NCBI RefSeq assembly: GCF_900104635.1
Contig: NZ_FNWC01000006.1
Coordinates: 186,001-250,000, forward strand
Direction: 5' to 3'
Source of the DNA: Coprococcus phoceensis
Lineage (GTDB): Bacteria; Bacillota; Clostridia; Lachnospirales; Lachnospiraceae
DNA: 64,000 bases
Of this stretch, positions 1 to 64,000 are shown one piece after another. How positions within the stretch are numbered: the stretch's first letter is position 1; each line of letters opens with the position of its first letter. The translations under genes were made by a program, and so were the position numbers. The notes beneath the pieces were generated by a model, which saw only the letters and a list, made by a program, of their open reading frames with translations, had not been told where the DNA came from and made no database searches.

Positions 1-1
1 T

Positions 2-232
2 GAATTAACTGCTCGGAAAACAGAAGATCAGGGAAATGAGCAAGATTCGGATAACGGGCAGGATTCGGGGGAAGGACAGAATTCAAACAATGGACAGGAA
101 TCCGGACAAGGAGCAAAATCAGATGCACCAAAGACCGGAGATATGCAGAAAACAGCAGGACTTTTCACAGCAATTATTTTGACTTTGACAGTCGTATTTG
201 GAATTACAAAACGCCGTCGCTATACGTTATAA
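2..232 (+). CDS. C-terminal end of a cell-wall-anchored surface protein (5' truncated by window)
   Basis: Only the last 76 codons are present; the reading frame is open from the first bases to a TAA at 230-232. The visible part is a low-complexity linker rich in Gln, Asn, Gly, Ser and Asp, with runs such as DNGQDSGEGQNSNNGQ. It is followed by a sorting-type motif APKTGD, a hydrophobic segment of about 16 residues (LFTAIILTLTVVFGI) and a basic tail KRRRYTL. This layout is the sortase signal of Gram-positive surface proteins, with APKTG in place of LPxTG, so the protein is inferred to be covalently attached to peptidoglycan. The functional domain lies upstream of the window and cannot be named. 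Confidence 0.8.
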   Translation, partial: ELTARKTEDQGNEQDSDNGQDSGEGQNSNNGQESGQGAKSDAPKTGDMQKTAGLFTAIILTLTVVFGITKRRRYTL

Positions 233-277
233 AACGAGAGTTTCTTTTGAAAATTCAAAACAAAGGAGAAGGCGAAA

Positions 278-2329
278 ATGGGAGAAATTTATATGAACCG
301 GGAGCTTTCCTGGCTAAAATTCAACGAAAGAGTACTGGAAGAAGCAGAAAATGAGTCCGTTCCACTATGTGAGAGAATGACATTTGTCTCTATTTTTGAG
401 AGCAATCTGGACGAATTTTTTATGGTAAGAGTCGGGTCTTTGAGAGACCAGATGCTTATCAGCAGTAAATGGAAAGACAATAAGACAAATATGACTGCAC
501 AGGAGCAGATTCATGCAATTTTTCGAGAAGTAAAGAAGCTTAACAAAAGAAAAGATAAAATATACAGCAAGCTGATGACAGAAGTAGAACAGTTTGGAAT
601 CTGCCTGATTGATTTCCAGATGGCGCGTGAAGAAGAACAGCAGTATTTGGAAAAGTATTTTGAGACAGAGATTGCGCCGTTGATTTCACCTACCGTAGTC
701 GGAAAACGCCAGCCATTCCCATTTTTGCGCAACAAGGAAATCTACGCGGTTGTTGTATTGGAGACAAGAAACGGAAAGGAACGTCTTGGAATTATTCCAT
801 GCACAAATAATATGCTGGAGCGTATGATTGAGCTGCCGTTTGGACAGGGAAGATATATGCTGTCAGAAGATTTGATTTTACACTTTATGGCAAAAGTATT
901 TAAAGGTTACAAGATCAAAGGAAAGTCTCTCATTCGAGTGATTCGAAATGCGGACATTGATGCAGATGCACTTTATGACGAAGATTTGGATTACCGTGAA
1001 TTTATGGTAGAATTAATGAAAGAACGAAAAAAACTTTCTCCGGTACGACTGAGTCTTTCGCGTGAGATGGACGGAAATGTAGTGCATGCATTGTGTAAAT
1101 ATCTGGATATGGATACAGACAGTGTATTTCGTGAAGAGTCACCGCTGGATATGACGTTTATCTCTGAAATTGAGGACCTCCTCAGAAAGAATTCGGAAAT
1201 GTTCTATGAAAAGCGAGTTCCGCAGAAAACACCTGATATCAAAGACGGAATCAGCATTATTGAACAGATCAAAGAAGAAGATAAGATGTTATCCTACCCG
1301 TATGAATCTATTCGTCCATTTTTGAATCTGCTCGTAGAAGCGGCGGAAGATGAAAATGTAGTTTCGATTAAAATGACCTTATATCGACTTGCGAAACAAA
1401 GTAAAATCATAGAGGCGTTATGCGAGGCGGCAGAAAACGGAAAAGAAGTAGTTGTATTGGTAGAGCTTCGGGCAAGATTTGATGAGGAAAATAATATTGA
1501 GTGGTCTAGAATGCTTGAAAAGGCAGGATGTCAGGTAATATATGGTCTGGAAAATTATAAAGTACATTCAAAGCTTTGCCTGATTACCCGCAAGGCAGAA
1601 GGAAAGATCGAGTATATTACGCAAATCGGAACCGGTAACTATAATGAAAAAACATCCAGATTATATACGGATTTGTCTTTAATGACAGCAAATGTGGATA
1701 TTGGTCTGGAGGCAGCGGGAATCTTTCAGGCACTGTCAAAAGGGGAAGTGGTGAAAGAGACAAAACATCTTTTAGTTGCTCCCAAATGTCTGCAGTCAAA
1801 AGTCATTGAGATGATTGAGGAAGAAATCATACGTGCAAAAAGTGGAGAAGATGCATATATAGGATTAAAACTGAATTCTCTCACCGATAAAAAAATTATG
1901 GATAAGTTAGTGGAAGCTTCCTGCGCAGGAGTGAACATTGAGATGGTAGTGAGAGGAATCTGCTGTCTGATTCCGCAAGTTGCAGGTAAGACAGAAAATA
2001 TCCGTGTACTTAGCATTGTCGGGAGGTTTTTGGAACATTCCCGCATCTATATATTTGGAGTTGGAGAAAGACGAAGATATTACATTGGTTCCGCTGATTT
2101 TATGACGAGAAATACAGTGAAAAGAGTGGAGGTTGCCGCTCCAGTCTATCAGGAGAATCTAAAAGAACGACTTCAGGAATTGTTTGATATTTTGCTGCAT
2201 GATAATCAGAAAGCAAGATGGGAAGATAAAGATGGTTGTTATCACATGCGGGTGAATGAAGAAAAACCAGTCAATGCTCAGGAAGTATTGTACCAGATGG
2301 CATATGACAGAATTACAGAAAAAATATAA
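278..2329 (+). CDS. ppk1: Polyphosphate kinase 1
   Basis: 683 residues, normal for PPK1, which reversibly transfers the gamma phosphate of ATP to inorganic polyphosphate. The N-terminal domain starts with the typical NRELSWLKFNERVLEEA and continues with SIFESNLDEFFMVRVGSL. The catalytic C-terminal half resembles phospholipase D: the NYKVHSKLCLI segment (around residue 430) carries the histidine expected to be autophosphorylated, and a second HSRIYIFG segment lies near residue 590. The ATG at 278 follows the Shine-Dalgarno AAGGAGAAGG. The gene stands alone between the surface-protein end and a convergent terminator at 2334. Polyphosphate acts in phosphate storage and stress tolerance; no phosphate-regulon operator was recognised. 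Confidence 0.96.
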   Translation: MGEIYMNRELSWLKFNERVLEEAENESVPLCERMTFVSIFESNLDEFFMVRVGSLRDQMLISSKWKDNKTNMTAQEQIHAIFREVKKLNKRKDKIYSKLMTEVEQFGICLIDFQMAREEEQQYLEKYFETEIAPLISPTVVGKRQPFPFLRNKEIYAVVVLETRNGKERLGIIPCTNNMLERMIELPFGQGRYMLSEDLILHFMAKVFKGYKIKGKSLIRVIRNADIDADALYDEDLDYREFMVELMKERKKLSPVRLSLSREMDGNVVHALCKYLDMDTDSVFREESPLDMTFISEIEDLLRKNSEMFYEKRVPQKTPDIKDGISIIEQIKEEDKMLSYPYESIRPFLNLLVEAAEDENVVSIKMTLYRLAKQSKIIEALCEAAENGKEVVVLVELRARFDEENNIEWSRMLEKAGCQVIYGLENYKVHSKLCLITRKAEGKIEYITQIGTGNYNEKTSRLYTDLSLMTANVDIGLEAAGIFQALSKGEVVKETKHLLVAPKCLQSKVIEMIEEEIIRAKSGEDAYIGLKLNSLTDKKIMDKLVEASCAGVNIEMVVRGICCLIPQVAGKTENIRVLSIVGRFLEHSRIYIFGVGERRRYYIGSADFMTRNTVKRVEVAAPVYQENLKERLQELFDILLHDNQKARWEDKDGCYHMRVNEEKPVNAQEVLYQMAYDRITEKI

Positions 2330-2333
2330 AGTA

Positions 2334-2367
2334 AAAGGAGCCTGACCACAAGCTGGTCGGCTCCTTT
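2334..2367. terminator. Convergent intrinsic terminator between ppk1 and rubrerythrin
   Basis: AAAGGAGCC (2334-2342) pairs with GGCTCCTTT (2359-2367), and GACCA pairs with TGGTC inside it. The hairpin is A-rich on one side and T-rich on the other, so it can end transcription from both convergent genes. Confidence 0.85.
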
Positions 2368-2393
2368 GTAAATGCTCGTAAGAAGCATTCAAA

Positions 2394-2936
2394 TTAACCA
2401 AAATATCTGTTAAGAAGTCCTTCGAAAGCTTTTCCGTGACGAGCTTCGTCTCTAGCCATCTCGTGAACTGTATCGTGAATAGCATCTAAGTTAGCAGCTT
2501 TTGCACGTTTTGCAAGATCAAATTTTCCTGCTGTAGCGCCGTTCTCAGCTTCTACTCTCATCTCAAGGTTCTTCTTTGTGCTGTCAGTTACAACTTCACC
2601 TAATAATTCAGCGAATTTAGCAGCGTGTTCTGCTTCTTCCCAAGCAGCTTTTTCCCAGTATAATCCGATCTCTGGGTATCCTTCTCTGTGAGCTACTCTA
2701 GCCATTGCAAGGTACATACCAACTTCTGAACATTCTCCTTCGAAGTTTGCTCTTAAGTCAGCTAAAATATCTTCGCTAACGCCCTGTGCAACACCAACTA
2801 CGTGCTCAGCAGCCCATTCTCTTTCTCCTGTCATTTCTTTAAATTTATCAGCTCCTACATGGCACTGTGGACATTCTGCTGGAGCAGCTTCTCCTTCATA
2901 AACATAACCGCATACTGTACATACAAATTTTTTCAT
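2394..2936 (-). CDS. rbr: Reverse-type rubrerythrin
   Basis: 180 residues. The rubredoxin-like domain is N-terminal: CTVCGY near residue 7 and CPQCH near residue 22 give the four iron-binding cysteines. The diiron ferritin-like domain follows, with the ligand motifs EEAEH and DEARH. This order is the reverse of classical rubrerythrin and matches the reverse rubrerythrins of clostridia, which reduce hydrogen peroxide and oxygen with electrons from NADH:rubredoxin reductase. The protein is cytoplasmic. A promoter (TTGACA at 3031-3026, 17-bp spacer, TAAATT at 3008-3003) is followed at once by a palindromic operator at 2978-3002 that also occurs in front of perR, so PerR control is inferred. Confidence 0.93.
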
Positions 2937-2977
2937 TTTAAAACTCTCCTTTTCTGTTAATAATATTTTTTATCATC

Positions 2978-3002
2978 AATATTAGTAATAGTTACTGATA
3001 TT
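2978..3002. promoter_or_regulatory. PerR/Fur-type operator of rubrerythrin
   Basis: A 25-bp inverted repeat, AATATTAGTAA / TTACTGATATT around a central TAG, with one mismatch between arms. It abuts the -10 box (3003-3008, minus strand) and would cover the transcription start. Its core TAGTAATAGTTACT recurs at 3462-3475 in front of perR. Confidence 0.75.
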
Positions 3003-3031
3003 AATTTATCATAATCAAATGAAAATGTCAA
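3003..3031 (-). promoter_or_regulatory. Sigma-A promoter of rubrerythrin
   Basis: Read on the minus strand: TTGACA (3031-3026), 17-bp spacer, TAAATT (3008-3003). Confidence 0.75.
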
Positions 3032-3046
3032 TCCTTATTTTGAATT

Positions 3047-3436
3047 TTATTGTTTTTTAACACATTCATTACATGTCCCGTAGAACATCATAGAGTGGTT
3101 CTCGATAATACCATCAAAATTCTTGCCGGCAGTCTCATTAATGAAATCCATCTGTTCGATATCAAGATCCATGACTCTGCCACAACAAGTACAACAAAAA
3201 TGATAATGTGGAATTGTTCTTCCATCAAATCGATCTCCGCCATTGGGAGTAGGTATCTTTATAGCATCTCCAATCTCTGCCAGCAGATTCAGATTGCGAT
3301 ATACTGTGCCCAGGCTGATGTTCGGAAACTCTTTCCTTACATTTAAATAGACAGTATCTGCTGTTGGATGTTCAGTTGTGCTATTCAGATAGTCTTTGAT
3401 GGACTCTCGCTGGCGGCTGTATTTTAAAGTTGCCAA
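3047..3436 (-). CDS. perR: Fur-family peroxide-responsive repressor (PerR-like)
   Basis: 129 residues. The N-terminal winged helix includes HPTADTVYLNVRKEFPNISL and GTVYRNLNLL, typical of the Fur family. The C-terminal dimerisation domain has HYHFCCTCCGRV and a final CNEC, giving the two CxxC pairs of the structural zinc site. Position beside rubrerythrin and a shared operator favour PerR over Fur; the regulatory-metal ligands were not checked residue by residue. The start is TTG at 3436-3434: a strong GGAGGA lies 7 bases upstream, no ATG is available, and an in-frame stop lies just above. The operator at 3457-3480 suggests autorepression. Confidence 0.88.
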   Translation of the reverse strand: MATLKYSRQRESIKDYLNSTTEHPTADTVYLNVRKEFPNISLGTVYRNLNLLAEIGDAIKIPTPNGGDRFDGRTIPHYHFCCTCCGRVMDLDIEQMDFINETAGKNFDGIIENHSMMFYGTCNECVKKQ

Positions 3437-3456
3437 TGGGAATCCTCCTTTCAGTC

Positions 3457-3480
3457 AATAATAGTAATAGTTACTATATT
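3457..3480. promoter_or_regulatory. PerR/Fur-type operator of perR
   Basis: Palindrome TAGTAA-TAG-TTACTA at 3462-3476 with AT-rich extensions. It lies directly downstream of the perR -10 box and shares its core with the operator at 2978-3002. Confidence 0.75.
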
Positions 3481-3481
3481 T

Positions 3482-3510
3482 ATAATATTAAAAAAGTGAA
3501 ATTTTGTCAA
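3482..3510 (-). promoter_or_regulatory. Sigma-A promoter of perR
   Basis: Minus strand: TTGACA (3510-3505), 17-bp spacer, TATTAT (3487-3482). Confidence 0.75.
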
Positions 3511-3551
3511 TACAGAAAATAAAATTCACAATAAAAACACAGTATACACGG

Positions 3552-3580
3552 TTGACAGTAAGATGTTACGTTGATATAAT
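3552..3580 (+). promoter_or_regulatory. Consensus sigma-A promoter of the NlpC/P60 gene
   Basis: TTGACA (3552-3557), 17-bp spacer, TATAAT (3575-3580): both boxes and the spacing are perfect. Confidence 0.9.
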
Positions 3581-3642
3581 ACCAATGTAACATATTTAAC
3601 ATTTTTGTAACAATTAAGAAAAATATAGTAGGAGGACAATTT

Positions 3643-4581
3643 ATGTATTCTAAATTCCTGAAAAAAGGAATCGCTTTAGGAGTATTGACAAGTGCAGTCT
3701 TAATACCGAACGATAAAGTTCTTGCAGCCGAAGCAAAAAATGCGGAGGGGGTAAGTACTGTAAATATAAATAAAGGATATTTGGCAAATGCTACAGCTGA
3801 GATTGAACGATACGTAGAAACTGAACTGAAAAATGTGTACGAAGACATGGCATTTACACAGGTGGAAGAGGGAAGTTATTTATTTGTAAGAACAGAACCA
3901 TCTCAGGACAGTGAATGGGTTGGTAAGCTCTATGAAGCGGACGCAGCAAAAGTAATCGGTCCGGTGGGAGAATGGACACAGATTGAATCCGGCAATGTAA
4001 CCGGTTATGTGAAAACAGAATATATTTTGACAGGGGAGTCAGCAGAAGAAAAAGCAAAAGCAATTGTAGCAGAGAAGAAACCGGAAGTAGATGTAGAGAC
4101 ATTGGATGAAGCGAAAGCAGAAGAGCTTGCGGCAGAGTGTTTTTCTTATGCAGAGTCAAAAGAAGAGGAAGCGGCAAGACTTGCAGAGGAAGCAGCGAAA
4201 GCAGAAGAAGAGGCTAAGGCGGCAGAAGCGGAAACAGTGGGAAATGGACAGGCTGTTGTGGACTATGCAATGCAGTTTGTAGGAAATCCATATGTATGGG
4301 GAGGTACAAGCCTGACAAATGGAGCGGATTGCTCTGGATTTGTTCAGTCAGTATATGCTAATTTTGGAGTTAGCATGCCACGTACATCAAGTGCCATGAG
4401 AAGTGCGGGAACAGAAGTAAGCTACAGCGAGGCTGTTCCGGGAGATGTAATCTGTTATGAGGGGCATGTAGGAATTTATATAGGAAATGGTCAGATTGTA
4501 AATGCGATTGATGAAGCGCATGGAATTGGTGTATCTTCAGCAACATATACAAACATTATCACTGTCAGAAGACTTCTGTAA
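3643..4581 (+). CDS. Secreted SH3 - NlpC/P60 peptidoglycan endopeptidase
   Basis: 312 residues. A signal peptide (positive start, then GIALGVLTSAVLIP, cleavage after VLAA near residue 28) sends it outside. An SH3-type domain follows at about residues 75-130 (LFVRTEPSQDSEWVGKLYEA). Next comes a highly charged Ala/Glu helical linker with a run EEAARLAEEAAKAEEEAKAA. The C-terminal NlpC/P60 domain (about 200-312) has the catalytic Cys in GADCSGFVQ and the His in EGHVGIYIG. Such enzymes cut gamma-D-Glu-diamino acid stem-peptide bonds during wall growth. TAGGAGGA precedes the ATG. It is a single-gene unit with its own consensus promoter and terminator. Confidence 0.93.
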   Translation: MYSKFLKKGIALGVLTSAVLIPNDKVLAAEAKNAEGVSTVNINKGYLANATAEIERYVETELKNVYEDMAFTQVEEGSYLFVRTEPSQDSEWVGKLYEADAAKVIGPVGEWTQIESGNVTGYVKTEYILTGESAEEKAKAIVAEKKPEVDVETLDEAKAEELAAECFSYAESKEEEAARLAEEAAKAEEEAKAAEAETVGNGQAVVDYAMQFVGNPYVWGGTSLTNGADCSGFVQSVYANFGVSMPRTSSAMRSAGTEVSYSEAVPGDVICYEGHVGIYIGNGQIVNAIDEAHGIGVSSATYTNIITVRRLL

Positions 4582-4600
4582 TAGTTCAGAAATTATAAGG

Positions 4601-4632
4601 AAAACCTCAGGAATTGTCTTGAGGTTTTTTTT
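4601..4632 (+). terminator. Intrinsic terminator of the NlpC/P60 gene
   Basis: AAAACCTCA (4601-4609) pairs with TGAGGTTTT (4620-4628), followed by more T. Confidence 0.9.
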
Positions 4633-4719
4633 GTGCCAGAACACATAAGAAAAATAGCGTGTACAAAATGCACAAAAATGTCGAAATGTGAAAAAAAATG
4701 AAAAAAATTAAAAATACAC

Positions 4720-4816
4720 TTATCCACATGAAAAATTGGAAAAAACACAATAAATAGTAGTTTTCCTCAAAGTTATCCACATTATCCACACTAAAGGGCG
4801 TGGAAAGTGTGGATTA
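4720..4816. other. Cluster of DnaA boxes in an AT-rich gap
   Basis: Three perfect TTATCCACA boxes at 4720-4728, 4773-4781 and 4782-4790, the last two directly abutting. A reverse-orientation near-match TGTGGATTA lies at 4808-4816. The surrounding gap (4633-5030) is very AT-rich and otherwise holds only the promoter region of the next gene. Confidence 0.7.
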
Positions 4817-4916
4817 TTATTGTGAAAAAAAGAACAAGCGTTTTGTAGAGAAATAATAAAAAAATTATTTTGTCGAAAAAACGGAGAAAAAATGTTGACT
4901 TTTAAGTAATCTCAAT

Positions 4917-4938
4917 TTGTATACAATTGTATATACAA
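4917..4938. promoter_or_regulatory. Two abutting palindromes upstream of the DUF1858 gene
   Basis: TTGTATACAA (4917-4926) and TTGTATATACAA (4927-4938) are both perfect palindromes placed end to end, about 30 bp upstream of the -35 box at 4967. They look like operator half-sites of a regulator that cannot be named from sequence. Confidence 0.5.
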
Positions 4939-4966
4939 TTGAGAAACTTTTGAAATGTTTAAGAGA

Positions 4967-4995
4967 TTGATAATTTATAAAAATGGTATTATAAT
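4967..4995 (+). promoter_or_regulatory. Sigma-A promoter of the DUF1858 gene
   Basis: TTGATA (4967-4972), 17-bp spacer, TATAAT (4990-4995), 35 bases before the start codon. Confidence 0.8.
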
Positions 4996-5030
4996 AGGTA
5001 AAGTAAAAATTATAGAAGGAGGAATCTCAA

Positions 5031-5234
5031 ATGACTGTACAAGTTTCAAAAGAAATGACAATTGGTGAAATTCTTGCAATTAATCCTATGGTGGCACCGA
5101 TTTTAATGGAAATTGGTATGCACTGTCTCGGATGCCCATCTGCACAGGGAGAATCTCTGGAAGAAGCAGCAATGGTACACGGTATTGACGTAGAATTATT
5201 AGTTGAAAAGATTAATGCAGCAATTAATGCATAA
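5031..5234 (+). CDS. DUF1858 / hybrid-cluster-associated redox disulfide domain protein
   Basis: 67 residues, a complete single-domain protein. It has the family pattern [29 protein letters not shown], broken here only for length, with the CxxC pair in HCLGCP near residues 32-37. Families of this type often occur beside hybrid cluster (prismane) proteins and may act as small thiol or metal-relay proteins; the exact reaction is not known. AGAAGGAGG lies upstream of the ATG. It is a single-gene unit with a good promoter, paired palindromes upstream and a strong terminator. No hybrid cluster protein gene is in the window. Confidence 0.85.
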
Positions 5235-5236
5235 AG

Positions 5237-5279
5237 AAAAAATGGGAAGAGAGTATTTGAACTCTCTTCCCATTTTTTT
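5237..5279. terminator. Strong bidirectional terminator between DUF1858 gene and mecA
   Basis: Stem of about 17 bp: AAAAATGGGAAGAGAGT (from 5238) pairs with ACTCTCTTCCCATTTTT (from 5261) around a 6-base loop. It is flanked by A and T runs, so it works on both strands. The mecA stop codon lies at its edge. Confidence 0.92.
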
Positions 5280-6015
5280 AAATTACTGCCAACTGTTGAA
5301 CTGCATTGTTGGCTATAAATACTTCACAGTGCTCTTCCAAATATGCAAGTGTTGCTCCGGAAGCACGTTCTAAGGATCCATATTCAGATAACATGTTACA
5401 AATCTTATTGTATTCATTAGTTGTATGCTCAGACTGTGTGAGCGCTAAGATGAATACATTGTTTGAAGTATCTTTATATAATGTGTTGGAACCAAAGTAC
5501 ATTGCCTTTAGCAAATGAGCAGCATGGATGACGCTGTCCATATTCGAGAATGAAAAAAGGCGAATTGCCGGATTTTTTGCTTCTTTTATCTCTTCTTTTT
5601 TCGCTTCCGCCATTTTAGCCGGAGGTTCGGATACCGCTTCTTTTACTTTATTTATCAAATCTAAAATATCTTCTGCGCCTTCCAGTTTATCTAATACATT
5701 TCGCTTTCTGCTGTCTAAATCAGCCGGAGAAGGAGCGAATTTTGAAAATCTTGTATCAAGTTCTTCCGGATCTTCTACCTTTGTGATAATGAGTACAATA
5801 GAATCGGAAGATGTAGGAATTGCCTCTATCATCAAAGGGATATCTTCTGCTTCGAAACCAAATTCAGCAGCAGCCTGTTGCATCATATCGTGGAAAAGTG
5901 ATTTTGCCTTTTCAGTTCCATAAGCCAATTCGCTGAGTTTTAATTCGCGGTCAGCTAAATCAGCTTGTGTAAGAGTACAGCGTATTTGATTATCGTTAAT
6001 TTTTTCAATCTTCAT
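5278..6015 (-). CDS. mecA: Adaptor protein MecA
   Basis: 245 residues from the ATG at 6015-6013. MecA adaptors deliver substrates to the ClpC-ClpP protease; in Bacillus they control ComK. The N-terminal substrate-binding part starts MKIEKINDNQIRCTLTQADL as in the family. It is followed by an acidic linker (about residues 80-150) and the C-terminal ClpC-binding domain starting near IRLFSFSNMDSVIHAAH. A GTG three codons upstream (6024) is possible, but AGGAAG is correctly spaced for the ATG at 6015. The 3' end runs into the shared terminator with the DUF1858 gene. Confidence 0.92.
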   Translation of the reverse strand: MKIEKINDNQIRCTLTQADLADRELKLSELAYGTEKAKSLFHDMMQQAAAEFGFEAEDIPLMIEAIPTSSDSIVLIITKVEDPEELDTRFSKFAPSPADLDSRKRNVLDKLEGAEDILDLINKVKEAVSEPPAKMAEAKKEEIKEAKNPAIRLFSFSNMDSVIHAAHLLKAMYFGSNTLYKDTSNNVFILALTQSEHTTNEYNKICNMLSEYGSLERASGATLAYLEEHCEVFIANNAVQQLAVI

Positions 6016-6097
6016 AATGATCACTTCCTATTCATAAATAGATCTGCTTACTTTTTATTAGTATAAACAAAAACAAAAAATATGTAAAGAGAATTTT

Positions 6098-6141
6098 GTG
6101 TGGAAAAGTATGTGGATATCTTGTGGAAAATCCGTGGATAA
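6098..6141. other. Second, degenerate DnaA-box-like cluster
   Basis: TGTGTGGAAAA around 6098, TGTGGATAT at 6111-6119, TTGTGGAAA at 6121-6129 and CGTGGATAA at 6133-6141. Each is one or two bases from TGTGGATAA and all lie in the same orientation. They sit in the 5' gap of mecA, about 1.3 kb from the perfect cluster. Confidence 0.45.
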
Positions 6142-6213
6142 GTATAGTATGGATAAAGAAAAGCTTGAAATTACAAGGTAAATCTTTACAATTAGATATA
6201 AACAAAATAGTGC

Positions 6214-6243
6214 TTGCAAGTAATAAATGAAAATGATTATAAT
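6214..6243 (+). promoter_or_regulatory. Promoter of a short transcription unit
   Basis: TTGCAA (6214-6219), 18-bp spacer, TATAAT (6238-6243). Confidence 0.6.
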
Positions 6244-6262
6244 TTTATTACAAGAAGATAGT

Positions 6263-6334
6263 ATGTCGGGCGGCTATGTTTACAATGTAAGGAGGGACGT
6301 ATTATCGAAGGCAGGATTCTTAACTTCTCAATAA
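6263..6334 (+). CDS. Possible 23-residue peptide ending in a terminator hairpin
   Basis: ATG at 6263 opens 23 codons (begins MSGGYVYNVRRD, ends GFLTSQ) and stops with TAA at 6332-6334. The stop lies in the descending arm of the hairpin GATTCTTA (6315-6322) / TAAGAATC (6332-6339), which is followed by TTTT. With the promoter at 6214 this forms a transcription unit of about 95 bases. The ribosome-binding site is weak, so this may be a small RNA or leader rather than a gene. The rest of the gap, 6344-6620, shows nothing recognisable. Confidence 0.3.
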   Translation: MSGGYVYNVRRDVLSKAGFLTSQ

Positions 6335-6343
6335 GAATCTTTT
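6315..6343 (+). terminator. Terminator-like hairpin of the short unit
   Basis: GATTCTTA / TAAGAATC with a 9-base loop and TTTT after the stem. Confidence 0.55.
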
Positions 6344-6620
6344 CGTAAAAATAATCTTTTAAGAAATAATCTGAAAAAGTCTAATTTGTTTAAATCAAAC
6401 ACATTTCAATAGCGAATCAACAATACATATCACAGGATTTAATCGAATCAGAAAACCAAAACAAGCAACGTATAAAATAAACAAAAAAAGAAATTCTAAA
6501 GAGAAAACCTATCTTCTTGTCAGCAAAAACATTTCCATAAGATATATCACAGAACCTCAAGGAATAGTGGAATGTCAGATGCCATAGTTGCCAATTGTAA
6601 AAATTATGGAGGAGCGGAAC

Positions 6621-6836
6621 ATGGAAGAGAGAGAACTATATAAAGATTTGTATGCGGAGTTAGAAAAATACGAGAATCGAGGTGTCAGCATACGGTTGAA
6701 CAATCAGCCGGCAAGTCCTATGCAGATTGTTACGGCACATATGGTAAAAGAGGAAAATGCCTATATGAGAGATTACGTCTGGGATGATAAGGGAGACGTT
6801 AAAGAAATCGTATTTCACAGTATCAGCAACAGTTAA
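6621..6836 (+). CDS. Small conserved-looking protein of unknown function
   Basis: 71 residues, not recognised. The ATG at 6621 is preceded by GGAGGAGC at good distance; a TTG at 6588 in the same frame has no such site. The protein is acidic and soluble, with an N-terminal helical stretch (MEERELYKDLYAELEKYENR) and a beta-rich second half (GDVKEIVFHSIS). There is no signal peptide, cysteine motif or membrane segment. It lies alone between the gap downstream of mecA and a GH18-type envelope gene. Confidence 0.65.
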   Translation: MEERELYKDLYAELEKYENRGVSIRLNNQPASPMQIVTAHMVKEENAYMRDYVWDDKGDVKEIVFHSISNS

Positions 6837-6932
6837 GAAAGACGCACAGATACCCCTCTTGCGAAGACAATTAGATTGTTTATATTTGCGGAAATTGTCG
6901 AAATAGTTGATGACGTGTACAAAAAATATTGT

Positions 6933-6938
6933 TATAAT
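6933..6938 (+). promoter_or_regulatory. Extended -10 promoter of the GH18-type gene
   Basis: TGTTATAAT (6930-6938) is an extended -10 element; the TTGATG at 6907 is too far away (20-bp spacer) to be an ideal -35 box. Confidence 0.55.
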
Positions 6939-6960
6939 AGGTTCAAGTAGGAGGTGTAGC

Positions 6961-8832
6961 ATGGACGAAAGAACAAGAAAGAGTTCAGGTACAACAAGGC
7001 AGATGCAAAATAAGAACACGACCCAAAGAACCAGATCAGCACAGAATGGTTCGAATAGGAAGAGAAGAAATGGTGCATCAAGGAGACGGAGAAAACGCAA
7101 TTTGGCGTTCAAGATGAGTATCCTTGTTTTGATAGTAATAGGTATTGTAGGAGGCGCTTTCTTATTAAAGAGATATAGCCCATCTAAAGAAAAAGCTGAT
7201 TTGAAAAAATATTATGGAATAGAACAAGACAATCAGGTAGCTGTTATTATAGACAATCAGATTCTTGAAGCGAAAGCGGCGATGTTTGATGGAAAGCCAT
7301 ACTTGGAATATTCGCTTGTGCGAGATTATCTAAATGATAGATTTTATTGGGATTCCAATGAGAATATTTTATTGTACACACTCCCGGAAGGAACGATCCG
7401 GGCAGACGTAGGAAGTAATGAGTATACACTGCAGAAAGAAAAGAAAAGTGAAGATTATACGATTATAAAGACGGAAGGAAGTACGGCGTATATCGCACTG
7501 GATTTTGTGCAGAAGTATACAAATATTGAATTTAAAACATATGAAGACCCGCAGAGAGTCATGATTATAAGTGACTGGGGAAAGATCAGAACGGCAACGG
7601 TCAAAAAGGATACACAGGTGAGGTACAGAGGCGGAGTGAAGAGTCCGTACCTGACAGAGGTATCCAAAAAGGATAAGGTAACTGTAATTGAGAATGAAGG
7701 GGACTGGAAAAAAGTTCGTACAGAGGATGGATATATTGGATATATCAAGAAAAATTGTCTGAAGAATGAAAAGGAAGAGACGATTTCGAGAGAGTTTGAA
7801 GAACAGGTATACACAAACATTTCAAAAGACTACACAATCAATATGGCGTGGCACGTGGTGACGAATCAGAGTGCGAACGAAAAAGTGCTTCAGACAATTG
7901 CAGATACAAAAGGTTTGACAACAATTTCTCCAACGTGGTTTACAATTGCAGATACAGATGGAAATATTAACTCTCTTGCAAGTTCCCAGTATGTGAACTA
8001 TGCTCATCAGTCCAATATCGAAGTATGGGCGCTGGTGAGAGATTTTGATGGTGGAATCGGTTCTTATGAAGAATCTTACGAAGTACTTAGTCATACTTCA
8101 AAGAGAGAAAACTTGGTAAATCAGCTGATTGCAGAGGCACTGCAGACAGGAATTGACGGCATTAATGTCGACTTTGAGAAGATTTCTGCAGAGTGCGGAG
8201 AACATTATATTCAGTTTATCCGCGAGTTATCTGTAAAGTGCCGACAGAATGGACTTGTATTATCTGTGGACAACTATGTGCCGAAGACATACAATGCACA
8301 TTATCATATAGAAGAGCAGGGGAAAGTTGCGGATTATGTAATTATCATGGGATATGATGAACATTACAGCGGCTCTTATGAAAGCGGTTCAGTTGCATCT
8401 TTGAATTTTGTAAAAGAGGGAATAGAAGCGACGTTAAATGCCGTACCAAAAGAAAAAGTAATCAATGCGGTTCCGTTTTTCACAAGACTTTGGAAAGAAG
8501 TTCCAAAGACCGAGGAAGAGCTGGCAGAGGAGGCAGGAACTGAAGCGGCTGAATATTCTGTAAAAGTGACGAGCGAAGCGCTTGGTATGGAAGCTGCAGA
8601 ACAGGCGATTGCCGATGCCGGCGCTCAGACGACTGTAGATGAGGCAACCAAACAAAACTATGCTCAGTGGGAGGCAGATGGAGCCACATACAAGATTTGG
8701 TTAGAGGATGAGACTGCTTTGGAAGAGAAACTTAAGCTGATGAAGGAATATAAGCTGGCTGGAACAGCGGCATGGCGCTTAGGTTTTGAAAAGTCGAGTG
8801 TGTGGGAGCTGATTTTAAAATATGTGAACTGA
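6961..8832 (+). CDS. Membrane-anchored SH3 / glycoside hydrolase family 18-type protein
   Basis: 623 residues. ATG at 6961 follows AGGAGGTG. An Arg/Lys/Asn/Ser-rich cytoplasmic tail (about 45 residues) precedes one membrane helix (MSILVLIVIGIVGGAFLL), so the rest is outside. A stalk-like region comes next, then an SH3-type segment (about residues 215-260, ending DGYIGYIKKN). The C-terminal GH18 barrel (about 285-620) contains GIDGINVDFEKI, which matches the catalytic DxxDxE motif. Relatives include YaaH/SleL-type enzymes that act on spore or vegetative peptidoglycan; the true substrate here is inferred only as a beta-linked aminosugar polymer. Confidence 0.87.
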   Translation: MDERTRKSSGTTRQMQNKNTTQRTRSAQNGSNRKRRNGASRRRRKRNLAFKMSILVLIVIGIVGGAFLLKRYSPSKEKADLKKYYGIEQDNQVAVIIDNQILEAKAAMFDGKPYLEYSLVRDYLNDRFYWDSNENILLYTLPEGTIRADVGSNEYTLQKEKKSEDYTIIKTEGSTAYIALDFVQKYTNIEFKTYEDPQRVMIISDWGKIRTATVKKDTQVRYRGGVKSPYLTEVSKKDKVTVIENEGDWKKVRTEDGYIGYIKKNCLKNEKEETISREFEEQVYTNISKDYTINMAWHVVTNQSANEKVLQTIADTKGLTTISPTWFTIADTDGNINSLASSQYVNYAHQSNIEVWALVRDFDGGIGSYEESYEVLSHTSKRENLVNQLIAEALQTGIDGINVDFEKISAECGEHYIQFIRELSVKCRQNGLVLSVDNYVPKTYNAHYHIEEQGKVADYVIIMGYDEHYSGSYESGSVASLNFVKEGIEATLNAVPKEKVINAVPFFTRLWKEVPKTEEELAEEAGTEAAEYSVKVTSEALGMEAAEQAIADAGAQTTVDEATKQNYAQWEADGATYKIWLEDETALEEKLKLMKEYKLAGTAAWRLGFEKSSVWELILKYVN

Positions 8833-8840
8833 TCGATTAA

Positions 8841-8868
8841 GAAGAGCTGAATGTTCAGCTCTTCTTTT
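8841..8868 (+). terminator. Intrinsic terminator after the GH18-type gene
   Basis: GAAGAGCTGAA (8841-8851) pairs with TTCAGCTCTTC (8854-8864), followed by TTTT. Confidence 0.85.
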
Positions 8869-8906
8869 GCATATATTTTATCAATGAAATATATGGAGAA
8901 TGATAG

Positions 8907-9584
8907 TTGAAAAGAAAGATAGAACTTTTGATGGTATTGCTGCTTTTAATAGGGGCGATTATTGCGAGTAAGGGATTGAGCGAGTATGTGACAAGTGAAA
9001 AGGTAGAAAAAGGTACAAAGACGGTTGTATTAGATGCCGGACACGGTTCAGAAGATCCCGGTAAAATAGGAATCAATAATGTGCTGGAGAAAGATGTGAA
9101 TCTCAAGATTTCTAAAAAAGTACAGAAAAGGCTGATTGAGCAAGGGATACATGTGGTGATGACGAGAGAAGATGACGACGGATTTTATAATGAAAGTAAA
9201 TCAAATAAAAAAATTGCAGATATGAAAAAAAGAGTTGCCCTTATCAATGAGACAAAGCCTGATATTGCGGTCAGCATTCACCAAAACAGCTATCATGAAG
9301 AGAGCATAAAAGGAGCGCAGGTATTTTATTATACACATTCCAAAGAAGGGGAACGTGCTGCAACTGTCATGCAGGAGGCATTGAAGGCGCTGGATACAAA
9401 CAACAAAAGACAGGCAAAAGAAAACAGTACATATTATATGTTAAAGAGAACAGAAGTGCCGACGATCATTGTAGAATGCGGATTTTTGAGTAATGCCCAG
9501 GAGGCAGAAAAATTAAAAAATGAGGAGTATCAGGATAAAGTGGCGGAAGCAATTTGTGCAGGGATTATAAAATGGCTAGACTAA
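8907..9584 (+). CDS. cwlD: N-acetylmuramoyl-L-alanine amidase, CwlD type
   Basis: 225 residues. An uncleaved signal anchor (KRKIELLMVLLLLIGAIIAS) is followed by an Amidase_3 domain: VVLDAGHGSEDPGK carries the first zinc histidine, VSIHQNSYHEE the next, and IIVECGFLSNAQEA the conserved glutamate. In spore formers CwlD removes stem peptides so that muramic lactam can form in the cortex. The start is TTG at 8907, preceded by GGAG; the next Met is inside the membrane segment. It is the first gene of a block with sua5-ywlE, rpiB, upp and a deaminase. Confidence 0.9.
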   Translation: MKRKIELLMVLLLLIGAIIASKGLSEYVTSEKVEKGTKTVVLDAGHGSEDPGKIGINNVLEKDVNLKISKKVQKRLIEQGIHVVMTREDDDGFYNESKSNKKIADMKKRVALINETKPDIAVSIHQNSYHEESIKGAQVFYYTHSKEGERAATVMQEALKALDTNNKRQAKENSTYYMLKRTEVPTIIVECGFLSNAQEAEKLKNEEYQDKVAEAICAGIIKWLD

Positions 9585-9613
9585 GTGTACATAATGATGA
9601 TATAATAAAAGTT

Positions 9614-11137
9614 ATGAAAACAATAATTAAAAAAATCGACAAAAATCAACTTGATACAGAGATCATTGCAGAAGCAGGTGAGATACTTGAAAAAGGAGGA
9701 CTTGTGGCGTTTCCAACGGAGACAGTGTATGGATTAGGAGCCAATGCACTGAATGAGGAAGCAGCAAGGAAGACTTATGAAGCAAAGGGACGTCCGTCAG
9801 ATAATCCATTGATTGTTCATATTGCAGATATTCAGGCATTGGATGAGATTGTAGAATTTATACCGGAAAAAGCAAAAAGTATCGTAGAAAAATTTTGGCC
9901 TGGTCCACTGACACTTATATTTGAAAAGAGTGGAGTAGTGCCGCTTGGAACAACCGGCGGGCTGCAGACGGTGGCGGTGAGAATGCCGGAGGACGAGATT
10001 GCAAGGGCACTGATTCGGGCGGGAGGAGGTTATGTTTCAGCACCGAGTGCCAATACTTCCGGACGCCCAAGCCCTACGAGTGCGGAACATGTTGCGGAAG
10101 ACCTTGATGGAAAGATCGATATGATCATCGATGGGGGCAATGTGGAAATAGGAGTAGAGTCAACGATCGTTGATATGACTGTGGAACCTCCTATGATCCT
10201 CAGACCCGGAGCAATCACGAAGGAGATGTTAGAGGAAGTCATAGGTGAAGTTGCTGTGGACAGGACAACATTGTCTGAGACGAGCGATGCGGCACCGAAA
10301 GCTCCTGGAATGAAATACCGTCACTATGCACCAAAAGCTCAGCTTGTGATTGTGAATGGTGCGCCGTTAGAAGCAGTGAAAGCTATTCGTCAGCTTGCAT
10401 ATGAACAGATGCGCAGGGGAAATCAGGTGGGAATCATTGCGACAAGCGAAACAGCGGATTTATATACGAATGGAATCGTAAAAAGTATTGGGACAAGAGC
10501 AAACGAGAATTCCATTGCTAAAAATCTTTATAAAGTGCTTCGTGAATTTGATGATGAAGAGGTGGCATATATTTTTAGTGAGGCATTTGCCGTGGAAGGA
10601 ATCGGGAATGCTATTATGAACAGACTTATCAAAGCTGCGGGTCATCAGATCATAGAGGCGGAAGGGATTACGAAGCTTCAGAAATACAGAAGGATTCTGT
10701 TTGTAAGTAACAGTGACAATTGCAGGGGACCGATGGCGGCAGAGATCTTGCGCAATCAGCCGCTTTTACAGGAATATGAAGTGGATTCTCGAGGAATGAT
10801 CGTCTTGTTTCCTGAGCCGGCGAACCAAAAGGCAGAGGCAATCATGAAGAGCCAGCAGATGACCTTGGAGTCACATGAGGCAACGCCGTTTAGTGAAAAA
10901 GATTTGGATGACGATACATTGGTGCTTACATTGGAAGAACCGTACAAATGGAAGATTGTATCGGAATATGAAAATGTAAAAAACGTATTTACATTGAATG
11001 AGTACATTGAAGATGACAGACAGGTTCTTTCTACACATGGGCAGCCTTTGGTGGCATATGGAGAGAATTTTGAACTGTTAAAAGAGTTGATTTTAAAATT
11101 AGCAGAGAAACTAAATAAGGAGGCAAAAAAAGAATGA
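9614..11137 (+). CDS. sua5: Threonylcarbamoyl-AMP synthase (Sua5) fused to an inactive-looking YwlE-type phosphatase domain
   Basis: 507 residues. Residues 1-210 are the YrdC/Sua5 catalytic domain (VAFPTETVYGLGANAL, KGRPSDNPLIVH), which makes L-threonylcarbamoyl-AMP for the tRNA t6A modification. Residues about 225-345 are the Sua5 domain, joined by the loop APGMKYRHYAPKA. Residues about 355-507 resemble low-molecular-weight phosphatases such as the arginine phosphatase YwlE, but the P-loop reads FVSNSDNCRGPMA where the family has FVCTGNTCRSPMA: the catalytic Cys is Ser and the glycine is lost. The usual DPF general-acid site reads GQPLVAYG. Bacillus has separate sua5, ywlE, rpiB and upp in one cluster, so this is a fusion in conserved order. 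A start at 9572 (ATG, overlapping cwlD) is an alternative. Confidence 0.9.
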   Translation: MKTIIKKIDKNQLDTEIIAEAGEILEKGGLVAFPTETVYGLGANALNEEAARKTYEAKGRPSDNPLIVHIADIQALDEIVEFIPEKAKSIVEKFWPGPLTLIFEKSGVVPLGTTGGLQTVAVRMPEDEIARALIRAGGGYVSAPSANTSGRPSPTSAEHVAEDLDGKIDMIIDGGNVEIGVESTIVDMTVEPPMILRPGAITKEMLEEVIGEVAVDRTTLSETSDAAPKAPGMKYRHYAPKAQLVIVNGAPLEAVKAIRQLAYEQMRRGNQVGIIATSETADLYTNGIVKSIGTRANENSIAKNLYKVLREFDDEEVAYIFSEAFAVEGIGNAIMNRLIKAAGHQIIEAEGITKLQKYRRILFVSNSDNCRGPMAAEILRNQPLLQEYEVDSRGMIVLFPEPANQKAEAIMKSQQMTLESHEATPFSEKDLDDDTLVLTLEEPYKWKIVSEYENVKNVFTLNEYIEDDRQVLSTHGQPLVAYGENFELLKELILKLAEKLNKEAKKE

Positions 11138-11559
11138 TAGCAATTGGATGTGATCATGGTGGATATGATTTGAAATTGGAGATGATAAAATATTTAGAAC
11201 GAGAAGGGCTTGCATATAAAGACTTCGGCTGCAATGGAGAATCGGTAGATTATCCAATTTATGCGAGAAAAGTGGGACAGGCTGTTTTGGATGGCGAGTG
11301 TGAAAAAGGAATTTTGATTTGCGGAACCGGAATTGGTATTTCCATCGCTGCGAATAAGATGAAAGGAATCCGTTGTGCACTTTGTTCTGACTGCTTTTCT
11401 GCGGAAGCTACAAGACTTCACAATGACGCAAACATCATTGCATTGGGGGGACGTGTATTAGGGCCGGAACTTGCAGTGAAGATTGTGGATACCTTTTTGA
11501 AGACTCCGTTTTCCGGAGATGAGCGTCATGTACGACGCATTTCGATGATTGAAGAATAA
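11134..11559 (+). CDS. rpiB: Ribose 5-phosphate isomerase B
   Basis: 141 residues, complete. It interconverts ribose 5-phosphate and ribulose 5-phosphate in the non-oxidative pentose phosphate pathway. The start IGCDHGGYDLK, the ICGTGIGISIAANK loop with the catalytic Cys, and the HNDANIIALGGRVLG segment are typical of RpiB. Related enzymes isomerise allose or galactose 6-phosphate, but nothing in the context suggests that. The ATG overlaps the sua5 stop (ATGA), showing translational coupling. Confidence 0.95.
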   Translation: MIAIGCDHGGYDLKLEMIKYLEREGLAYKDFGCNGESVDYPIYARKVGQAVLDGECEKGILICGTGIGISIAANKMKGIRCALCSDCFSAEATRLHNDANIIALGGRVLGPELAVKIVDTFLKTPFSGDERHVRRISMIEE

Positions 11560-11583
11560 AGAACAAGAACAAGGAGAAAGAGT

Positions 11584-12213
11584 ATGTCAAAAGTATACGT
11601 TATGGATCATCCGCTGATCCAGCATAAAGTAGGGATTATTAGAAGAGAAGAGGTTGGATCAAAGGATTTTCGTCAGATGATCAGTGAGATTGCAATGTTG
11701 ATGTGTTATGAATCTACAAGAAACTTGAAGCTCCAGGATGTCAAGATCAAAACACCGATTTGTGAGACGACTGTCAAAGAACTGGCAGGGAAAAAACTTG
11801 CTGTCGTACCGATTTTGCGTGCAGGACTTGGTATGGTAGAAGGTATGCTTGCAATGATTCCGGCTGCAAAAGTAGGACATATCGGTCTGTATCGTGATCC
11901 GGAGACATTGGAGCCTGTAGAATATTACTGCAAACTTCCGTCAGACTGTAATGAAAGAGAAGTGTACGTGGTAGATCCGATGCTTGCAACAGGAGGTTCC
12001 TGTGTTGCGGCAATTCAGATGCTAAAAGAAAAAGGTGTCAAAAACATTCACTTCATGTGTATCATTGCGTCACCGGAAGGTGTGGAACGTCTGCAGAAAG
12101 AACATCCGGATGTAGATATTTATATTGCTGCATTGGATGAAAAATTGAACGATCACGGATATATTGTTCCGGGATTGGGAGATGCAGGAGATCGTATTTT
12201 TGGTACAAAATAG
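11584..12213 (+). CDS. upp: Uracil phosphoribosyltransferase
   Basis: 209 residues, full length. It converts uracil and PRPP to UMP in pyrimidine salvage. The PRPP-binding motif [13 protein letters not shown] lies near residues 122-134, and the uracil-binding end [17 protein letters not shown] is intact. AAGGAGAAAG precedes the ATG. It follows rpiB by 24 bp and is followed closely by the dCMP deaminase gene, so the three are probably co-transcribed. The rpiB-upp proximity is also found in Bacillus. Confidence 0.97.
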
Positions 12214-12234
12214 TTCATGTGGAGGTGTGTTGTC

Positions 12235-12723
12235 ATGACTGAGAAGAGAAAAGATTATATTTCATGGGACGAATATTTTATGGGAGTTGCGATGCTCTCT
12301 GGTATGAGATCCAAGGACCCAAGTACACAGGTAGGGTGTTGCATTGTCAGTCAGGATAATAAGATACTTTCTATGGGGTATAATGGTTTCCCGATCGGGT
12401 GCTCGGACGATGAGTTCCCTTGGGAAAGGGAAGGCGATGATCCGCTGGAGACAAAATATTTGTACTCAACCCACAGTGAGCTGAATGCGATTTTGAACTA
12501 CAGCGGTGGAAGTCTTGCAGGAGCGAAGCTTTATGTCTCACTGTTTCCGTGTAATGAATGTGCGAAAGCAATCATTCAAAGTGGAATACGAGAGGTGATA
12601 TATGACTGCGATAAATATGCAGACACACCGTCTGTGATCGCATCAAAACGCATGATGGATGCGGCAGGAGTACGGTATTACCAATATCATCGCACAGGAC
12701 GTGAGATAAAGATTGTTTTGTAA
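12235..12723 (+). CDS. Deoxycytidylate (dCMP) deaminase family protein
   Basis: 162 residues. Zinc ligands are visible in THSELNAIL (HxE, with the proton-shuttle Glu) and FPCNECAKAII (PCxxC). The opening SWDEYFMGVAMLSGMRSKDP is typical of the dCMP deaminase/ComEB family. The enzyme makes dUMP from dCMP for thymidylate synthesis, and pyrimidine context with upp supports this. The ATG at 12235 is chosen because GGAGGTG lies 7 bases upstream; the ATG at 12217 sits before that site. It is the last gene of the block, with a terminator at 12735. Confidence 0.92.
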   Translation: MTEKRKDYISWDEYFMGVAMLSGMRSKDPSTQVGCCIVSQDNKILSMGYNGFPIGCSDDEFPWEREGDDPLETKYLYSTHSELNAILNYSGGSLAGAKLYVSLFPCNECAKAIIQSGIREVIYDCDKYADTPSVIASKRMMDAAGVRYYQYHRTGREIKIVL

Positions 12724-12734
12724 CAGAGTATGGA

Positions 12735-12762
12735 ACGGGGACTTTTTTAAGCCCCCGTATTT
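12735..12762 (+). terminator. Intrinsic terminator after the dCMP deaminase gene
   Basis: ACGGGG (12735-12740) and CTT pair with AAG and CCCCGT (12753-12758), with one mismatch, followed by ATTTT. Confidence 0.75.
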
Positions 12763-12980
12763 TAGTGGCAGGAACGTTGCCCTTTAGCCTGTCTCAATAA
12801 AAAACGATATTTTTTCCATGCAGCATTGCTTTCAAAAATGCAGCAGTCAATCAAATCTGGGTCGACGGCATTTTGAAAATTGGAATATGCGGCGTCCATC
12901 TGTGCTTTTACCTTTTCGATTTCTTCGTGTATATTGTATTCGGATGTTTCTCTTTGGCAGTTCTTTTGGAATAGTTTCAT
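12762..12980 (-). CDS. YaaL-like DUF2508 protein
   Basis: 72 residues, mostly helical, with the family pattern EEIEKVKAQMDAAYSNFQNAVDPDLIDCCIFESNAA, split here by its charged start. In Bacillus the yaaL gene lies between recR and bofA; here it lies next to bofA but on the opposite strand. No enzymatic motif is present, and the role is unknown. GAGGGGTG precedes the ATG at 12980. Its 3' end abuts the terminator of the deaminase gene. Confidence 0.8.
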   Translation of the reverse strand: MKLFQKNCQRETSEYNIHEEIEKVKAQMDAAYSNFQNAVDPDLIDCCIFESNAAWKKYRFLLRQAKGQRSCH

Positions 12981-13124
12981 ATGACACCCCTCATTCTTGT
13001 AAATAGTCTCTTTTATCTAGTATAGACAAAAAATAGAATAAAATACCATATTTGCAAAGGAAAAATCGGAATAAAACGAGGAGCTTGCACATATTCTGTA
13101 ACAAAAAGCAGGGGGAAAAATATA

Positions 13125-13337
13125 ATGCAGGAAGAGCCGAAAACCAGTTTTCTTATTAACTTTATTGTCAGAGCAGTAGTCGGTATGGGACTCATTTTTT
13201 TTGTCAATCAGTATCTGGAATATAGGGGGATCTCTCTGAGAGTAGGATTAAACGGAATTTCCTTTTTGACATCCGGAATCCTTGGAGTGCCAGGGGTTGC
13301 GATGCTTTACGGGATATTGGCGTACAAAATTTTATAG
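13125..13337 (+). CDS. bofA: BofA-family pro-sigmaK processing inhibitor homologue
   Basis: 70 residues with two membrane segments (about 9-28 and 45-67) and the family ending GVPGVAMLYGILAYKIL. In Bacillus BofA holds the SpoIVFB protease inactive in the outer forespore membrane until sigma-K is needed. Related proteins are widespread in clostridia, including ones in which the role is untested. CAGGGGG precedes the ATG. It is next to the yaaL-like gene, as in Bacillus but with inverted relative orientation. Confidence 0.82.
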   Translation: MQEEPKTSFLINFIVRAVVGMGLIFFVNQYLEYRGISLRVGLNGISFLTSGILGVPGVAMLYGILAYKIL

Positions 13338-13373
13338 AGGTTGCACAAAAATAAAATATTTGAAAAAATGATA

Positions 13374-13402
13374 TGGACAAGAGAGAAAAAGGCGTTTATA
13401 AT
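13374..13402 (+). promoter_or_regulatory. Promoter of the Tad pilus operon
   Basis: TGGACA (13374-13379), 17-bp spacer, TATAAT (13397-13402), about 100 bases upstream of tadZ. Confidence 0.75.
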
Positions 13403-13500
13403 GCAATGTACAAGTTAGTTAATCTTAAATTTTCAAAGATCAAAAGCCGATTCCGGCGAGAAATCCAAAGTTGAAAAATAAAATACGAAGGAGGGAGTAT

Positions 13501-14460
13501 TTGAGTGAGAAGAATATTGTAATATGCGATCAGGAAGTCAAATATGCCGAGAAATTAATGGAAAATATTATGGAGCGAAAAGAATTTGCGGTGAGGGTAT
13601 ATGTATGCAGTACCTGGGAAAATGTAAAGATACTTTCGCGGGATAAAAATATTCATATCTTGGTCATAGATGAAACCTGTGCGAAGAAAGAGCGAAAAGG
13701 AGTGGAGGCAGAACAGATTTTTGTGCTGACGACAGGTAATTTTCAGAATGTGTCTCAGGATGAAAAGTGTGTTTACAAGTATCAGTGCGTGGATCAGATA
13801 TTGTCAGAGATTCTGGAGATATATTTTGAGAGAACAAAAGAAAATATGATGCGAAGTGTGAAAAAGGAATCGGTTAAAATGCTGGCGGTATACTCGCCTA
13901 TCCACAGAGCGGGAAAGACAAGCTTTGCAGTGGCGTTTGGAAAAGAACTGGCGAGATGTAAAAAAGTGCTGTATTTGAATCTGGAAGAATATTTCGGATA
14001 TGGCGGAATATTTACACAGGCAGACGGTGGAAATCTTGGAGACGTCCTGTATTATACAAGACAGGAGAACAGTAATTTTGGACTTCGGCTTGGAATGCTG
14101 GTCAGGAAAATGGATGAATTGGATTATATTCCGCCGATGCCGGTAAGTCTTGATTTGAAGGAGGTACTTTGGGAAGAATGGGAAGTTTTGCTGAAACAGA
14201 TTGTGGAGGACAGCGTCTATGAGGTGATTCTTTTGGATGTCGGCGAATGTGTGCAGGGACTTTTTCAGATGCTGGATTTGTGTGACAGGATTTATATGCC
14301 AATTTTAGAGGATAGTATCTCACAGGGAAAACTGCGACAGTATGAGGAGAATCTGCAGACACTGCAGTTGGAGAGACTGTCAGAAAAAACATATTCGTTT
14401 ATTGTCCCACAGGATATTGAAAATGCGGTAAGGAGGCTTGTGAAGGAGGAACGTCTATGA
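13501..14460 (+). CDS. tadZ: TadZ/CpaE-like pilus assembly ATPase
   Basis: 319 residues. An atypical receiver-like N-terminal domain (IVICDQEVKYAEKL, about 1-120) precedes a MinD/ParA-type ATPase domain with a deviant Walker A loop, SPIHRAGKTSFA. Proteins of this family are thought to place the Tad secretion machine at a site in the cell. The start TTG at 13501 lies 5 bases after AAGGAGGG; the ATG at 13471 precedes that site and is unlikely. It is the first gene of the Tad operon, and its stop overlaps the tadA start (ATGA). Confidence 0.85.
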   Translation: MSEKNIVICDQEVKYAEKLMENIMERKEFAVRVYVCSTWENVKILSRDKNIHILVIDETCAKKERKGVEAEQIFVLTTGNFQNVSQDEKCVYKYQCVDQILSEILEIYFERTKENMMRSVKKESVKMLAVYSPIHRAGKTSFAVAFGKELARCKKVLYLNLEEYFGYGGIFTQADGGNLGDVLYYTRQENSNFGLRLGMLVRKMDELDYIPPMPVSLDLKEVLWEEWEVLLKQIVEDSVYEVILLDVGECVQGLFQMLDLCDRIYMPILEDSISQGKLRQYEENLQTLQLERLSEKTYSFIVPQDIENAVRRLVKEERL

Positions 14461-15665
14461 TTCAGATGGAAGAATTATATGAGAAAATTCTGGCGGAACT
14501 GGATCTGTCGAAGGAAGTGGAAGATGACGAACTTGTAGAGATCATACACCGGACTTTAGAAGAAAAGGGAAAAGAGTCCTATATACCATTGAAACAAAAA
14601 TCAGGTCTTGGAAAGGAACTGTTCAATACATTCCGAAAGCTTGATATTTTGCAGGAACTGATTGAAGATGATGAAATTACGGAGATTATGATCAATGGAA
14701 CTGATCATATTTTTGTGGAGAAGCAGGGAAAGATTTTGGAACTTGAAAAGAGATTTATCACAAGGACAAAACTGGAAGATGTGATTCAGCAGATTGTAGC
14801 GGGTTCAAACCGGATTGTAAACGAAGCTTCACCGATTGTGGATGCAAGGCTTCCGGATGGTTCCAGAGTCAATGTGGTACTTTATCCGGTTGCGTTAAAT
14901 GGTCCGATTGTGACAATTCGAAAATTTCCGAAAGAGAATATCACAATGGAGCAGCTTGTACAGTGGGAGGCAGTCGGACCGGAGCTTGTGCCATTTTTAA
15001 AGCGGCTGATGGAAGCAAAATACAATATTTTTATCAGCGGTGGAACAGGTTCTGGGAAAACCACTTTTTTAAATGCATTGTCGGACTTCATCCCAAAAGA
15101 TGAGAGGATAATTACGATTGAGGACAATGCAGAGCTGAGAATCAAAAATGTTCCGAATCTGGTTCGTCTTGAGGCGAGAAATGCAAATGTGGAAGGAACA
15201 GGAGAGATTTCGATTCGCGATTTAATCAAATCGGCGCTTCGAATGCGCCCAACGAGAATTATTGTCGGTGAAGTGCGCGGAAGTGAGGCGATCGACATGC
15301 TGCAGAGTCTGAATACCGGACATTGCGGAGCGAGCAGCGGGCATTCGAACAGTCCGGAGGATATGCTCAGCCGATTAGAGACAATGGTTCTGATGGGAAT
15401 GGACATTCCGCTTACGGCAATTCAGAGACAGATTGCCTCAGCAATTGATATTATTATACACCTTGGAAGACTGAGAGACAGAAGCAGAAAGCTTTTACAG
15501 ATTGTTGAGGTATTAGGGTATGAGGACGGGAAGATCCAGCTTCAGACGTTGTATGAGTTTCAGGAGACGGAGATGATTGGAGGGAAAATCAAAGGAGAAT
15601 GGGTAAAATTACATGAGATACAAAAGAAAGAAAAATTATTGGCAGCAGGACATTCGCAGGCGTGA
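14457..15665 (+). CDS. tadA: TadA/CpaF secretion ATPase
   Basis: 402 residues. This is the hexameric type II/IV secretion ATPase that powers Flp pilus assembly at the cytoplasmic face. The N-terminal CpaF region (DILQELIEDDEITEIMINGT) is followed by Walker A GGTGSGKTTFLNAL (about residue 195), an Asp box (IITIEDNAELR), Walker B (RIIVGEVRGSEAIDMLQ) and a His box reading GHCGASSGHSNSPEDMLSRL. It is coupled to tadZ by a 4-base overlap and overlaps the tadB start by 53 bases. Confidence 0.95.
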   Translation: MIQMEELYEKILAELDLSKEVEDDELVEIIHRTLEEKGKESYIPLKQKSGLGKELFNTFRKLDILQELIEDDEITEIMINGTDHIFVEKQGKILELEKRFITRTKLEDVIQQIVAGSNRIVNEASPIVDARLPDGSRVNVVLYPVALNGPIVTIRKFPKENITMEQLVQWEAVGPELVPFLKRLMEAKYNIFISGGTGSGKTTFLNALSDFIPKDERIITIEDNAELRIKNVPNLVRLEARNANVEGTGEISIRDLIKSALRMRPTRIIVGEVRGSEAIDMLQSLNTGHCGASSGHSNSPEDMLSRLETMVLMGMDIPLTAIQRQIASAIDIIIHLGRLRDRSRKLLQIVEVLGYEDGKIQLQTLYEFQETEMIGGKIKGEWVKLHEIQKKEKLLAAGHSQA

Positions 15666-16368
15666 TTATCTGTTGGCGGTATTAACAGGCAGTTTTGTAA
15701 TTTTAATGTTTTCGTATTTATTCTATGGGACATGTCTATGTGCAATTCTATTGGCACCTTATTTAGTCTATTTTTTAAAATCATGGGAAAAACAGTGGAT
15801 AGAAAAAAGAAAAAATGTGTTTCAGCTACAGTTTAAGGAGGCAGTACAGTCTTTGGCGACAGCATTAAACGTAGGATACTCAGTCGAAAATGCAATGCGT
15901 GAGGCATTAAAAGATCTGCAGATCATATATAAGAAAGATGAGCTGATCGTGCGGGAATTCCGGTATATGGTTCGACAACTGGATGTGAATGTAACAATGG
16001 AGAAAGTGCTTCAGGAGTTTTCACAACGGACTGGCGAGGAGGATGTTCAGACGTTTGTGACAGTATTTGTAATGGCAAAAAGAAGCGGCGGCGATATGAT
16101 TGCGATTATTCGCAATACGGTACAGCAGATGTCGGAGAAGGCAGATATAAGAAGAGAGATTGGAACGATTATTGCCTCTAAAAAGCTGGAATTTAAAGTT
16201 ATGTCGGCGATACCATTCGGGATGATCTGCTATATGAAGTTCAGTTTTCCGGAGTTTATGGGAGTCTTGTATGGCAATGCAGCCGGAGTTGTAATTATGA
16301 CAATTTGTTTTTTAGGATATGTCATTGCATATGAGATTGGAAAACGAATTGTAGAAATTGAGGTGTAG
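15613..16368 (+). CDS. tadB: TadB-like inner-membrane platform protein
   Basis: 251 residues with membrane segments near residues 20-50 and 200-245 around a cytoplasmic T2SSF (GspF) domain (LQFKEAVQSLATALNVGYSV to GGDMIAIIRNTVQQMS). TadB and TadC form the platform that couples TadA to the growing pilus. The coding region starts within the last 53 bases of tadA, preceded by AAAGGAGAA; no better downstream start was found. The long overlap suggests tight translational coupling. Confidence 0.9.
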   Translation: MRYKRKKNYWQQDIRRRDYLLAVLTGSFVILMFSYLFYGTCLCAILLAPYLVYFLKSWEKQWIEKRKNVFQLQFKEAVQSLATALNVGYSVENAMREALKDLQIIYKKDELIVREFRYMVRQLDVNVTMEKVLQEFSQRTGEEDVQTFVTVFVMAKRSGGDMIAIIRNTVQQMSEKADIRREIGTIIASKKLEFKVMSAIPFGMICYMKFSFPEFMGVLYGNAAGVVIMTICFLGYVIAYEIGKRIVEIEV

Positions 16369-16371
16369 ATC

Positions 16372-17664
16372 ATGATCATATGTATTATTGGATATGTGGT
16401 ATTACTTTTTTTAGTGCTTCAAAAGCAGAAACGAAAAATTTTTGTGTGGTGTGAGGAAAAGACAGGAAGGCAGATTTTATTGATTTTGTTTTGTGCAAAT
16501 ACGATTGCACTCGGACTCTTTTGGCTGGACAGACAAGAAAAAGATTCAGGAGAAATCGAGCGGAATGTCTATGGCGGCGGAAGCAGACGAGAGACTTATG
16601 AGATCACGATCGGACAGACATTGAAAGAAAAAGAAGTTACGATAGATGTGGAAGAACAAAGGTATACATCACAGGAGACCAAAAAAATTTTCAAACGAGT
16701 GATGGAGAAAATGGATGAGGTTATTTTAGGTGAAAATAAAAGCCTTGATCGTGTGGAGAAAGACCTGAATCTGCTTACGGAGTGGAAAGATTATCCGGTG
16801 CAGATTCAGTGGGAGCTGGATCATTATGAAGTGATGAATGTGCAAGGAGAGATTCAGACAGAAAAGACAAAAGCAGAGGGAACGCTGGTAGAGCTTACCG
16901 GAAGGCTTATGTATGGTGGAGAGGAGGCTTTGTACGTGACAAATGCAATGGTATATCCGGAGTCGAAGAGCAAAGAAGAAAAACTACTGTCGGATGTTTT
17001 GCAATTGGTGGAAGAAAAAGAAAAAACAACAAAGACTGAAAAAGTATTTTCGCTTCCGAAAAAAATAAACGGACAACCAATTCACTGGAAAAAGAAAGTG
17101 GAAGCAAGAGGCTATTATGTACTTGTACTTGGCGGGGTGAGTGCTGTGCTTATGATTGCATTGAAAAAACAGAATGAACAAAAAGCAAGAAAGGCACGTA
17201 AAGAACAAATGCTTACAGATTATCCTGAGATTATTAATAAATTTGCACTTCTTTTAAGTACAGGAATGACAACGAAAAACGTGTGGAAAAGGATTGTGAA
17301 AAATTATGAAGAGCAGAAGATATGTACCGGAGAGCGGGCAGCGTATGAAGAGATGCGATACACCTGCAATGAAATGCAAAGCGGAATCACAGAGGCGGAG
17401 GCGTATGAAAGATTTGGTAAGCGGTGTGGAATCTCGGTGTATATGAAATTCGGGGCATTGCTTGCACAGAATCTGAAAAAAGGAACAAAAGGGATGACAG
17501 ATTTGCTGCGAAATGAATCGGATCAGGCATTTGAGAATAGAAAAAGCAGAGCGAAGCGATTGGGTGAGGAGGCCGGAACAAAACTTCTTGCGCCAATGTT
17601 TGGAATGCTTGCAATTGTACTTGTCATCGTGATTGTTCCGGCATTTTTATCCATGCAGTTATAA
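16372..17664 (+). CDS. tadC: TadC-like platform protein with a large N-terminal extracytoplasmic domain
   Basis: 430 residues, much longer than a classical TadC. Two membrane segments lie near residues 1-18 and 33-50. About 190 residues follow that should face outward (from RQEKDSGEIERN to KWKKKVEARG-like sequence), then a third helix (YYVLVLGGVSAVLMIAL). The C-terminal T2SSF domain (DYPEIINKFALLLSTGMTTK) ends with another helix (LAPMFGMLAIVLVIVIVPAF). The extra domain has no recognised family and may touch the pilin or the cell wall. GAGGTG precedes the ATG. Confidence 0.85.
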   Translation: MIICIIGYVVLLFLVLQKQKRKIFVWCEEKTGRQILLILFCANTIALGLFWLDRQEKDSGEIERNVYGGGSRRETYEITIGQTLKEKEVTIDVEEQRYTSQETKKIFKRVMEKMDEVILGENKSLDRVEKDLNLLTEWKDYPVQIQWELDHYEVMNVQGEIQTEKTKAEGTLVELTGRLMYGGEEALYVTNAMVYPESKSKEEKLLSDVLQLVEEKEKTTKTEKVFSLPKKINGQPIHWKKKVEARGYYVLVLGGVSAVLMIALKKQNEQKARKARKEQMLTDYPEIINKFALLLSTGMTTKNVWKRIVKNYEEQKICTGERAAYEEMRYTCNEMQSGITEAEAYERFGKRCGISVYMKFGALLAQNLKKGTKGMTDLLRNESDQAFENRKSRAKRLGEEAGTKLLAPMFGMLAIVLVIVIVPAFLSMQL

Positions 17665-17695
17665 GAATGTATGAAGTTACAGGAGGAGAAGGTAT

Positions 17696-17872
17696 ATGAA
17701 GAAGATAAGAAGATTTTTGGAATTTATGAAAGAAGAAAAAGGAATCGGGGTCGTGGAGGTGATTTTGATTCTGGTCGTGTTGATTGGTCTGGTTATTATT
17801 TTTAAATCGCAGCTTACAGATTTGGTACAGTCCATTTTTGATAAAATCACAAGTGAAAGTGGAAGAATATAA
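17696..17872 (+). CDS. flp: Flp1-like prepilin, the probable major pilin
   Basis: 58 residues. A short basic leader of 16 residues ends in Gly, and the mature sequence would begin IGVVE, with glutamate at position +5, the classic type IV prepilin signature. A continuous hydrophobic helix follows (VILILVVLIGLVIIF), then a short polar tail (KSQLTDLVQSIFDK). It fits the Flp1-like pilin family. AGGAGGAGAAGG precedes the ATG at 17696. It lies between tadC and the DUF5702 gene, the expected place for the pilin, and would be cut by the peptidase encoded at 20110. Confidence 0.9.
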   Translation: MKKIRRFLEFMKEEKGIGVVEVILILVVLIGLVIIFKSQLTDLVQSIFDKITSESGRI

Positions 17873-17885
17873 GGTAGGTGGATAG

Positions 17886-19220
17886 GTGCAAAAAGGAGAG
17901 ATCACTGCGTTTTTAAGTCTTGTTTTTCTTTTGATCTTGTCGTTTCTAGGTGCAATGGTAGAAAGTGCATCAATTCAAGTGCTCAAAAATTATAAAAGAG
18001 CAGATACGATCCTTGCTGTGGAAAGTGTATTTGCGGAATATCAAAAACAGCTATTAGAGCAATATGATTTGTTTGCATTGGATGCAGGTTATGGAGAGGG
18101 AAGATTAGATGAGGGAAAGATTCTAAAGCGTCTGGAATATTATGGCGCGCAGGAGAACGCAAATCAGGTGGAGAAGTCAGAGTTGTTGACAGACAACAGA
18201 GGGGCTGCATTTTATCGTCAGGCAGTTCGCTATGTGAAAAGTAAAATTGGGTTAGACCATATCGAAGAAGATACCTCATATTGGGAAGAACAAGAAGAAA
18301 GTGGGAAAGACTTTGAGAAAGAAGAGACGGAGGTTCAGGAAAATTTGGACTCTATGCTTGAGGGGACAGAAGAAAGTCTGCCAAGTGAAAATAATCCAAT
18401 CGAATCCGTCTCGTCAATTCAAAAATCAAATCTATTACAAATCATTGTGGAAAATCCAGAACAATTATCAGAGAAATGTGTAAAAAAAGAGGAACTTGCC
18501 TCAGTGCGTAAACTAAATACAGGAAAAGGGAATTTTGCAGAAAAAGAAAAGAAAAATGAAGTGACCGGAAAACTCTTTTTTGAAAAATATCTGCTGGAAC
18601 ATTTTGCGGATATTACGCAAACGAAGGAGGAACGTGCATTGGACTATGAGTTGGAATATCTGATTGGAGGGTATGAAAATGATCAGAAGAATCTAGAAGC
18701 CGTTGTAAAGAAAATATTGCCAATTCGACTTGGAATCAATTATGCATATCTGCTTACGGATGAGGTAAAGAAAGCGGAGGCGGAAGTTCTGGCGCTGTCT
18801 TTATGTACGCTCCTTACTGTTCCGGGAATTACAGAGGTCGTAAAGCATGCAATCCTGTTGGCATGGGCGTATGGTGAGGGGCTTGCAGATCTTCGGACTC
18901 TTGTAGCGGGCAGGAAAGTGCCGCTTGTAAAAAGTAAGGAGACTTGGAAACTGAAGCTGTCAGAACTTTTGAATATCGGAGAGCAGGGAATACAAGATGT
19001 GGATCAGGATACAGGAGAAGGGCTGACATACCGGGATTATTTAAAAGGATTATTGATTCTGCAAGATAAAGAGACATTATCTATGCGGGCTTTGGATTTA
19101 ATAGAACAGAATCTGGACCTAAAGGCAGATAACTGTGTGATGCGTATAGAGATTGAAAGCAAATGTAAACTGCGGCGTGGCGTACAATATGAATTTTCAA
19201 CATATTTTGGATATCAATAA
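17886..19220 (+). CDS. DUF5702 Tad-locus protein
   Basis: 444 residues. The N-terminus QKGEITAFLSLVFLLILSFL is a signal or anchor helix resembling the pilin-like start of TadG-type proteins. The rest is predicted to be outside: a charged, Glu-rich stretch (about 125-210) and a helical C-terminal region. DUF5702 proteins occur almost only in Tad loci of clostridia and may be minor pilus or wall-spanning parts; the function is unknown. The start is GTG at 17886, 14 bases after the pilin stop, with a GGTGG site. Confidence 0.82.
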   Translation: MQKGEITAFLSLVFLLILSFLGAMVESASIQVLKNYKRADTILAVESVFAEYQKQLLEQYDLFALDAGYGEGRLDEGKILKRLEYYGAQENANQVEKSELLTDNRGAAFYRQAVRYVKSKIGLDHIEEDTSYWEEQEESGKDFEKEETEVQENLDSMLEGTEESLPSENNPIESVSSIQKSNLLQIIVENPEQLSEKCVKKEELASVRKLNTGKGNFAEKEKKNEVTGKLFFEKYLLEHFADITQTKEERALDYELEYLIGGYENDQKNLEAVVKKILPIRLGINYAYLLTDEVKKAEAEVLALSLCTLLTVPGITEVVKHAILLAWAYGEGLADLRTLVAGRKVPLVKSKETWKLKLSELLNIGEQGIQDVDQDTGEGLTYRDYLKGLLILQDKETLSMRALDLIEQNLDLKADNCVMRIEIESKCKLRRGVQYEFSTYFGYQ

Positions 19221-19240
19221 AAGAAAAGGGGTGAATGAAG

Positions 19241-20122
19241 ATGTCCTTTCGATTCAATAATACTCACAAAAGAAACTATAAAAATGATCAAAAACAAAAA
19301 AGAAAGGAGAAAGACTCTTTTTTGACACATCTCTCCCAAATAAATGTCATCTCTTTATCGAAAAGGGCATCTTCATTCACCTCTGAAGGAAGTGTCACGG
19401 TGGAGGCTGCGTTGGTGGTGCCAATATTCTTTTTTGCAGTGTTGAGCCTTGTGTATTTGCTGGAAATTATGAATGTCCAGACTGTGATGAGATCTGCACT
19501 CCATTGTGCAGCAAAAGAAATCGCGGAGGAAGCATATGTTAATCCGCTTGTAATACGAGGGAAGCTGGAAAAACATATTGTAGAACATGTGGGAGAAACA
19601 TGGCTGGATCACAGTGTTATTTCTGGCGGTTCGGATGGAATAGACTGTAGGAAGTCAATGGCATGGGGAAGTACAGGAATTATGGATCTGTCATTGATAT
19701 ATAAGGTTGAAGTTCCTATTTTAATGTTTCGTATCCCTGCAATTGTACAGGAAGAATCTATGCGGGTGAAAGGGTGGAATGGCTATGCCGGAAATGGATT
19801 TGGAAATCAAAGTGATGAGACTATCTATATTACAGATACCGGAATTGTATATCATAAAGATGCAGATTGCACGTATTTGGAATTGTCTATAAAGTCGGTT
19901 GCCATATCAGATGTGGAACAATTGAGAAATGAAAGTGGAGGAAAATATTATCCATGTGAATCGTGTATGAGAAAAACATTTGGAAAGCAAATGGTATACA
20001 TCACAGATACGGGTAATCGATATCATGGATCACTTTCGTGCAGCAGACTAAAACGAACGGTATATGCAGTGCCTTTATCCGAAGTTTTTGGAAGAGGAGG
20101 GTGTAAAAGATGTGTAAAATAG
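19241..20122 (+). CDS. TadE-like pseudopilin with a duplicated Cys/His module
   Basis: 293 residues from the ATG at 19241; ATG 19235 is too close to the AAGGGG site. A basic N-terminal tail of about 50 residues precedes the TadE-like signature EGSVTVEAALVVPIFFF and its hydrophobic helix. The outer part ends in two related modules: YITDTGIVYHKDADCTYLEL followed by PCESC, and YITDTGNRYHGSLSCSRLKR followed by CKRC. Each has His, Cys and a CxxC, which suggests metal binding or disulfide pairing. The gene overlaps the prepilin peptidase start by 13 bases. Confidence 0.83.
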   Translation: MSFRFNNTHKRNYKNDQKQKRKEKDSFLTHLSQINVISLSKRASSFTSEGSVTVEAALVVPIFFFAVLSLVYLLEIMNVQTVMRSALHCAAKEIAEEAYVNPLVIRGKLEKHIVEHVGETWLDHSVISGGSDGIDCRKSMAWGSTGIMDLSLIYKVEVPILMFRIPAIVQEESMRVKGWNGYAGNGFGNQSDETIYITDTGIVYHKDADCTYLELSIKSVAISDVEQLRNESGGKYYPCESCMRKTFGKQMVYITDTGNRYHGSLSCSRLKRTVYAVPLSEVFGRGGCKRCVK

Positions 20123-20532
20123 AGGATTTTATTATGCTTTTGCTTTTGCTTTGGTGTAGTATAAGTGATCTTCGCACAAAGAAAATACCGACGGTGCTGC
20201 TGATCATTATGAGTCTTACCGTAATTATGATTCGTTTGATTTTTATAAGACAGGAAATAGCTGGTATGGCAGGAGGTGCATTGATGGGAGCGATATTCTG
20301 GCTCATCAGTAAATATACAAACCAAGCGATTGGATATGGAGATAGCTGGCTTCTTGGAAATATGGGAATATATTTGGGAGGTATCAGTATGTTGGAAGTT
20401 GCGACAACTGCATTTTTTCTTACAGGACTTGTCTCACTTGCAGGCATTGTAATCAAACAGTGGAAGAAGAATGTCACAGTTCCGTTTGCCCCGTTTTTGA
20501 CCGCAGCGTATTTGGGGGTGATCATGCTGTGA
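20110..20532 (+). CDS. tadV: A24-family prepilin peptidase (TadV/CpaA type)
   Basis: 140 residues and about four to five membrane helices, the short form without the methylase domain. The two catalytic aspartates are in CSISDLRTKKIP (near residue 20) and GYGDSWL (near residue 78; the GxGD motif). It should cleave the Flp pilin leader after Gly16 and process the TadE-like pseudopilins. GAGGAGGG precedes the ATG. It overlaps the upstream gene by 13 bases and the next gene by 4 bases (GTGA). Confidence 0.93.
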   Translation: MCKIEDFIMLLLLLWCSISDLRTKKIPTVLLIIMSLTVIMIRLIFIRQEIAGMAGGALMGAIFWLISKYTNQAIGYGDSWLLGNMGIYLGGISMLEVATTAFFLTGLVSLAGIVIKQWKKNVTVPFAPFLTAAYLGVIML

Positions 20533-20939
20533 AGAAGAACCAAAATGGCAGTTTTACAATAGAGGCATCTTTTGTTGTGCCGATTATTTTAATGGTGTTT
20601 ATGGCAAGCGTATATATCATATTTTATTTTCATGACAAGAATATTCTGTCGGGGGCTGCATATGAGACAGCTGTGGTAGGAAGTGAAAGAAAGAGTTATA
20701 AAAAAGAGGAGTTAGAGGCATATTTTAGAAGAAGAATAAAAGGGAAACTGATTGTTTTTTCTAATGTGAAAGAAAACATAGAAGTGGAAAGAGAAAAGAT
20801 TACGGTCACGTGCAGTGCGAAAAAGAGGCGGATGAAGATAAAGGTTAGTGCCTCGGTGAAACAGACAGAACCGGAAACGTATATTCGAAATGTGCGAAAA
20901 ATAAAAAAAATAGAAGAAAAGATAGGAGATACCAAGTGA
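20529..20939 (+). CDS. Second TadE-like pseudopilin
   Basis: 136 residues from a GTG at 20529 that overlaps the TGA of the peptidase gene; GGGGGTG lies 8 bases upstream. The N-terminus KKNQNGSFTIEASFVVPIIL is the TadE-like class of prepilin signal (cleavage after Gly, E at +5), with one membrane helix. The remaining sequence is basic (SVKQTEPETYIRNVRKIKKI) and predicted to be outside. Together with the gene at 19241 it probably forms a minor pseudopilin pair, as TadE and TadF do elsewhere. Confidence 0.85.
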   Translation: MKKNQNGSFTIEASFVVPIILMVFMASVYIIFYFHDKNILSGAAYETAVVGSERKSYKKEELEAYFRRRIKGKLIVFSNVKENIEVEREKITVTCSAKKRRMKIKVSASVKQTEPETYIRNVRKIKKIEEKIGDTK

Positions 20940-21658
20940 AAGCGTGTTATAAGAATGATTTAAAGAAGGCATATTTAATTTTGGAAGGAGTGGAGAGCGA
21001 GGCGGAAGATTATCAGATTTATATGCTGAAGGAAAACACAATTCCCGGACTTTTGAAGACAGATATTCGGTATGTAGATAATATCAGTCAGTATTATTAC
21101 GATATCAGCGGGAAGGTATCCTTAAAGGCAATTCATGAAAAGGCAAACTTAAGCTATGAGGAGATGAAAAATCTTGTGTATGCATTACTTCGTACGATTA
21201 AAACAATTCGTAAATTTATGTTGGAGGCAAACTGCATATTGCTGGATCCGGAATATATTTATTGCGAGAAAGAGGAATTTTATTTCTGTTATTTTCCGAG
21301 GTGTGAGTGTGAATTGAAAGAAGAGTTTCACAGACTGACAGAATACTTTGTAAGTGAGGTGAACTATAGGGAGAAAGAAGGGGTTCATTTTGCCTACAGT
21401 ATTCATAAGGCATCAATGGAAGAAAATTATAGTATTGAACGTATTATGAACGAGTTGGTGGAAGCAGTTCAGGAGGAGAAAAAAGAAGAAAGAATGATTC
21501 CGGCTGTGGATTATGAAGAGCGTATGGAAGAACAGGGAATACCGGAGATTCATGAGAAAAAAGATTTTTGGGAACCGGTAAAACGGCTTTTGGACAAAAA
21601 GAAAAAAGGAAAATGGGGATATTGGGACGAAATCCATATTGAACAGGATGACTTGTAA
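20936..21658 (+). CDS. DUF6382 Tad-locus protein without an FHA domain
   Basis: 240 residues. The DUF6382 region spans about 1-170 (YLILEGVESEAEDYQIYMLK, NCILLDPEYIYCEKEEFYFC). In relatives I recall, this domain is followed by membrane segments and an FHA phosphopeptide-binding domain. Here the protein ends with a charged tail (KRLLDKKKKGKWGYWDEI) and no FHA fold is visible, so it is either a short version or truncated. The GTG start overlaps the upstream stop (GTGA). It is the last gene of the Tad operon. The function is unknown. Confidence 0.75.
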   Translation: MKACYKNDLKKAYLILEGVESEAEDYQIYMLKENTIPGLLKTDIRYVDNISQYYYDISGKVSLKAIHEKANLSYEEMKNLVYALLRTIKTIRKFMLEANCILLDPEYIYCEKEEFYFCYFPRCECELKEEFHRLTEYFVSEVNYREKEGVHFAYSIHKASMEENYSIERIMNELVEAVQEEKKEERMIPAVDYEERMEEQGIPEIHEKKDFWEPVKRLLDKKKKGKWGYWDEIHIEQDDL

Positions 21659-21671
21659 TTCAGGTACAAAC

Positions 21672-21705
21672 TTTCTATAATTAGGATATATTTATTTTAT
21701 AGAAA
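21672..21705. promoter_or_regulatory. Inverted repeat in front of the rhomboid gene
   Basis: TTTCTATAA (21672-21680) and TTATAGAAA (21697-21705) form a perfect 9-bp inverted repeat that ends just before AAAGGAAA. It could be an operator or an RNA hairpin affecting translation. Confidence 0.4.
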
Positions 21706-21715
21706 GGAAATTTTT

Positions 21716-22309
21716 ATGGGAAATCAGAAAAAAGCAGTTTGTACAATTGGAATTGCTGCAGTAAATGTCATTGTTTTTTTACTTCTTTCTTTCGGAGGGA
21801 GAACAGAAGATGGGATGTATATGTTGGAACATGGAGCAATGTATGTCCCGTATGTAGTGGAATATAAGGAATATTACCGGTTGTTTACGTGTATATTTTT
21901 ACATTTTGGTTTTTCACATCTGATGAATAACATGCTTACACTTGTGGTGGTCGGATGGAATGTAGAGATGTTTGTCGGAAAAGCAAGATTTCTTACGATA
22001 TATCTTTTGAGCGGGTTGGGAGGAAATCTATTGTCCATGGCAGCAGATATATGGAGACAGGATTATAGCGTATCAGCAGGGGCGTCCGGTGCAATTTTTG
22101 GACTGACCGGAGCCTTGCTGTGTCTTGCGATTTTAAATCATGGAAGAGTTGGAAATATCACAAAACAGGGTATGATCGTGATGATTCTTATCAGCTTATA
22201 TACCGGTTTTACAAGCGGGGGCGTTGACAACCTGGCCCATGTGGGAGGATTGCTGACAGGAATTCTCGTTACAGCACTGCTTTGTTGGAAGCGTAATCCG
22301 AAACGTTGA
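21716..22309 (+). CDS. Rhomboid intramembrane serine protease
   Basis: 197 residues and six predicted membrane helices. The catalytic serine is in SAGASGAIFGLTGALL (near residue 123) and the catalytic histidine in LAHVGGLLTG (near residue 176). The HFGFSHLMNNMLTL segment with its HxxxN oxyanion region is also typical. It cleaves membrane protein substrates within the bilayer; no substrate is indicated. The 3' end, including the catalytic-His region, overlaps the convergent histidine kinase gene by 114 bp. Confidence 0.93.
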   Translation: MGNQKKAVCTIGIAAVNVIVFLLLSFGGRTEDGMYMLEHGAMYVPYVVEYKEYYRLFTCIFLHFGFSHLMNNMLTLVVVGWNVEMFVGKARFLTIYLLSGLGGNLLSMAADIWRQDYSVSAGASGAIFGLTGALLCLAILNHGRVGNITKQGMIVMILISLYTGFTSGGVDNLAHVGGLLTGILVTALLCWKRNPKR

Positions 22310-22933
22310 TCCTTTTTGTGGAGCAGAGTCAACCTCAATTGTTCCGCCATGGGCTTGTATGATACTTTCGGAAATCGAAAGCCCAAGGCCGGTACCGTTT
22401 TTCTTATATGTAGTAAATGGTTCGAAGATGGAACTTAGATGCTCTTTGGAGATACCGCATCCGTTGTCTTGAACCTGGATGATGATGGAATCTTTGGACT
22501 GCTCGGCCGTCATGGAGATGGTTCCGTCAGGGGAAGCTGCATCGGCAGCATTTCTCAAAAGATTTAAAAATACTTCTTGTAATTTTGTTTTATCTCCTGT
22601 AATCTGATTAATAGAAGAATCTATTTTGGAAAAATATTCCAATTTTGTATCCGCGACAGATGCGGCGAAAGAAAGGGAGATATATTCCCAAAATGGACGG
22701 AAAGAGAACGTTGAAAAATTAAGGGCACCGGCATGATTGAATCGGGAAAGATCATCTAAGAGTACTGACATAAATTCTACATCCTGCATCAGCTCGTGCC
22801 AATGGTCAAATGTTCTCGCCTCAGGATGTCTGGACTCTATGAGCTGAAGGGTACTATATATAATTGTAAGTGGGTTTCGAAGTTCATGTGAAATTTTACT
22901 TATGACTAATTGTTCGTCTTTATTTAGTTGCAT
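22196..22933 (-). CDS. Soluble sensor histidine kinase
   Basis: 245 residues. The phosphoacceptor motif is SKISHELRNPLTIIYSTLQ near residue 17. The catalytic domain has an N box (LLRNAADAAS), a G1 box (DNGCGIS) and a G2 box (GTGLGLSIS). There is no sensor or membrane domain, so it must receive its signal from a partner. Similarity is to the short Spo0B/KinB-type or PAS-less clostridial kinases, but the stimulus is unknown and no response regulator is adjacent. The ATG at 22933 is chosen because AAGGCGG lies upstream. The last 35 or so residues after FRITLP are encoded antisense to the rhomboid gene. Confidence 0.85.
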   Translation of the reverse strand: MQLNKDEQLVISKISHELRNPLTIIYSTLQLIESRHPEARTFDHWHELMQDVEFMSVLLDDLSRFNHAGALNFSTFSFRPFWEYISLSFAASVADTKLEYFSKIDSSINQITGDKTKLQEVFLNLLRNAADAASPDGTISMTAEQSKDSIIIQVQDNGCGISKEHLSSIFEPFTTYKKNGTGLGLSISESIIQAHGGTIEVDSAPQKGSTFRITLPTKQCCNENSCQQSSHMGQVVNAPACKTGI

Positions 22934-23059
22934 AGATTGCACCGCCTTTCATATGAAAGTGTAGCATTGGTATGACGGTTATTCAAACAAATCTCGTCGA
23001 CAAAATACGACAATAACAGACATTTAAAAGGGATTAATAAAAGAAAGAAGGAAGAAAAA

Positions 23060-23473
23060 ATGAGAGATGAAAATTGTATTTTTTGTAAAATTGCAGCAGG
23101 AGAGATTCCATCTGCAACATTGTATGAGGATGATGACTTTAGAGTCATTCTGGACATTGAGCCAGCTTCGAAAGGACATGCGTTGATTCTTCCGAAGGAG
23201 CATTATGCAAATTTATACGAATTGGATGATGAGATTGCAGCGAAAGTACTTGTGCTTGCAAAAAAGATTGTGACGAAACTGAGCGATATTTTAGGATGCG
23301 AGGGCTATAATATCGTGCAGAACAATGGGGCAGCAGCCGGACAAAGTGTATTTCACTATCATATGCATTTGATTCCTAGATACAAAGACGACACAGTTGA
23401 CATTAAGTGGAAACTGGGTACTTTGACAGAGGAAGATAAAGAGTACATTTTAAAGAAAATGAACGAGAAGTAA
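23060..23473 (+). CDS. HIT-family nucleotide hydrolase
   Basis: 137 residues, full length. The zinc and active-site features are CIFCKIAAGEIP at the N-terminus and the histidine triad VFHYHMHLIPR near residue 97. HIT proteins of the Hint/PKCI branch split AMP-linked compounds such as AMP-N-acyl or AMP-lysine. AGGAAGAAA precedes the ATG. The ECF sigma gene starts 22 bp downstream and is probably co-transcribed. Confidence 0.95.
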   Translation: MRDENCIFCKIAAGEIPSATLYEDDDFRVILDIEPASKGHALILPKEHYANLYELDDEIAAKVLVLAKKIVTKLSDILGCEGYNIVQNNGAAAGQSVFHYHMHLIPRYKDDTVDIKWKLGTLTEEDKEYILKKMNEK

Positions 23474-23494
23474 TAAAAACGGGAGATATTTATT

Positions 23495-24061
23495 GTGGAA
23501 TCAAAATCGACAAAAGATAAAAAATTCGACAGTATCTATCGGGCGTATAAAGATTCAATCTTTAAAGTGGCTATGCATTATGCAAAATGTGAAGATTTGG
23601 CAAATGAAATTACACAAAAGACATTTTTTCAACTATATATTTACTTTGAAAATGTAAATTTAGATAATGTTTATCCGTGGTTGGTAACAACCGCTAGAAA
23701 TTTTACGTTTAATTACAATCGAGATAAAAAGCGTGAGATATTAGGAGAAGTATTTGAGGTACTAAAAGAGACAAAAGACAAATTTTGCAATATAAACAAT
23801 ATGGAAGAATACTATTTGAGAACAGAGCAAAAGAGAAGGGCAGAGGAGTTGGAAGATAGTATTTTTGAATGTTTATATAAAGACCACAGAATATGGTATG
23901 ATGCAGTTACACAAGTGTATTGTTTTGGAAAATCGCAACAAGAGGCAGCAGAACAATTAGGAATTGCAGTTGAAGTATTGAATAGCAGACTATATAGAGC
24001 CAGACAATGGATACGAAAGAATTACGAAAATGAATACAGAGAGGTTGTCAGTTGGTTCTGA
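23495..24061 (+). CDS. ECF-type RNA polymerase sigma factor
   Basis: 188 residues. Region 2 (FDSIYRAYKDSIFKVAMHYA, then NEITQKTFFQLYIYF and PWLVTTARNFTFNYNR) binds core polymerase and the -10 box. Region 4 (YCFGKSQQEAAEQLGIAVEV, LNSRLYRARQWIRKNY) is a helix-turn-helix for the -35 box. The start is GTG at 23495 with GGGAGA upstream. The DUF4367 gene at 25311 has the form of a membrane-anchored anti-sigma partner, but murG lies between them on the other strand. Confidence 0.9.
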   Translation: MESKSTKDKKFDSIYRAYKDSIFKVAMHYAKCEDLANEITQKTFFQLYIYFENVNLDNVYPWLVTTARNFTFNYNRDKKREILGEVFEVLKETKDKFCNINNMEEYYLRTEQKRRAEELEDSIFECLYKDHRIWYDAVTQVYCFGKSQQEAAEQLGIAVEVLNSRLYRARQWIRKNYENEYREVVSWF

Positions 24062-24064
24062 GAA

Positions 24065-24103
24065 AGCAAATGGTGTCGTAACGACACCATTTGCTGATTT
24101 GTT
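24065..24103. terminator. Perfect 15-bp convergent terminator
   Basis: AGCAAATGGTGTCGT (24065-24079) pairs perfectly with ACGACACCATTTGCT (24081-24095). Weak T runs follow. It separates the sigma gene from the convergent murG. Confidence 0.75.
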
Positions 24104-24111
24104 CCAATAAT

Positions 24112-25176
24112 TTAGTGGACAGCTTCTTGAATTAAGTTAATAATTGTATTGATAGAATCTTGCTGTGAAGAATGCTTCATAGCGTCTATGTAAGTGTTTC
24201 TGTGTTGATACAATTTGTGAATGGAATCTAAAAGTGTGTCTTTGTTTAATTCCTCTTCCTCTAAAACAATACTGAAACCTTGACGTTCAAAAGAACGTGC
24301 ATTCAAAATCTGATCTCCGCGGCTTGCGTTTGCAGAGAGCGGAATTAAAAGATTTGGCTTATGCAGTGCAAGAAGTTCGCAAATTGCATTAGCACCAGCT
24401 CTTGAAATCACAACATCTGTGAGTGCGAACAAGTCTTTCAATTGATTTTGAATGTATTCGAACTGAACATATCCTTTTAAAGATTTCAAAGAATCATCCA
24501 TCTTTCCTTTTCCGCAAAGGTGAATGACATGAAAATCTTTTAATAATTCAGGAAGAACAGAACGTACAGCATTGTTGACAGCGACAGAACCAAGACTGCC
24601 TCCAATAATTAAGATAACAGGTTTGTCATCGGCCAGTCCGCAAAATTCAAGTGCGGAAGATCTGCTCCCTTCTAACAGTTCCTGACGAATCGGTGAACCG
24701 GTAAGCACTGCTTTCTCCTTTGGAAGATGTTCTAAAGTTTCCGGAAAGTTGCAGCATACTTTTGTTGCGGACGGAATGGAAATCTTGTTCGCAAGTCCCG
24801 GAGTCATATCCGATTCATGAATGATGGTTGGCACGTGACGACGTTTCCCTGCCATGACAACCGGAACGGAGACGAAACCGCCTTTGGAAAAGATAACATC
24901 TGGCTTCAGTTCTTTAATCAATTTATTTGCTTCGCGAAATCCTTTTAGAACCCGAAAAGGGTCTGTAAAATTCTGCACACTGAAGTAACGGCGAAGTTTA
25001 CCAGAGGAAATCCCGTGATAAGGAATCTCAAATTGTTTAATTAAATCTTTTTCAATACCCGTATAAGAACCGATATAATGGATATCATATCCCAGTTCTT
25101 TTAGACGGGGCAGTAAAGCAATATTAGGTGTAACATGACCGGCAGTACCACCACCGGTAAGAATAATACGTTTCAT
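24112..25176 (-). CDS. murG: UDP-N-acetylglucosamine:undecaprenyl-PP-MurNAc-pentapeptide transferase (MurG)
   Basis: 354 residues, full length. It transfers GlcNAc to lipid I to form lipid II at the inner membrane face. The N-terminal glycine loop ILTGGGTAGHVTPNIALL binds lipid I. The second half has LIIGGSLGSVAVNNAV and VISRAGANAICELLAL for UDP-GlcNAc, as in all MurG. It stands alone, away from any division and cell wall cluster, as is seen in several clostridia. CGGAGGAATG precedes the ATG at 25176. Confidence 0.97.
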   Translation of the reverse strand: MKRIILTGGGTAGHVTPNIALLPRLKELGYDIHYIGSYTGIEKDLIKQFEIPYHGISSGKLRRYFSVQNFTDPFRVLKGFREANKLIKELKPDVIFSKGGFVSVPVVMAGKRRHVPTIIHESDMTPGLANKISIPSATKVCCNFPETLEHLPKEKAVLTGSPIRQELLEGSRSSALEFCGLADDKPVILIIGGSLGSVAVNNAVRSVLPELLKDFHVIHLCGKGKMDDSLKSLKGYVQFEYIQNQLKDLFALTDVVISRAGANAICELLALHKPNLLIPLSANASRGDQILNARSFERQGFSIVLEEEELNKDTLLDSIHKLYQHRNTYIDAMKHSSQQDSINTIINLIQEAVH

Positions 25177-25310
25177 AACATTCCTCCGAAGTTTTTTCTA
25201 TAAAATAATATTAAACAGTATTTTGGCAAAGGTCAAGAGGAATGGAGAAAAGAACGTAAGTAGTGGAGTGAACAGTAAGGAATTTGTTGACAGTTGCATA
25301 AGGAGACATT

Positions 25311-26129
25311 ATGGATGAGGAAATGAAACGATTTTTGCAGGAAGAACTGAAAAAAGAGGCGGATCAGATTATGCGAGAGGTGGAGGCTGATCCGGAAGTG
25401 GCAGATCTGACAGCGCCTTCTGAGATTGATCAGAAGTTGTATGAACAGATTAAGCAGTATAAAGAAGAACATTACGCCCCGGAAGAGACATTGTCGGGAG
25501 AACAACAGGAGTTAATTCGCCTTGGAAAAATTTACAAAAGAAAACAAAAGAGGCGCAAGTATGTGGTGTTGGCCGCAGCAGTTGTGTCAGCGTTTGCGGT
25601 GGGGATTACAAGCTTTGGAGGACCGGAGCGGATATTTCATAAATTTAATTGGAACATAGGAAATAGAGAACAGACGAATTTTGACTCTGATGATGAGGAT
25701 ATTGTAGCCGCAAAAGTAAGTGAAGAGGAAGAAGCGTATCAGAAGATAAAAGATGAGTTTGGGTTTGATCCAGTGAGGATGTACTATTTGCCAGAGAATA
25801 TGAGATTTCAAGAAGCAACTATTTTGAAAGAAATACAAAATATATATTTGACATACAGTGATGGAGAAAAAGCAAGTATTTCTTATCATATAAATACAAA
25901 TTATAATACAAGTTCAGTTGGAACGGATGTGGAAGATGATGTTGTTAAGGAACAGGACTTAGAGGTTGGTAATGTGTGTGTACATATTAAACAGTATCAG
26001 ATGCAAAACAGTAGATATAGAAAAATCAGAGCAACTTTTGAATATAATGAAATACAGTATTTTGTTACGGGAAATGGTCTGAAAGAGGAAGAATTTAATG
26101 AAATTATAAAAAATTTAAACTTTTTTTGA
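25311..26129 (+). CDS. DUF4367 membrane protein, possible anti-sigma factor
   Basis: 272 residues. A charged cytoplasmic region (1-90; LQEELKKEADQIMREVEADP) precedes one membrane helix (YVVLAAAVVSAFAVGITSF) and an outer DUF4367 domain (about 140-272; FDPVRMYYLPENMRFQEATI and NEIQYFVTGNGLKEEEFNEI). Proteins of this shape often lie directly behind ECF sigma genes and are thought to bind them. Here the sigma gene is 1.25 kb upstream beyond murG. GGAGACATT precedes the ATG. It is followed at 66 bp by a secreted DUF6147 gene. Confidence 0.75.
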   Translation: MDEEMKRFLQEELKKEADQIMREVEADPEVADLTAPSEIDQKLYEQIKQYKEEHYAPEETLSGEQQELIRLGKIYKRKQKRRKYVVLAAAVVSAFAVGITSFGGPERIFHKFNWNIGNREQTNFDSDDEDIVAAKVSEEEEAYQKIKDEFGFDPVRMYYLPENMRFQEATILKEIQNIYLTYSDGEKASISYHINTNYNTSSVGTDVEDDVVKEQDLEVGNVCVHIKQYQMQNSRYRKIRATFEYNEIQYFVTGNGLKEEEFNEIIKNLNFF

Positions 26130-26195
26130 AAAATAGCGTTAGTTTTTTCCGACTTATGTGTATATATAGTATAGACATAAAAAAGGAGAGAAAAA

Positions 26196-26663
26196 ATGAA
26201 GAAGAAAATGTTAATGATTATCAGTGCACTTGTATTTGGGATAACAGGAATGTTTGCAAATGGAATGGAATTGTCAGCACAGGAGACAAGCAATGTAGAA
26301 AAGGACTATTCCTATCTATTAACAGGAGACGCTATTATTGGACAGATGGAGCAAAACTCTAAGGGAGCCTACCTATCAAGTGGAACCTCTGTTATTAAAG
26401 ATGCTGGGACAGGGAAAATAGCAGCGGGGGGAATTACACAAGCTGCACAAAAATGTAATGTGACAGTAAATGTTATTGTAGAAAGACTGACTAGTGGGAG
26501 TTGGGCAAGAGTAACATCGTGGACAGCGAAAGAGAGTAATGCATGGTCTGTTGGGACAGATAAAACCCTCAGTGTAGGACGCGGATATTACTATCGTGTG
26601 AGATGTCTACATAGTGCACATACAGATGCAAGTAGTTCAATGACAAGTAGTCTTTGGAGATAA
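26196..26663 (+). CDS. Secreted DUF6147-family protein
   Basis: 155 residues. The signal peptide KKKMLMIISALVFGITGMF ends near LSAQE (about residue 30). The mature part is Ser/Thr/Gly-rich and beta-like, with one YYYRVRCLHS segment near the end. I assign it to DUF6147 from the overall pattern; the function is unknown. AAAAGGAGAG precedes the ATG. Its position after the DUF4367 gene suggests control by the ECF sigma factor, but no matching promoter motif could be confirmed. A structured element and a terminator lie just downstream. Confidence 0.7.
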   Translation: MKKKMLMIISALVFGITGMFANGMELSAQETSNVEKDYSYLLTGDAIIGQMEQNSKGAYLSSGTSVIKDAGTGKIAAGGITQAAQKCNVTVNVIVERLTSGSWARVTSWTAKESNAWSVGTDKTLSVGRGYYYRVRCLHSAHTDASSSMTSSLWR

Positions 26664-26688
26664 CCGTCATATAATTTAGCATCTCTCT

Positions 26689-26836
26689 GGGGGAACTGTC
26701 GCAGCCACTGCAAGCGTAATTATGAGGAAACTCATAAACTAACAAAAATTATAGAGAGAGCTTACATCAAGAACAAAACCACATAGCTCATAGAGCTAAA
26801 AATCTACGGATTTGCAGTGGCTGCGATAGTTCCCCC
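26689..26836. repeat. 148-bp structured inverted-repeat element (MITE or noncoding RNA)
   Basis: 25-bp terminal arms, 26689-26713 and 26812-26836, are inverted copies that match at 24 of 25 positions; the one difference is still a G-U pair in RNA. CGTA (26715-26718) and TACG (26805-26808) extend the stem. Inside are two further hairpins: TTATGAG/CTCATAA with a GAAA tetraloop (26720-26737) and TAGCTC/GAGCTA with an ATA loop (26784-26798). An A-rich strand of about 46 bases joins them. No open reading frame lies in it. It is followed within 7 bases by an intrinsic terminator. Confidence 0.7.
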
Positions 26837-26842
26837 GGGTAA

Positions 26843-26876
26843 AAAAGGAATGGAATCATCCATTCCTTTTCTTTTT
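26843..26876 (+). terminator. Intrinsic terminator after DUF6147 gene and the structured element
   Basis: AAAAGGAATGGA (26843-26854) pairs with TCCATTCCTTTT (26859-26870), then CTTTTT. Confidence 0.9.
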
Positions 26877-26911
26877 GAATTATAAGAAATTCCTTTGGAA
26901 TCCTGTAATTC

Positions 26912-26930
26912 AAAAAATGCACTTCGTGCA
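26912..26930 (-). terminator. Short terminator of the TSCPD gene
   Basis: On the minus strand TGCAC-GAA-GTGCA is followed by TTTTTT. Confidence 0.6.
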
Positions 26931-26987
26931 AAGATGCGCAATCTTTTTTGCCTGATTTATAAAAAATATATAAGATAATTTTGAAAT

Positions 26988-27230
26988 TTATTTTCCGGTA
27001 GCTTGTCTTAATGCCTGAGCAAGCTGGTCTGGGCAGGAAGTTGGACGTGGACCGCATTTGATACCTTCAATGCGGGCGATTGCATCGTCTACTTTCATAC
27101 CTTCTACTAAACGGGCAACACCCTGTGTGTTACCGGAGCATCCGCCAACAAATTCTACGGAGCGAATGGTGTCTCCGTCAAGTTCTAATTTTATCATACG
27201 GGAACAGACTCCCTTTGTTCTGTATTCCAT
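26988..27230 (-). CDS. TSCPD domain protein (TIGR03905 type)
   Basis: 80 residues. Four cysteines are visible: VCSRM, GGCSGN, IKCGPRP and TSCPDQLAQAL, the last giving the family its TSCPD name. Larger TSCPD domains occur at the end of class II ribonucleotide reductases; the stand-alone form may bind iron-sulfur or zinc, with unknown function. GAGGAGGATAA precedes the ATG at 27230. An extended -10 element TGTTATAAT lies on the minus strand at 27287-27279. Confidence 0.87.
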   Translation of the reverse strand: MEYRTKGVCSRMIKLELDGDTIRSVEFVGGCSGNTQGVARLVEGMKVDDAIARIEGIKCGPRPTSCPDQLAQALRQATGK

Positions 27231-27278
27231 GAAATTATCCTCCTCTGAATGTGATATTAGATTAATAGTGTTTCACAT

Positions 27279-27287
27279 ATTATAACA
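27279..27287 (-). promoter_or_regulatory. Extended -10 promoter of the TSCPD gene
   Basis: Minus strand TGTTATAAT, about 50 bases upstream of the start codon. The stretch 27288-27431 beyond it shows nothing else recognisable. Confidence 0.55.
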
Positions 27288-27431
27288 AATGGGATATGAA
27301 AAAACTAGAAGAAACAAAACTTTTTCTTTTACGTGCAAGTATGACCCCTCAAAGGAGTGTTTCTTCTACGGACTGACAGGAGCAGACAGCAACCAATTTG
27401 TGAATATTTTCAAAAAAACTGTGAAAAGTGC

Positions 27432-27460
27432 TTGATGTATGGGCAAAAATATTATAAAAT
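27432..27460 (+). promoter_or_regulatory. Promoter of the polyamine operon leader
   Basis: TTGATG (27432-27437), 17-bp spacer, TAAAAT (27455-27460). Confidence 0.6.
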
Positions 27461-27486
27461 ACAAAACGTATGGAACGCAGAAAAGT

Positions 27487-27656
27487 TTAGAGTTTCATGC
27501 AAATATTTTTGGCAGTGAATGCTGCCTTATTGATTGAGTTAGAAGCTCAAATTTTATAAGTTGGTTACTTTATAACCGGTGTTGAGAACAACACATCAAC
27601 TTGTGAAACGGTCAATAAGAGTATTAAAAGTAAAATATTTGCTATATAGACTCTAA
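27487..27656 (+). ncRNA. Structured leader RNA (riboswitch-like) of the polyamine operon
   Basis: TTAGAGT (27487-27493) pairs with ACTCTAA (27650-27656) and closes the domain. Inside: hairpin GGCAG/CTGCC (27511-27526); stem CTTATTGA (27526-27533) with TCAATAAG (27612-27619); hairpin TTGAG/CTCAA (27534-27550); and a three-way junction with AAGTTG/CAACTT (27558-27563, 27597-27602) enclosing GGTTA/TAACC (27563-27577) and GTGTTG-AGAA-CAACAC (27579-27594). GTTTCA (27492-27497) can also pair with TGAAAC (27604-27609), which would cross the CTTATTGA stem as a pseudoknot or act as an alternative. A terminator follows at 27728. I do not recognise it as a known riboswitch class, T-box or other leader. 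Confidence 0.65.
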
Positions 27657-27727
27657 CATAAATATCTGGAATGTGAAGAAGGACAGTCTCGGACTGTATT
27701 GTTCGCATGAAAGTGATAAAGAAGTAG

Positions 27728-27766
27728 ACGCAAGCAAGAATGATGTAAATTCCTGCCTGCGTTTTT
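27728..27766 (+). terminator. Leader terminator in front of the arginine decarboxylase gene
   Basis: ACGCA-GCA-GAAT pairs with ATTC-TGC-TGCGT, with two A/C mismatches and a 7-base loop, followed by TTTTTT. It lies 60 bases before the first start codon, the position of an attenuator. A smaller hairpin ACAGTC/GACTGT lies at 27683-27697. Confidence 0.75.
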
Positions 27767-27828
27767 TGTATGTAAAATTACGCGTGGTAAGGAATTGTAG
27801 TAACCTGATAGAAAAGAGGAACGATAAG

Positions 27829-29277
27829 ATGGAAAAAGAATTACAGCAGAGAGCTCCGATATATGAGGCATTGGAACGATTTCGAAGAATGCGTATTGTT
27901 CCGTTTGATGTTCCGGGGCATAAGCATGGAAGAGGCAATCCTGAACTGGTGGAACTGCTTGGAGAAAAATGTGTTGGAATTGACGTGAATTCTATGAAAC
28001 CGCTCGATAATCTGTGCCATCCGGTATCGGTCATCAAAGAGGCGGAGGAACTGGCAGCAGATGCATTTGGAGCAAAACACGCATTTTTAATGGTTGGCGG
28101 AACAACTTCTTCCGTTCAGGCAATGGTGTTGTCTTGCTGCAAAAAAGGCGACAAGATCATACTTCCGCGAAACGTACATCGAAGTGTTATCAATGCTCTT
28201 GTTCTTTGTGGAGCGCATCCGGTATATGTGAATCCGGATGTAGATAAAGAATTGGGAATTTCGCTTGGAATGAAAGTGTCACAGGTAGAGCAGGCGATTC
28301 GGGAAAATCCTGATGCAGTGGCAGTATTTGTAAATAATCCGACATATTATGGAATTTGTTCGGATCTTAAGACGATTGTAAAACTTGCGCATGAGCAGGA
28401 TATGAAGGTTCTTGTGGATGAGGCGCATGGGACGCATTTTTACTTTGGAGAGAATTTGCCAATCTCGGCGATGGCAGCCGGGGCAGATATGGCATCTGTC
28501 AGTATGCACAAATCTGGTGGCAGCCTGACACAGAGTTCATTTCTACTTATTGGTGAAGGAGTAAAAGAAGGGCATGTAAGGCAGATCATCAACCTGACAC
28601 AGACGACGAGCGGATCATATCTGTTGCTGTCCAGTCTCGATATTTCCAGAAGAAATCTAGCACTTCGCGGAAAAGAGGCTTTTGGAAAGGTCGTTGCACT
28701 TGCCGACTATGCAAGGGAAGAGATTAATAAAATTGGCGGATATTATGCGTTTTCCAAAGAGCTTGTGAATGGGAGCAGTATTTTTGATTTTGATACGACA
28801 AAGCTCTCGATTCATACGCTGGAACTGGGACTTGCCGGAATCGAAGTATATGACATTTTGAGAGATGAGTATGATATCCAGATTGAGTTCGGAGATATCG
28901 GAAACATTCTGGCATATCTGTCCATCGGCGACCGCAAGCAGGAAGTGGAGCGTCTTGTGAGTGCCTTGGCGGAAGTAAAAAGACGCTATCAAAAAGATAA
29001 AACGGGAATGTTGACGCAAGAGTACATCGACCCACGTGTTGTCACCACGCCGCAGGAATCATTTTATGCGGAAAAAGAGTCTCTTCCGCTGAGCGATACG
29101 GTAGGAAGAGTCTGCAGTGAGTTTGTAATGTGCTACCCGCCGGGGATTCCGATTCTTGCGCCAGGGGAAGAGATTACAAAAGAAATTTTAGATTATATTA
29201 TTTACGCAAAAGAAAAAGGATGTTCTATGACCGGACCGGAAGATGCCCAGATAGAGTATCTGAACGTGCTGAAATAA
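27829..29277 (+). CDS. speA: Biosynthetic PLP-dependent arginine decarboxylase (Orn/Lys/Arg decarboxylase family)
   Basis: 482 residues, the short clostridial fold-type I form without the wing domain. It starts with a substrate-binding VPGHKHGRGN. The PLP site has LVDEAHGTHFYFG and the lysine in SVSMHKSGGSLTQSS. The family includes lysine and ornithine enzymes, but the agmatinase two genes downstream supports arginine to agmatine. AAGAGGAACG precedes the ATG at 27829. A frame extension upstream to 27673 runs through the leader terminator and is not coding. It is the first gene of the polyamine operon. Confidence 0.9.
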   Translation: MEKELQQRAPIYEALERFRRMRIVPFDVPGHKHGRGNPELVELLGEKCVGIDVNSMKPLDNLCHPVSVIKEAEELAADAFGAKHAFLMVGGTTSSVQAMVLSCCKKGDKIILPRNVHRSVINALVLCGAHPVYVNPDVDKELGISLGMKVSQVEQAIRENPDAVAVFVNNPTYYGICSDLKTIVKLAHEQDMKVLVDEAHGTHFYFGENLPISAMAAGADMASVSMHKSGGSLTQSSFLLIGEGVKEGHVRQIINLTQTTSGSYLLLSSLDISRRNLALRGKEAFGKVVALADYAREEINKIGGYYAFSKELVNGSSIFDFDTTKLSIHTLELGLAGIEVYDILRDEYDIQIEFGDIGNILAYLSIGDRKQEVERLVSALAEVKRRYQKDKTGMLTQEYIDPRVVTTPQESFYAEKESLPLSDTVGRVCSEFVMCYPPGIPILAPGEEITKEILDYIIYAKEKGCSMTGPEDAQIEYLNVLK

Positions 29278-29293
29278 CAGGGAGGTGTAAGCG

Positions 29294-30145
29294 ATGGAGA
29301 TGTGGTTCCATGATGAACATACGGACAATGTAAAACTGGCAATTAGAGTGGATTATCAGGTGTTTTCGGCTCAGAGTGAGATACAGAGAATCGATGTGCT
29401 TGAGTCGAAAGAGTTTGGCAAAATTCTTGTTGTAGACGGAGATTTGATGCTCACCGAAAAAGACGAGTTTATCTATCATGAGATGATCAGTCATGTGCCT
29501 ATGGCAGTGCATCCGCAAGTGGAAAAGATACTTGTAATCGGCGGAGGAGACGGCGGTGTTGTAAGAGAACTTGCGAAATATGATACGGTGGAGCAGATTG
29601 ATGTGGTAGAGGCAGATCCACTTCTTGTGGAGGTGTGCCGAAAATATTTTCCACAGATGGCATGCAGTTTGAATGATCCGCGTGTGCATATTTATCATGA
29701 GGATGGATTACGGTTTATCCGTTCAAAATCTGATGCGTATGATTTGATCATCATTGATTCGCCGAATCCGTTTGGCGCAGGGGAAGGGCTTTTCACAAAA
29801 GAATTTTATGGAAATTGTTTTAATGCGCTTCATGAAGATGGTATTATGATCAACCAGCATGAGAGCCCGTTTTACAAGGAGGAGGCATTCCAATGTCAGA
29901 GAATGCACAAGAGAATCATTGAATCCTTTCCAATCAGCAGGATTTATCAGGCACATATCCCTTCCTATCCGTCAGGACACTGGCTGTTTGGGTTCGCTTC
30001 AAAGAGATATCATCCGATTCATGATATGGATGGAATTCAGTGGAAACTGCGTGGGATTCAGACAAAATATTATTTGCCGAGACTGCATGAAGGAGTATTT
30101 GCACTCCCGGCATATGTGGAGGAATTAGTACAAGATGTTGAATAA
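29294..30145 (+). CDS. speE: Spermidine synthase (aminopropyltransferase)
   Basis: 283 residues. It moves an aminopropyl group from decarboxylated S-adenosylmethionine to putrescine, releasing methylthioadenosine. The signature ILVIGGGDGGVVRELAKY lies near residue 76, followed by VEADPLLVEVCRKYF, and the gate-keeping Asp is in IIIDSPNPFG. GGGAGGTG precedes the ATG. It overlaps the agmatinase start by 11 bases. No S-adenosylmethionine decarboxylase is in the window, so its donor must come from a gene elsewhere. Confidence 0.95.
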   Translation: MEMWFHDEHTDNVKLAIRVDYQVFSAQSEIQRIDVLESKEFGKILVVDGDLMLTEKDEFIYHEMISHVPMAVHPQVEKILVIGGGDGGVVRELAKYDTVEQIDVVEADPLLVEVCRKYFPQMACSLNDPRVHIYHEDGLRFIRSKSDAYDLIIIDSPNPFGAGEGLFTKEFYGNCFNALHEDGIMINQHESPFYKEEAFQCQRMHKRIIESFPISRIYQAHIPSYPSGHWLFGFASKRYHPIHDMDGIQWKLRGIQTKYYLPRLHEGVFALPAYVEELVQDVE

Positions 30146-30992
30146 AAATATTGTGACGTTTATAGGATGCGAGTCTGAGTATGAAGATGCAAAGATTGTG
30201 CTTTACGGAGCGCCGTTTGACTCGACAACGTCTTTTCGTCCAGGCACAAGATTTGGAAGTGCCGCGATCAGAAATGAGTCTTTTGGTCTGGAGACATACA
30301 GTCCGTATCAGGACAAAGAACTGACAGAGTATTGTGTGTTTGACAGCGGAGATCTGGAACTGCCGATGGGAAGTGCAAAGAAGTCTCTTGAGATGATAGA
30401 AGAACGATGCCGTGTGATTTTGAAGGATGGTAAAGTTCCGTTTATGATCGGCGGAGAGCATTTGGTGACACTTGGCAGTATGAGAGCGGCGGTTGAGAAA
30501 TACCCCAATCTTCATATCATACACTTTGACGCGCATGCGGATCTTAGAGATGAATATCTGGATGTGAAAGAGTCACATGCATGTGTGATGAGACGGTGCT
30601 GGGAACTTGTAGGTGACGGCAAAATTTATCAGTTTGGTATTCGCTCAGGTGACAGAGAAGAATTTCTGTGGTCGAAAGAAGGACATGTGACGATGCATCC
30701 GTTTGACCTGAATGGGTTGGAAGATGCGATAGAGGCATTAAAAGGGAAACCGGTGTATTTCACAGTGGATCTGGATGTGTTAGATCCGTCTGTATTTCCG
30801 GGGACAGGAACGCCGGAGGCTGGTGGAGTGAGTTTTAAAGAGCTTTTGGATGCGATTATAAAGGTATGCGAAGGCTGTAATGTCATCGGATGTGATGTGA
30901 ACGAACTTAGTCCGCACTATGATCAAAGCGGCGTGTCAACTGCGGTGGCAGGAAAGATTGTGAGAGAATTTTTAATTGCATTGGCAAAATAA
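30135..30992 (+). CDS. speB: Agmatinase
   Basis: 285 residues, ureohydrolase family. It splits agmatine to putrescine and urea with a binuclear manganese site. The metal ligands are in IGGEHLVTLGS, IIHFDAHADLRDEY and TVDLDVLDPSVFPGTGTPE. The RPGTRFGSAAIRNESFGLE segment is typical for agmatinase rather than arginase. Its start lies in the end of speE, so translation is coupled. With speA it gives the arginine-agmatine-putrescine route. Confidence 0.94.
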   Translation: MLNKNIVTFIGCESEYEDAKIVLYGAPFDSTTSFRPGTRFGSAAIRNESFGLETYSPYQDKELTEYCVFDSGDLELPMGSAKKSLEMIEERCRVILKDGKVPFMIGGEHLVTLGSMRAAVEKYPNLHIIHFDAHADLRDEYLDVKESHACVMRRCWELVGDGKIYQFGIRSGDREEFLWSKEGHVTMHPFDLNGLEDAIEALKGKPVYFTVDLDVLDPSVFPGTGTPEAGGVSFKELLDAIIKVCEGCNVIGCDVNELSPHYDQSGVSTAVAGKIVREFLIALAK

Positions 30993-31020
30993 ATCAGGAT
31001 AAAAGCAGGAGGAAGAAAAA

Positions 31021-32223
31021 ATGGGAAAAATATTAATTATTGGCTGTGGCGGTGTAGCAAGTGTGGCAATTCAAAAATGTTGTCAGGTAAGTGAAGTATT
31101 TACAGAGATGTGTATTGCAAGCCGTACCGTTTCAAAATGTGAGGCTTTAAAAGAAAAACTGGAAGGAAAGACAAATACAAAGATTACAACAGCACAGGTA
31201 GATGCTGACAATGTAGATGAGCTGATTGCGTTGATTGAAAAAGAAAAACCGGAAGTAGTGCTCAATCTTGCACTTCCATATCAGGATCTGACAATCATGG
31301 ACGCATGTCTTGCGACAAAAGTACACTATATTGATACAGCGAATTATGAGCCGGAAGATACAGCAAAATTTGAATACAAGTGGCAGTGGGCATATCGTGA
31401 AAGATTTGAGGAGGCTGGTATCACAGCGCTTCTTGGAAGTGGATTTGACCCGGGAGTGACAAGTGTATTTTCTGCATATGCATTGAAACACTATTTTGAT
31501 GAGATCAATTATATTGATATTATGGATTGTAATGCGGGAGACCACGGTTATCCGTTTGCGACAAACTTCAACCCGGAGATCAACATTCGCGAGGTGTCTG
31601 CAAAAGGTTCCTACTGGGAAGATGGTCACTGGGTAGAGACAGAGCCGATGGAAATCAAACGTGTTTACAATTTCCCGGAAGTTGGAGAGAAGGATATGTA
31701 CCTTCTTCATCATGAAGAGATCGAATCTCTTGCATTGAATATACCTGGAATTAAGAGAATCCGTTTCTTTATGACATTTGGACAGAGTTACCTGACACAT
31801 TTAAAATGTTTGGAAAACGTAGGAATGACTTCTATTGAACCGATCATGTATGAAGGAAAAGAGATTATTCCGCTTCAGTTCTTAAAAGCAGTACTTCCGG
31901 ATCCGGCGTCATTGGGACCTCGTACAGTTGGTAAGACAAATATCGGATGTATTTTCATCGGGAAAAAAGATGGAAAAGAAAAGAAACTTTATATTTACAA
32001 TGTATGTGATCATCAGGAATGCTACAAAGAGGTGGGCTCTCAGGCAATCTCTTACACAACAGGAGTTCCGGCTATGATCGGTGCGATGATGATCATGAAC
32101 GGAACATGGAACAAAGCAGGTGTATATAATATTGAAGAGTTTGATCCGGATCCATTCATGGAAGCGCTGAACAAATATGGACTGCCATGGAAAATCAGTG
32201 AAGATCCGGAATTGATTGATTAA
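31021..32223 (+). CDS. Carboxynorspermidine/carboxyspermidine dehydrogenase (saccharopine dehydrogenase family)
   Basis: 400 residues. The N-terminal NAD(P)-binding loop ILIIGCGGVASVAIQKC is followed by a saccharopine-dehydrogenase-like domain (LLGSGFDPGVTSVFSAYALK). In this context it reductively joins putrescine or diaminopropane to aspartate semialdehyde to give carboxyspermidine or carboxynorspermidine. The next gene encodes the matching decarboxylase, which supports this over lysine metabolism. GCAGGAGGAAG precedes the ATG. The pathway needs no S-adenosylmethionine. Confidence 0.92.
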   Translation: MGKILIIGCGGVASVAIQKCCQVSEVFTEMCIASRTVSKCEALKEKLEGKTNTKITTAQVDADNVDELIALIEKEKPEVVLNLALPYQDLTIMDACLATKVHYIDTANYEPEDTAKFEYKWQWAYRERFEEAGITALLGSGFDPGVTSVFSAYALKHYFDEINYIDIMDCNAGDHGYPFATNFNPEINIREVSAKGSYWEDGHWVETEPMEIKRVYNFPEVGEKDMYLLHHEEIESLALNIPGIKRIRFFMTFGQSYLTHLKCLENVGMTSIEPIMYEGKEIIPLQFLKAVLPDPASLGPRTVGKTNIGCIFIGKKDGKEKKLYIYNVCDHQECYKEVGSQAISYTTGVPAMIGAMMIMNGTWNKAGVYNIEEFDPDPFMEALNKYGLPWKISEDPELID

Positions 32224-32252
32224 TTTGAAGAGAGAAAAGGTGAGGAGAACCG

Positions 32253-33389
32253 ATGAGAAGAAATGAACTTCCAACACCGTGTTATGTCATTCAGGAAGAA
32301 CAGCTCAGACAAAATCTTGAGATACTAAAAGGTGTGATGGACAGAACCGGATGTAAAATCCTGCTTGCCCAGAAAGCATTTTCCATGTATGAGGTGTATC
32401 CACTGATTGCGCAATACCTTTCGGGAACAACAGCCAGTGGTTTGTACGAGGCAAGACTTGGGGCGGAAGAGATGGGAATTCCGTTTGGAAAGGAAACGCA
32501 TATTTTTTCACCTGCCTATAAGGAAGAAGAATTTGATGAGATTTTAACTTACTGCGATCACATTGTATTTAATTCTTTTGAACAGCTGGAACGATTTGGA
32601 AAGAGAGCGGCTGAGGCGGGAAAAAGTGTAGGACTTCGCATTAATCCACAGTATTCAACACAGGAGGGACACGAGATCTATGATCCATGTGCCACTGGAT
32701 CGAGGCTTGGGGTGACGATTGAGAAATTCAGACCGGAGCTTTTGGAATATGTTGATGGTCTGCATTTTCATGCGTTGTGTGAGCAGGATGCGCAGCCTTT
32801 ACATGACACCCTGAAAGAAGTGGAAAGACAGTTCGGGGAATGGCTGCCGAAGATGAAATGGCTGAATTTTGGCGGCGGACATCATATCACGAGAGAGGGC
32901 TATGACATCGCATTATTGGAGCGGTGTATTTGTGATATGAAAGAAAAATATGACTTGGAGATTTTTCTGGAACCGGGAGAGGCGGTAGCCTTAAATGCCG
33001 GTGTACTGCTTACGAAAGTAGAAGAAATTGTGGAAAACAGCATACAGATTGCGATTTTGGACACGTCCGCAGCATGTCATATGCCGGATGTGCTTGAGAT
33101 GCCATACCGTCCGCCGCTTCAGGACGGCTATGAGGGGGAGGAGAAGGCATATACTTACCGCCTTGCAGGACCGACCTGCCTTGCGGGAGATGTAATCGGT
33201 GACTATTCATTTGCGGAGCCGCTAAAAAGAGGTGATACACTCACATTTGAAGATATGGCAATCTACACGATGGTCAAAAACAATACATTCAATGGAATGC
33301 GTCTGCCGGCAATTGTATTGGAAGATAAGGATGGAGAATGCCGGGTGGTTCGACAGTTCGGATACGAAGATTTTAAGATGAGATTATAG
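32253..33389 (+). CDS. nspC: Carboxynorspermidine/carboxyspermidine decarboxylase
   Basis: 378 residues, fold-type III PLP decarboxylase. The PLP lysine is in CKILLAQKAFSMYEVYPLI near residue 45. The start ELPTPCYVIQEEQLRQNLEI, the VDGLHFHALCEQ segment and the LNFGGGHHITREGYD glycine loop match NspC. It removes CO2 from carboxyspermidine to give spermidine. It lies 29 bp after its partner dehydrogenase, with AGGTGAGGAG in front of the ATG. Confidence 0.95.
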   Translation: MRRNELPTPCYVIQEEQLRQNLEILKGVMDRTGCKILLAQKAFSMYEVYPLIAQYLSGTTASGLYEARLGAEEMGIPFGKETHIFSPAYKEEEFDEILTYCDHIVFNSFEQLERFGKRAAEAGKSVGLRINPQYSTQEGHEIYDPCATGSRLGVTIEKFRPELLEYVDGLHFHALCEQDAQPLHDTLKEVERQFGEWLPKMKWLNFGGGHHITREGYDIALLERCICDMKEKYDLEIFLEPGEAVALNAGVLLTKVEEIVENSIQIAILDTSAACHMPDVLEMPYRPPLQDGYEGEEKAYTYRLAGPTCLAGDVIGDYSFAEPLKRGDTLTFEDMAIYTMVKNNTFNGMRLPAIVLEDKDGECRVVRQFGYEDFKMRL

Positions 33390-33405
33390 AAATGAGGAAA
33401 CAGTT

Positions 33406-34098
33406 ATGATAGGTATTATAGGAGCGATGGAGGAGGAAGTAGCCGCGTTAAAAGAGGCTATGACAATTGAAGAAAATGTCACATTTGCGTCTATGGATTT
33501 CTGTAAGGGAACATTGTGTGGAAAAGCAGTTGTTGTTGTCAGAAGCGGGATTGGAAAAGTCAATGCTGCAATCTGCACACAGATTTTAGTAGATAAATTT
33601 GGAGTGGATACATTGATCAACACAGGAATTGCCGGTTCTTTAGATGCCAATATTGATATCGGAGATATGGTAATTTCTACGGATGCGGTAGAGCATGATA
33701 TGGATGCAAGCATTTTTGGAGATCCAATCGGACAGGTGCCGCGGATGGATACATTTTCGTTTCCGGCAGATTCGGAATTGGTAGAAAAAGCGAAAGCTGC
33801 CAACGAAGAGGCGAATCCGGATATCCACACATTCGTAGGACGTATTGTGAGTGGAGATCAGTTCGTGTCTTCCGCGGAGGTGAAAGAGAAATTAGTATCT
33901 AATTTCGGAGCGAAATGTACAGAGATGGAGGGGGCTGCGATTGCGCATGCAGCTTACTTAAATAAAGTTTCGTGCGTCATTATCCGAGCAATTTCGGACA
34001 AAGCCGACAACAGTGCGACGATGGACTATCCGGAGTTTGAAAAGCAGGCAATCACACATTCTGTAAGGCTTGTGAAGAGTTTGTTGCCACGATTATAA
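33406..34098 (+). CDS. mtnN: 5'-methylthioadenosine/S-adenosylhomocysteine nucleosidase
   Basis: 230 residues. It removes adenine from methylthioadenosine, the by-product of SpeE, and from S-adenosylhomocysteine. The start IGIIGAMEEEVAALKEAM, the INTGIAGSLDANI glycine loop, the substrate Glu in CTEMEGAAIAHAAYL and the catalytic Asp in IRAISDKAD are all present. GAGGAAAC precedes the ATG. As the last gene of the polyamine operon it would clear the inhibitor made by SpeE. Confidence 0.96.
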   Translation: MIGIIGAMEEEVAALKEAMTIEENVTFASMDFCKGTLCGKAVVVVRSGIGKVNAAICTQILVDKFGVDTLINTGIAGSLDANIDIGDMVISTDAVEHDMDASIFGDPIGQVPRMDTFSFPADSELVEKAKAANEEANPDIHTFVGRIVSGDQFVSSAEVKEKLVSNFGAKCTEMEGAAIAHAAYLNKVSCVIIRAISDKADNSATMDYPEFEKQAITHSVRLVKSLLPRL

Positions 34099-34108
34099 AA
34101 AACATGTG

Positions 34109-34138
34109 ACAAATCATGCGGAAATTCGCGTGATTTGT
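34109..34138 (+). terminator. Probable terminator of the polyamine operon
   Basis: ACAAATCA plus GCG pairs with CGC plus TGATTTGT (34109-34120 with 34127-34138) around GAAATT. The T run after it is interrupted by G. Confidence 0.6.
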
Positions 34139-34258
34139 TGTTGAAATATGTAAAACGATTCAAGAACCCAACTTCTTTATTTGCTGTATAATAAAGCCAA
34201 CAGTTCAGTCATGACACAAAGTGTACATGCAAGTATAAAGAAGGAGGGCTCTTTTATT

Positions 34259-35020
34259 ATGTTAGAGACATTAGTGGAAAATCAAATTATTTTTTATGCG
34301 ATGGGAGCAGGAGCGGCGATTGGAGTTTTAAGCAAGCTGATTGCCCATTTTACGTTGAGAAGAATGGTGAAAGCGGCCAGCAGAATGAGTAAAAGCAATC
34401 ATAAGCTGATGAGACTTGTGCGGGCAAAATTCGAACATGCCAGTATGGTCAGCGACAAGGTGCAAAATGTAGAAGCGTTTGTGAAAAAATATGTCTATGA
34501 ATATCGGGTTTTTGGAATCAGACTTCATACATTCCGAAACTTAGAAAAAAAGACAATTTGGATTGTAGCGGTATTGGGGACGGCAGGAACTGTGGCGGTA
34601 TATTATCTATATGGACTGGAAGAGCAGGTATTCCAATATGCAGCATGGACAGGAATCGGTGCAGTGATATTGTGCATGGTACATATATTGAGCGATGAAA
34701 ATTATTATCAGCAGATGGCAGAAAACTATATGATTGACTATTTGGAAAATGTCTGTGCCCATCGTTATGCAAAACTGTATAAGGAAAAGAACGTAAGTCA
34801 GACAAGCGTACTGGAAATGGAAGAAACATTCCAGCCGGAGGCTGAGGAAGAAGTGGTCGTGGCAGCGGTGGAAGAAGTTCAGGAAGAGCCGGTTTCCGAG
34901 CAGGAACAGGTATATGCCATGGAGCGCGAAGAACCAGCAAAAGAAGAAAAAGATGCAGTGGAAGAAAAAAGACTGCAGGAAGTGCAGGTGCGCCGGATTT
35001 TAGAAGAATTTTTGGCATAG
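34259..35020 (+). CDS. Membrane protein with acidic C-terminal tail, unknown function
   Basis: 253 residues, not recognised. Three membrane segments: near residues 10-30 (FYAMGAGAAIGVLSKLIAHF), 100-120 (IWIVAVLGTAGTVAVYYLYG) and 128-148 (AAWTGIGAVILCMVHIL). The C-terminal 90 residues are very rich in Glu and Val and probably cytoplasmic, ending in a helix VQVRRILEEFLA. The ATG at 34259 follows AAGGAGGG; an upstream ATG at 34181 has no ribosome-binding site. A TATAAT at 34187-34192 may be its -10 box. It stands alone between the polyamine operon and an iron-type importer. Confidence 0.75.
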   Translation: MLETLVENQIIFYAMGAGAAIGVLSKLIAHFTLRRMVKAASRMSKSNHKLMRLVRAKFEHASMVSDKVQNVEAFVKKYVYEYRVFGIRLHTFRNLEKKTIWIVAVLGTAGTVAVYYLYGLEEQVFQYAAWTGIGAVILCMVHILSDENYYQQMAENYMIDYLENVCAHRYAKLYKEKNVSQTSVLEMEETFQPEAEEEVVVAAVEEVQEEPVSEQEQVYAMEREEPAKEEKDAVEEKRLQEVQVRRILEEFLA

Positions 35021-35083
35021 TTCTTATCTGATAGAAACGCATAACTTATAGATAAAGTCAATATATCTTATATAAAAAAACAA

Positions 35084-35113
35084 TTAGCAAAGAATATGGA
35101 AAATAAGTATAAT
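35084..35113 (+). promoter_or_regulatory. Promoter of the iron-type ABC importer
   Basis: TTAGCA (35084-35089), 18-bp spacer, TATAAT (35108-35113). Confidence 0.55.
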
Positions 35114-35168
35114 AGTAACCGTTGGCTAAAGGAAAGGTCAAAAGAAATGAAATTTTTTGGAGGTTACT

Positions 35169-36242
35169 ATGAAAAGAAAAGTATTGGCAGCATTGCTGGC
35201 TGGTGTGATGGTATTCTCTTTGACAGCATGTGGGGACAAGAAGGACGAGAAAAAAGATGACACAGCAAAGAACGGGAAAACAGAGTTAGAGGATTCTCTT
35301 GTCATTTATTCGACACACTCTGAGGAAATGTTGGAGACAATCTGTGACGCATTTACGGAAGAGACAGGTGTGGAAGTAGAGTTTATCAATTTGAAAGGAG
35401 AACTTGCAGACCGTGTCCGCAGTGAGAAAGAGAATCCGCAGGCAGATATCATGTTCGGGGGAGACACAGCGACATATATGCTTCTTCAGGAAGAAGGATG
35501 CTATGAGCCGACAACACCGTCATGGGCGGACGAGCTTGCAGATGATTATAAAGATGCAAAAGGATATTGGTATGGAACATATAAAACTCCGGTTGTTATG
35601 TTCTACAACAAAGAGTTGATGAGCGCTGAGGAAGCGCCGAAGGACTGGAGCGACCTTGTGAAAGAAGAATATCAGGGAAAAATCATTTCCCGTGATTCCT
35701 TATCTTCTTCTATGAGATCTACAATTGCAGCGTTAGTTTCATTCTATTCTGAAAAAGACGGTGAGGATGCGGCGTGGGATTATGTGACAAAACTGAATGC
35801 AAATACAAAGAACTATTATAACAGTGGAAGTATGATGTTCCAGGCGATCGGAAAAGGTGAGGCTGCGATTTCTATGGCAGTTTTGGACAACGTGATCGAC
35901 AATAGAGACAACAACAAGATGCCTTTGGAGATCATCGATGCAACAAGCGGGGCAATCACAATCACAGACTGTATCGCGGCAATCAAAGATGCGCCACACC
36001 CAAATGCGGCGGCAGAATTTATCGAGTTTGTGGGAAGCAAAGAGGGAGAAGAGCTGGTGGCCAATTCATTCAACCGTATGCCGGCTTTAGATGCGGCTTT
36101 AGAAAATGCCCCGGAATGGATGCAGACAGGATATGAGCCGATGAAATTAGACTGGTCAGTGATCAGTGCAAATCAGACAGACTGGTTAGAAAAATGGGAG
36201 ACAGACATTCTTGATGCAAGCAAAGCGATTGCAGCCGAGTAA
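35169..36242 (+). CDS. Solute-binding lipoprotein of an iron(III)-type ABC importer
   Basis: 357 residues. The signal peptide ends in a lipobox (VFSLTACGDKK), so the protein is lipid-anchored outside. The mature domain begins SLVIYSTHSEEMLETICDAF and has the type II periplasmic-binding fold of the FbpA/FutA group, with late tyrosines (NYYNSG). Other substrates of this group (phosphonates, thiamine, polyamines) cannot be excluded. GGAGGTTACT precedes the ATG at 35169. The ATPase and permease genes follow. Confidence 0.87.
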   Translation: MKRKVLAALLAGVMVFSLTACGDKKDEKKDDTAKNGKTELEDSLVIYSTHSEEMLETICDAFTEETGVEVEFINLKGELADRVRSEKENPQADIMFGGDTATYMLLQEEGCYEPTTPSWADELADDYKDAKGYWYGTYKTPVVMFYNKELMSAEEAPKDWSDLVKEEYQGKIISRDSLSSSMRSTIAALVSFYSEKDGEDAAWDYVTKLNANTKNYYNSGSMMFQAIGKGEAAISMAVLDNVIDNRDNNKMPLEIIDATSGAITITDCIAAIKDAPHPNAAAEFIEFVGSKEGEELVANSFNRMPALDAALENAPEWMQTGYEPMKLDWSVISANQTDWLEKWETDILDASKAIAAE

Positions 36243-36311
36243 ATAAAGTACAAAGTTTTGAAATAGTGGGGGTATTCTCCACTATTTCTGTATGTAGAAA
36301 AAGGAGTTACG

Positions 36312-37331
36312 ATGAGCGATATTTTTTTGAAGAACATTTCACATTCTTATGATAAAAAAGAGAATTCGGTTTTGAAGAATGTGAATCTGACGATAAAAAA
36401 AGGGGAATTTTTCACGTTGCTTGGACCTTCCGGATGTGGAAAGACAACGCTTTTGCGCATTTTGGCCGGATTTATACAGCCGACGGAAGGACAGGTGTGT
36501 ATCGGGGAGCAAGACATTACGGTGCTGCAGCCGGAGAAGAGAAACATGGGAATTGTATTTCAAAACTATGCCCTGTTTCCGAATATGACGGTGCGGGACA
36601 ACATTGCGTATGGAGTGAAGATTCGGAAATACCCGAAACAGAAAATCAAAGAGAAATGTGACTATTATATGGAACTGTCCGGTTTGAAGGAATTTGAGCA
36701 TCGGAGAATTCAGGAATTGTCCGGAGGACAGCAGCAGCGTGTGGCGATTGCGAGAGCGCTTGTGATTGAGCCGAGTATGTTGCTTTTGGACGAGCCAATG
36801 TCCAATCTGGATGTGGCTCTGCGTGTGAGAATGCGGGAAGAAATTCGAGCAATTCAGAAAAAGATTGGTATCACGACATTGTTCATCACACATGATCAGC
36901 AGGAAGCGTTGGCGATTTCCGATAAAATCGCTGTGATGCGGGACGGAGAGGTGCTGCAGGTAGGAGAGCCGGAAGAGATTTATAACAGGCCGAATCAGGA
37001 GTTTGTCGCAAATTTTGTCGGGGTGTCCAATAAAATTGTTCGGGGAGATTATGAGTTTTTCGGAATTGTGGGAGAGGTGGACAGACCTTATATTTTTGTC
37101 CGCCCGGAGGAATTTTCAATCAGTGGAGATGGAAAGTGCGGAATTTCAGGCTGCATTACAGAAGTGAAATTCGGAGGAATGTATTACGATTATACAATTC
37201 AGGCGGAAAATCAGGACTATCGCGTGGTGCAGATGAATGAGGGAGCAGGCATGAAAGTATGGCAGGTGGGCGACAATGTTTGTCTGCAGTTGAAAAATAA
37301 GGACGGAGTAGTGAAGCGGTATGAAGAATAA
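36312..37331 (+). CDS. ABC importer ATPase (FbpC/PotA type)
   Basis: 339 residues. Walker A LGPSGCGKTTLLRILAGF near residue 35, Q loop FQNYALFPNM, signature LSGGQQQRVAIARAL, Walker B LLLDEPMSNLDVALR and H loop FITHDQQEAL are all present. A C-terminal TOBE-like domain (about 245-339) matches ferric, polyamine and sulfate importers. The KEGAG- and spacing-type ribosome site AAAGGAG precedes the ATG. Its last 11 bases overlap the permease start. Confidence 0.93.
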   Translation: MSDIFLKNISHSYDKKENSVLKNVNLTIKKGEFFTLLGPSGCGKTTLLRILAGFIQPTEGQVCIGEQDITVLQPEKRNMGIVFQNYALFPNMTVRDNIAYGVKIRKYPKQKIKEKCDYYMELSGLKEFEHRRIQELSGGQQQRVAIARALVIEPSMLLLDEPMSNLDVALRVRMREEIRAIQKKIGITTLFITHDQQEALAISDKIAVMRDGEVLQVGEPEEIYNRPNQEFVANFVGVSNKIVRGDYEFFGIVGEVDRPYIFVRPEEFSISGDGKCGISGCITEVKFGGMYYDYTIQAENQDYRVVQMNEGAGMKVWQVGDNVCLQLKNKDGVVKRYEE

Positions 37332-38994
37332 AAAGGTGGGGATTTTTCGTTGGATTTGGTATGCGGTACTCGGTTTTTTGATTGTCGGCTATATTTTGAT
37401 GCCGTTTTTTCAGACAGTTCTTCAGGCGGTGCAGACGGAAGACGGTTATAGTCTGCAGGTGTTCGGACAATTTTTCTCAAATCCAAATCAGAGAAAGGTG
37501 ATTGGGAACACGGTTGTGCTCGGTGTACTGTCCGTGTTTACTTGCGGCGTAATCGGCATTATGCTGGCAATGTATATGACATTTCTGGTGGGAAAATGGA
37601 AAAAGGTTATTCACATTCTGCTCTTAAGTCCGATGATGATTCCGGGAGTCATCACTGTGATTTCGTTTATTCAGCTCTACGGTGAGAGTGGAATTTTAAC
37701 GAAAGCAGTTCAATATGCATTGCATTTGGAGAAGATACCGTATGAATTTCAGGGGCTTGGCGCGATTGTGTTTGTCATCACTTATACACAGTATGTGTAT
37801 TTTTACCTGAATGTGTATGTGGCGCTGAAATATGTGGACAATTCCGGAATTGAGGCGGCGCGGAGTATGGGAGCTTCGTGGTGGAAGATTTTTCGGGATG
37901 TGATCTGGCCGGTCATCACACCGGCGGTGCTGTCGTCTGCGATTGTCACATTTGCATCGGGAATCAGTGCATTTTCTGCTCCGAATTTAATTGGTGGAGG
38001 ATATAAGGTGTTAAGCACACAGATTGTGCGTTCGAAGGCGAACAATCATATGGAAATGGCTTCTGTTCAGGTCATCGTTTTATTTTTAATCAGTCTGGCA
38101 GTGATGATGACCATTCAGTATTTCGGGAAACGATATAGAGGACAAAGCACAGAGCGAAGTACACCGATTCAGGCGGGAAAAGGACGGCGCAGTGTGCTTT
38201 CGATTGTGAGCAGACTGATTGTATTTTTGCAGATTGTGTTTATTATCCTTCCGATTGTCACAATTGTATATCTGTCTTTTACAGAGACAAGTTCTATCAT
38301 GCAGGAAATTTTCCCACATGCATTCACATTGGAAAACTATCGGGTAATTTTTGAAAAACCGCGAGTACTAAAACCGCTACTGAATAGTTTGAAAATGTCG
38401 GCGATTGCGGTGGCAGTGGGACTTCTGATTACTGTTCCCAGTTCCTATATGCTTGTGAAATATAAAAATAAATTTCATACATTTTTGAAAGTATTGCTGC
38501 TGCTTCCGTGGACAATGCCGGCGAGTGTTGTGGCAATCAACTTAATTAATGCGTTTGGGCAGGAGACAATTTTTGCGTTTGGACAGTCGTTGATTGGCGG
38601 ATTTGCGATTCTTCCGATTGCGTATACAATCACAGCGATTCCGCTGCTTTTAAATTCCAATGAGACGGCGATTTTGGGAATGAACCCGAACATTGAGGAG
38701 GCGTCAAAAAGTCTTGGTGCAAATATGTTTTATACATTTACCCGTGTTGTCATACCGAATATCGCTCCGGGTATCCTGGCAGGCGGAGTGCTGGTGTTGA
38801 TTCGGACAATCGGCGAGTACACGATGTCTGCCCTGCTGTACGGTGTGTTCAACCGCCCAATCTCTATTTCTATGGTCACAAATATGCAGGAGTATAAAGT
38901 TGGAATTTCACTGGCGTATGGGGTGATTGTGATCGCGATATGCTATGTGGCATTGGCAGTAATATTCAAATTGGATAAAAAGAGATTTTTATAG
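37321..38994 (+). CDS. ABC importer permease with two fused membrane domains
   Basis: 557 residues and about 12 membrane helices, two BPD_transp_1 units in tandem. Each carries an EAA loop for the ATPase: GIEAARSMGASWWKIFRDVI (near residue 178) and NIEEASKSLGANMFYTFTRV (near residue 458). A basic linker (about 280-300) joins them. This fused form is typical of FbpB/SfuB ferric iron permeases. The start overlaps the ATPase gene. No terminator was seen directly after it. Confidence 0.92.
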   Translation: MKNKKVGIFRWIWYAVLGFLIVGYILMPFFQTVLQAVQTEDGYSLQVFGQFFSNPNQRKVIGNTVVLGVLSVFTCGVIGIMLAMYMTFLVGKWKKVIHILLLSPMMIPGVITVISFIQLYGESGILTKAVQYALHLEKIPYEFQGLGAIVFVITYTQYVYFYLNVYVALKYVDNSGIEAARSMGASWWKIFRDVIWPVITPAVLSSAIVTFASGISAFSAPNLIGGGYKVLSTQIVRSKANNHMEMASVQVIVLFLISLAVMMTIQYFGKRYRGQSTERSTPIQAGKGRRSVLSIVSRLIVFLQIVFIILPIVTIVYLSFTETSSIMQEIFPHAFTLENYRVIFEKPRVLKPLLNSLKMSAIAVAVGLLITVPSSYMLVKYKNKFHTFLKVLLLLPWTMPASVVAINLINAFGQETIFAFGQSLIGGFAILPIAYTITAIPLLLNSNETAILGMNPNIEEASKSLGANMFYTFTRVVIPNIAPGILAGGVLVLIRTIGEYTMSALLYGVFNRPISISMVTNMQEYKVGISLAYGVIVIAICYVALAVIFKLDKKRFL

Positions 38995-39015
38995 AGAGTG
39001 AAAAGAACATATTGC

Positions 39016-39044
39016 TTGTGCAGTCTATGCGGATGTGCTATATT
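39016..39044 (+). promoter_or_regulatory. Promoter of a small RNA, possibly an antitoxin
   Basis: TTGTGC (39016-39021), 17-bp spacer, TATATT (39039-39044), with no coding region downstream before the terminator at 39108. Confidence 0.6.
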
Positions 39045-39050
39045 AAAGAT

Positions 39051-39143
39051 ACAAAAAGAACAATCGCCACATAAAAGTGGTTGACCAATTGAAAATAATT
39101 TAGAATTACCACCCAACTCGTCAAAGTATCAGGGTGGTTTTTC
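39051..39143 (+). ncRNA. Candidate small RNA, antitoxin-like
   Basis: A transcript of about 90 bases is predicted between the promoter at 39016-39044 and the terminator hairpin ACCACCC (39108-39114) / GGGTGGT (39132-39138) plus TTTTTC. It contains a small CCAC/GTGG hairpin near 39067 and no open reading frame. It ends just before the stop codon of an oppositely oriented toxin-like peptide, the convergent layout of TxpA-RatA-type systems. Confidence 0.5.
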
Positions 39144-39149
39144 TATGTA

Positions 39150-39209
39150 CTAATGACTGATCAGATAAATGAAGGTCAGTACTGATAAAATGAACATACC
39201 AAATTGCAT
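39150..39209 (-). CDS. Holin-like (TxpA-type) toxin peptide or its remnant
   Basis: 19 residues: MQFGMFILSVLTFIYLISH. The QFGMFIL-x-LLTFI core is that of the holin-like toxins of type I toxin-antitoxin systems in Firmicutes. The frame is open upstream for some distance but has no ATG with a good ribosome site, and usual members have a longer charged tail, so the gene may be decayed. The rest of the 38995-39320 gap contains the small RNA and the pgi promoter. Confidence 0.4.
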   Translation of the reverse strand: MQFGMFILSVLTFIYLISH

Positions 39210-39251
39210 TAAGTCTTTAAAGTCAAATTGTGAACAGATATTTATAATTTC

Positions 39252-39281
39252 TTGACTTTCCCCTCTCCCGTTTGGTAAAAT
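39252..39281 (+). promoter_or_regulatory. Promoter of pgi
   Basis: TTGACT (39252-39257), 18-bp spacer, TAAAAT (39276-39281), 40 bases before the start codon. Confidence 0.7.
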
Positions 39282-39320
39282 AATAACATCTATGAGACCA
39301 ATTAGAAGGGAAGGATAAAC

Positions 39321-40670
39321 GTGGGAAATAAAGTCACATTTGACTATTCAAAAGCAAGTACATTTGTTGCAAAACATGAAGTAGATTATATGAGCAAGTT
39401 GGCAATGGATGCAAAGGAATTGCTCTTAAGCAGAAAAGGAGCAGGGAATGATTTCCTTGGATGGATTGATTTGCCGGTTGATTATGATAAAGAAGAATTT
39501 GTACGCATTCAGAAAGCGGCAGAGAAGATTAAAAATGATTCCGAGGTATTGCTCGTAATCGGTATCGGTGGTTCTTATCTGGGAGCCAGAGCTGCAATTG
39601 AATTTTTAAGACATAGTTTTTACAATGTTGTTTCAAAAGAGATTAGAAAGACACCTGAGATTTATTATGTTGGCAACAGCATCAGCAGCACATATCTCAA
39701 ACATCTGATCGATGTAATCGGAGACAGAGATTTCTCTGTAAATATGATTTCCAAATCAGGAACAACAACAGAGCCTGCAATTGCATTCCGTATTTTCAAA
39801 GAAATGTTGGAGAAAAAATATGGAAAAGAGGAAGCTGCAAAGAGAATTTATGCGACAACAGATAAAGCGAGAGGATCATTGAAGAACCTTGCTAATGAGG
39901 AAGGATACGAGACATTCGTTGTTCCGGATGATGTCGGAGGACGTTTCTCTGTATTGACAGCGGTAGGTCTTCTTCCAATCGCAGTAAGCGGTGCAGATAT
40001 CGAGAAATTGATGGAAGGTGCACAGGCTGGAAGAAAAGAAGCATTAGAAAATGATTTTGCTGAAAACGGTGCATTACAGTATGCGGCAATCCGTAATATT
40101 TTACACCGTAAAGGAAAAGCAGTTGAGGTACTTGCGAACTACGAGCCAAGTCTTCACTATGTGTCTGAATGGTGGAAACAGCTTTACGGAGAAAGTGAAG
40201 GAAAAGACCAGAAAGGTATTTTCCCTGCATCTGTAGATTTGACAACAGATCTTCACTCTATGGGACAGTTCATTCAGGATGGAAGCCGTATTATGTTTGA
40301 GACGGTATTGAATGTGGAGAAAGCAACAGAGGAGCTTTTCATCGGAGAAGAGCCGGTGGATTTGGATGGTCTGAACTATCTTGCAGGAAAGACAGTTGAT
40401 TTCGTCAATAAGAGTGCGATGAACGGAACTGTTTTAGCACATACAGATGGAAATGTACCGAACTTAATGGTGACAATTCCAGAGCAGAACGAATTCTATC
40501 TTGGACAGTTATTTTACTTCTTTGAATTCGCCTGTGGCGTGAGTGGTTATATTTTAGGGGTGAACCCATTTGACCAACCGGGTGTGGAAAGCTACAAAAA
40601 GAATATGTTTGCTTTACTTGGAAAACCTGGTTTTGAAAAAGAAAGAGAAGAATTGTTAAAGAGATTATAA
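39321..40670 (+). CDS. pgi: Glucose-6-phosphate isomerase
   Basis: 449 residues, the compact form typical of Firmicutes. It interconverts glucose 6-phosphate and fructose 6-phosphate. The SIS-fold sugar phosphate site reads [18 protein letters not shown] and [16 protein letters not shown]. The catalytic glutamate region [16 protein letters not shown] and the late lysine region [14 protein letters not shown] are intact. The start is GTG at 39321 after AAGGGAAGGA. It is a single gene with its own promoter and a hairpin downstream. Confidence 0.97.
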
Positions 40671-40674
40671 GAAA

Positions 40675-40710
40675 AAAAGCCAGAGTTGCAACGGAGCAGC
40701 TTTGGCTTTA
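40675..40710 (+). terminator. Hairpin between pgi and the CdaR-like gene
   Basis: AAAGCCA (40676-40682) pairs with TGGCTTT (40703-40709), and AGTTGC pairs with GCAGCT inside. The T run is short, so readthrough into the regulator is possible. Confidence 0.6.
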
Positions 40711-40733
40711 AATGTAAAAAAGGAAGTGATAAG

Positions 40734-41819
40734 TTGTTATCGAATCAAATATTGCACAAGCCCATCAATGATATACATGAGATTATGGGGGTGGATTGTT
40801 CCGTGTGGAGTATGGAGGGAAAATGCCTTGCCATTGCGGGAATGAACGAGGATAGAATTAAGGCTGGAGTAGACAAATTTCTGAAAGAAGGAAAAGATGA
40901 GCAGGTATGTGAAGATGAGGCATTTTTCCTGATTCGAGATAACTATGATGCAGTGTATGTCCTTGCGCTTCATGAGGTTGTAGAGCAGGTTGCGATTATC
41001 GGAAGACTTTGTATCAGTCAGTTCCAAAACCTGATACACGCATATAAAGAACGTTTGGATAAGAATCATTTTTTCCAGAATTTATTGCTTGATAATCTTC
41101 TGCTTGTGGATATTTTTAATCAGGCAAAAAAGCTTGGGATTGAAGTGGAGCGAAGAAGAGTTGTATTCTTGATTGAACCGAAAAATGAGACGGACAATAT
41201 CGTTCTTGAGACGATGAAAGGTCTCTATGCAACCGGCTCTAAAGATTTTGTAACTTCAGTCGATGAAGGGCATATTATCCTGATTAAGGCGTTGGAGACG
41301 ACCGAAGGATATAAAGAACTGAATATGATTGCAAAATCCATTGTCGATACATTGACGATGGAAGCGATGGTCAACATGAGGGTGGCATATGGCACGATCG
41401 TAAATCAGCTACGAGATGTATCAAAGTCATACAAAGAAGCGGGCATGGCGCTGGATGTGGGGCGGATTTTCTATGAGCAGAAAAATGTTCTTGCATACAA
41501 TGAACTGGGTATCGGTCGTCTGATTCATCAGCTCCCGGTATCTTTGTGTGACATGTTTTTGCAGGAAGTGTTTGACGGAAAAGCGGTGGATCAGTTCGAT
41601 GAGGAGACACTGAGTACGGTCAATCAGTTCTTCCAGAATAATCTAAATATCTCGGAAACGGCGCGGCAGCTTTATGTACATAGAAATACATTGGTATACC
41701 GCCTGGAGAAGATTCAGAAACTGACAGGGTTAGATGTCCGGGTATTTGACGATGCGCTCACATTTAAAATCGCTATGATGGTATCGAATCATCTGAAATT
41801 CTTGCAATCAAAAGAGTAG
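40734..41819 (+). CDS. CdaR/PucR-type transcriptional regulator
   Basis: 361 residues. The N-terminal part (LLSNQILHKPINDIHEIMGV) is the sugar-diacid recognition type of domain found in CdaR. A middle GGDEF-like region lacks a GGDEF signature. The C-terminal PucR helix-turn-helix reads NNLNISETARQLYVHRNTLV then YRLEKIQKLTGLDVR. The start is TTG at 40734, correctly placed after AAGGAAGTGA. The effector is unknown; the neighbours pgi and an aconitase-like hydratase suggest central carbon metabolism at most. Confidence 0.87.
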   Translation: MLSNQILHKPINDIHEIMGVDCSVWSMEGKCLAIAGMNEDRIKAGVDKFLKEGKDEQVCEDEAFFLIRDNYDAVYVLALHEVVEQVAIIGRLCISQFQNLIHAYKERLDKNHFFQNLLLDNLLLVDIFNQAKKLGIEVERRRVVFLIEPKNETDNIVLETMKGLYATGSKDFVTSVDEGHIILIKALETTEGYKELNMIAKSIVDTLTMEAMVNMRVAYGTIVNQLRDVSKSYKEAGMALDVGRIFYEQKNVLAYNELGIGRLIHQLPVSLCDMFLQEVFDGKAVDQFDEETLSTVNQFFQNNLNISETARQLYVHRNTLVYRLEKIQKLTGLDVRVFDDALTFKIAMMVSNHLKFLQSKE

Positions 41820-41864
41820 AATACTATAATGAACAAATAATAAGACGTAGGAGGGAACAGTAGA

Positions 41865-44159
41865 ATGATAAAATTATATGAACATGGTGCATATTTACTG
41901 AATGGTACAGAAATTATCGAAGATGTGAATGATGCACAGGCAGCTGTTGCAGCAAAGACAGGACAGCAGGTCACAAAAGAAGAAGCTGCAAAAAACACAA
42001 TTGCGTACAGCATTTTAGAAGCACACAATACTTCTTCCGATATGGAGAGATTAAAGATTAAATTTGACAAATTGACTTCGCACGATATCACATTTGTCGG
42101 AATCATTCAGACCGCAAGAGCGTCTGGACTTGAAAAGTTCCCAATCCCATATGTTCTGACGAACTGCCATAACAGTCTGTGTGCCGTAGGTGGAACAATC
42201 AATGAAGATGACCACATGTTTGGACTTACCTGTGCAAAGAAATACGGCGGTATGTATGTTCCGCCACATCAGGCAGTCATCCACCAGTTCGCAAGAGAGA
42301 TGCTTGCAGGCGGCGGAAAGATGATTCTTGGTTCTGACAGCCATACTCGCTATGGAGCGCTTGGAACAATGGCGATGGGTGAAGGCGGACCGGAGCTTGT
42401 AAAACAGTTATTGAATAAGACATACGATATTAAGATGCCGGGCGTTGTTGCGATTTACTTAGACGGAGAGCCATCTGTCGGAGTGGGACCTCAGGACGTG
42501 GCGCTTGCAATCATTGGAGCAACATTTGCAAATGGATATGTAAATAATAAAGTAATGGAATTTGTCGGACCTGGTGTGGACAAGTTAAGCGCAGACTTCC
42601 GTATCGGAATTGATGTTATGACAACAGAGACGACCTGCCTTTCTTCTATTTGGAAGACTGACGAGACAATCAGAGAATTCTATGAGACTCACGGAAGAAG
42701 TGAAGAGTATAAAGAACTGAATCCGGGTGGGGCAGCGTACTATGACGGACTTGTTTATGTGGATTTGAGCAAGATCAAACCGATGATCGCGATGCCATTC
42801 CACCCAAGTAATACATATACGATTGACGAGGTAAATGCGAACTTAAAAGATATTTTACACGATGTAGAGCAGAAAGCGCTCGTAAGTCTTGACGGTGCGG
42901 TTGAGTATTCGCTGCAGGATAAGATTCGCGACGGGAAACTCTATGTAGAACAGGGAATTATCGCAGGATGCGCCGGCGGTGGATTTGAAAATATCTGTGC
43001 GGCAGCAGAGATCATTAAAGGGAAAAATATCGGTTCTGATGCATTTACATTCAGTGTATACCCGGCAAGTACACCGGTATATATGGAGCTTGTGAGAAAC
43101 GGAGCGGTTGCAGATCTGATGGCAGCCGGAACAATCGTGAAAACAGCGTTCTGCGGACCTTGTTTTGGCGCTGGAGATACACCTGCTAACAATGCATTCA
43201 GTATCCGCCACTCTACAAGAAACTTCCCGAACCGTGAAGGTTCTAAATTGCAGAGCGGACAGATTTCTTCTGTGGCACTTATGGATGCGCGTTCTATCGC
43301 TGCGACAGCGGCAAATAAAGGTTTCTTAACTTCTGCGGCTGATGTGATGGACAGAGAATACAAAGCTCCGAAATATCATTTTGATAAGAGCATTTATGCA
43401 AACCGTGTGTTTGACAGCAAAGGTGTTGCAGATCCAAGTGTTGAGATTCAGTTTGGACCAAACATCAAAGACTGGCCGGCAATGTCAGCATTACCGGAAA
43501 ATCTGGTCTTGAAAGTGGTATCTGAGATTCACGATCCGGTTACGACAACAGATGAGTTGATCCCATCAGGAGAGACTTCTTCTTACCGTTCTAACCCACT
43601 TGGACTTGCAGAGTTTGCATTGTCGCGTAAAGATCCTGCATATGTGGGACGTGCAAGAGAAGTGCAGAAAGCACAGAAAGCAATCGAGGCAAATCAGTGT
43701 CCATTAGAAGTGCTGGAAGAATTAAAACCGGTTATGGAGACAATCCGTGCATCTTATCCTGAAGTGGGCGAAGGCAACATCGGTGTCGGAAGTACAATCT
43801 TCGCGGTGAAACCGGGAGATGGTTCTGCGCGTGAACAGGCAGCGTCCTGCCAGAAAGTACTTGGAGGATGGGCAAATATCGCAAATGAATATGCGACAAA
43901 ACGTTATCGCTCGAACTTGATCAACTGGGGTATGCTCCCGTTTATCACAGAAGAAAAAGATACAGAGTTAAGTTTCAAAAACGGGGACTATATCTTCGTG
44001 CCGGATGTGAGAAAAGCAGTGGAAGATAAGACGGATGCTGTGAAAGCATATGTAGTCGGAGAAGAATTAAAAGAGATTACGTTGAAGTTAGGCGATCTGA
44101 CAGATAACGAGAGAGAGATCATTTTAAAAGGATGTCTGATCAACTATTATAGAGGATAA
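41865..44159 (+). CDS. Aconitase-family hydratase
   Basis: 764 residues, near the size of monomeric aconitases. The iron-sulfur cluster cysteines are expected in [12 protein letters not shown] (near residue 100) and [17 protein letters not shown] (near residue 428). The [19 protein letters not shown] segment and the C-terminal swivel domain ([20 protein letters not shown]) match the family. Lachnospiraceae proteins of this kind are usually labelled simply hydratase, and the substrate is not known; it could be a citrate-like or dihydroxy acid. TAGGAGGGAA precedes the ATG. The DUF6062 gene starts 3 bp downstream. Confidence 0.88.
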
Positions 44160-44161
44160 GC

Positions 44162-44875
44162 GTGAAAGAAAAATTATATACGATACCTGTAAATGATGCG
44201 TTCAAAGAGGACTGTGAATGTCCTCTTTGTAACATATATAAAAAACTGGAGCAGGAAGCGTTAGAATATACACTTCGTCCTTCCACATATATGACAGATG
44301 ACTGCAGACTGGAAAGTGACAAGGTAGGATTTTGTGCGAAACATGTTGCAATGTTGAAAGAAATGCCAGACCGCCTCGGACTTGCTCTGATGTTAAAGAC
44401 ACATATGGAAAAATCTATGAAAGAGATAGAAGCAAAACAAAATGAATCTGTAAAGGCAGCTTCTCTTTTTAAGAGAAAGTCAGAGCCTTCCGAACTTTTG
44501 AGTTATGTGAAAGGGTTGGAACATTCCTGCTTTGTATGTGATAAGATTGAAAGCACATTTCAAAATTATTTAGGAACAATTTTCTACCTTTACAAGAGAG
44601 AAGAAGAGTTTCGCAAATTGTTTCAATCATCAAAAGGATTTTGTACGAAGCATTATGGAATGTTGTATGAGATGGCGCCGGAACGACTGCGAGGAGAGAT
44701 GCTAGAGTCTTTTATAGCGGAATTGAACCGAATGTATCTGGAAAATATGAAACGTGTACATGAAGACTTAGGTTGGTTTATCGATAAATTTGATTATCGA
44801 TTTAAAGATGAGCCTTGGAAGAATGCGAAAGATGCATTGCTAAGAACGATGACAAAATTGAATAGTATTTTGTAA
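44162..44875 (+). CDS. DUF6062-family protein with repeated Cys motifs
   Basis: 237 residues, helical and soluble. Two related halves each have a CxxC followed by CxKH: CPLCNIYKKLEQEALEYTL with VGFCAKHVAML, and CFVCDKIESTFQNYLGT with GFCTKHYGMLYEM. The pattern suggests two metal or iron-sulfur sites made by an internal duplication. The function is unknown. The GTG at 44162 lies 3 bases after the hydratase stop, and AGAGGATAA serves as ribosome site, so the two are co-translated. It may help cluster assembly in the hydratase, but this is inference from position only. Confidence 0.8.
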   Translation: MKEKLYTIPVNDAFKEDCECPLCNIYKKLEQEALEYTLRPSTYMTDDCRLESDKVGFCAKHVAMLKEMPDRLGLALMLKTHMEKSMKEIEAKQNESVKAASLFKRKSEPSELLSYVKGLEHSCFVCDKIESTFQNYLGTIFYLYKREEEFRKLFQSSKGFCTKHYGMLYEMAPERLRGEMLESFIAELNRMYLENMKRVHEDLGWFIDKFDYRFKDEPWKNAKDALLRTMTKLNSIL

Positions 44876-44876
44876 C

Positions 44877-44903
44877 GGGAGAGAGCAGCACGCTCTCTCT
44901 TTG
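44877..44903 (+). terminator. Intrinsic terminator after the DUF6062 gene
   Basis: GAGAGAGC (44879-44886) pairs with GCTCTCTC (44892-44899), followed by TTTG. Confidence 0.75.
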
Positions 44904-44982
44904 TGTATGAAAAAATAATCTTCATGCAACACTTTGCAATTTTTGGTACTCTATATTTATACCGGTAGGAAGGAGTATCGAT

Positions 44983-46854
44983 ATGGAACAACATGAAAAA
45001 GAAATCATGGACAGCATCAGACGGCAGACAGAAAATATTGAGATTCCAGAACGGTTGAGACCGAGTGCGGTGGAAGAACAGATAATGAAACGTCAAAAAA
45101 GAGAACGAAGAAAAAGATACCGCTATGCATTGGCGGCGGCAGCCTGCCTTGGAATACTTGGGATAGCATATATCCAAACGAATGAAGGGAATACCCCAAG
45201 AAATAAGATCATCAGTCCGATTGTAGAAAAGGTACATAAAAGCGACAAGCTTCAAATGGCAAACTCTTATGAGGAGATTTATCAGTTGGTCAAAGGACCA
45301 GGACAGCGTTATGGACATGAGATTGCACTAGAGGAGGAAGCAAAAGGGACTCCGGAGGCTTCTGTGGAGAACAGCAAAAACACGGAAAGCAGTTATTCAA
45401 AGACCAATACGAGAACAGAGAATGTAGATGAAGGGGATATTGTCAAAACAGATGGACGTTATCTATATGTCGTGAAAGAAGAAGGCAATGGGATTGGAAT
45501 TGTGGATACGGAAGGGAATAAACTGGAACAGATCACAGAGATCACACTCGAAGGGGAGTTTTGTATATCAGAAATCTATGTGGAAAATTCTTATTTGATC
45601 ATACTTGGAACAGAAAGCGAAGAGATTTATCCGGCAGGGGATGCGATTTATAGAACAGAGTATGAATATGCAGTTGAGAGTGTATGTGATACAAAGAGTA
45701 TAGTGTACGATATCTCTGATAAAAGACAACCTAAGGAAATTGGGAAATGTTTGCAGAGTGGAGGTTATAGTACCTCACGTCTAAACAACGGCTATCTGTA
45801 TGTATTCAGCCAATATTCAGTCAACAATCCGGAAGAAGAGAGAAAAGAACAGTATATTCCTTGCGTGAATGAGGAACTGCTTTCTCTCGATAAAATCTGT
45901 ATGCCAGATACAGAAAGCGCGAGAAACTATACTGTGATCACGGCGATAGATATTCAAAATCCAAGTGAAACGACAGATTCCATAGGTATTTTGTCGGATC
46001 AAGGTTTGTGCTATGCGAGCGCGGAAAATATTTATCTATATGAAACGATTTGGGAGGAAGACGGTGGAAGAACTACCGAGATACGAAAATTCTCCTATGG
46101 AGAAGGGAAATTGACCGGGGTGGCGAAGACACGGGTAAACGGTTATCTGAATGACAGTTTCAGTATCGATGAATATAATGGATATCTCAGATTGGTCACA
46201 ACAGTGGATCGAACGAATGCGGTCTATGTGTTAGATGAGAAGCTGGAAGAGACTGGGAAAATAGAAAATCTGGCGAAAGATGAACGAATCTATTCAGCGC
46301 GTTTTATGGGAGATATCGGGTATTTTGTGACATATCGAGAGACGGATCCACTTTTTTCTGTTGATTTATCAGACCCGGCAAATCCAAAGATTATAGGAGA
46401 ACTAAAGATTCCGGGATTTTCAGAATATCTGCATCCATATGGAGACGGCTTGCTGCTTGGAATCGGCATGGAAGACGATGGAAATGACGAGAAGGACAGG
46501 CGGGTAAAACTTTCGATGTTTGATATTTCGGATCCTTCTAATGTCAAAGAGATTGACAAGATTGTTTTAAAAGATAGTTATTACAGTACTGCATTCGAAG
46601 ATTATAAATCCGTGCTGGCAGATGCGGAGAAAAATCTAATTGGATTCTTCACATATGGGGAAAGGGAGACATATCATATATACGGATATGACCGGGTACA
46701 TGGGTTCACCTGTAAAATGCAGGAAACGACAGGAAAATATGCATGGCATGTTCGAGGAGTTTATCTTCAAGACACATTTTATCTGATTGACGGAAACCAA
46801 ATAGAGTCTTATCGGCTTGCGGACTTTGAAAAAGTAGACGATCTTATATTGTAG
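44983..46854 (+). CDS. Membrane-anchored beta-propeller domain protein
   Basis: 623 residues. A charged cytoplasmic N-terminus (about 50 residues, with KRQKRERRKRYRYA) precedes a single membrane helix (ALAAAACLGILGIAYI). The outer part has the Beta_propel family start TNTRTENVDEGDIVKTDGRY followed by LYVVKEEG and many repeated blades (YDISDKRQPKEIG, FDISDPSNVKEID). Such proteins often lie beside ECF sigma genes and may be signalling or wall proteins; the role is unknown. AAGGAGTATC precedes the ATG. Confidence 0.87.
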   Translation: MEQHEKEIMDSIRRQTENIEIPERLRPSAVEEQIMKRQKRERRKRYRYALAAAACLGILGIAYIQTNEGNTPRNKIISPIVEKVHKSDKLQMANSYEEIYQLVKGPGQRYGHEIALEEEAKGTPEASVENSKNTESSYSKTNTRTENVDEGDIVKTDGRYLYVVKEEGNGIGIVDTEGNKLEQITEITLEGEFCISEIYVENSYLIILGTESEEIYPAGDAIYRTEYEYAVESVCDTKSIVYDISDKRQPKEIGKCLQSGGYSTSRLNNGYLYVFSQYSVNNPEEERKEQYIPCVNEELLSLDKICMPDTESARNYTVITAIDIQNPSETTDSIGILSDQGLCYASAENIYLYETIWEEDGGRTTEIRKFSYGEGKLTGVAKTRVNGYLNDSFSIDEYNGYLRLVTTVDRTNAVYVLDEKLEETGKIENLAKDERIYSARFMGDIGYFVTYRETDPLFSVDLSDPANPKIIGELKIPGFSEYLHPYGDGLLLGIGMEDDGNDEKDRRVKLSMFDISDPSNVKEIDKIVLKDSYYSTAFEDYKSVLADAEKNLIGFFTYGERETYHIYGYDRVHGFTCKMQETTGKYAWHVRGVYLQDTFYLIDGNQIESYRLADFEKVDDLIL

Positions 46855-46861
46855 AATGCAT

Positions 46862-46906
46862 AAAAAGACATTTTTTTGTTAAATTCATAACAAGAAAGTG
46901 TCTTTT
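46862..46906 (+). terminator. Long terminator hairpin after the beta-propeller gene
   Basis: AAAAAGACA (46862-46870) pairs with TGTCTTTTT (46899-46907), with a partly paired interior (TTGTTA/TAACAA). Confidence 0.75.
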
Positions 46907-47003
46907 TTGTTGAGTAACAAGAAAATATTGTACGAAACGCGCAAAAAATATCGATAAATTTAATTTTATGGGTGAAAAGTGATAAAAACTGTGATTGCAA
47001 CAC

Positions 47004-47032
47004 TTGACATGGTTATTAAAAAGGTTTAATAT
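47004..47032 (+). promoter_or_regulatory. Promoter of the multi-domain secreted protein and peptide unit
   Basis: TTGACA (47004-47009), 17-bp spacer, TAATAT (47027-47032). It leaves a 5' leader of about 175 bases that contains a hairpin GCATAGA/TCTATGC (47136-47165 region). The rest of the 46908-47213 gap is AT-rich without a recognisable gene. Confidence 0.75.
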
Positions 47033-47213
47033 TTAAGTGTTTAATACGTTCGACATGGAGAAAATTACTAAAAATAGTGCGTATTTAAAATCTTGAAAAA
47101 GAGGTGGCTTGGAAAGTAGATAGGTCATTCAGGCATAGAAAAAGAAGTATGGGTTATCTATGCAGTGTGAATACAGATATTTTCTAAGTTAGTAAAAGGA
47201 GAAGGAGAACGTT

Positions 47214-49631
47214 ATGAAATCAAAGAAAATGAAACAAGCGCTTGCTCTTCTTTGTGCAGGTGCAATGACAGTAACAGGAATGAATCTTCCTGTGAATGTA
47301 ATGTCAACAGATGCGGCAGCAGACTGGACATGGAATGCATTGGTTAGTGAATCGGGGTATCGAAAGGTTCCATTCAAAGAGTTATCAGCAATAGCTGATA
47401 CAGAGGCGGCTTCGGAAGGCGCAAGCACAGGTGGAGCATCTCGGGGAACAGGTAGAGCAGTGAATGTAGTGGATGGTGTGACTAGTTCTTATTACCACTC
47501 TGCTTATGAAGGAAATAAACAGCCAATAGTTTCTGACGGTACATTTACGGGAAATAATACAATTACGATAACACTTAATAACCCGGAAAGTGTGCAAGGG
47601 GTTACATATCTTCCGAGACAGGATAGTTATGGAAACGGTGCGATTAGAGAATTCTCTGTTCAAGTACAAAAAGAAGGAAGCACGGATTGGGAGAATGTGC
47701 CGGAGATATTTCAGAATGAATATCCGGACGCTAGTCAATCGACTTGGACAAGCGAACATAAAGCAGAAAAAGAACTTGTATTTGAGAATGAAATCGAAAA
47801 TGTAAAGAAAATTAAGCTGACTGTGACACATTCAGCGGGGCTTCAGTGGAATCGACATATTTCCGGAGCAGAGATTAGTGTCTTGAAACCTCATAGAGAA
47901 GCATTGCAAGATAAGGTCGAAGAAATGGATTCCATCATGGCATTGAATGTACGTGAAGGTGATGAAACATCCGGAAAAGTATATGACAGCAGCCAATATG
48001 ATGTGTTAAAACAACAAGCTGAAGAATTGTTGAACAGTGAGAGCGCAACAGACGAAGATTTGAAAAATGTTTTAACTCAATTGGAAAATTTAGAGTATAA
48101 ATTTTCTGATTCAGTTGGAACAGGAAGATATCTCTCTGATATGACACAAGAATCAGGAACTAGTGGCTGGCATGGAATTGTGAAAGATCAATGTCCGGAT
48201 CAAGATATTAAAATCAAATTGAAAAATAAAGCCGGAACAGTCGATACATATACAAAAGGTATTGGAGCTCATGAGCCATCAACAATTGTTTATAATGTAG
48301 AGGGCTATAAAAAGTTTGTGGCTGAAATTGGTGCATGTTCTCATCATGTAGATGGTACTGACGGTAAAAAAGCAGTTGGTGCAGATGAAAAGGCACATTT
48401 CGTTGTATCAGGAAGCGCTGATAATACTACTTATACAGAGTTATATTCTAATGAAACACTAACGCCAAGAACAGGGGCAGAACACATTGATATTAATATT
48501 CCTGACGATGTGAAATATTTAAAATTAGAATGTAGAAATAAAGAAGGGAATGCAACGCTACATACTTGTTGGGCAAATGCGAAAGTGTATGATTCAGTAG
48601 CAGTTGCAGATATCACATTAGATAAAGAAAGTTTGTCACTTAAGACAGGAGAAAAAGCAACATTAACACCAACGTTTAATCCGACGAACGCGACAAATAA
48701 GGAAGTTGTATGGGAATCGGAAGATGATAGTGTTGCTACAGTAAATGAAAATGGTGAGATCGAAGCAGTAGGCGTTGGAGAAACTGAGATTACAGTAAAA
48801 TCTAAAGCAGATGATACTATCACAGATAGCTGTATTGTAACTGTAACAGCAGATAAAGCAGCATTAGGGCAAGCAATTGCTGCTGCGGATGAAAAAATGG
48901 AAGAAGAGGATTTTGAAGTAAAATATACAGCAGAGTCACTTGCAGATTTCACAGAAGCTTATGAGTATGCAGTAGATGTTAATGTAAAAGCAGATGCGAC
49001 AATAGAAGAAGTTAATATTGCAACAGAATCATTAAAGGCAGCAATTGAAGGATTGCAAGCTAAGTTTGTTGTTACAATCAATAACAACGGAACAACAGAA
49101 ACAAAATACTGCGAGGCTGGAGATCAAGTGACAGTAGTTGCAAAACCAGCGCCGGAAGGTCAGAAGTTCTCACATTGGACAGTAAATGGAACACCAATTT
49201 CTTATAAAGAATCATATACATTTATAGTTTATGGTGACACGACAGTAGAAGCAAAATATGTAGCGAAAGATGAAGTGGTAGAACAAGAAGCTACGATTAT
49301 GTGTACGTCTTATTATGATGTAGCAACTAGTAAAGCTGTTTTTACTGCAAAACGTTCTTTGCCAGCTGGCAGCAAAGTGATTGAACATGGAATTATCATG
49401 ACAGATAGCACGGGATGGAGTAAATTAGGTAATGAAGGATTTGTGATTGGTGCAGAAAGAACTGTGAAAGGTACGGCTAAGACAACTGGATTAATCGGAA
49501 ACTATACATGTAGTATGAAGAGTACAAGAGATACTACATGGTATGGAAAAGGATATGTAAGATACACAGATAAAGATGGAGTGGAGCATACTTTATATAG
49601 CGAAGTGACATCGTGCAAAGTAATTCAATAA
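47214..49631 (+). CDS. Large secreted carbohydrate-binding/Ig-like surface protein
   Basis: 805 residues. The signal peptide (KKMKQALALLCAGAMTVTG) ends near residue 36. Domains in order, judged by pattern: discoidin/F5-8-type (about 65-205; VDGVTSSYYHSAYEGNKQPI), a helical FIVAR-like spacer (about 207-285), an NPCBM-like domain (about 290-440; YTKGIGAHEPSTIVYNVEGY), a Big_2 Ig-like domain (about 455-530; LDKESLSLKTGEKATLTPTF), a second FIVAR-like region (535-605), an InlB-type B repeat (608-670; PEGQKFSHWTVNGTPI) and a C-terminal domain of about 130 residues that I cannot name. No catalytic domain or sortase signal is seen. GGAGAAGGAGAA precedes the ATG. A RiPP-type precursor gene follows at 17 bp. 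Confidence 0.82.
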   Translation: MKSKKMKQALALLCAGAMTVTGMNLPVNVMSTDAAADWTWNALVSESGYRKVPFKELSAIADTEAASEGASTGGASRGTGRAVNVVDGVTSSYYHSAYEGNKQPIVSDGTFTGNNTITITLNNPESVQGVTYLPRQDSYGNGAIREFSVQVQKEGSTDWENVPEIFQNEYPDASQSTWTSEHKAEKELVFENEIENVKKIKLTVTHSAGLQWNRHISGAEISVLKPHREALQDKVEEMDSIMALNVREGDETSGKVYDSSQYDVLKQQAEELLNSESATDEDLKNVLTQLENLEYKFSDSVGTGRYLSDMTQESGTSGWHGIVKDQCPDQDIKIKLKNKAGTVDTYTKGIGAHEPSTIVYNVEGYKKFVAEIGACSHHVDGTDGKKAVGADEKAHFVVSGSADNTTYTELYSNETLTPRTGAEHIDINIPDDVKYLKLECRNKEGNATLHTCWANAKVYDSVAVADITLDKESLSLKTGEKATLTPTFNPTNATNKEVVWESEDDSVATVNENGEIEAVGVGETEITVKSKADDTITDSCIVTVTADKAALGQAIAAADEKMEEEDFEVKYTAESLADFTEAYEYAVDVNVKADATIEEVNIATESLKAAIEGLQAKFVVTINNNGTTETKYCEAGDQVTVVAKPAPEGQKFSHWTVNGTPISYKESYTFIVYGDTTVEAKYVAKDEVVEQEATIMCTSYYDVATSKAVFTAKRSLPAGSKVIEHGIIMTDSTGWSKLGNEGFVIGAERTVKGTAKTTGLIGNYTCSMKSTRDTTWYGKGYVRYTDKDGVEHTLYSEVTSCKVIQ

Positions 49632-49647
49632 AAGGAGAATGATTAGG

Positions 49648-49776
49648 ATGAGAAAAGAATTTTTAGAGCCAGAGTTGGAAGTTATTAAATTTGGAATGGA
49701 AGATATCATAACTACATCAGGTAATGGTGATGTAGAGGATACTGATAGCGATGACATGAAAGATCCTTGGGCATAG
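49648..49776 (+). CDS. Lasso/paeninodin-like RiPP precursor peptide
   Basis: 42 residues. The leader reads RKEFLEPELEVIKFGMEDII, close to the YxxPxLxxxGxxxxxT pattern of lasso leaders, and ends TTS. Thr23 is at position -2 of a Gly at 25, as in lasso precursors. The putative core, GNGDVEDTDSDDMKDPWA, is 18 residues and very acidic, with Asp at core positions 7 and 9, where a ring could close. AAAGGAG precedes the ATG. It shares a transcript with the secreted protein upstream and ends at a terminator; the modification genes start 94 bp further on. Confidence 0.75.
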   Translation: MRKEFLEPELEVIKFGMEDIITTSGNGDVEDTDSDDMKDPWA

Positions 49777-49810
49777 CGAGTTTCCAATGTAAAAGAACAT
49801 AATAGTTTAT

Positions 49811-49838
49811 AAAAAGGGCGTTTCTAACGCCCTTTTTC
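49811..49838 (+). terminator. Intrinsic terminator after the precursor peptide
   Basis: AAAAAGGGCGTT (49811-49822) pairs perfectly with AACGCCCTTTTT (49826-49837). Confidence 0.93.
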
Positions 49839-49869
49839 AATCATTTATAATTAAACTATGGGGGAAGAT

Positions 49870-50337
49870 ATGCGAGACACAACTTTAGAACAGGAATTAA
49901 GAGAAGGGAAGACCTGTGTTTCCACTACGGTGGGAGACAGTATGGAGCCAATGTTACGGAATCGAAAAGACACGGTTATTATTAAGCCGGTTTCGGGGAA
50001 GTTGAAGAGATATGATCTTCCGCTTTATAGGAGACCGGATGGGAAATACGTGTTGCATCGTATTTTGCATGTGAAAAAAGATGGATATGTAATTTGCGGA
50101 GACAATCGTTGGTGGAAAGAATATCCGGTGCCACAGGAATGGATATTAGGTGTTGTCACAGAATTTTACCGCGGTGAGAAACATATTTCAGTGAGAGACC
50201 CAAAGTACCGATTATATGTGCATCTATGGTGTGATTTCTTTTGGGTGCGAGTGATTGTACTTCGGATGAAGAACTTGTTTTCAAGGATTAAAAGGAAATT
50301 AAAAACTCATTGCAAGTCAAAGAATTCAATGTTATGA
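49870..50337 (+). CDS. S24/S26-family signal-peptidase-like protein of the RiPP locus
   Basis: 155 residues. The nucleophile motif is STTVGDSMEPMLRNRKDTVI, with the serine in GDSMEP. The second half has YVLHRILHV and GYVICGDNRWWKEY, the usual S24/S26 core. No clear membrane anchor is present; the C-terminus (WVRVIVLRMKNLFSRIKRKL) is basic and amphipathic. The expected lysine partner is not certain (K-R in the LKRYDLPLYRRPDGK stretch). Proteins of this type recur in clostridial clusters with PqqD and HPr-kinase-like genes and may cut the leader. The ATG at 49870 is chosen because GGGGGA lies just upstream. Confidence 0.8.
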   Translation: MRDTTLEQELREGKTCVSTTVGDSMEPMLRNRKDTVIIKPVSGKLKRYDLPLYRRPDGKYVLHRILHVKKDGYVICGDNRWWKEYPVPQEWILGVVTEFYRGEKHISVRDPKYRLYVHLWCDFFWVRVIVLRMKNLFSRIKRKLKTHCKSKNSML

Positions 50338-50520
50338 TGAAAAAAAGCATTCTATTTTCTATTTATCTAGCCGGTTTTGGCCGGCATCTAATACATTTCA
50401 TATAGCGGATTAAAAAAAATCTGTCCTTTCAGAAAATTCATGCTTTCAAATTACAAATTTACAAGCAGGAGTTTTCGAAGAAGGAAATCTCCTGAACAAT
50501 TTCATAAGAGGAGGTTTTAT

Positions 50521-51552
50521 ATGAGTAAGACAAAAGAAAAGACGCAGAAAGAGGAGTATCTGCAATGGCATCCTGCGTTTTATGCGACGGCTCAGATTGA
50601 ACTGCAGGAGGAAGCAAAATATCTGATCTTTGAGGATGAGCATCAGCTTTCGACAAAACCAATGTCGATTGATGTGCTTGTAATTAAAAACGAGCAGAAA
50701 CATAAGGTTCAGAAAAATATCGGACGTATTTTTCAAAAGTACAATCTGGTGGAATATAAAAGTCCGACAGATTATATCAGTATAGATACCTTTTATAAGA
50801 TATACGGATATGCGTGTTTTTATAAGTCGGACACCGGTACAACTGACGAGATACCAATCAGTGAAGTGACAATCACGTTATTTGGGTTAGGATATCCAAG
50901 AAAATTGATCAAGCATTTGAGAGAAGTCAGAGGATATCAGGTGGAGAAGCAGGAAGACGGAATTTATTATGTGCGCGGTGATTTTATTCCGATTCAAATT
51001 GTGGTCGGAAGTCAATTATCACCAAAAGAAAATCTTTGGCTGCGTGGTTTGACAAGCAAATTAGAAAGTCAAGAGATGCTGGAAGATTTGGTGAAGGATT
51101 ACAGAAAACACAGCGAGAATACATGGTATCAGTCGGCGATGAATATTATCGTGCGAGCAAATGAAGAGAAATTTATGGAGGATGATAGTATGGTATGTGA
51201 TGCATTGATGGAAATTATGGGGGACAAGTTGGAGCAGAGAATTGAGGAAAAAGTGCAGACAGAAGTGGAGAAGAGGGTACAGGCAAGAGTAGAAGAAAAA
51301 GTACAGGCGGAAGTGGAGAAGAGAGTACAGGCAAGAGTAGAAGAAAAAGTGCAGGCGGAAGTGGAGAAGAGAGTACAGGAAGAAGTAGAGAAGAGAGTAC
51401 AGGAAGAAGTAGAGAAGAGAGTACAGGAAATAGAAGGAATCAACGCTCTATATGCTACGTTAATACAACTTGGAAGACAAGAGGAGATTATGAAAGCAAC
51501 AATTGATGAAAATTACCGGAAAAAATTATTGGAAGAATTTAATATCGGATAA
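50521..51552 (+). CDS. Nuclease-like (Rpn/PD-(D/E)XK type) protein with coiled-coil octad repeats
   Basis: 343 residues. The N-terminal half (about 15-220) has the pattern SIDVLVIKNEQKHKVQKNIG, IFQKYNLVEYKSPTDYISID, which resembles PD-(D/E)XK nucleases of the Rpn/transposase type; E and K in VEYKSP fit the catalytic ExK. Residues about 240-305 are eight octad repeats (EKVQAEVE, KRVQARVE), encoded at 51244-51432. AGAGGAGG precedes the ATG. Its sequence has no known role in RiPP synthesis, so it may be an insertion that split the cluster. Confidence 0.65.
   Translation: MSKTKEKTQKEEYLQWHPAFYATAQIELQEEAKYLIFEDEHQLSTKPMSIDVLVIKNEQKHKVQKNIGRIFQKYNLVEYKSPTDYISIDTFYKIYGYACFYKSDTGTTDEIPISEVTITLFGLGYPRKLIKHLREVRGYQVEKQEDGIYYVRGDFIPIQIVVGSQLSPKENLWLRGLTSKLESQEMLEDLVKDYRKHSENTWYQSAMNIIVRANEEKFMEDDSMVCDALMEIMGDKLEQRIEEKVQTEVEKRVQARVEEKVQAEVEKRVQARVEEKVQAEVEKRVQEEVEKRVQEEVEKRVQEIEGINALYATLIQLGRQEEIMKATIDENYRKKLLEEFNIG
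51244..51432 (+). repeat. 24-bp in-frame tandem repeats coding for a coiled coil
   Basis: About eight imperfect 24-bp units such as GTGGAGAAGAGAGTACAG. Each codes for an octad like AEVEKRVQ or ARVEEKVQ. Later units are nearly identical, pointing to recent expansion. Confidence 0.8.
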
Positions 51553-51588
51553 AAAATATCATAGGAAATCAAGGGATATAAGAGGAAT

Positions 51589-52311
51589 ATGGAAAAGAAA
51601 AGTTTACAGATAAGAGTGGCAGATTTGAGTATTAAGATCAATTACAAATATTCATATATTGAGCGGCAGTGTGAAGCGTGGGCAGATAAAAGCAGGCGGG
51701 CGGCAGATCTGGAAGTAGAGGTTTCAGACGAGGAAATAGAAACGGAATATAAAGAATTTTTGTCGGATGGAGTTACAAGAGGAATGTGTGAAAGTGTGTG
51801 CATTTATCGTTCGATTGCCAAAAAACTGATTGCATTTTCGGCGTTTGTTATGCATGGGGCTGTGATAGAACTGGATGGGAAAGCTTATGTGTTTACAGCA
51901 AAAAGCGGTGTGGGGAAGACAACACATACGAAACTTTGGCTGGAATATTTTGAAGGAAGAGCAAGTTACATCAACGGGGATAAACCGATCATCAGATATA
52001 AAAACGGGAACTGGTATGCATACGGAACGCCGTGGATGGGAAAAGAGAAATTTGGAGCGCCCAAATGTGCGCCAATTCAATCTATCTGCTTTATAGAGCG
52101 TGGTGAGAAAAATGAAATCAGGAATATTGATGATAAAGAAGTTGTGGATCGTTTGTTCCATCAATTGTTTTTGCCTCAAAACCCGGAAACATTGATGCGT
52201 TTCATGGAACTTGTAGATCGTATGGTTCGGGAACTCCCATTTTTTGTATTGAAATGTAATATTTCTTTTGAAGCAGTAGAGGTAGCATATGAAGCTTTGA
52301 AAAATGCATAA
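51589..52311 (+). CDS. HPr-kinase-like protein (SerK/PaeK type)
   Basis: 240 residues. The P-loop FTAKSGVGKTTHTKLWL lies near residue 104, and the catalytic-type Asp in SYINGDKPIIRY near residue 128, both as in HPr kinase. The rest, YGTPWMGKEKFGAPKCAPIQ, is typical of the small kinases found in lasso clusters. In the paeninodin system the homologue PaeK phosphorylates a Ser of the precursor. Here the core has one Ser (core position 10). AGAGGAAT precedes the ATG. It lies directly upstream of pqqD. Confidence 0.82.
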   Translation: MEKKSLQIRVADLSIKINYKYSYIERQCEAWADKSRRAADLEVEVSDEEIETEYKEFLSDGVTRGMCESVCIYRSIAKKLIAFSAFVMHGAVIELDGKAYVFTAKSGVGKTTHTKLWLEYFEGRASYINGDKPIIRYKNGNWYAYGTPWMGKEKFGAPKCAPIQSICFIERGEKNEIRNIDDKEVVDRLFHQLFLPQNPETLMRFMELVDRMVRELPFFVLKCNISFEAVEVAYEALKNA

Positions 52312-52380
52312 TAAGGGGTTGCGCTTGCTATTTTGCAGAAATAGCATCATAATAGAAAAAAGAGATTGGAGGACAAAAAG

Positions 52381-52647
52381 ATGAGAGTAAAAGAAGGATT
52401 TTTAAAACGTCAAGTTGGAGATCGTGCAGTTGTTGTGCCGGTTGGAGAGGCTGCGAAAGCATTTCATGGAATGATTAATTTGAATGAGACGGGCGGAGAG
52501 TTATGGGATCTCTTGAAAGAGGAGACTGATGAGGGGAAAATGCTGCAGTCCATGATGGAAATGTATGAAATTGAATACGAACAGGCAAAGAAAAGTTTGG
52601 ATGCCTTTTTGGCTAAATTAAGAGAAGTGGGAGTTTTGGAAGAATAA
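52381..52647 (+). CDS. PqqD-family RiPP recognition protein
   Basis: 88 residues. The PqqD fold, called the RiPP recognition element, binds leader peptides. Typical positions are visible: GFLKRQVGDRAVVVPVGEAA, INLNETGGELWDLLKEETDE and a final helix FLAKLREVGVLEE. In lasso clusters this corresponds to the B1 protein, normally partnered with a B2 protease. No B2 gene is near. The ATG at 52381 is 7 bases after GGAGGA. It is followed 2 bp later by the ABC exporter. Confidence 0.88.
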   Translation: MRVKEGFLKRQVGDRAVVVPVGEAAKAFHGMINLNETGGELWDLLKEETDEGKMLQSMMEMYEIEYEQAKKSLDAFLAKLREVGVLEE

Positions 52648-52649
52648 AG

Positions 52650-54326
52650 ATGGAAAAGAAAAAAATATCCTCTCTTCAATGGATATATAGTTATAGTAGG
52701 AGTTCGTTAGGATGGATTCTTTTGTTGGCAGTATTTAGCGGACTGATTGCGGGAAGTTTCATTTTGCTTGCGCTGGTGTCAAGCTGCCTTCTTGATATTG
52801 CAACCGGAAGCAGAGAAGGAAGTGTGTGGCTTCAAGTGCTTTTTCTTGTTATGCTGATTTTATTGCAGGCAGTTCTGAACATTGCAAGCAGTAATCTGAG
52901 AATTCGTGTCACTACTAAAATTGAGATGCGTATCAAACAAGGTGTTTTTTCTATGATTTTGAAAAAACAATATCAGGAAGTCAGTAAAATCCATTCCGGG
53001 GAGATACTTAATCGATTGACAAGTGATGTAGATATTGTGGTCGGTGGAGTTGTGTCATTGATTCCGCAAGCTATTTCTATGCTGACGAAAATTGCGGCGG
53101 GCTTATTTGTTTTGTTTTCTATTGATGCGCGTTTTACAGGATTGGTGCTTTTGATTGGCGGGCTTGTCTGTGTATTCAGCAGAATTTACAGCAGACATTT
53201 CAAGTATTTGCATAAAGAAGTGCAAAGGACGAATGGCATTGTGCGTTCCTATATGCAGGAGTGTTTGGAGAACTTGATTGTTATTAAATCTTTTGTGAAT
53301 GAGCATGCTGTTGGTGGTAAATTGGATGAATTTCAAAAGGATAATTATAAAGTGCGGATTAAAAGAAATACAATCAGTAATCTGGCAAATACGATGGTAT
53401 ATGTGTTGTTCACAGCAGGGTATTATGCAGCGCTTGCGTGGGGAGCATTACAAATCTCTGTTGGAACCATGACATTTGGTACGTTGACTGCGTTTTTACA
53501 GATTATTCAACAGATCAAAGCACCATTTCGAAACGTTTCCGGCTTAATACCTCAATATTACAGTATGCAGGCTTCAGCAGAACGACTTATGGAGTTGGAA
53601 GCGATGGCGGATGAGCAGGCGGAGTCAAAAATTTTGGATGCCCAAAAGTTCTATAAGGAGTTTCATGCGATTGTGGCAGAGAAAGTTACTTTTTCATATG
53701 CGGGTGGTGAACCTGTTCTCGAAAATACGTCTCTGCGTGTGCAGAAAGGAGATTTGATTGCAATCGTAGGCGAGTCGGGGATTGGAAAAAGCACGCTTAT
53801 GAAGCTGCTTTTGCATCTGATGCCTTGCGACAGTGGTAAGTTGTATTTTGAAACTGAATGCGGCAAAGTGGAGATTGATGCGGGAACGCGAACTGTATTC
53901 TCTTATGTTCCGCAAGGGAATATGATTATGTCAGGAACAATACGGGAAAATATTACATTCTGTAATCCGAAAGTGACGGATGAAGAAATTCAAAGAGCTG
54001 CAAGGGCAGCTTGCATATGGGATTATATTGAAACATTGCCAAATGGACTGGATACTGTTTTATCGGAGCGTGGAGAAGGTCTTTCTATGGGACAGATTCA
54101 ACGGATTGCGATAGCACGTGCGATTTTGGATGATGCCCCAATTCTTTTGTTGGATGAGTGCACTGCATCTTTGGATAAAGAGACAGAATGGAATGTACTG
54201 CAGAATTTGAAAAAGATGAATACAAAGACAATTATTTGTATTTCTCACACTGCGGCTGGAGTACAGTGCTGTGATCGGGCAGTGCGGATTGAAAATAGAA
54301 AGTTTAAAGAGGTGGATTATGAGTAG
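52650..54326 (+). CDS. ABC exporter with fused membrane and ATPase domains
   Basis: 558 residues. Six membrane helices (about 15-310) precede the ATPase: Walker A AIVGESGIGKSTLMKLLL, Q loop PQGNMIMSG, signature LSMGQIQRIAIARAI, Walker B ILLLDECTASLDKE. The signature has Met in place of the first Gly of LSGGQ. There is no N-terminal peptidase domain, so leader removal must be done by another protein. The half-transporter should act as a homodimer and export the RiPP. Its start lies 2 bp after pqqD, and it overlaps the nucleotidyltransferase gene by 8 bases. Confidence 0.92.
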   Translation: MEKKKISSLQWIYSYSRSSLGWILLLAVFSGLIAGSFILLALVSSCLLDIATGSREGSVWLQVLFLVMLILLQAVLNIASSNLRIRVTTKIEMRIKQGVFSMILKKQYQEVSKIHSGEILNRLTSDVDIVVGGVVSLIPQAISMLTKIAAGLFVLFSIDARFTGLVLLIGGLVCVFSRIYSRHFKYLHKEVQRTNGIVRSYMQECLENLIVIKSFVNEHAVGGKLDEFQKDNYKVRIKRNTISNLANTMVYVLFTAGYYAALAWGALQISVGTMTFGTLTAFLQIIQQIKAPFRNVSGLIPQYYSMQASAERLMELEAMADEQAESKILDAQKFYKEFHAIVAEKVTFSYAGGEPVLENTSLRVQKGDLIAIVGESGIGKSTLMKLLLHLMPCDSGKLYFETECGKVEIDAGTRTVFSYVPQGNMIMSGTIRENITFCNPKVTDEEIQRAARAACIWDYIETLPNGLDTVLSERGEGLSMGQIQRIAIARAILDDAPILLLDECTASLDKETEWNVLQNLKKMNTKTIICISHTAAGVQCCDRAVRIENRKFKEVDYE

Positions 54327-55488
54327 AGCAGAAGCGTGCAGATACCTGTTTGAAATTATACGATATAGTCTTGCCGGAGGGGAAGTGCCAACGATACATG
54401 AGGGCGTGGACTGGGAAAAGCTATATCGAATTTGTAAATTTCACAAGATTGAGGCGGTTGTGGCTCATGGAATAGATAAGATTTCGGGAAAGGAACAAAT
54501 TCCTCAGGAGGTTCGAAAAAAGTATGAGCAGGCATGGCAGATGGAAACTGCAAGAGATACGGTACAACATTTTTCTTTAGAGGAGCTTTTGCAGGCTTTT
54601 GAGGCGAATGGTATTTATTGTATTCCCTTGAAAGGAATTTTTTTAAAGCAATGTTATCCAAAGACAGATCTGCGAATGATGGCGGATCTTGATCTTTTGT
54701 TTCGACTGGAGCAGGAAAAGGAAGTAGAAGAGATTCTGCAGCAACTTGGATATTATTGTGATCATCGGGACGATCACCATCATGTGTATTTCCGAAAGCC
54801 GTTTATGAATATTGAGATGCACTATTGTCTGGTGGGACAGAACAGCCAGTTTGCTTCGTATTATAAAAATCCTTGGGAGAAAGCAAAACCAGAGAAAGGG
54901 AAAAAATATATACAGCAATACAGCTGGGAGGATTTTTATGTCTATGTGATTGTTCATATGGCCAAACATTTTCAAAATGGCGGAAGTGGAATTCGCTCCA
55001 TTGTTGATATTTGGCAGTTTGAGAAGAAAATGAAAGATCAGATGGATTGGGATTATGTTGAAACGGAACTTGCTAAAGTAGGTCTGAAAGCGTTTTTACA
55101 TCATATGGAGAAACTTGCGAATATTTGGTTTGAAAAAGGGCAAAGCGATGCGTTCTATGACCAGCTGACAGAATTGATGGTTGATAGCGGAATTTATGGG
55201 ACTATGGAAAACTATTGGATTCAAAATGTGGCGTCTTCCGATAGAAAAGTGTGGATAGGACAGGTGAAGGTATGGCTTACTGCGATTTTTCTTCCGTATG
55301 AAACGATTAAATTGCAGTATAAATATTTAGAAAAGTATCCGATATTCCTTCCGGTTGCGTGGATACAAAGAATTTTCAGAACCTGTTTCAAAAGAAAAGG
55401 GAGAGCAGGGAAGGTACTGGCAGAACAAAAAACAGATTTTTCGAAGGTACGCAAGAGACAGGATGTGTTTGAAAAGCTTGATTTATGA
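54319..55488 (+). CDS. Nucleotidyltransferase-family protein of the RiPP locus
   Basis: 389 residues. The NTP_transf_5-type motif is LKGIFLKQCYPKTDLRMMAD followed by LDLLF, where the Asp pair (DLRMMADLD) would bind metal. A later DDHHHVYFRKPFMNIEMHYC segment fits the family. Such genes accompany paeninodin-type clusters, but their role there is undetermined; transfer of a nucleotide or sugar to the peptide is a guess. AAGAGGTGG precedes the ATG at 54319. It is the last gene of the unit. Confidence 0.83.
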   Translation: MSRAEACRYLFEIIRYSLAGGEVPTIHEGVDWEKLYRICKFHKIEAVVAHGIDKISGKEQIPQEVRKKYEQAWQMETARDTVQHFSLEELLQAFEANGIYCIPLKGIFLKQCYPKTDLRMMADLDLLFRLEQEKEVEEILQQLGYYCDHRDDHHHVYFRKPFMNIEMHYCLVGQNSQFASYYKNPWEKAKPEKGKKYIQQYSWEDFYVYVIVHMAKHFQNGGSGIRSIVDIWQFEKKMKDQMDWDYVETELAKVGLKAFLHHMEKLANIWFEKGQSDAFYDQLTELMVDSGIYGTMENYWIQNVASSDRKVWIGQVKVWLTAIFLPYETIKLQYKYLEKYPIFLPVAWIQRIFRTCFKRKGRAGKVLAEQKTDFSKVRKRQDVFEKLDL

Positions 55489-55579
55489 GTATATATTTTC
55501 TTGAAAATATAAAATATTCAGATAATTAAATGGCACATATATAAAAATGGAAAAATATAAATATTTTAGAAAAATAGTA

Positions 55580-55608
55580 TTGACAAATAAAGACTGTGGT
55601 GTTATTAT
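55580..55608 (+). promoter_or_regulatory. Promoter of the broken small gene
   Basis: TTGACA (55580-55585), 17-bp spacer, TATTAT (55603-55608). The rest of 55489-55848 is AT-rich with nothing else recognisable. Confidence 0.65.
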
Positions 55609-55848
55609 AAACTCAACAAAACAAAAGAGATTCAGAAAACAAAAAGGTTTCTAAAAGAAGAATTTCTGAAAGTAAAATTTAATATTCTCAAGTAAGAAAG
55701 AATTTTGAAATCCGTTTTATATCTGACGAGAAAGGAAATAAAAAGAGGGGTGAAAAGAGAATCTGAGATGGGAATTAGGATTTTTAAGTAAGAAAGCTTG
55801 AAAGAAACAGATTTTCTGAAAATAGGAGAAAGAAGGAGGCTTAGTCCA

Positions 55849-56019
55849 ATGGATAGTTCGGAATTTACAATTCAATATGTTGGTGGTATGGCAAATGTAA
55901 GAACCTGTGATGAAAGCCTTTACCATAGAGTATAATCCAGAGAAAGAGAGCAAGTAGAAGAATTTATTCGGAGAGTAGAACATCTGGAGCAGAAGATTAA
56001 ATATTTGCAGACATATTGA
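55849..56019 (+). pseudogene. Small gene interrupted by an in-frame TAA
   Basis: AGAAGGAGGC lies 8 bases before an ATG at 55849. The first 28 codons (MDSSEFTIQYVGGMANVRTC to YHRV) end in TAA at 55933-55935. The same frame then continues for 27 more sense codons with a helical sequence, SREREQVEEFIRRVEHLEQK to LQTY, and stops at 56017-56019. Loss of a CAA codon by one base change is the simplest explanation. The product would be a 56-residue protein of unknown function. It has its own promoter at 55580. Confidence 0.6.
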
Positions 56020-56214
56020 AAAGAGGAATACCACATAGCTTCAAAGCAGTTATAAGATGTGTAAAGAAACATCAGAAAAACAGATTAGGATTAGAGAATA
56101 AGAATAATCGAAACTTTGAGTTATAAATTGCATATAAAGTGAAAAAAGGCAACAGGTTTTATAATTGATATATTCCTCCGAAATAATAAATAAAAAAATA
56201 ACAATAAAATACAG

Positions 56215-56256
56215 AATAAGGTTATCTTATAGAAGTTTAAGATAACCTTATTTTTA
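56215..56256 (+). terminator. Strong 15-bp terminator
   Basis: AATAAGGTTATCTTA (56215-56229) pairs with TAAGATAACCTTATT (56238-56252), followed by TTT. Confidence 0.92.
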
Positions 56257-56277
56257 TTACGTTTTTGTTACATCTTT

Positions 56278-56306
56278 TTGACATTGGTTATCTCCTGTGA
56301 TAAAAT
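56278..56306 (+). promoter_or_regulatory. Promoter of the TPR/ATPase gene
   Basis: TTGACA (56278-56283), 17-bp spacer, TAAAAT (56301-56306). Confidence 0.85.
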
Positions 56307-56377
56307 AAAACAGAATATAGAAAGCTAAAATTCGACTAGATAGAAAGGTCATAGAAATAATAATAGGGGTGAATACT

Positions 56378-58927
56378 TTGGATAAATACGAATATCGAGT
56401 AAGAACAGAGCAGATGCTTGAGTATATGGAACAAAAATCATATAAAAAAGCGATGGAGATAGCAGACAGTATCGATTGGCGTAAGGCTAAGAATGCAGCG
56501 ATGCTTTGTACAGCAAGTGAGATTTATGAGTATAATGGAGAATATGAGAAGAGTAGGGAGATTTTATTTATAGCATATGACAGAGCTCCGGGAAGCAGAA
56601 AGATTGTATATCGTCTTGGAACACTGGCATTAAAATTGAACGATGTAAGAGAGGCAACAGACTGTTATGAAGAGTTTATTGCCATGGCTCCAAAAGATCC
56701 GAATCAATATATTTTGAGATATAAGATTTTGAAAAGCCAAAATGCACCGTTATCACAGCAGATTGAAGCGTTGGAAGAGTTTAAAAAAGCCGAGTATGTG
56801 GAAAAATGGGCATATGAATTGGCGAAATTGTACCACGAAGCGGGTATGGTGGCGGAATGCCTGGAAGAATGTGATGATTTAATTCTATGGTTCAGTGAAG
56901 GAAAGTATGTATATCAGGCTATGGAATTAAAGATGAAATATAAACCTTTGACACCTTTGCAGCAGGAGAAATATAATCATAGAAATGATGAAAAGAAACC
57001 AGTAAAAAAGGTGGAGCCAGTTGCCGAAAAGAAAGAAGAGAAAGTTGAAAATGTGGAAGAACCGACTGTGGAAATGAAAGTTGATGAAGTGAATGCAGCG
57101 ATTTCACTAGAGAATACAACGAAAGTGGAAGCAGTTTCTGCAGAAGAAGCAGAAAAAATAGAAGAGACACCGGTAGCAGAAGAAGAGTCAGTTGAGGAAG
57201 AGGCAGAGACTATCGAGGAGGCTCCAGCAGAGGAAGAGGCAGAGACTATCGAGGAAGCCCCAGCAGAGGAAGAGGCAGAGACTATCGAAGAAACTCCAGC
57301 AGAGGAAGAGACAGAGATTATCGAAGAAGCTCCAGCAGAGGAAGAGGCAGAGACTATCGAGGAAGCCCCAGCAGAGGAAGAGACAGACATTATCGAGGAA
57401 GTACCAGCAGAGGAAGAGGCGGAAGCAAGCGAGGAGCCACAAGTGCTGGATGAAACAGAAGATGAAGATGTGAGCAAAGAAATTTTTTCTCAAAGTTCTA
57501 AAATGAGCGTGGAAGAGATTCTACAGAATTGGGAAGAGAAACAAAAAGAAAATGCTCAATTAATTCAAGAAGAACAAGAAAGAGCAAGACGGGACAAAGA
57601 GAAACTGGAATCTCAAAAAGTGGAAGAAGAAAGTATTCTTCCAGATGATATCAGACAGTTGATGGAAGAACTGGAAGCTGAAGCGGCTGAGATTAAGCAG
57701 AATAAGGCAAGGCGCGAGAAAGTGGAAGTGCCGGAGGAAGAAGCTGTTGAACCATTGGAAACAATGGAGGAAGAAACAGTCGAAACAGTGGAAACGAAGG
57801 AAGAGGAACCAATCGAGGAATCGGCAGAAGAATCAGTTCAGGAAGAAGAGAAAGCAGAACCAGAAGAAGTAGAGGAAGATCCGTTTGATGAAGAAAGTTT
57901 TGACGAGGAAGCTTTTGAAGAAGTAGAATCAGAAGATTTTGAAGAGATTGAAGAAATCGAAGAGATTGAGGAATCAGAAGGAATTAAGCTTGGAGACACA
58001 CAAGCGATTGCAATTTCTGCCAAAGCTTTGATGAATGACACAGTAGTAGAGGAGCCTTTGGAAAAAGAAGAACAGAGACGTCCGGAGCCGTCTTCACCAT
58101 TTGATACTGCTTTTATCGTGCAGGGACGCTATGATCTGGAAGCGCAAAGTGAGATTGGAATTAAAGCGGGTCTGACAGAAGAACAGAAAAAATTATTCTC
58201 TTATTTTGTTCCTGTTCACGGCATGAGTGAGCAGATTGTAGATGTATTGGAGAACGACAAGAGATGCAGAACGAGATATGGAACATCTCGAACAGCCAAC
58301 TTGCTTGTTGTAGGGCGCAAAGGCTCTGGAAAGACAGTTTTGGCGGTAGACATTGTGAAGGCAATTCAAAAGAACAGAAAGCTGAAACAAGGGAAAGTTG
58401 GAATTGTCACAGCGGAATCATTGAATAAGAAAGATGTTTCACATATTATTGAGAAGCTGCATGGTGGAGCGATTATCATTGAGCGTGCATCGAAACTGAA
58501 TAAAAAGACAGTTTTAGAGCTGAATGATCTTATGGAAGAACAGACTGGAGAATTACTTGTAGTTTTAGAGGAAGAGCGCAGACCACTTGATAAGATGTTG
58601 GCATTATATCCGGACTTTAAGAAAAAATTTACGTCCAGATTGGAACTGCCGGTATTTATCAATGATGAGCTGGTAACATTCGCTCAGACTTATGCAAAAG
58701 AAAATGGATATAAGATTGATGAGATGGGAATTTTGGCATTATATAGCAGGATTGATCTTATGCAAAGAGAAGAGAGCATTGTTACAGTTGCGGATGTAAA
58801 AGAAATCATGGATGATGCGATTGCACATTCTCAGAAAATGACATTTAAACGTTTCCTAAAGAAATTATTTGGTAAGAAGAAAAACAAGTCTTCAAGAATT
58901 GTTTTGCAGGAACAGGATTTTAGATAA
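56378..58927 (+). CDS. TPR protein with acidic repeats and a C-terminal ATPase domain
   Basis: 849 residues. Residues about 1-195 are helical TPR-like repeats (YEYNGEYEKSREILFIAYDR, ALKLNDVREATDCYEEFIAM). Residues about 270-590 are extremely acidic, including seven 12-residue repeats. Residues about 610-849 contain a P-loop VVGRKGSGKTVLAVDIVKAI and a following AAA-like core (GGAIIIERASKLNKKTVLEL, ELLVVLEEERRPLDKML), ending in a basic tail (KRFLKKLFGKKKNKSSR). The combination suggests a scaffold with a regulated ATPase; the role is unknown. The start is taken as TTG at 56378, 6 bases after AGGGGTG; a GTG at 56369 overlaps that site. Confidence 0.82.
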   Translation: MDKYEYRVRTEQMLEYMEQKSYKKAMEIADSIDWRKAKNAAMLCTASEIYEYNGEYEKSREILFIAYDRAPGSRKIVYRLGTLALKLNDVREATDCYEEFIAMAPKDPNQYILRYKILKSQNAPLSQQIEALEEFKKAEYVEKWAYELAKLYHEAGMVAECLEECDDLILWFSEGKYVYQAMELKMKYKPLTPLQQEKYNHRNDEKKPVKKVEPVAEKKEEKVENVEEPTVEMKVDEVNAAISLENTTKVEAVSAEEAEKIEETPVAEEESVEEEAETIEEAPAEEEAETIEEAPAEEEAETIEETPAEEETEIIEEAPAEEEAETIEEAPAEEETDIIEEVPAEEEAEASEEPQVLDETEDEDVSKEIFSQSSKMSVEEILQNWEEKQKENAQLIQEEQERARRDKEKLESQKVEEESILPDDIRQLMEELEAEAAEIKQNKARREKVEVPEEEAVEPLETMEEETVETVETKEEEPIEESAEESVQEEEKAEPEEVEEDPFDEESFDEEAFEEVESEDFEEIEEIEEIEESEGIKLGDTQAIAISAKALMNDTVVEEPLEKEEQRRPEPSSPFDTAFIVQGRYDLEAQSEIGIKAGLTEEQKKLFSYFVPVHGMSEQIVDVLENDKRCRTRYGTSRTANLLVVGRKGSGKTVLAVDIVKAIQKNRKLKQGKVGIVTAESLNKKDVSHIIEKLHGGAIIIERASKLNKKTVLELNDLMEEQTGELLVVLEEERRPLDKMLALYPDFKKKFTSRLELPVFINDELVTFAQTYAKENGYKIDEMGILALYSRIDLMQREESIVTVADVKEIMDDAIAHSQKMTFKRFLKKLFGKKKNKSSRIVLQEQDFR
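57194..57445 (+). repeat. Seven 36-bp in-frame tandem repeats
   Basis: Seven units coding EEEAETIEEAPA or close variants. Several units differ by only one or two bases, so copy number is likely to vary between strains. Confidence 0.9.
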
Positions 58928-58931
58928 TAAG

Positions 58932-58967
58932 AAGAAAGAGTTTTGGTGACAAAACTCTTTCTTTTTA
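58932..58967 (+). terminator. Intrinsic terminator after the TPR/ATPase gene
   Basis: AGAAAGAGTTTTG (58933-58945) pairs with CAAAACTCTTTCT (58950-58962), followed by TTTT. Confidence 0.92.
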
Positions 58968-59022
58968 TGTGTGGCTAAAGTATAATAGACGTATATACCA
59001 AATAAACTGGGAAGGTGAAAGT

Positions 59023-60936
59023 ATGGCGGAAAAAAATAAAACAAAAGCATACGAAATCGGAGAATTAGACCATTATTTGTTTGGTCAGGGAACTCATTAT
59101 GAGATTTATAAAAAACTAGGAGCTCACATTGTAAATGATGGTGAAAAACAGGGTGTTTATTTTGCAGTATGGGCGCCACATGCGGAGAAAGTCTCGGTAG
59201 TTGGCGAATTTAATGATTGGGATGCCGACAAGAACCCGATGAAGAGGGAAGAGCCACTTGGTATTTATACATGTTTTGTTCCTGATGTGCAGGAAGGAGC
59301 ACTGTATAAGTATTGTATTCAAACATACAAAGGGGATCATATTTATAAAGCGGACCCATTTGCCAATTATGCAGAACTCAGACCGGGGAATGCATCGAAA
59401 GTGACGGATATCAGTGCTCTTAGATGGACAGACAGCAAGTGGATGGAGCGGAGATTAACTTGGGATCATCATAAAGAGCCGATGTCAATTTACGAGGCGC
59501 ATATCGGTTCATGGAAGCGGCATCCGGGCAGAGAGGATGACGGATTCTATACATATAGAGAGTTTGCCAAAGCAGCTACAGAGTATATCAAAGAGATGGG
59601 ATATACACATATTGAGCTGATGGGTATTGCTGAGTATCCTTTTGACGGATCTTGGGGATATCAGGTGACAGGATACTATGCCCCGACTTCAAGATACGGG
59701 ACACCGGAAGATTTTGCGTATATGATTGATTATTTCCATAAGAATAAGATTGGAGTAATTCTTGACTGGGTGCCGGCGCATTTTCCGAAAGACGCACATG
59801 GACTGGCTGATTTTGATGGAACACCGACCTTTGAGTATGCAGATCCGAGAAAGGGAGAACATCCGGATTGGGGAACAAAGGTTTTTGACTATGGAAAGTC
59901 AGAAGTTCAAAATTTCCTGATTGCAAATGCACTGTTTTGGATAGAGCATTATCATGTAGATGGCTTGCGAGTAGATGCAGTTGCATCTATGCTGTACTTG
60001 GACTATGGAAAAGAAAAAGGTCAGTGGGTTCCAAATAAATACGGCAGCAATGAAAATCTTGAAGCAATCGAATTTTTTAAGCATTTGAATTCAGTGGTTC
60101 TTGGAAGAAATCCGGGAGTTGTCATGATTGCCGAGGAATCTACAGCTTGGCCAAAAGTAACAGCGCCAGCGGAATATGATGGACTTGGATTTAGTTTAAA
60201 ATGGAACATGGGTTGGATGCATGATTTTACAGAGTATATGAAACTGGATCCTTATTTTAGAAAAGGGTGCCACAATCAGATGACATTTGCCATGAGTTAT
60301 GCGTATAGCGAAAAATATGTTCTTGTATTGTCGCATGATGAAGTGGTGCATCTGAAGTGCTCTATGCTAAATAAGATGCCTGGGCTTGGATTTGATAAAT
60401 TTGCCAACCTGAAAGTCGGATATGCGTTTATGATGGGACATGTTGGTAAAAAACTGTTGTTTATGGGACAGGATTTTGCTCAGCTTCAGGAATGGAGTGA
60501 AGCGCGTGAATTAGACTGGTTTCTTCTTGCAGAAGACTGGCATAGACAGTTGCAGGAATTTACAAAAGATTTGCTTCATTTGTATAAAAAGAATAAGGCG
60601 ATGTATGAATTAGACTGTTCACCGGAAGGATTTGAATGGGTGAATGCAGATGATGCGGAGAGAAGTATCTACAGCTTTATCAGACATTCTAAAGACGGCA
60701 AGAAGAATCTTTTGTTTGTATGTAATTTTACTCCGATGGAAAGAACGGAATATCGTGTTGGCGTTCCAAGGAGAAAGCAGTATAAGCTGATTTTGGACAG
60801 TGATGAAAAGAAATATGGTGGAGAGGGAAAAGTACGTCCTGAGATTTATAAGAGTGTGAAAAAAGAATGTGACGGAAGACCATTTTCATTTGCTTATGAT
60901 TTACCGCCATATGGTGTTGCAGTGTTTGAGTTTTAA
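59023..60936 (+). CDS. glgB: 1,4-alpha-glucan branching enzyme
   Basis: 637 residues, GH13 family. It makes alpha-1,6 branches in glycogen. The N-terminal CBM48-like domain (GVYFAVWAPHAEKVSVVGEF) precedes the barrel, whose conserved regions are visible: DWVPAHFPKDAHGLADFDGT, DGLRVDAVASMLYLDY with the nucleophile Asp, VMIAEESTAWP with the acid Glu, and LSHDEVVH. Both catalytic carboxylates are intact. AAGGTGAAAG precedes the ATG at 59023. No other glycogen gene is in the window; DUF1284 follows at 19 bp. Confidence 0.96.
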   Translation: MAEKNKTKAYEIGELDHYLFGQGTHYEIYKKLGAHIVNDGEKQGVYFAVWAPHAEKVSVVGEFNDWDADKNPMKREEPLGIYTCFVPDVQEGALYKYCIQTYKGDHIYKADPFANYAELRPGNASKVTDISALRWTDSKWMERRLTWDHHKEPMSIYEAHIGSWKRHPGREDDGFYTYREFAKAATEYIKEMGYTHIELMGIAEYPFDGSWGYQVTGYYAPTSRYGTPEDFAYMIDYFHKNKIGVILDWVPAHFPKDAHGLADFDGTPTFEYADPRKGEHPDWGTKVFDYGKSEVQNFLIANALFWIEHYHVDGLRVDAVASMLYLDYGKEKGQWVPNKYGSNENLEAIEFFKHLNSVVLGRNPGVVMIAEESTAWPKVTAPAEYDGLGFSLKWNMGWMHDFTEYMKLDPYFRKGCHNQMTFAMSYAYSEKYVLVLSHDEVVHLKCSMLNKMPGLGFDKFANLKVGYAFMMGHVGKKLLFMGQDFAQLQEWSEARELDWFLLAEDWHRQLQEFTKDLLHLYKKNKAMYELDCSPEGFEWVNADDAERSIYSFIRHSKDGKKNLLFVCNFTPMERTEYRVGVPRRKQYKLILDSDEKKYGGEGKVRPEIYKSVKKECDGRPFSFAYDLPPYGVAVFEF

Positions 60937-60955
60937 GTTGAAAAAGTGAGAGATT

Positions 60956-61330
60956 ATGGAAAAGCAACCGATTTTATTGCGGGCACATCATGGAATGTGC
61001 CTTGCATTTTTTCAAGGAGAAGGATATAGTGATTTGTTTGTGGCGCATATGGGAAAGATTTTAGAACAGATGCAAGAGAATCCTTCTTTGCAAATTATTA
61101 CGCATGCAGATGTTATCTGCGAGAAATGCCCCAATTTAGAAAATGGAAGCTGTAATACGCCGGATCTTGTTCGGGCATATGATCAGAAAGTGCTTTCTTT
61201 TTGTGGTTTGGAAGAAGGTACAGTTTTGACTTGGGATACTTTTTCTAAACTGGTATCAGAACGAATCTTACTTCAGGGGAAGAGAAAAGAAATATGCGGA
61301 GCATGCAAATGGAGTGAACTTTGTGAATAG
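60956..61330 (+). CDS. DUF1284-family Cys-rich protein
   Basis: 124 residues. The start LLRAHHGMCLAFFQGEGYSD carries an HH and Cys; a central CEKCPNLENGSCNT and a final CGACKWSELCE give eight or so cysteines, as in a small iron-sulfur protein. The family is annotated only as DUF1284, with unknown function. It lies 19 bp after glgB on the same strand, perhaps by readthrough. Its stop is inside a terminator stem. Confidence 0.85.
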   Translation: MEKQPILLRAHHGMCLAFFQGEGYSDLFVAHMGKILEQMQENPSLQIITHADVICEKCPNLENGSCNTPDLVRAYDQKVLSFCGLEEGTVLTWDTFSKLVSERILLQGKRKEICGACKWSELCE

Positions 61331-61370
61331 AAAGTTCGCTCCATTTTTGAATAGAATAGTGTATTCTATT
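61311..61370. terminator. Bidirectional terminator pair between DUF1284 and the V-ATPase operon
   Basis: First hairpin: GGAG-GAACTTT (61311-61322) with AAAGTTC-CTCC (61331-61342), then ATTTTTG. Second: AATAGAATA (61350-61358) with TATTCTATT (61362-61370), a perfect 9-bp repeat at the end of the minus-strand operon. Confidence 0.8.
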
Positions 61371-61983
61371 ATATTTTCCGCTGCTTTATCACTTTTAATC
61401 GTGTGAATTCTTCACGTTCTTTTTCCTCCAAAGCATTGGAAATGGAAGATACTAAAGTGGTATAGGTCGGAATTGTAATATTTTTCAGAGCGTTTGCACG
61501 CTTTTGTGTTTTTTTAATATTGGTCGCAAGCCGGTAGGCTGCATTCTCAATCATGGATAATTTGATCGTAAGCTCTTTTACTTTGCGAAATGCTTCGCGT
61601 GCACGGTCGATTGACTCATCAGTTGTACTGAAAGAGTAAGTCGGCTGATTCTCATCCGGAGTGTAATCCACAAGTGGAATTTCCGTTCCCATAATGCTTC
61701 GGCTTTTAATCTTGATAGAATCCTCAATTGGGACGGTATAGGCAAGTTGGGATACGAGACTGATACCGTGTTCAATATTGGCGTGCTGCAGGCATTTATA
61801 TGCATGTGTGAAGGTGGAATCAATCTGTTCCTGAATGTCCTTTGCCTGATCGATCAGTTCCATCAGTTCGCGGATCAGAATGTTTCTTTTCTTATCCATA
61901 AGTTCGTACCCCTGATTGGCAAGAGCCAAAGAATTCTTTGCAAGAATCAGATTTCCTTTTGTGGGAAATGTGCGAGGATCCAT
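61369..61983 (-). CDS. atpD: V-type ATP synthase subunit D
   Basis: 204 residues, mostly two long helices. The family start FPTKGNLILAKNSLALANQG and the end NALKNITIPTYTTLVSSISN are typical. Subunit D is the central rotor shaft of the V1 sector, joining the A3B3 head to the membrane ring. AAAGGGGG precedes the ATG at 61983. It is the last gene of the minus-strand V-ATPase operon. In clostridia this enzyme often uses sodium; the ion cannot be judged from the subunits seen. Confidence 0.95.
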   Translation of the reverse strand: MDPRTFPTKGNLILAKNSLALANQGYELMDKKRNILIRELMELIDQAKDIQEQIDSTFTHAYKCLQHANIEHGISLVSQLAYTVPIEDSIKIKSRSIMGTEIPLVDYTPDENQPTYSFSTTDESIDRAREAFRKVKELTIKLSMIENAAYRLATNIKKTQKRANALKNITIPTYTTLVSSISNALEEKEREEFTRLKVIKQRKI

Positions 61984-61998
61984 AAGAACGCCCCCTTT

Positions 61999-63384
61999 CT
62001 ATGAGTCTGAACGATTATCATAAAATTGTTCCAAAATTTTTGTGTCAATACGATCTAATTCTTCTCTTGGAAGCATTTTTAAAAGTTCCCATCCAAGGTC
62101 AAGTGTCTCTTCGATTGTACGGTTTTCCTCCAGCCCCTGACCGATATAGCGTTCTTCGAATTCCTTTCCGAAGGCAAGGTATTTTTTGTCGATCGGGGAG
62201 AGTTCATCTTCACCGATGACAGAGGCAAGGTTTCTCGCTTCTCCTACTTTGGCGTAGGATGAAAAGAGCTGGTTGGCAAGATCCTGATGGTCCGCGCGAG
62301 TGTATCCCTCTCCGATACCGTCTTTCATCAGACGGGAAAGGGACGGTAAAATGTTGATTGGCGGGTAGATGGACTGTCCATGGAGCGCACGGTCAAGTAC
62401 AATCTGCCCTTCAGTAATATATCCTGTCAAGTCAGGAATCGGGTGTGTGATATCGTCGTTTGGCATTGTCAGAATCGGCAGCTGTGTCACCGAACCGTTG
62501 ACGCCTGCCACAATTCCTGCGCGTTCATAGATTGTCGCGAGTTCACTATAAAGATATCCCGGGAATCCTTTTCGGCTTGGAATCTCGCCTTTGGAGGAGG
62601 ATACTTCACGCATCGCCTCCGCAAAGGATGTCATATCTGTGAGAATGACAAGGATATGTTTGTTCTGCTCAAATGCCAGATATTCTGCGACGGTGAGCGC
62701 TACTTTTGGTGTGATAAGACGCTCCACGACCGGATCGTTTGCCAGATTCAGGAACATGACTACGTGGTCGGATACACCGCTTTCTTCAAAGGTGCGCTGG
62801 AAAAATTCCGCAACGTCATGTTTGACACCCATCGCAGCAAATACAATAGCAAATTCTTCATCGGAATCATCCCCGAGAGAAGCCTGTTTTACAATCTGAG
62901 CGGCAAGCTGGTCGTGTGGAAGACCGTTTCCGGAAAAAATCGGAAGCTTCTGTCCTCGAATCAGTGTGGTCAGACCGTCGATTGCAGAGATACCGGTGCG
63001 GATATAGTTTCTAGGATATTCACGTTTTACCGGGTTAAGCGGAAGTCCGTTGATATCTCTTGTCAACGTTGAGGTAATCGGACCGAGATCGTCAATCGGC
63101 TGCCCGATTCCGTTAAATGTTCTTCCGAGCATATCCGGTGAGAGGGCGATCTCCATCGGATGTCCGGTGAGTTTTGTGTGGGTGTTGAGCAGAGACATAT
63201 TTTCAGTCCCTTCAAATACCTGAATAACTGCTTTATCCTCGTAAATCTCAATGATGCGACCTAACTTACGCTCGTTTCCGTTTACTACAAATTCTACGAT
63301 CTCATCAAAGAACGCATCCTGTACACCCTCCAGCACGATCAGAGGACCGTTGATGCTGCTTAAGCCTAAATATTCAATTGCCAT
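61999..63384 (-). CDS. atpB: V-type ATP synthase subunit B
   Basis: 461 residues, full length. The non-catalytic head subunit. It has the ATP synthase alpha/beta fold with [20 protein letters not shown] and [16 protein letters not shown], where the P-loop is replaced as expected for B. The later region [20 protein letters not shown] is the nucleotide-site signature of the family. AGGAGGAGG precedes the ATG at 63384. It lies 15 bases after subunit A and 15 bases before subunit D. Confidence 0.97.
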
Positions 63385-63399
63385 ACAAATCCTCCTCCT

Positions 63400-64000
63400 T
63401 TATGCGTTCTTTTCCATAATCCGGTCATAGAATGCATCGATTTTTTTCATATATTCATCAAATAGTTCGAGTTTGTCATTTGGCACATCGTATTTGATCG
63501 CAATGACTTTTTCGAAAATATCTTCTTCTTTCAGAACAGAAATCGGCATGTTCAGTGTGATGAGTGCTTTTGATTTCTGATATAAATACAAGATAACTTC
63601 CATCATCTTGAACTGCTTTTCTAATGAGACACAAGTGTCGTCTGCATGAAATGCGTTTTGCTGAAGGAATCCCAGTCGGATGACTTTGGCAATTTCCAAA
63701 ACGAGTTTCTGGTCGTCCGGCAGCACATCGCTTCCGATTAATTTTACGATTTCCATCAGGCTGCTCTCTTGATTCAAAAGAGCCATCAGCTGATTGCGGT
63801 AGTCGACAAACTTTGGCGAAACGTGTTCGTTATACCATGGGGCGAGATCGAGCAGATATTCACTGTAGCTTGTCAGCCAGTGGATTGCCGGGAAATGTCT
63901 CGCATACGCAAGGCTCTTATCAAGCCCCCAGAAACATCTGACAAAACGTTTGGTATTCTGTGTAACCGGCTCAGAGAAGTCGCCGCCCTGTGGTGATACA
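63400..64000 (-). CDS. atpA: V-type ATP synthase subunit A (N-terminal part outside the window)
   Basis: The frame is open from the window edge and ends with TAA at 63400; about 199 residues of the C-terminus are visible. The edge region reads VSPQGGDFSEPVTQNTKRFV, followed by FWGLDKSLAYARHFPAIHWL, a hallmark of the catalytic A subunit. The internal Met at 63786 is not the start. The P-loop lies upstream, beyond the window. Subunit A hydrolyses or makes ATP in the V1 head, and the order A-B-D matches other clostridial operons. Confidence 0.95.
   Translation of the reverse strand, partial: VSPQGGDFSEPVTQNTKRFVRCFWGLDKSLAYARHFPAIHWLTSYSEYLLDLAPWYNEHVSPKFVDYRNQLMALLNQESSLMEIVKLIGSDVLPDDQKLVLEIAKVIRLGFLQQNAFHADDTCVSLEKQFKMMEVILYLYQKSKALITLNMPISVLKEEDIFEKVIAIKYDVPNDKLELFDEYMKKIDAFYDRIMEKNA

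Follow-up and report, generated by a model that had tools for sequence, protein, structure and literature searches.

The genes at positions 49648 to 55488 of the 64,000-nucleotide stretch analysed here (the window) probably form a Clostridial relative of the systems that make linear polyphosphorylated peptides (LPP), in which a precursor held by a RiPP recognition element (RRE) would be phosphorylated, cut and exported, and in which the machinery would serve scattered precursors encoded beside secreted proteins. Judged by sequence, the genes look able to carry out these steps on a small linear peptide, without a lasso knot. The reading is built on gene content, conservation, co-occurrence, the pairing of precursors with secreted proteins and the match between RRE and precursor, from which the chemistry of every step, the position of the cut, the export of the product and any action of the peptide on or with the secreted protein are predicted. 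LPP were described in 2026 (PMC13381572, Nat Commun) from a cluster, lpp, of Paenibacillus alginolyticus DSM5050; according to that paper, with which LPP are compared below, the enzyme set consists of a signal-peptidase-like protein S, a kinase K, an RRE B, an exporter D and an NTP-transferase N, precursors number one to three per cluster, and capsule loci are among the settings. Neither 'Clostridi' nor 'Lachnospir' occurs in its text. The window carries the following features:

47214..49631, plus strand: secreted protein of 805 residues with F5/8-type C, NPCBM and Big_2 domains, the proposed partner
49648..49776, plus strand: A, RiPP precursor of 42 residues
49717..49719, plus strand: Ser24 codon, within ITTS; Ser24 is predicted to accept the phosphate
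49811..49837, plus strand: terminator-like hairpin and T-run between A and S (-15.3 kcal/mol, z -5.26)
49858..50337, plus strand: S, signal-peptidase-I-like leader peptidase (catalytic Ser28/His67/Asp82)
50440..51552, plus strand: ORF of 370 residues between S and K, containing a region of charged repeats; its family is uncertain
51589..52311, plus strand: K, P-loop peptide kinase with a PEP-carboxykinase/HPr-kinase-like fold
52381..52647, plus strand: B, PqqD-type RRE (Asn35 corresponds to LppB Asn33, Ser71 to LppB Asp70)
52650..54326, plus strand: D, MsbA-like ABC exporter without a peptidase domain
54319..55488, plus strand: N, NTP_transf_5 nucleotidyltransferase-like protein, from the ATG at 54319 (PF14907, 223.4 bits)

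The precursor, peptidase, kinase, PqqD, exporter and NTP_transf_5 genes are real, as the original prediction had them; its list named these genes and omitted the 370-codon gene, and it also overlooked what is most unusual in the locus, the secreted protein encoded upstream, whose gene ends 16 bp before that of the precursor. The 370-residue ORF is missing from the [Ruminococcus] torques relative, and searches of PHROGs returned no match for it, for S or for K. An alternative in-frame start is possible for A at the ATG at 49639, where a ribosome-binding-like AAAGGAG lies only 2-3 bases upstream.

In the proposed mechanism, B would grip the precursor through its FxxPxL motif, K would add a phosphate to Ser24 of the conserved ITTS motif, and S would cleave at or just before ITTS; N may modify the product further, and D would export it as a linear peptide that is short and acidic. 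Its precursor would be produced along with the Sec-secreted, surface-type protein encoded directly upstream. Ser24 is proposed as the acceptor by analogy with LppA Ser3 in PMC13381572, and 38 of the 40 precursors in the alignment carry it.

Likeness to LPP extends across the enzyme set: a SpI-like peptidase, an HprK-like kinase, a discrete RRE, an MsbA-like exporter and an NTP transferase are all present here too, the lpp set likewise comes without a cyclase or B2 protease, and both systems share an [aromatic]xxP leader followed by a conserved Ser, with Asn in the RRE at the LppB Asn33 position. The differences lie in the precursor, where the motif here is ExExIxFxxED[IV]ITTS as against xVLxHQxIxFETxxS, in the RRE contact, which in the window is Phe/Ser rather than Tyr/Asp, and in the setting, since the precursors here are dispersed and lie beside secreted proteins, in Clostridial-type hosts. 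The precursor consensus given for LPP of Bacilli, YxxPxVLxHQxIxFETxxS, is matched only in part (the aromatic-xxP and the later Ser are kept, the window has Phe for Tyr, and HQ and FET are absent), so the system is named LPP-type rather than a proven LPP member. The original prediction had offered a linear product, a cyclase encoded elsewhere and decay as alternatives, and it is the first, with a leader cut by the S26-like enzyme and a phosphorylated core, that fits best and agrees with the LPP systems of the same enzyme set.

The conservation of the enzymes is consistent with this assignment. The catalytic Ser, His and Asp of S are kept in 39 of 39 sequences, and S sits beside a discrete RRE, as in the LPP sets. 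S, K and B travel together, K and B both being found at 27 of 37 S loci, with D at 18 and N at nine. K was assigned by its PEPCK-like fold together with weak profile matches; sequence searches of the PDB returned no relative of K or S, the weak rows being unrelated, and there was no HPr kinase among the 50 matches listed in the K comparison. The HPr-rel-A / ScmC kinase cassettes (NCBIfam TIGR04352, TIGR04353, TIGR04249) show a distant similarity in kinase and PqqD, but their scores fall far under the curated cut-offs (14.7 vs 200, 20.3 vs 35 and 22.3 vs 125, respectively). Precursor A occurs at seven of the 37 S loci and a recognised precursor is absent from 20 of the 37 or more S loci; either the precursors are diverse, or S, K and B have other substrates too.

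The likeness to paeninodin-type lasso peptide clusters, which gave the original prediction its title, comprises the kinase, PqqD, exporter, NTP_transf_5 protein and short precursor, to which a Thr before Ser-Gly may be added. A pathway of that type, with its cyclase and B2 protease encoded elsewhere in the genome, is nevertheless very unlikely. The absence of both genes from the locus was correctly noted. B2 (PF13471) has no match in the whole genome, and it exceeds the cut-off in none of the 18 precursor genomes (one weak match, of 24.3 bits, in G120). Matches to Asn_synthase (PF00733) are confined to another contig, C7, where two of the genes (L002 and L003) start without the usual Met-Cys; nothing otherwise speaks for a cyclase elsewhere, and no AsnB-like match occurs at any of the 37 S loci. 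The leader carries FxxP and not WxxP. Gly at the LppB Asn33 position is conserved in paeninodin RREs, according to PMC13381572, and the one paeninodin RRE in the comparison (PbaB1) has it, whereas the RRE of the window has Asn; among 41 RREs the position is Asn in 36, Thr in five and Gly in none. Finally, the residue after Ser24 bears on the question only if it corresponds to lasso core residue 1; no more than 18 of the 40 aligned precursors have Gly there, the rest including Ile, Phe, Val, Pro, Glu and Asp. On the evidence of B2, the RRE and the core position the lasso reading was rejected: the locus is no paeninodin lasso cluster, and the title is not supported.

A decaying remnant whose product is no longer made is most improbable. 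It could be argued from the 370-residue gene that splits S from K, and from a second locus in the same genome (L011), which holds N and B and lacks K, S and an intact precursor. (A fourth PqqD, L013 at C7:602842, has none of the other pathway genes beside it and was set aside.) Against decay, all six genes are open, and comparison with [Ruminococcus] torques reveals few non-synonymous against near-saturated synonymous changes, with pN/pS of 0.110/0.829 for S, 0.176/0.769 for K, 0.132/0.746 for B and 0.168/0.538 for the leader codons, a pattern that points to purifying selection on S, K and B. The exact precursor sequence, moreover, represents a cluster found on 67 contigs.

LppB Asp70 faces the leader Tyr, as reported in PMC13381572; the corresponding position is Asp in 38 of 41 RREs and Ser in three (the window, L045 and L151), while precursor position 5 is Tyr in 36 of 40 aligned precursors and Phe in four. 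The three loci with a Ser RRE carry an FxxP precursor and the 14 other loci compared combine Tyr with Asp, which makes 17 of 17 loci concordant between leader and RRE (P 0.0015); the RREs of the window and L045 are close relatives, and the Phe/Ser pairing thus rests on about two events. The correspondence would show a way in which precursor and recognition element stay matched.

Whether relatives conserve the 42-codon gene with the kinase and PqqD genes was a check set by the original prediction, and its outcome did not refute that prediction, as precursor and kinase co-occur. Among 299 genomes of the window's family, the A4 precursor model matches 18, all of which have the kinase, which is present in 76 (P 4e-12). 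A wider model matches 23, of which 21 have the kinase; the other two (G005 and G145) give short partial matches confined to positions 14-31, within long frames (432 and 418 residues), and were dropped. Across 348 genomes from the phylum, three are matched by the precursor model, and they are the same three in which the kinase scores more than 270 bits. No precursor was found in four genomes (G210, G141, G297 and G248) that have a strong kinase. The precursors are dispersed: in G282, a single contig, they lie at 0.24, 0.44, 0.85 and 1.30 Mb with the kinase at 0.255 Mb, and in G259 13 precursor matches are spread over 11 contigs. Such dispersal was not found described in the literature, and in these related genomes a single enzyme set would act on several precursors at separate sites, the majority next to a gene for a secreted protein. 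Precursor matches below 19 bits (one, in L155) were left out of the counts, and the motif of L141 was read by eye.

Outside the genome of the window, 34 of 46 precursors adjoin a predicted Sec-secreted protein of at least 300 residues, about 35% being expected (P 1e-7), with signal peptides called by a simple home-made rule and ten of the 46 precursors coming from one genome, so that P-values overstate independence. The 12 without a qualifying neighbour include three inside an enzyme cluster (L119, L124, L126), two cut by contig ends (L115, L127), two that adjoin a membrane-stalk gene (L129, L150), one with a split frame (L149) and one where no signal was found (L135). In L012 the partner was assigned by hand, a membrane-protein gene separating it from the precursor. 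Homologues of the window's 805-residue protein stand directly before the precursor in L045, L046 and L051 as well; taken together the partners are diverse, with subtilases, LRR proteins, glycoside hydrolases and Big_2 and F5/8 C proteins (a Pfam scan covered the 41 partners except five: L050, L146 with masked bases, L123, L153 and L047). The pairing was not found described in the literature. Two candidate explanations for it were dropped: a shared docking domain, since grouping 40 partners by their C-terminal tails gave clusters of 15, 10, 3, 3 and 2 with seven singletons, the domain of the window's partner also occurs in a genome without the kinase (G133) and no common dock was found, and the peptide as an anchor for anchorless partners, wall anchors occurring in none of the 41 partners (of which one has a masked tail and one an N-masked end) as compared to 2 of 24 controls.

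It is possible, and tentatively proposed, that K, B, S, D and N form a trans-acting Clostridial machine for dispersed precursors each dedicated to the adjacent secreted protein, in a phosphopeptide partner system. An LPP-type system with no functional tie to secreted proteins, whose adjacency would reflect a shared export regulon or mobile surface-gene islands, is rather unlikely. The diversity of the partners, with no single shared domain, would suit such adjacency, as would their being no more clearly anchorless than controls and the finding that G133, which lacks the kinase, shares the C-terminal domain that the window's partner has (by a single-sequence search of low sensitivity). The terminator-like hairpin, which a consensus terminator scanner did not list, separates A from S and would thereby place A on the transcript of the secreted protein and less clearly on the one that encodes the enzymes. 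Arguing for a tie are the tight spacing, as 20 of 23 partner genes located upstream stop no more than 65 bp from the precursor ORF, and the recurrence of the pairing across genomes with unlike partners.

A further point in favor of the partner system comes from loci where a nearby membrane-stalk protein ends in a tail resembling that of the precursor itself; such look-alike tails would compete for, or receive, the partner. The likeness was first noticed at L129, after which 11 rule-picked pairs were tested, with L011 excluded as decayed, yielding permutation P values of 3e-4 for all, 0.004 without L129 and 0.038 without L129 and L150. Two pairs (L120 and L127) both come from G051, and when each genome is limited to a single pair, P ranges from 0.0009 to 0.018 over the eight ways of choosing. 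The precursors of L114, L120 and L127 match their own stalk protein poorly, and the likeness is treated as a lead.

The pairing offers a first testable lead to the role of LPP peptides, as each peptide gene points to a named neighbour protein. A single RiPP machine serving many scattered precursors would be an unusual case. The hosts are gut-type bacteria, in which surface proteins matter for colonisation, and if the proposal is true, phosphopeptide partners would serve to display, retain, activate or control secreted or surface proteins.

All the ORFs of the paeninodin-like RiPP locus proposed in the original prediction are present in the window in the order listed: a 42-aa precursor (A; MRKEFLEPELEVIKFGMEDIITTSGNGDVEDTDSDDMKDPWA), a signal-peptidase-like protein (S), a kinase (K), a PqqD-type RRE (B), an exporter (D) and an NTP_transf_5 protein (N). 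The region around the precursor also holds features beyond that listing:

47214-49631, 805-aa secreted protein, stop codon 16 bp upstream of the precursor
49648-49776, precursor (A)
49811-49837, terminator-like hairpin downstream of the precursor (-15.3 kcal/mol, z -5.26)
49858-50337, S
50440-51552, extra 370-aa ORF with a charged, coiled repeat region, lying between the genes for S and K
51589-52311, K
52381-52647, B

The 370-aa ORF looks inserted, since S and K are only 131 bp apart in the corresponding locus of [Ruminococcus] torques ATCC 27756 (L045). The hairpin makes it look as though the precursor and the secreted protein share one transcript and the enzyme genes are carried on another.

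The predicted absence of lasso enzymes holds genome-wide for the B2 protease, whose family (PF13471) has no match in the whole C. phoceensis genome (3.6 Mb, 7 contigs, stated 100% complete). The Asn_synthase family of the cyclase (PF00733) is present, with six matches at five places, but all are on contig C7, the window being on C6, and none has a PqqD gene nearby (closest C7 pair, 214 kb apart). Among these matches, L001 starts with MCGF, like glutamine-using enzymes; by eye, L005 adjoins a purC-like gene and L006 is GMP-synthase-like, while L002 and L003 have no Met-Cys start. The asparagine-synthetase-like L002 (769-2610, C7 near 816 kb) starts instead with MSGISGW, with no RiPP gene nearby.

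The five enzymes of the window are the same as those of the linear polyphosphorylated peptide (LPP) systems, whose clusters comprise the SpI-like LppS, the kinase LppK, the RRE LppB, the exporter LppD, the NTP-transferase LppN and the precursor LppA (PMC13381572). In B. subtilis, LppK adds several phosphates to core Ser3, and LppS with LppB removes the leader after Thr-1; the final LPP product and its role were not found in that study (PMC13381572). Upon alignment on the aromatic-xxP motif, LppA Ser3 lies at Tyr+18 and window Ser24 at Phe5+19, and this near-equal distance makes Ser24 the predicted phosphate acceptor; a cut before TTS, a guess as to the exact site, would make it core residue 3, like its LppA counterpart. 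Among 40 aligned precursors, position 5 is Tyr in 36 and Phe in 4, and Asp19 and Ser24 are each kept in 38; the residue that follows Ser24 is Gly in only 18 and the sequence downstream is variable and acidic. Twelve protein-database relatives have a common leader and differing cores.

Crystal structures of LppB (9x8z) and PbaB1 (9x90) were retrieved by sequence search. LppB uses Asn33 and Asp70 to contact the Pro and Tyr of the leader; in paeninodin RREs the Asn33 position is occupied by Gly, and PbaB1 has Gln79 at that of Asp70 (PMC13381572). In 41 RREs, the first position is Asn (36) or Thr (5), never Gly, and the second is Asp (38) or Ser (3). The three Ser RREs, from the window, L045 and L151, are exactly those whose precursor is FxxP (P 0.0015), the other 14 loci with both genes pairing Tyr with Asp; the window and L045 are closely related, and R. 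flavefaciens-type loci account for several of the 14, so that events are fewer than loci. Since Phe cannot form the Tyr hydrogen bond, the change fits direct RRE-precursor binding.

A set of 37 public loci found via S, several of them on short contigs, includes 27 with both K and B, 18 with D, 9 with N, 7 with the precursor and none with AsnB. All 39 S proteins compared retain the catalytic triad, a confident structure model gives K a PEPCK-like fold, and comparison of the window with L045 yields pN/pS values of 0.110/0.829 (S), 0.176/0.769 (K) and 0.132/0.746 (B).

In a sample of 299 genomes from the window's family, Lachnospiraceae to judge by its nearest named matches, a first precursor profile (A4; 11 sequences, one from the window and one from elsewhere in the same genome) matches 18, all within the 76 having a kinase match (Fisher 4e-12; 1e-11 without the C. 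phoceensis genome). A wider profile (A7), which includes sequences from many of the matched genomes, matches 23, with G130, G212 and G275 newly gained; 21 of the 23 have the kinase; in the other two (G005, G145) the match is limited to positions 14-31, inside long frames. Leaving C. phoceensis aside, 23 genomes have a kinase match of at least 160 bits, and 19 of them hold a precursor; of the 52 with a weaker kinase match, G291 alone does. In a phylum sample of 348 genomes, A7 matches three (C. phoceensis, G565, G328); 23 have a kinase match of some strength, and it exceeds 270 bits in just the three with the precursor.

Precursors can lie far from the enzymes. In G282, a single 2.86-Mb contig, the kinase is at 255 kb and precursors at 244, 439, 846 and 1296 kb; G259 has 13 precursor matches over 11 contigs, with the kinase on yet another. 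The C. phoceensis genome holds a second set (L012:4450-9113, C6 near 474-479 kb) of precursor, membrane-stalk protein, 900-aa secreted protein, K, B and S, without D or N, and, near 149 kb of C6 (L011:6400-8943), N and B without K or S, adjoining broken membrane/secreted-protein remnants. Three further loci (L053:8958-13630, L057, L069) carry K-B-S-D without N or a recognised precursor, followed by a protein of ~490-520 aa with a GYGYGYG-like tail (chain-length-regulator-like by eye), which may be another substrate.

A predicted secreted neighbour of at least 300 aa adjoins 34 of 46 precursors outside the C. phoceensis genome, 27 upstream (same strand, within 350 bp) and 7 more downstream; a first count, before four cut-off loci were re-extracted, gave 23 upstream (24 when shorter proteins were included) and, with no size limit, 8 found downstream only. 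Among other ORFs of at least 300 aa from the same stretches, 27/138 are predicted secreted, against which upstream pairing alone (27/46 vs 20%) has P 6e-9, and pairing with either of two neighbours (~35% expected) P 1e-7. Adding eight precursors (window, L012, L045-L047, L049-L051) gives 41/54, the L012 partner being assigned by hand. Pfam domains in 36 partners include Flg_new (7), Big_2 (6), F5_F8_type_C (4), LRR_5 (3) and Peptidase_S8 (3), the remainder being single glycoside hydrolases and others.

Eleven precursors have a small membrane-stalk protein nearby, either single-TM or lipoprotein-like. Precursor and stalk share a DEDGW-T/V-type IIVKP tail at L129:5000-6047, and EYELPFIP, with nearly alike tails, at L150:5895-6625; likeness within loci exceeds that of permuted pairs (P 3e-4; weaker without the two best pairs).

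A literature search, with subscription papers mostly outside its reach, found no description of precursor dispersal or of pairing with secreted proteins, and the words 'secreted', 'surface', 'scattered', 'Clostridi' and 'Lachnospir' are absent from the main text of PMC13381572. Most likely, B would bind A, K would phosphorylate it at Ser24, S would cut it, N would perhaps modify the product further, and D would export a peptide that meets, outside the membrane, the protein encoded by the gene adjoining its own.
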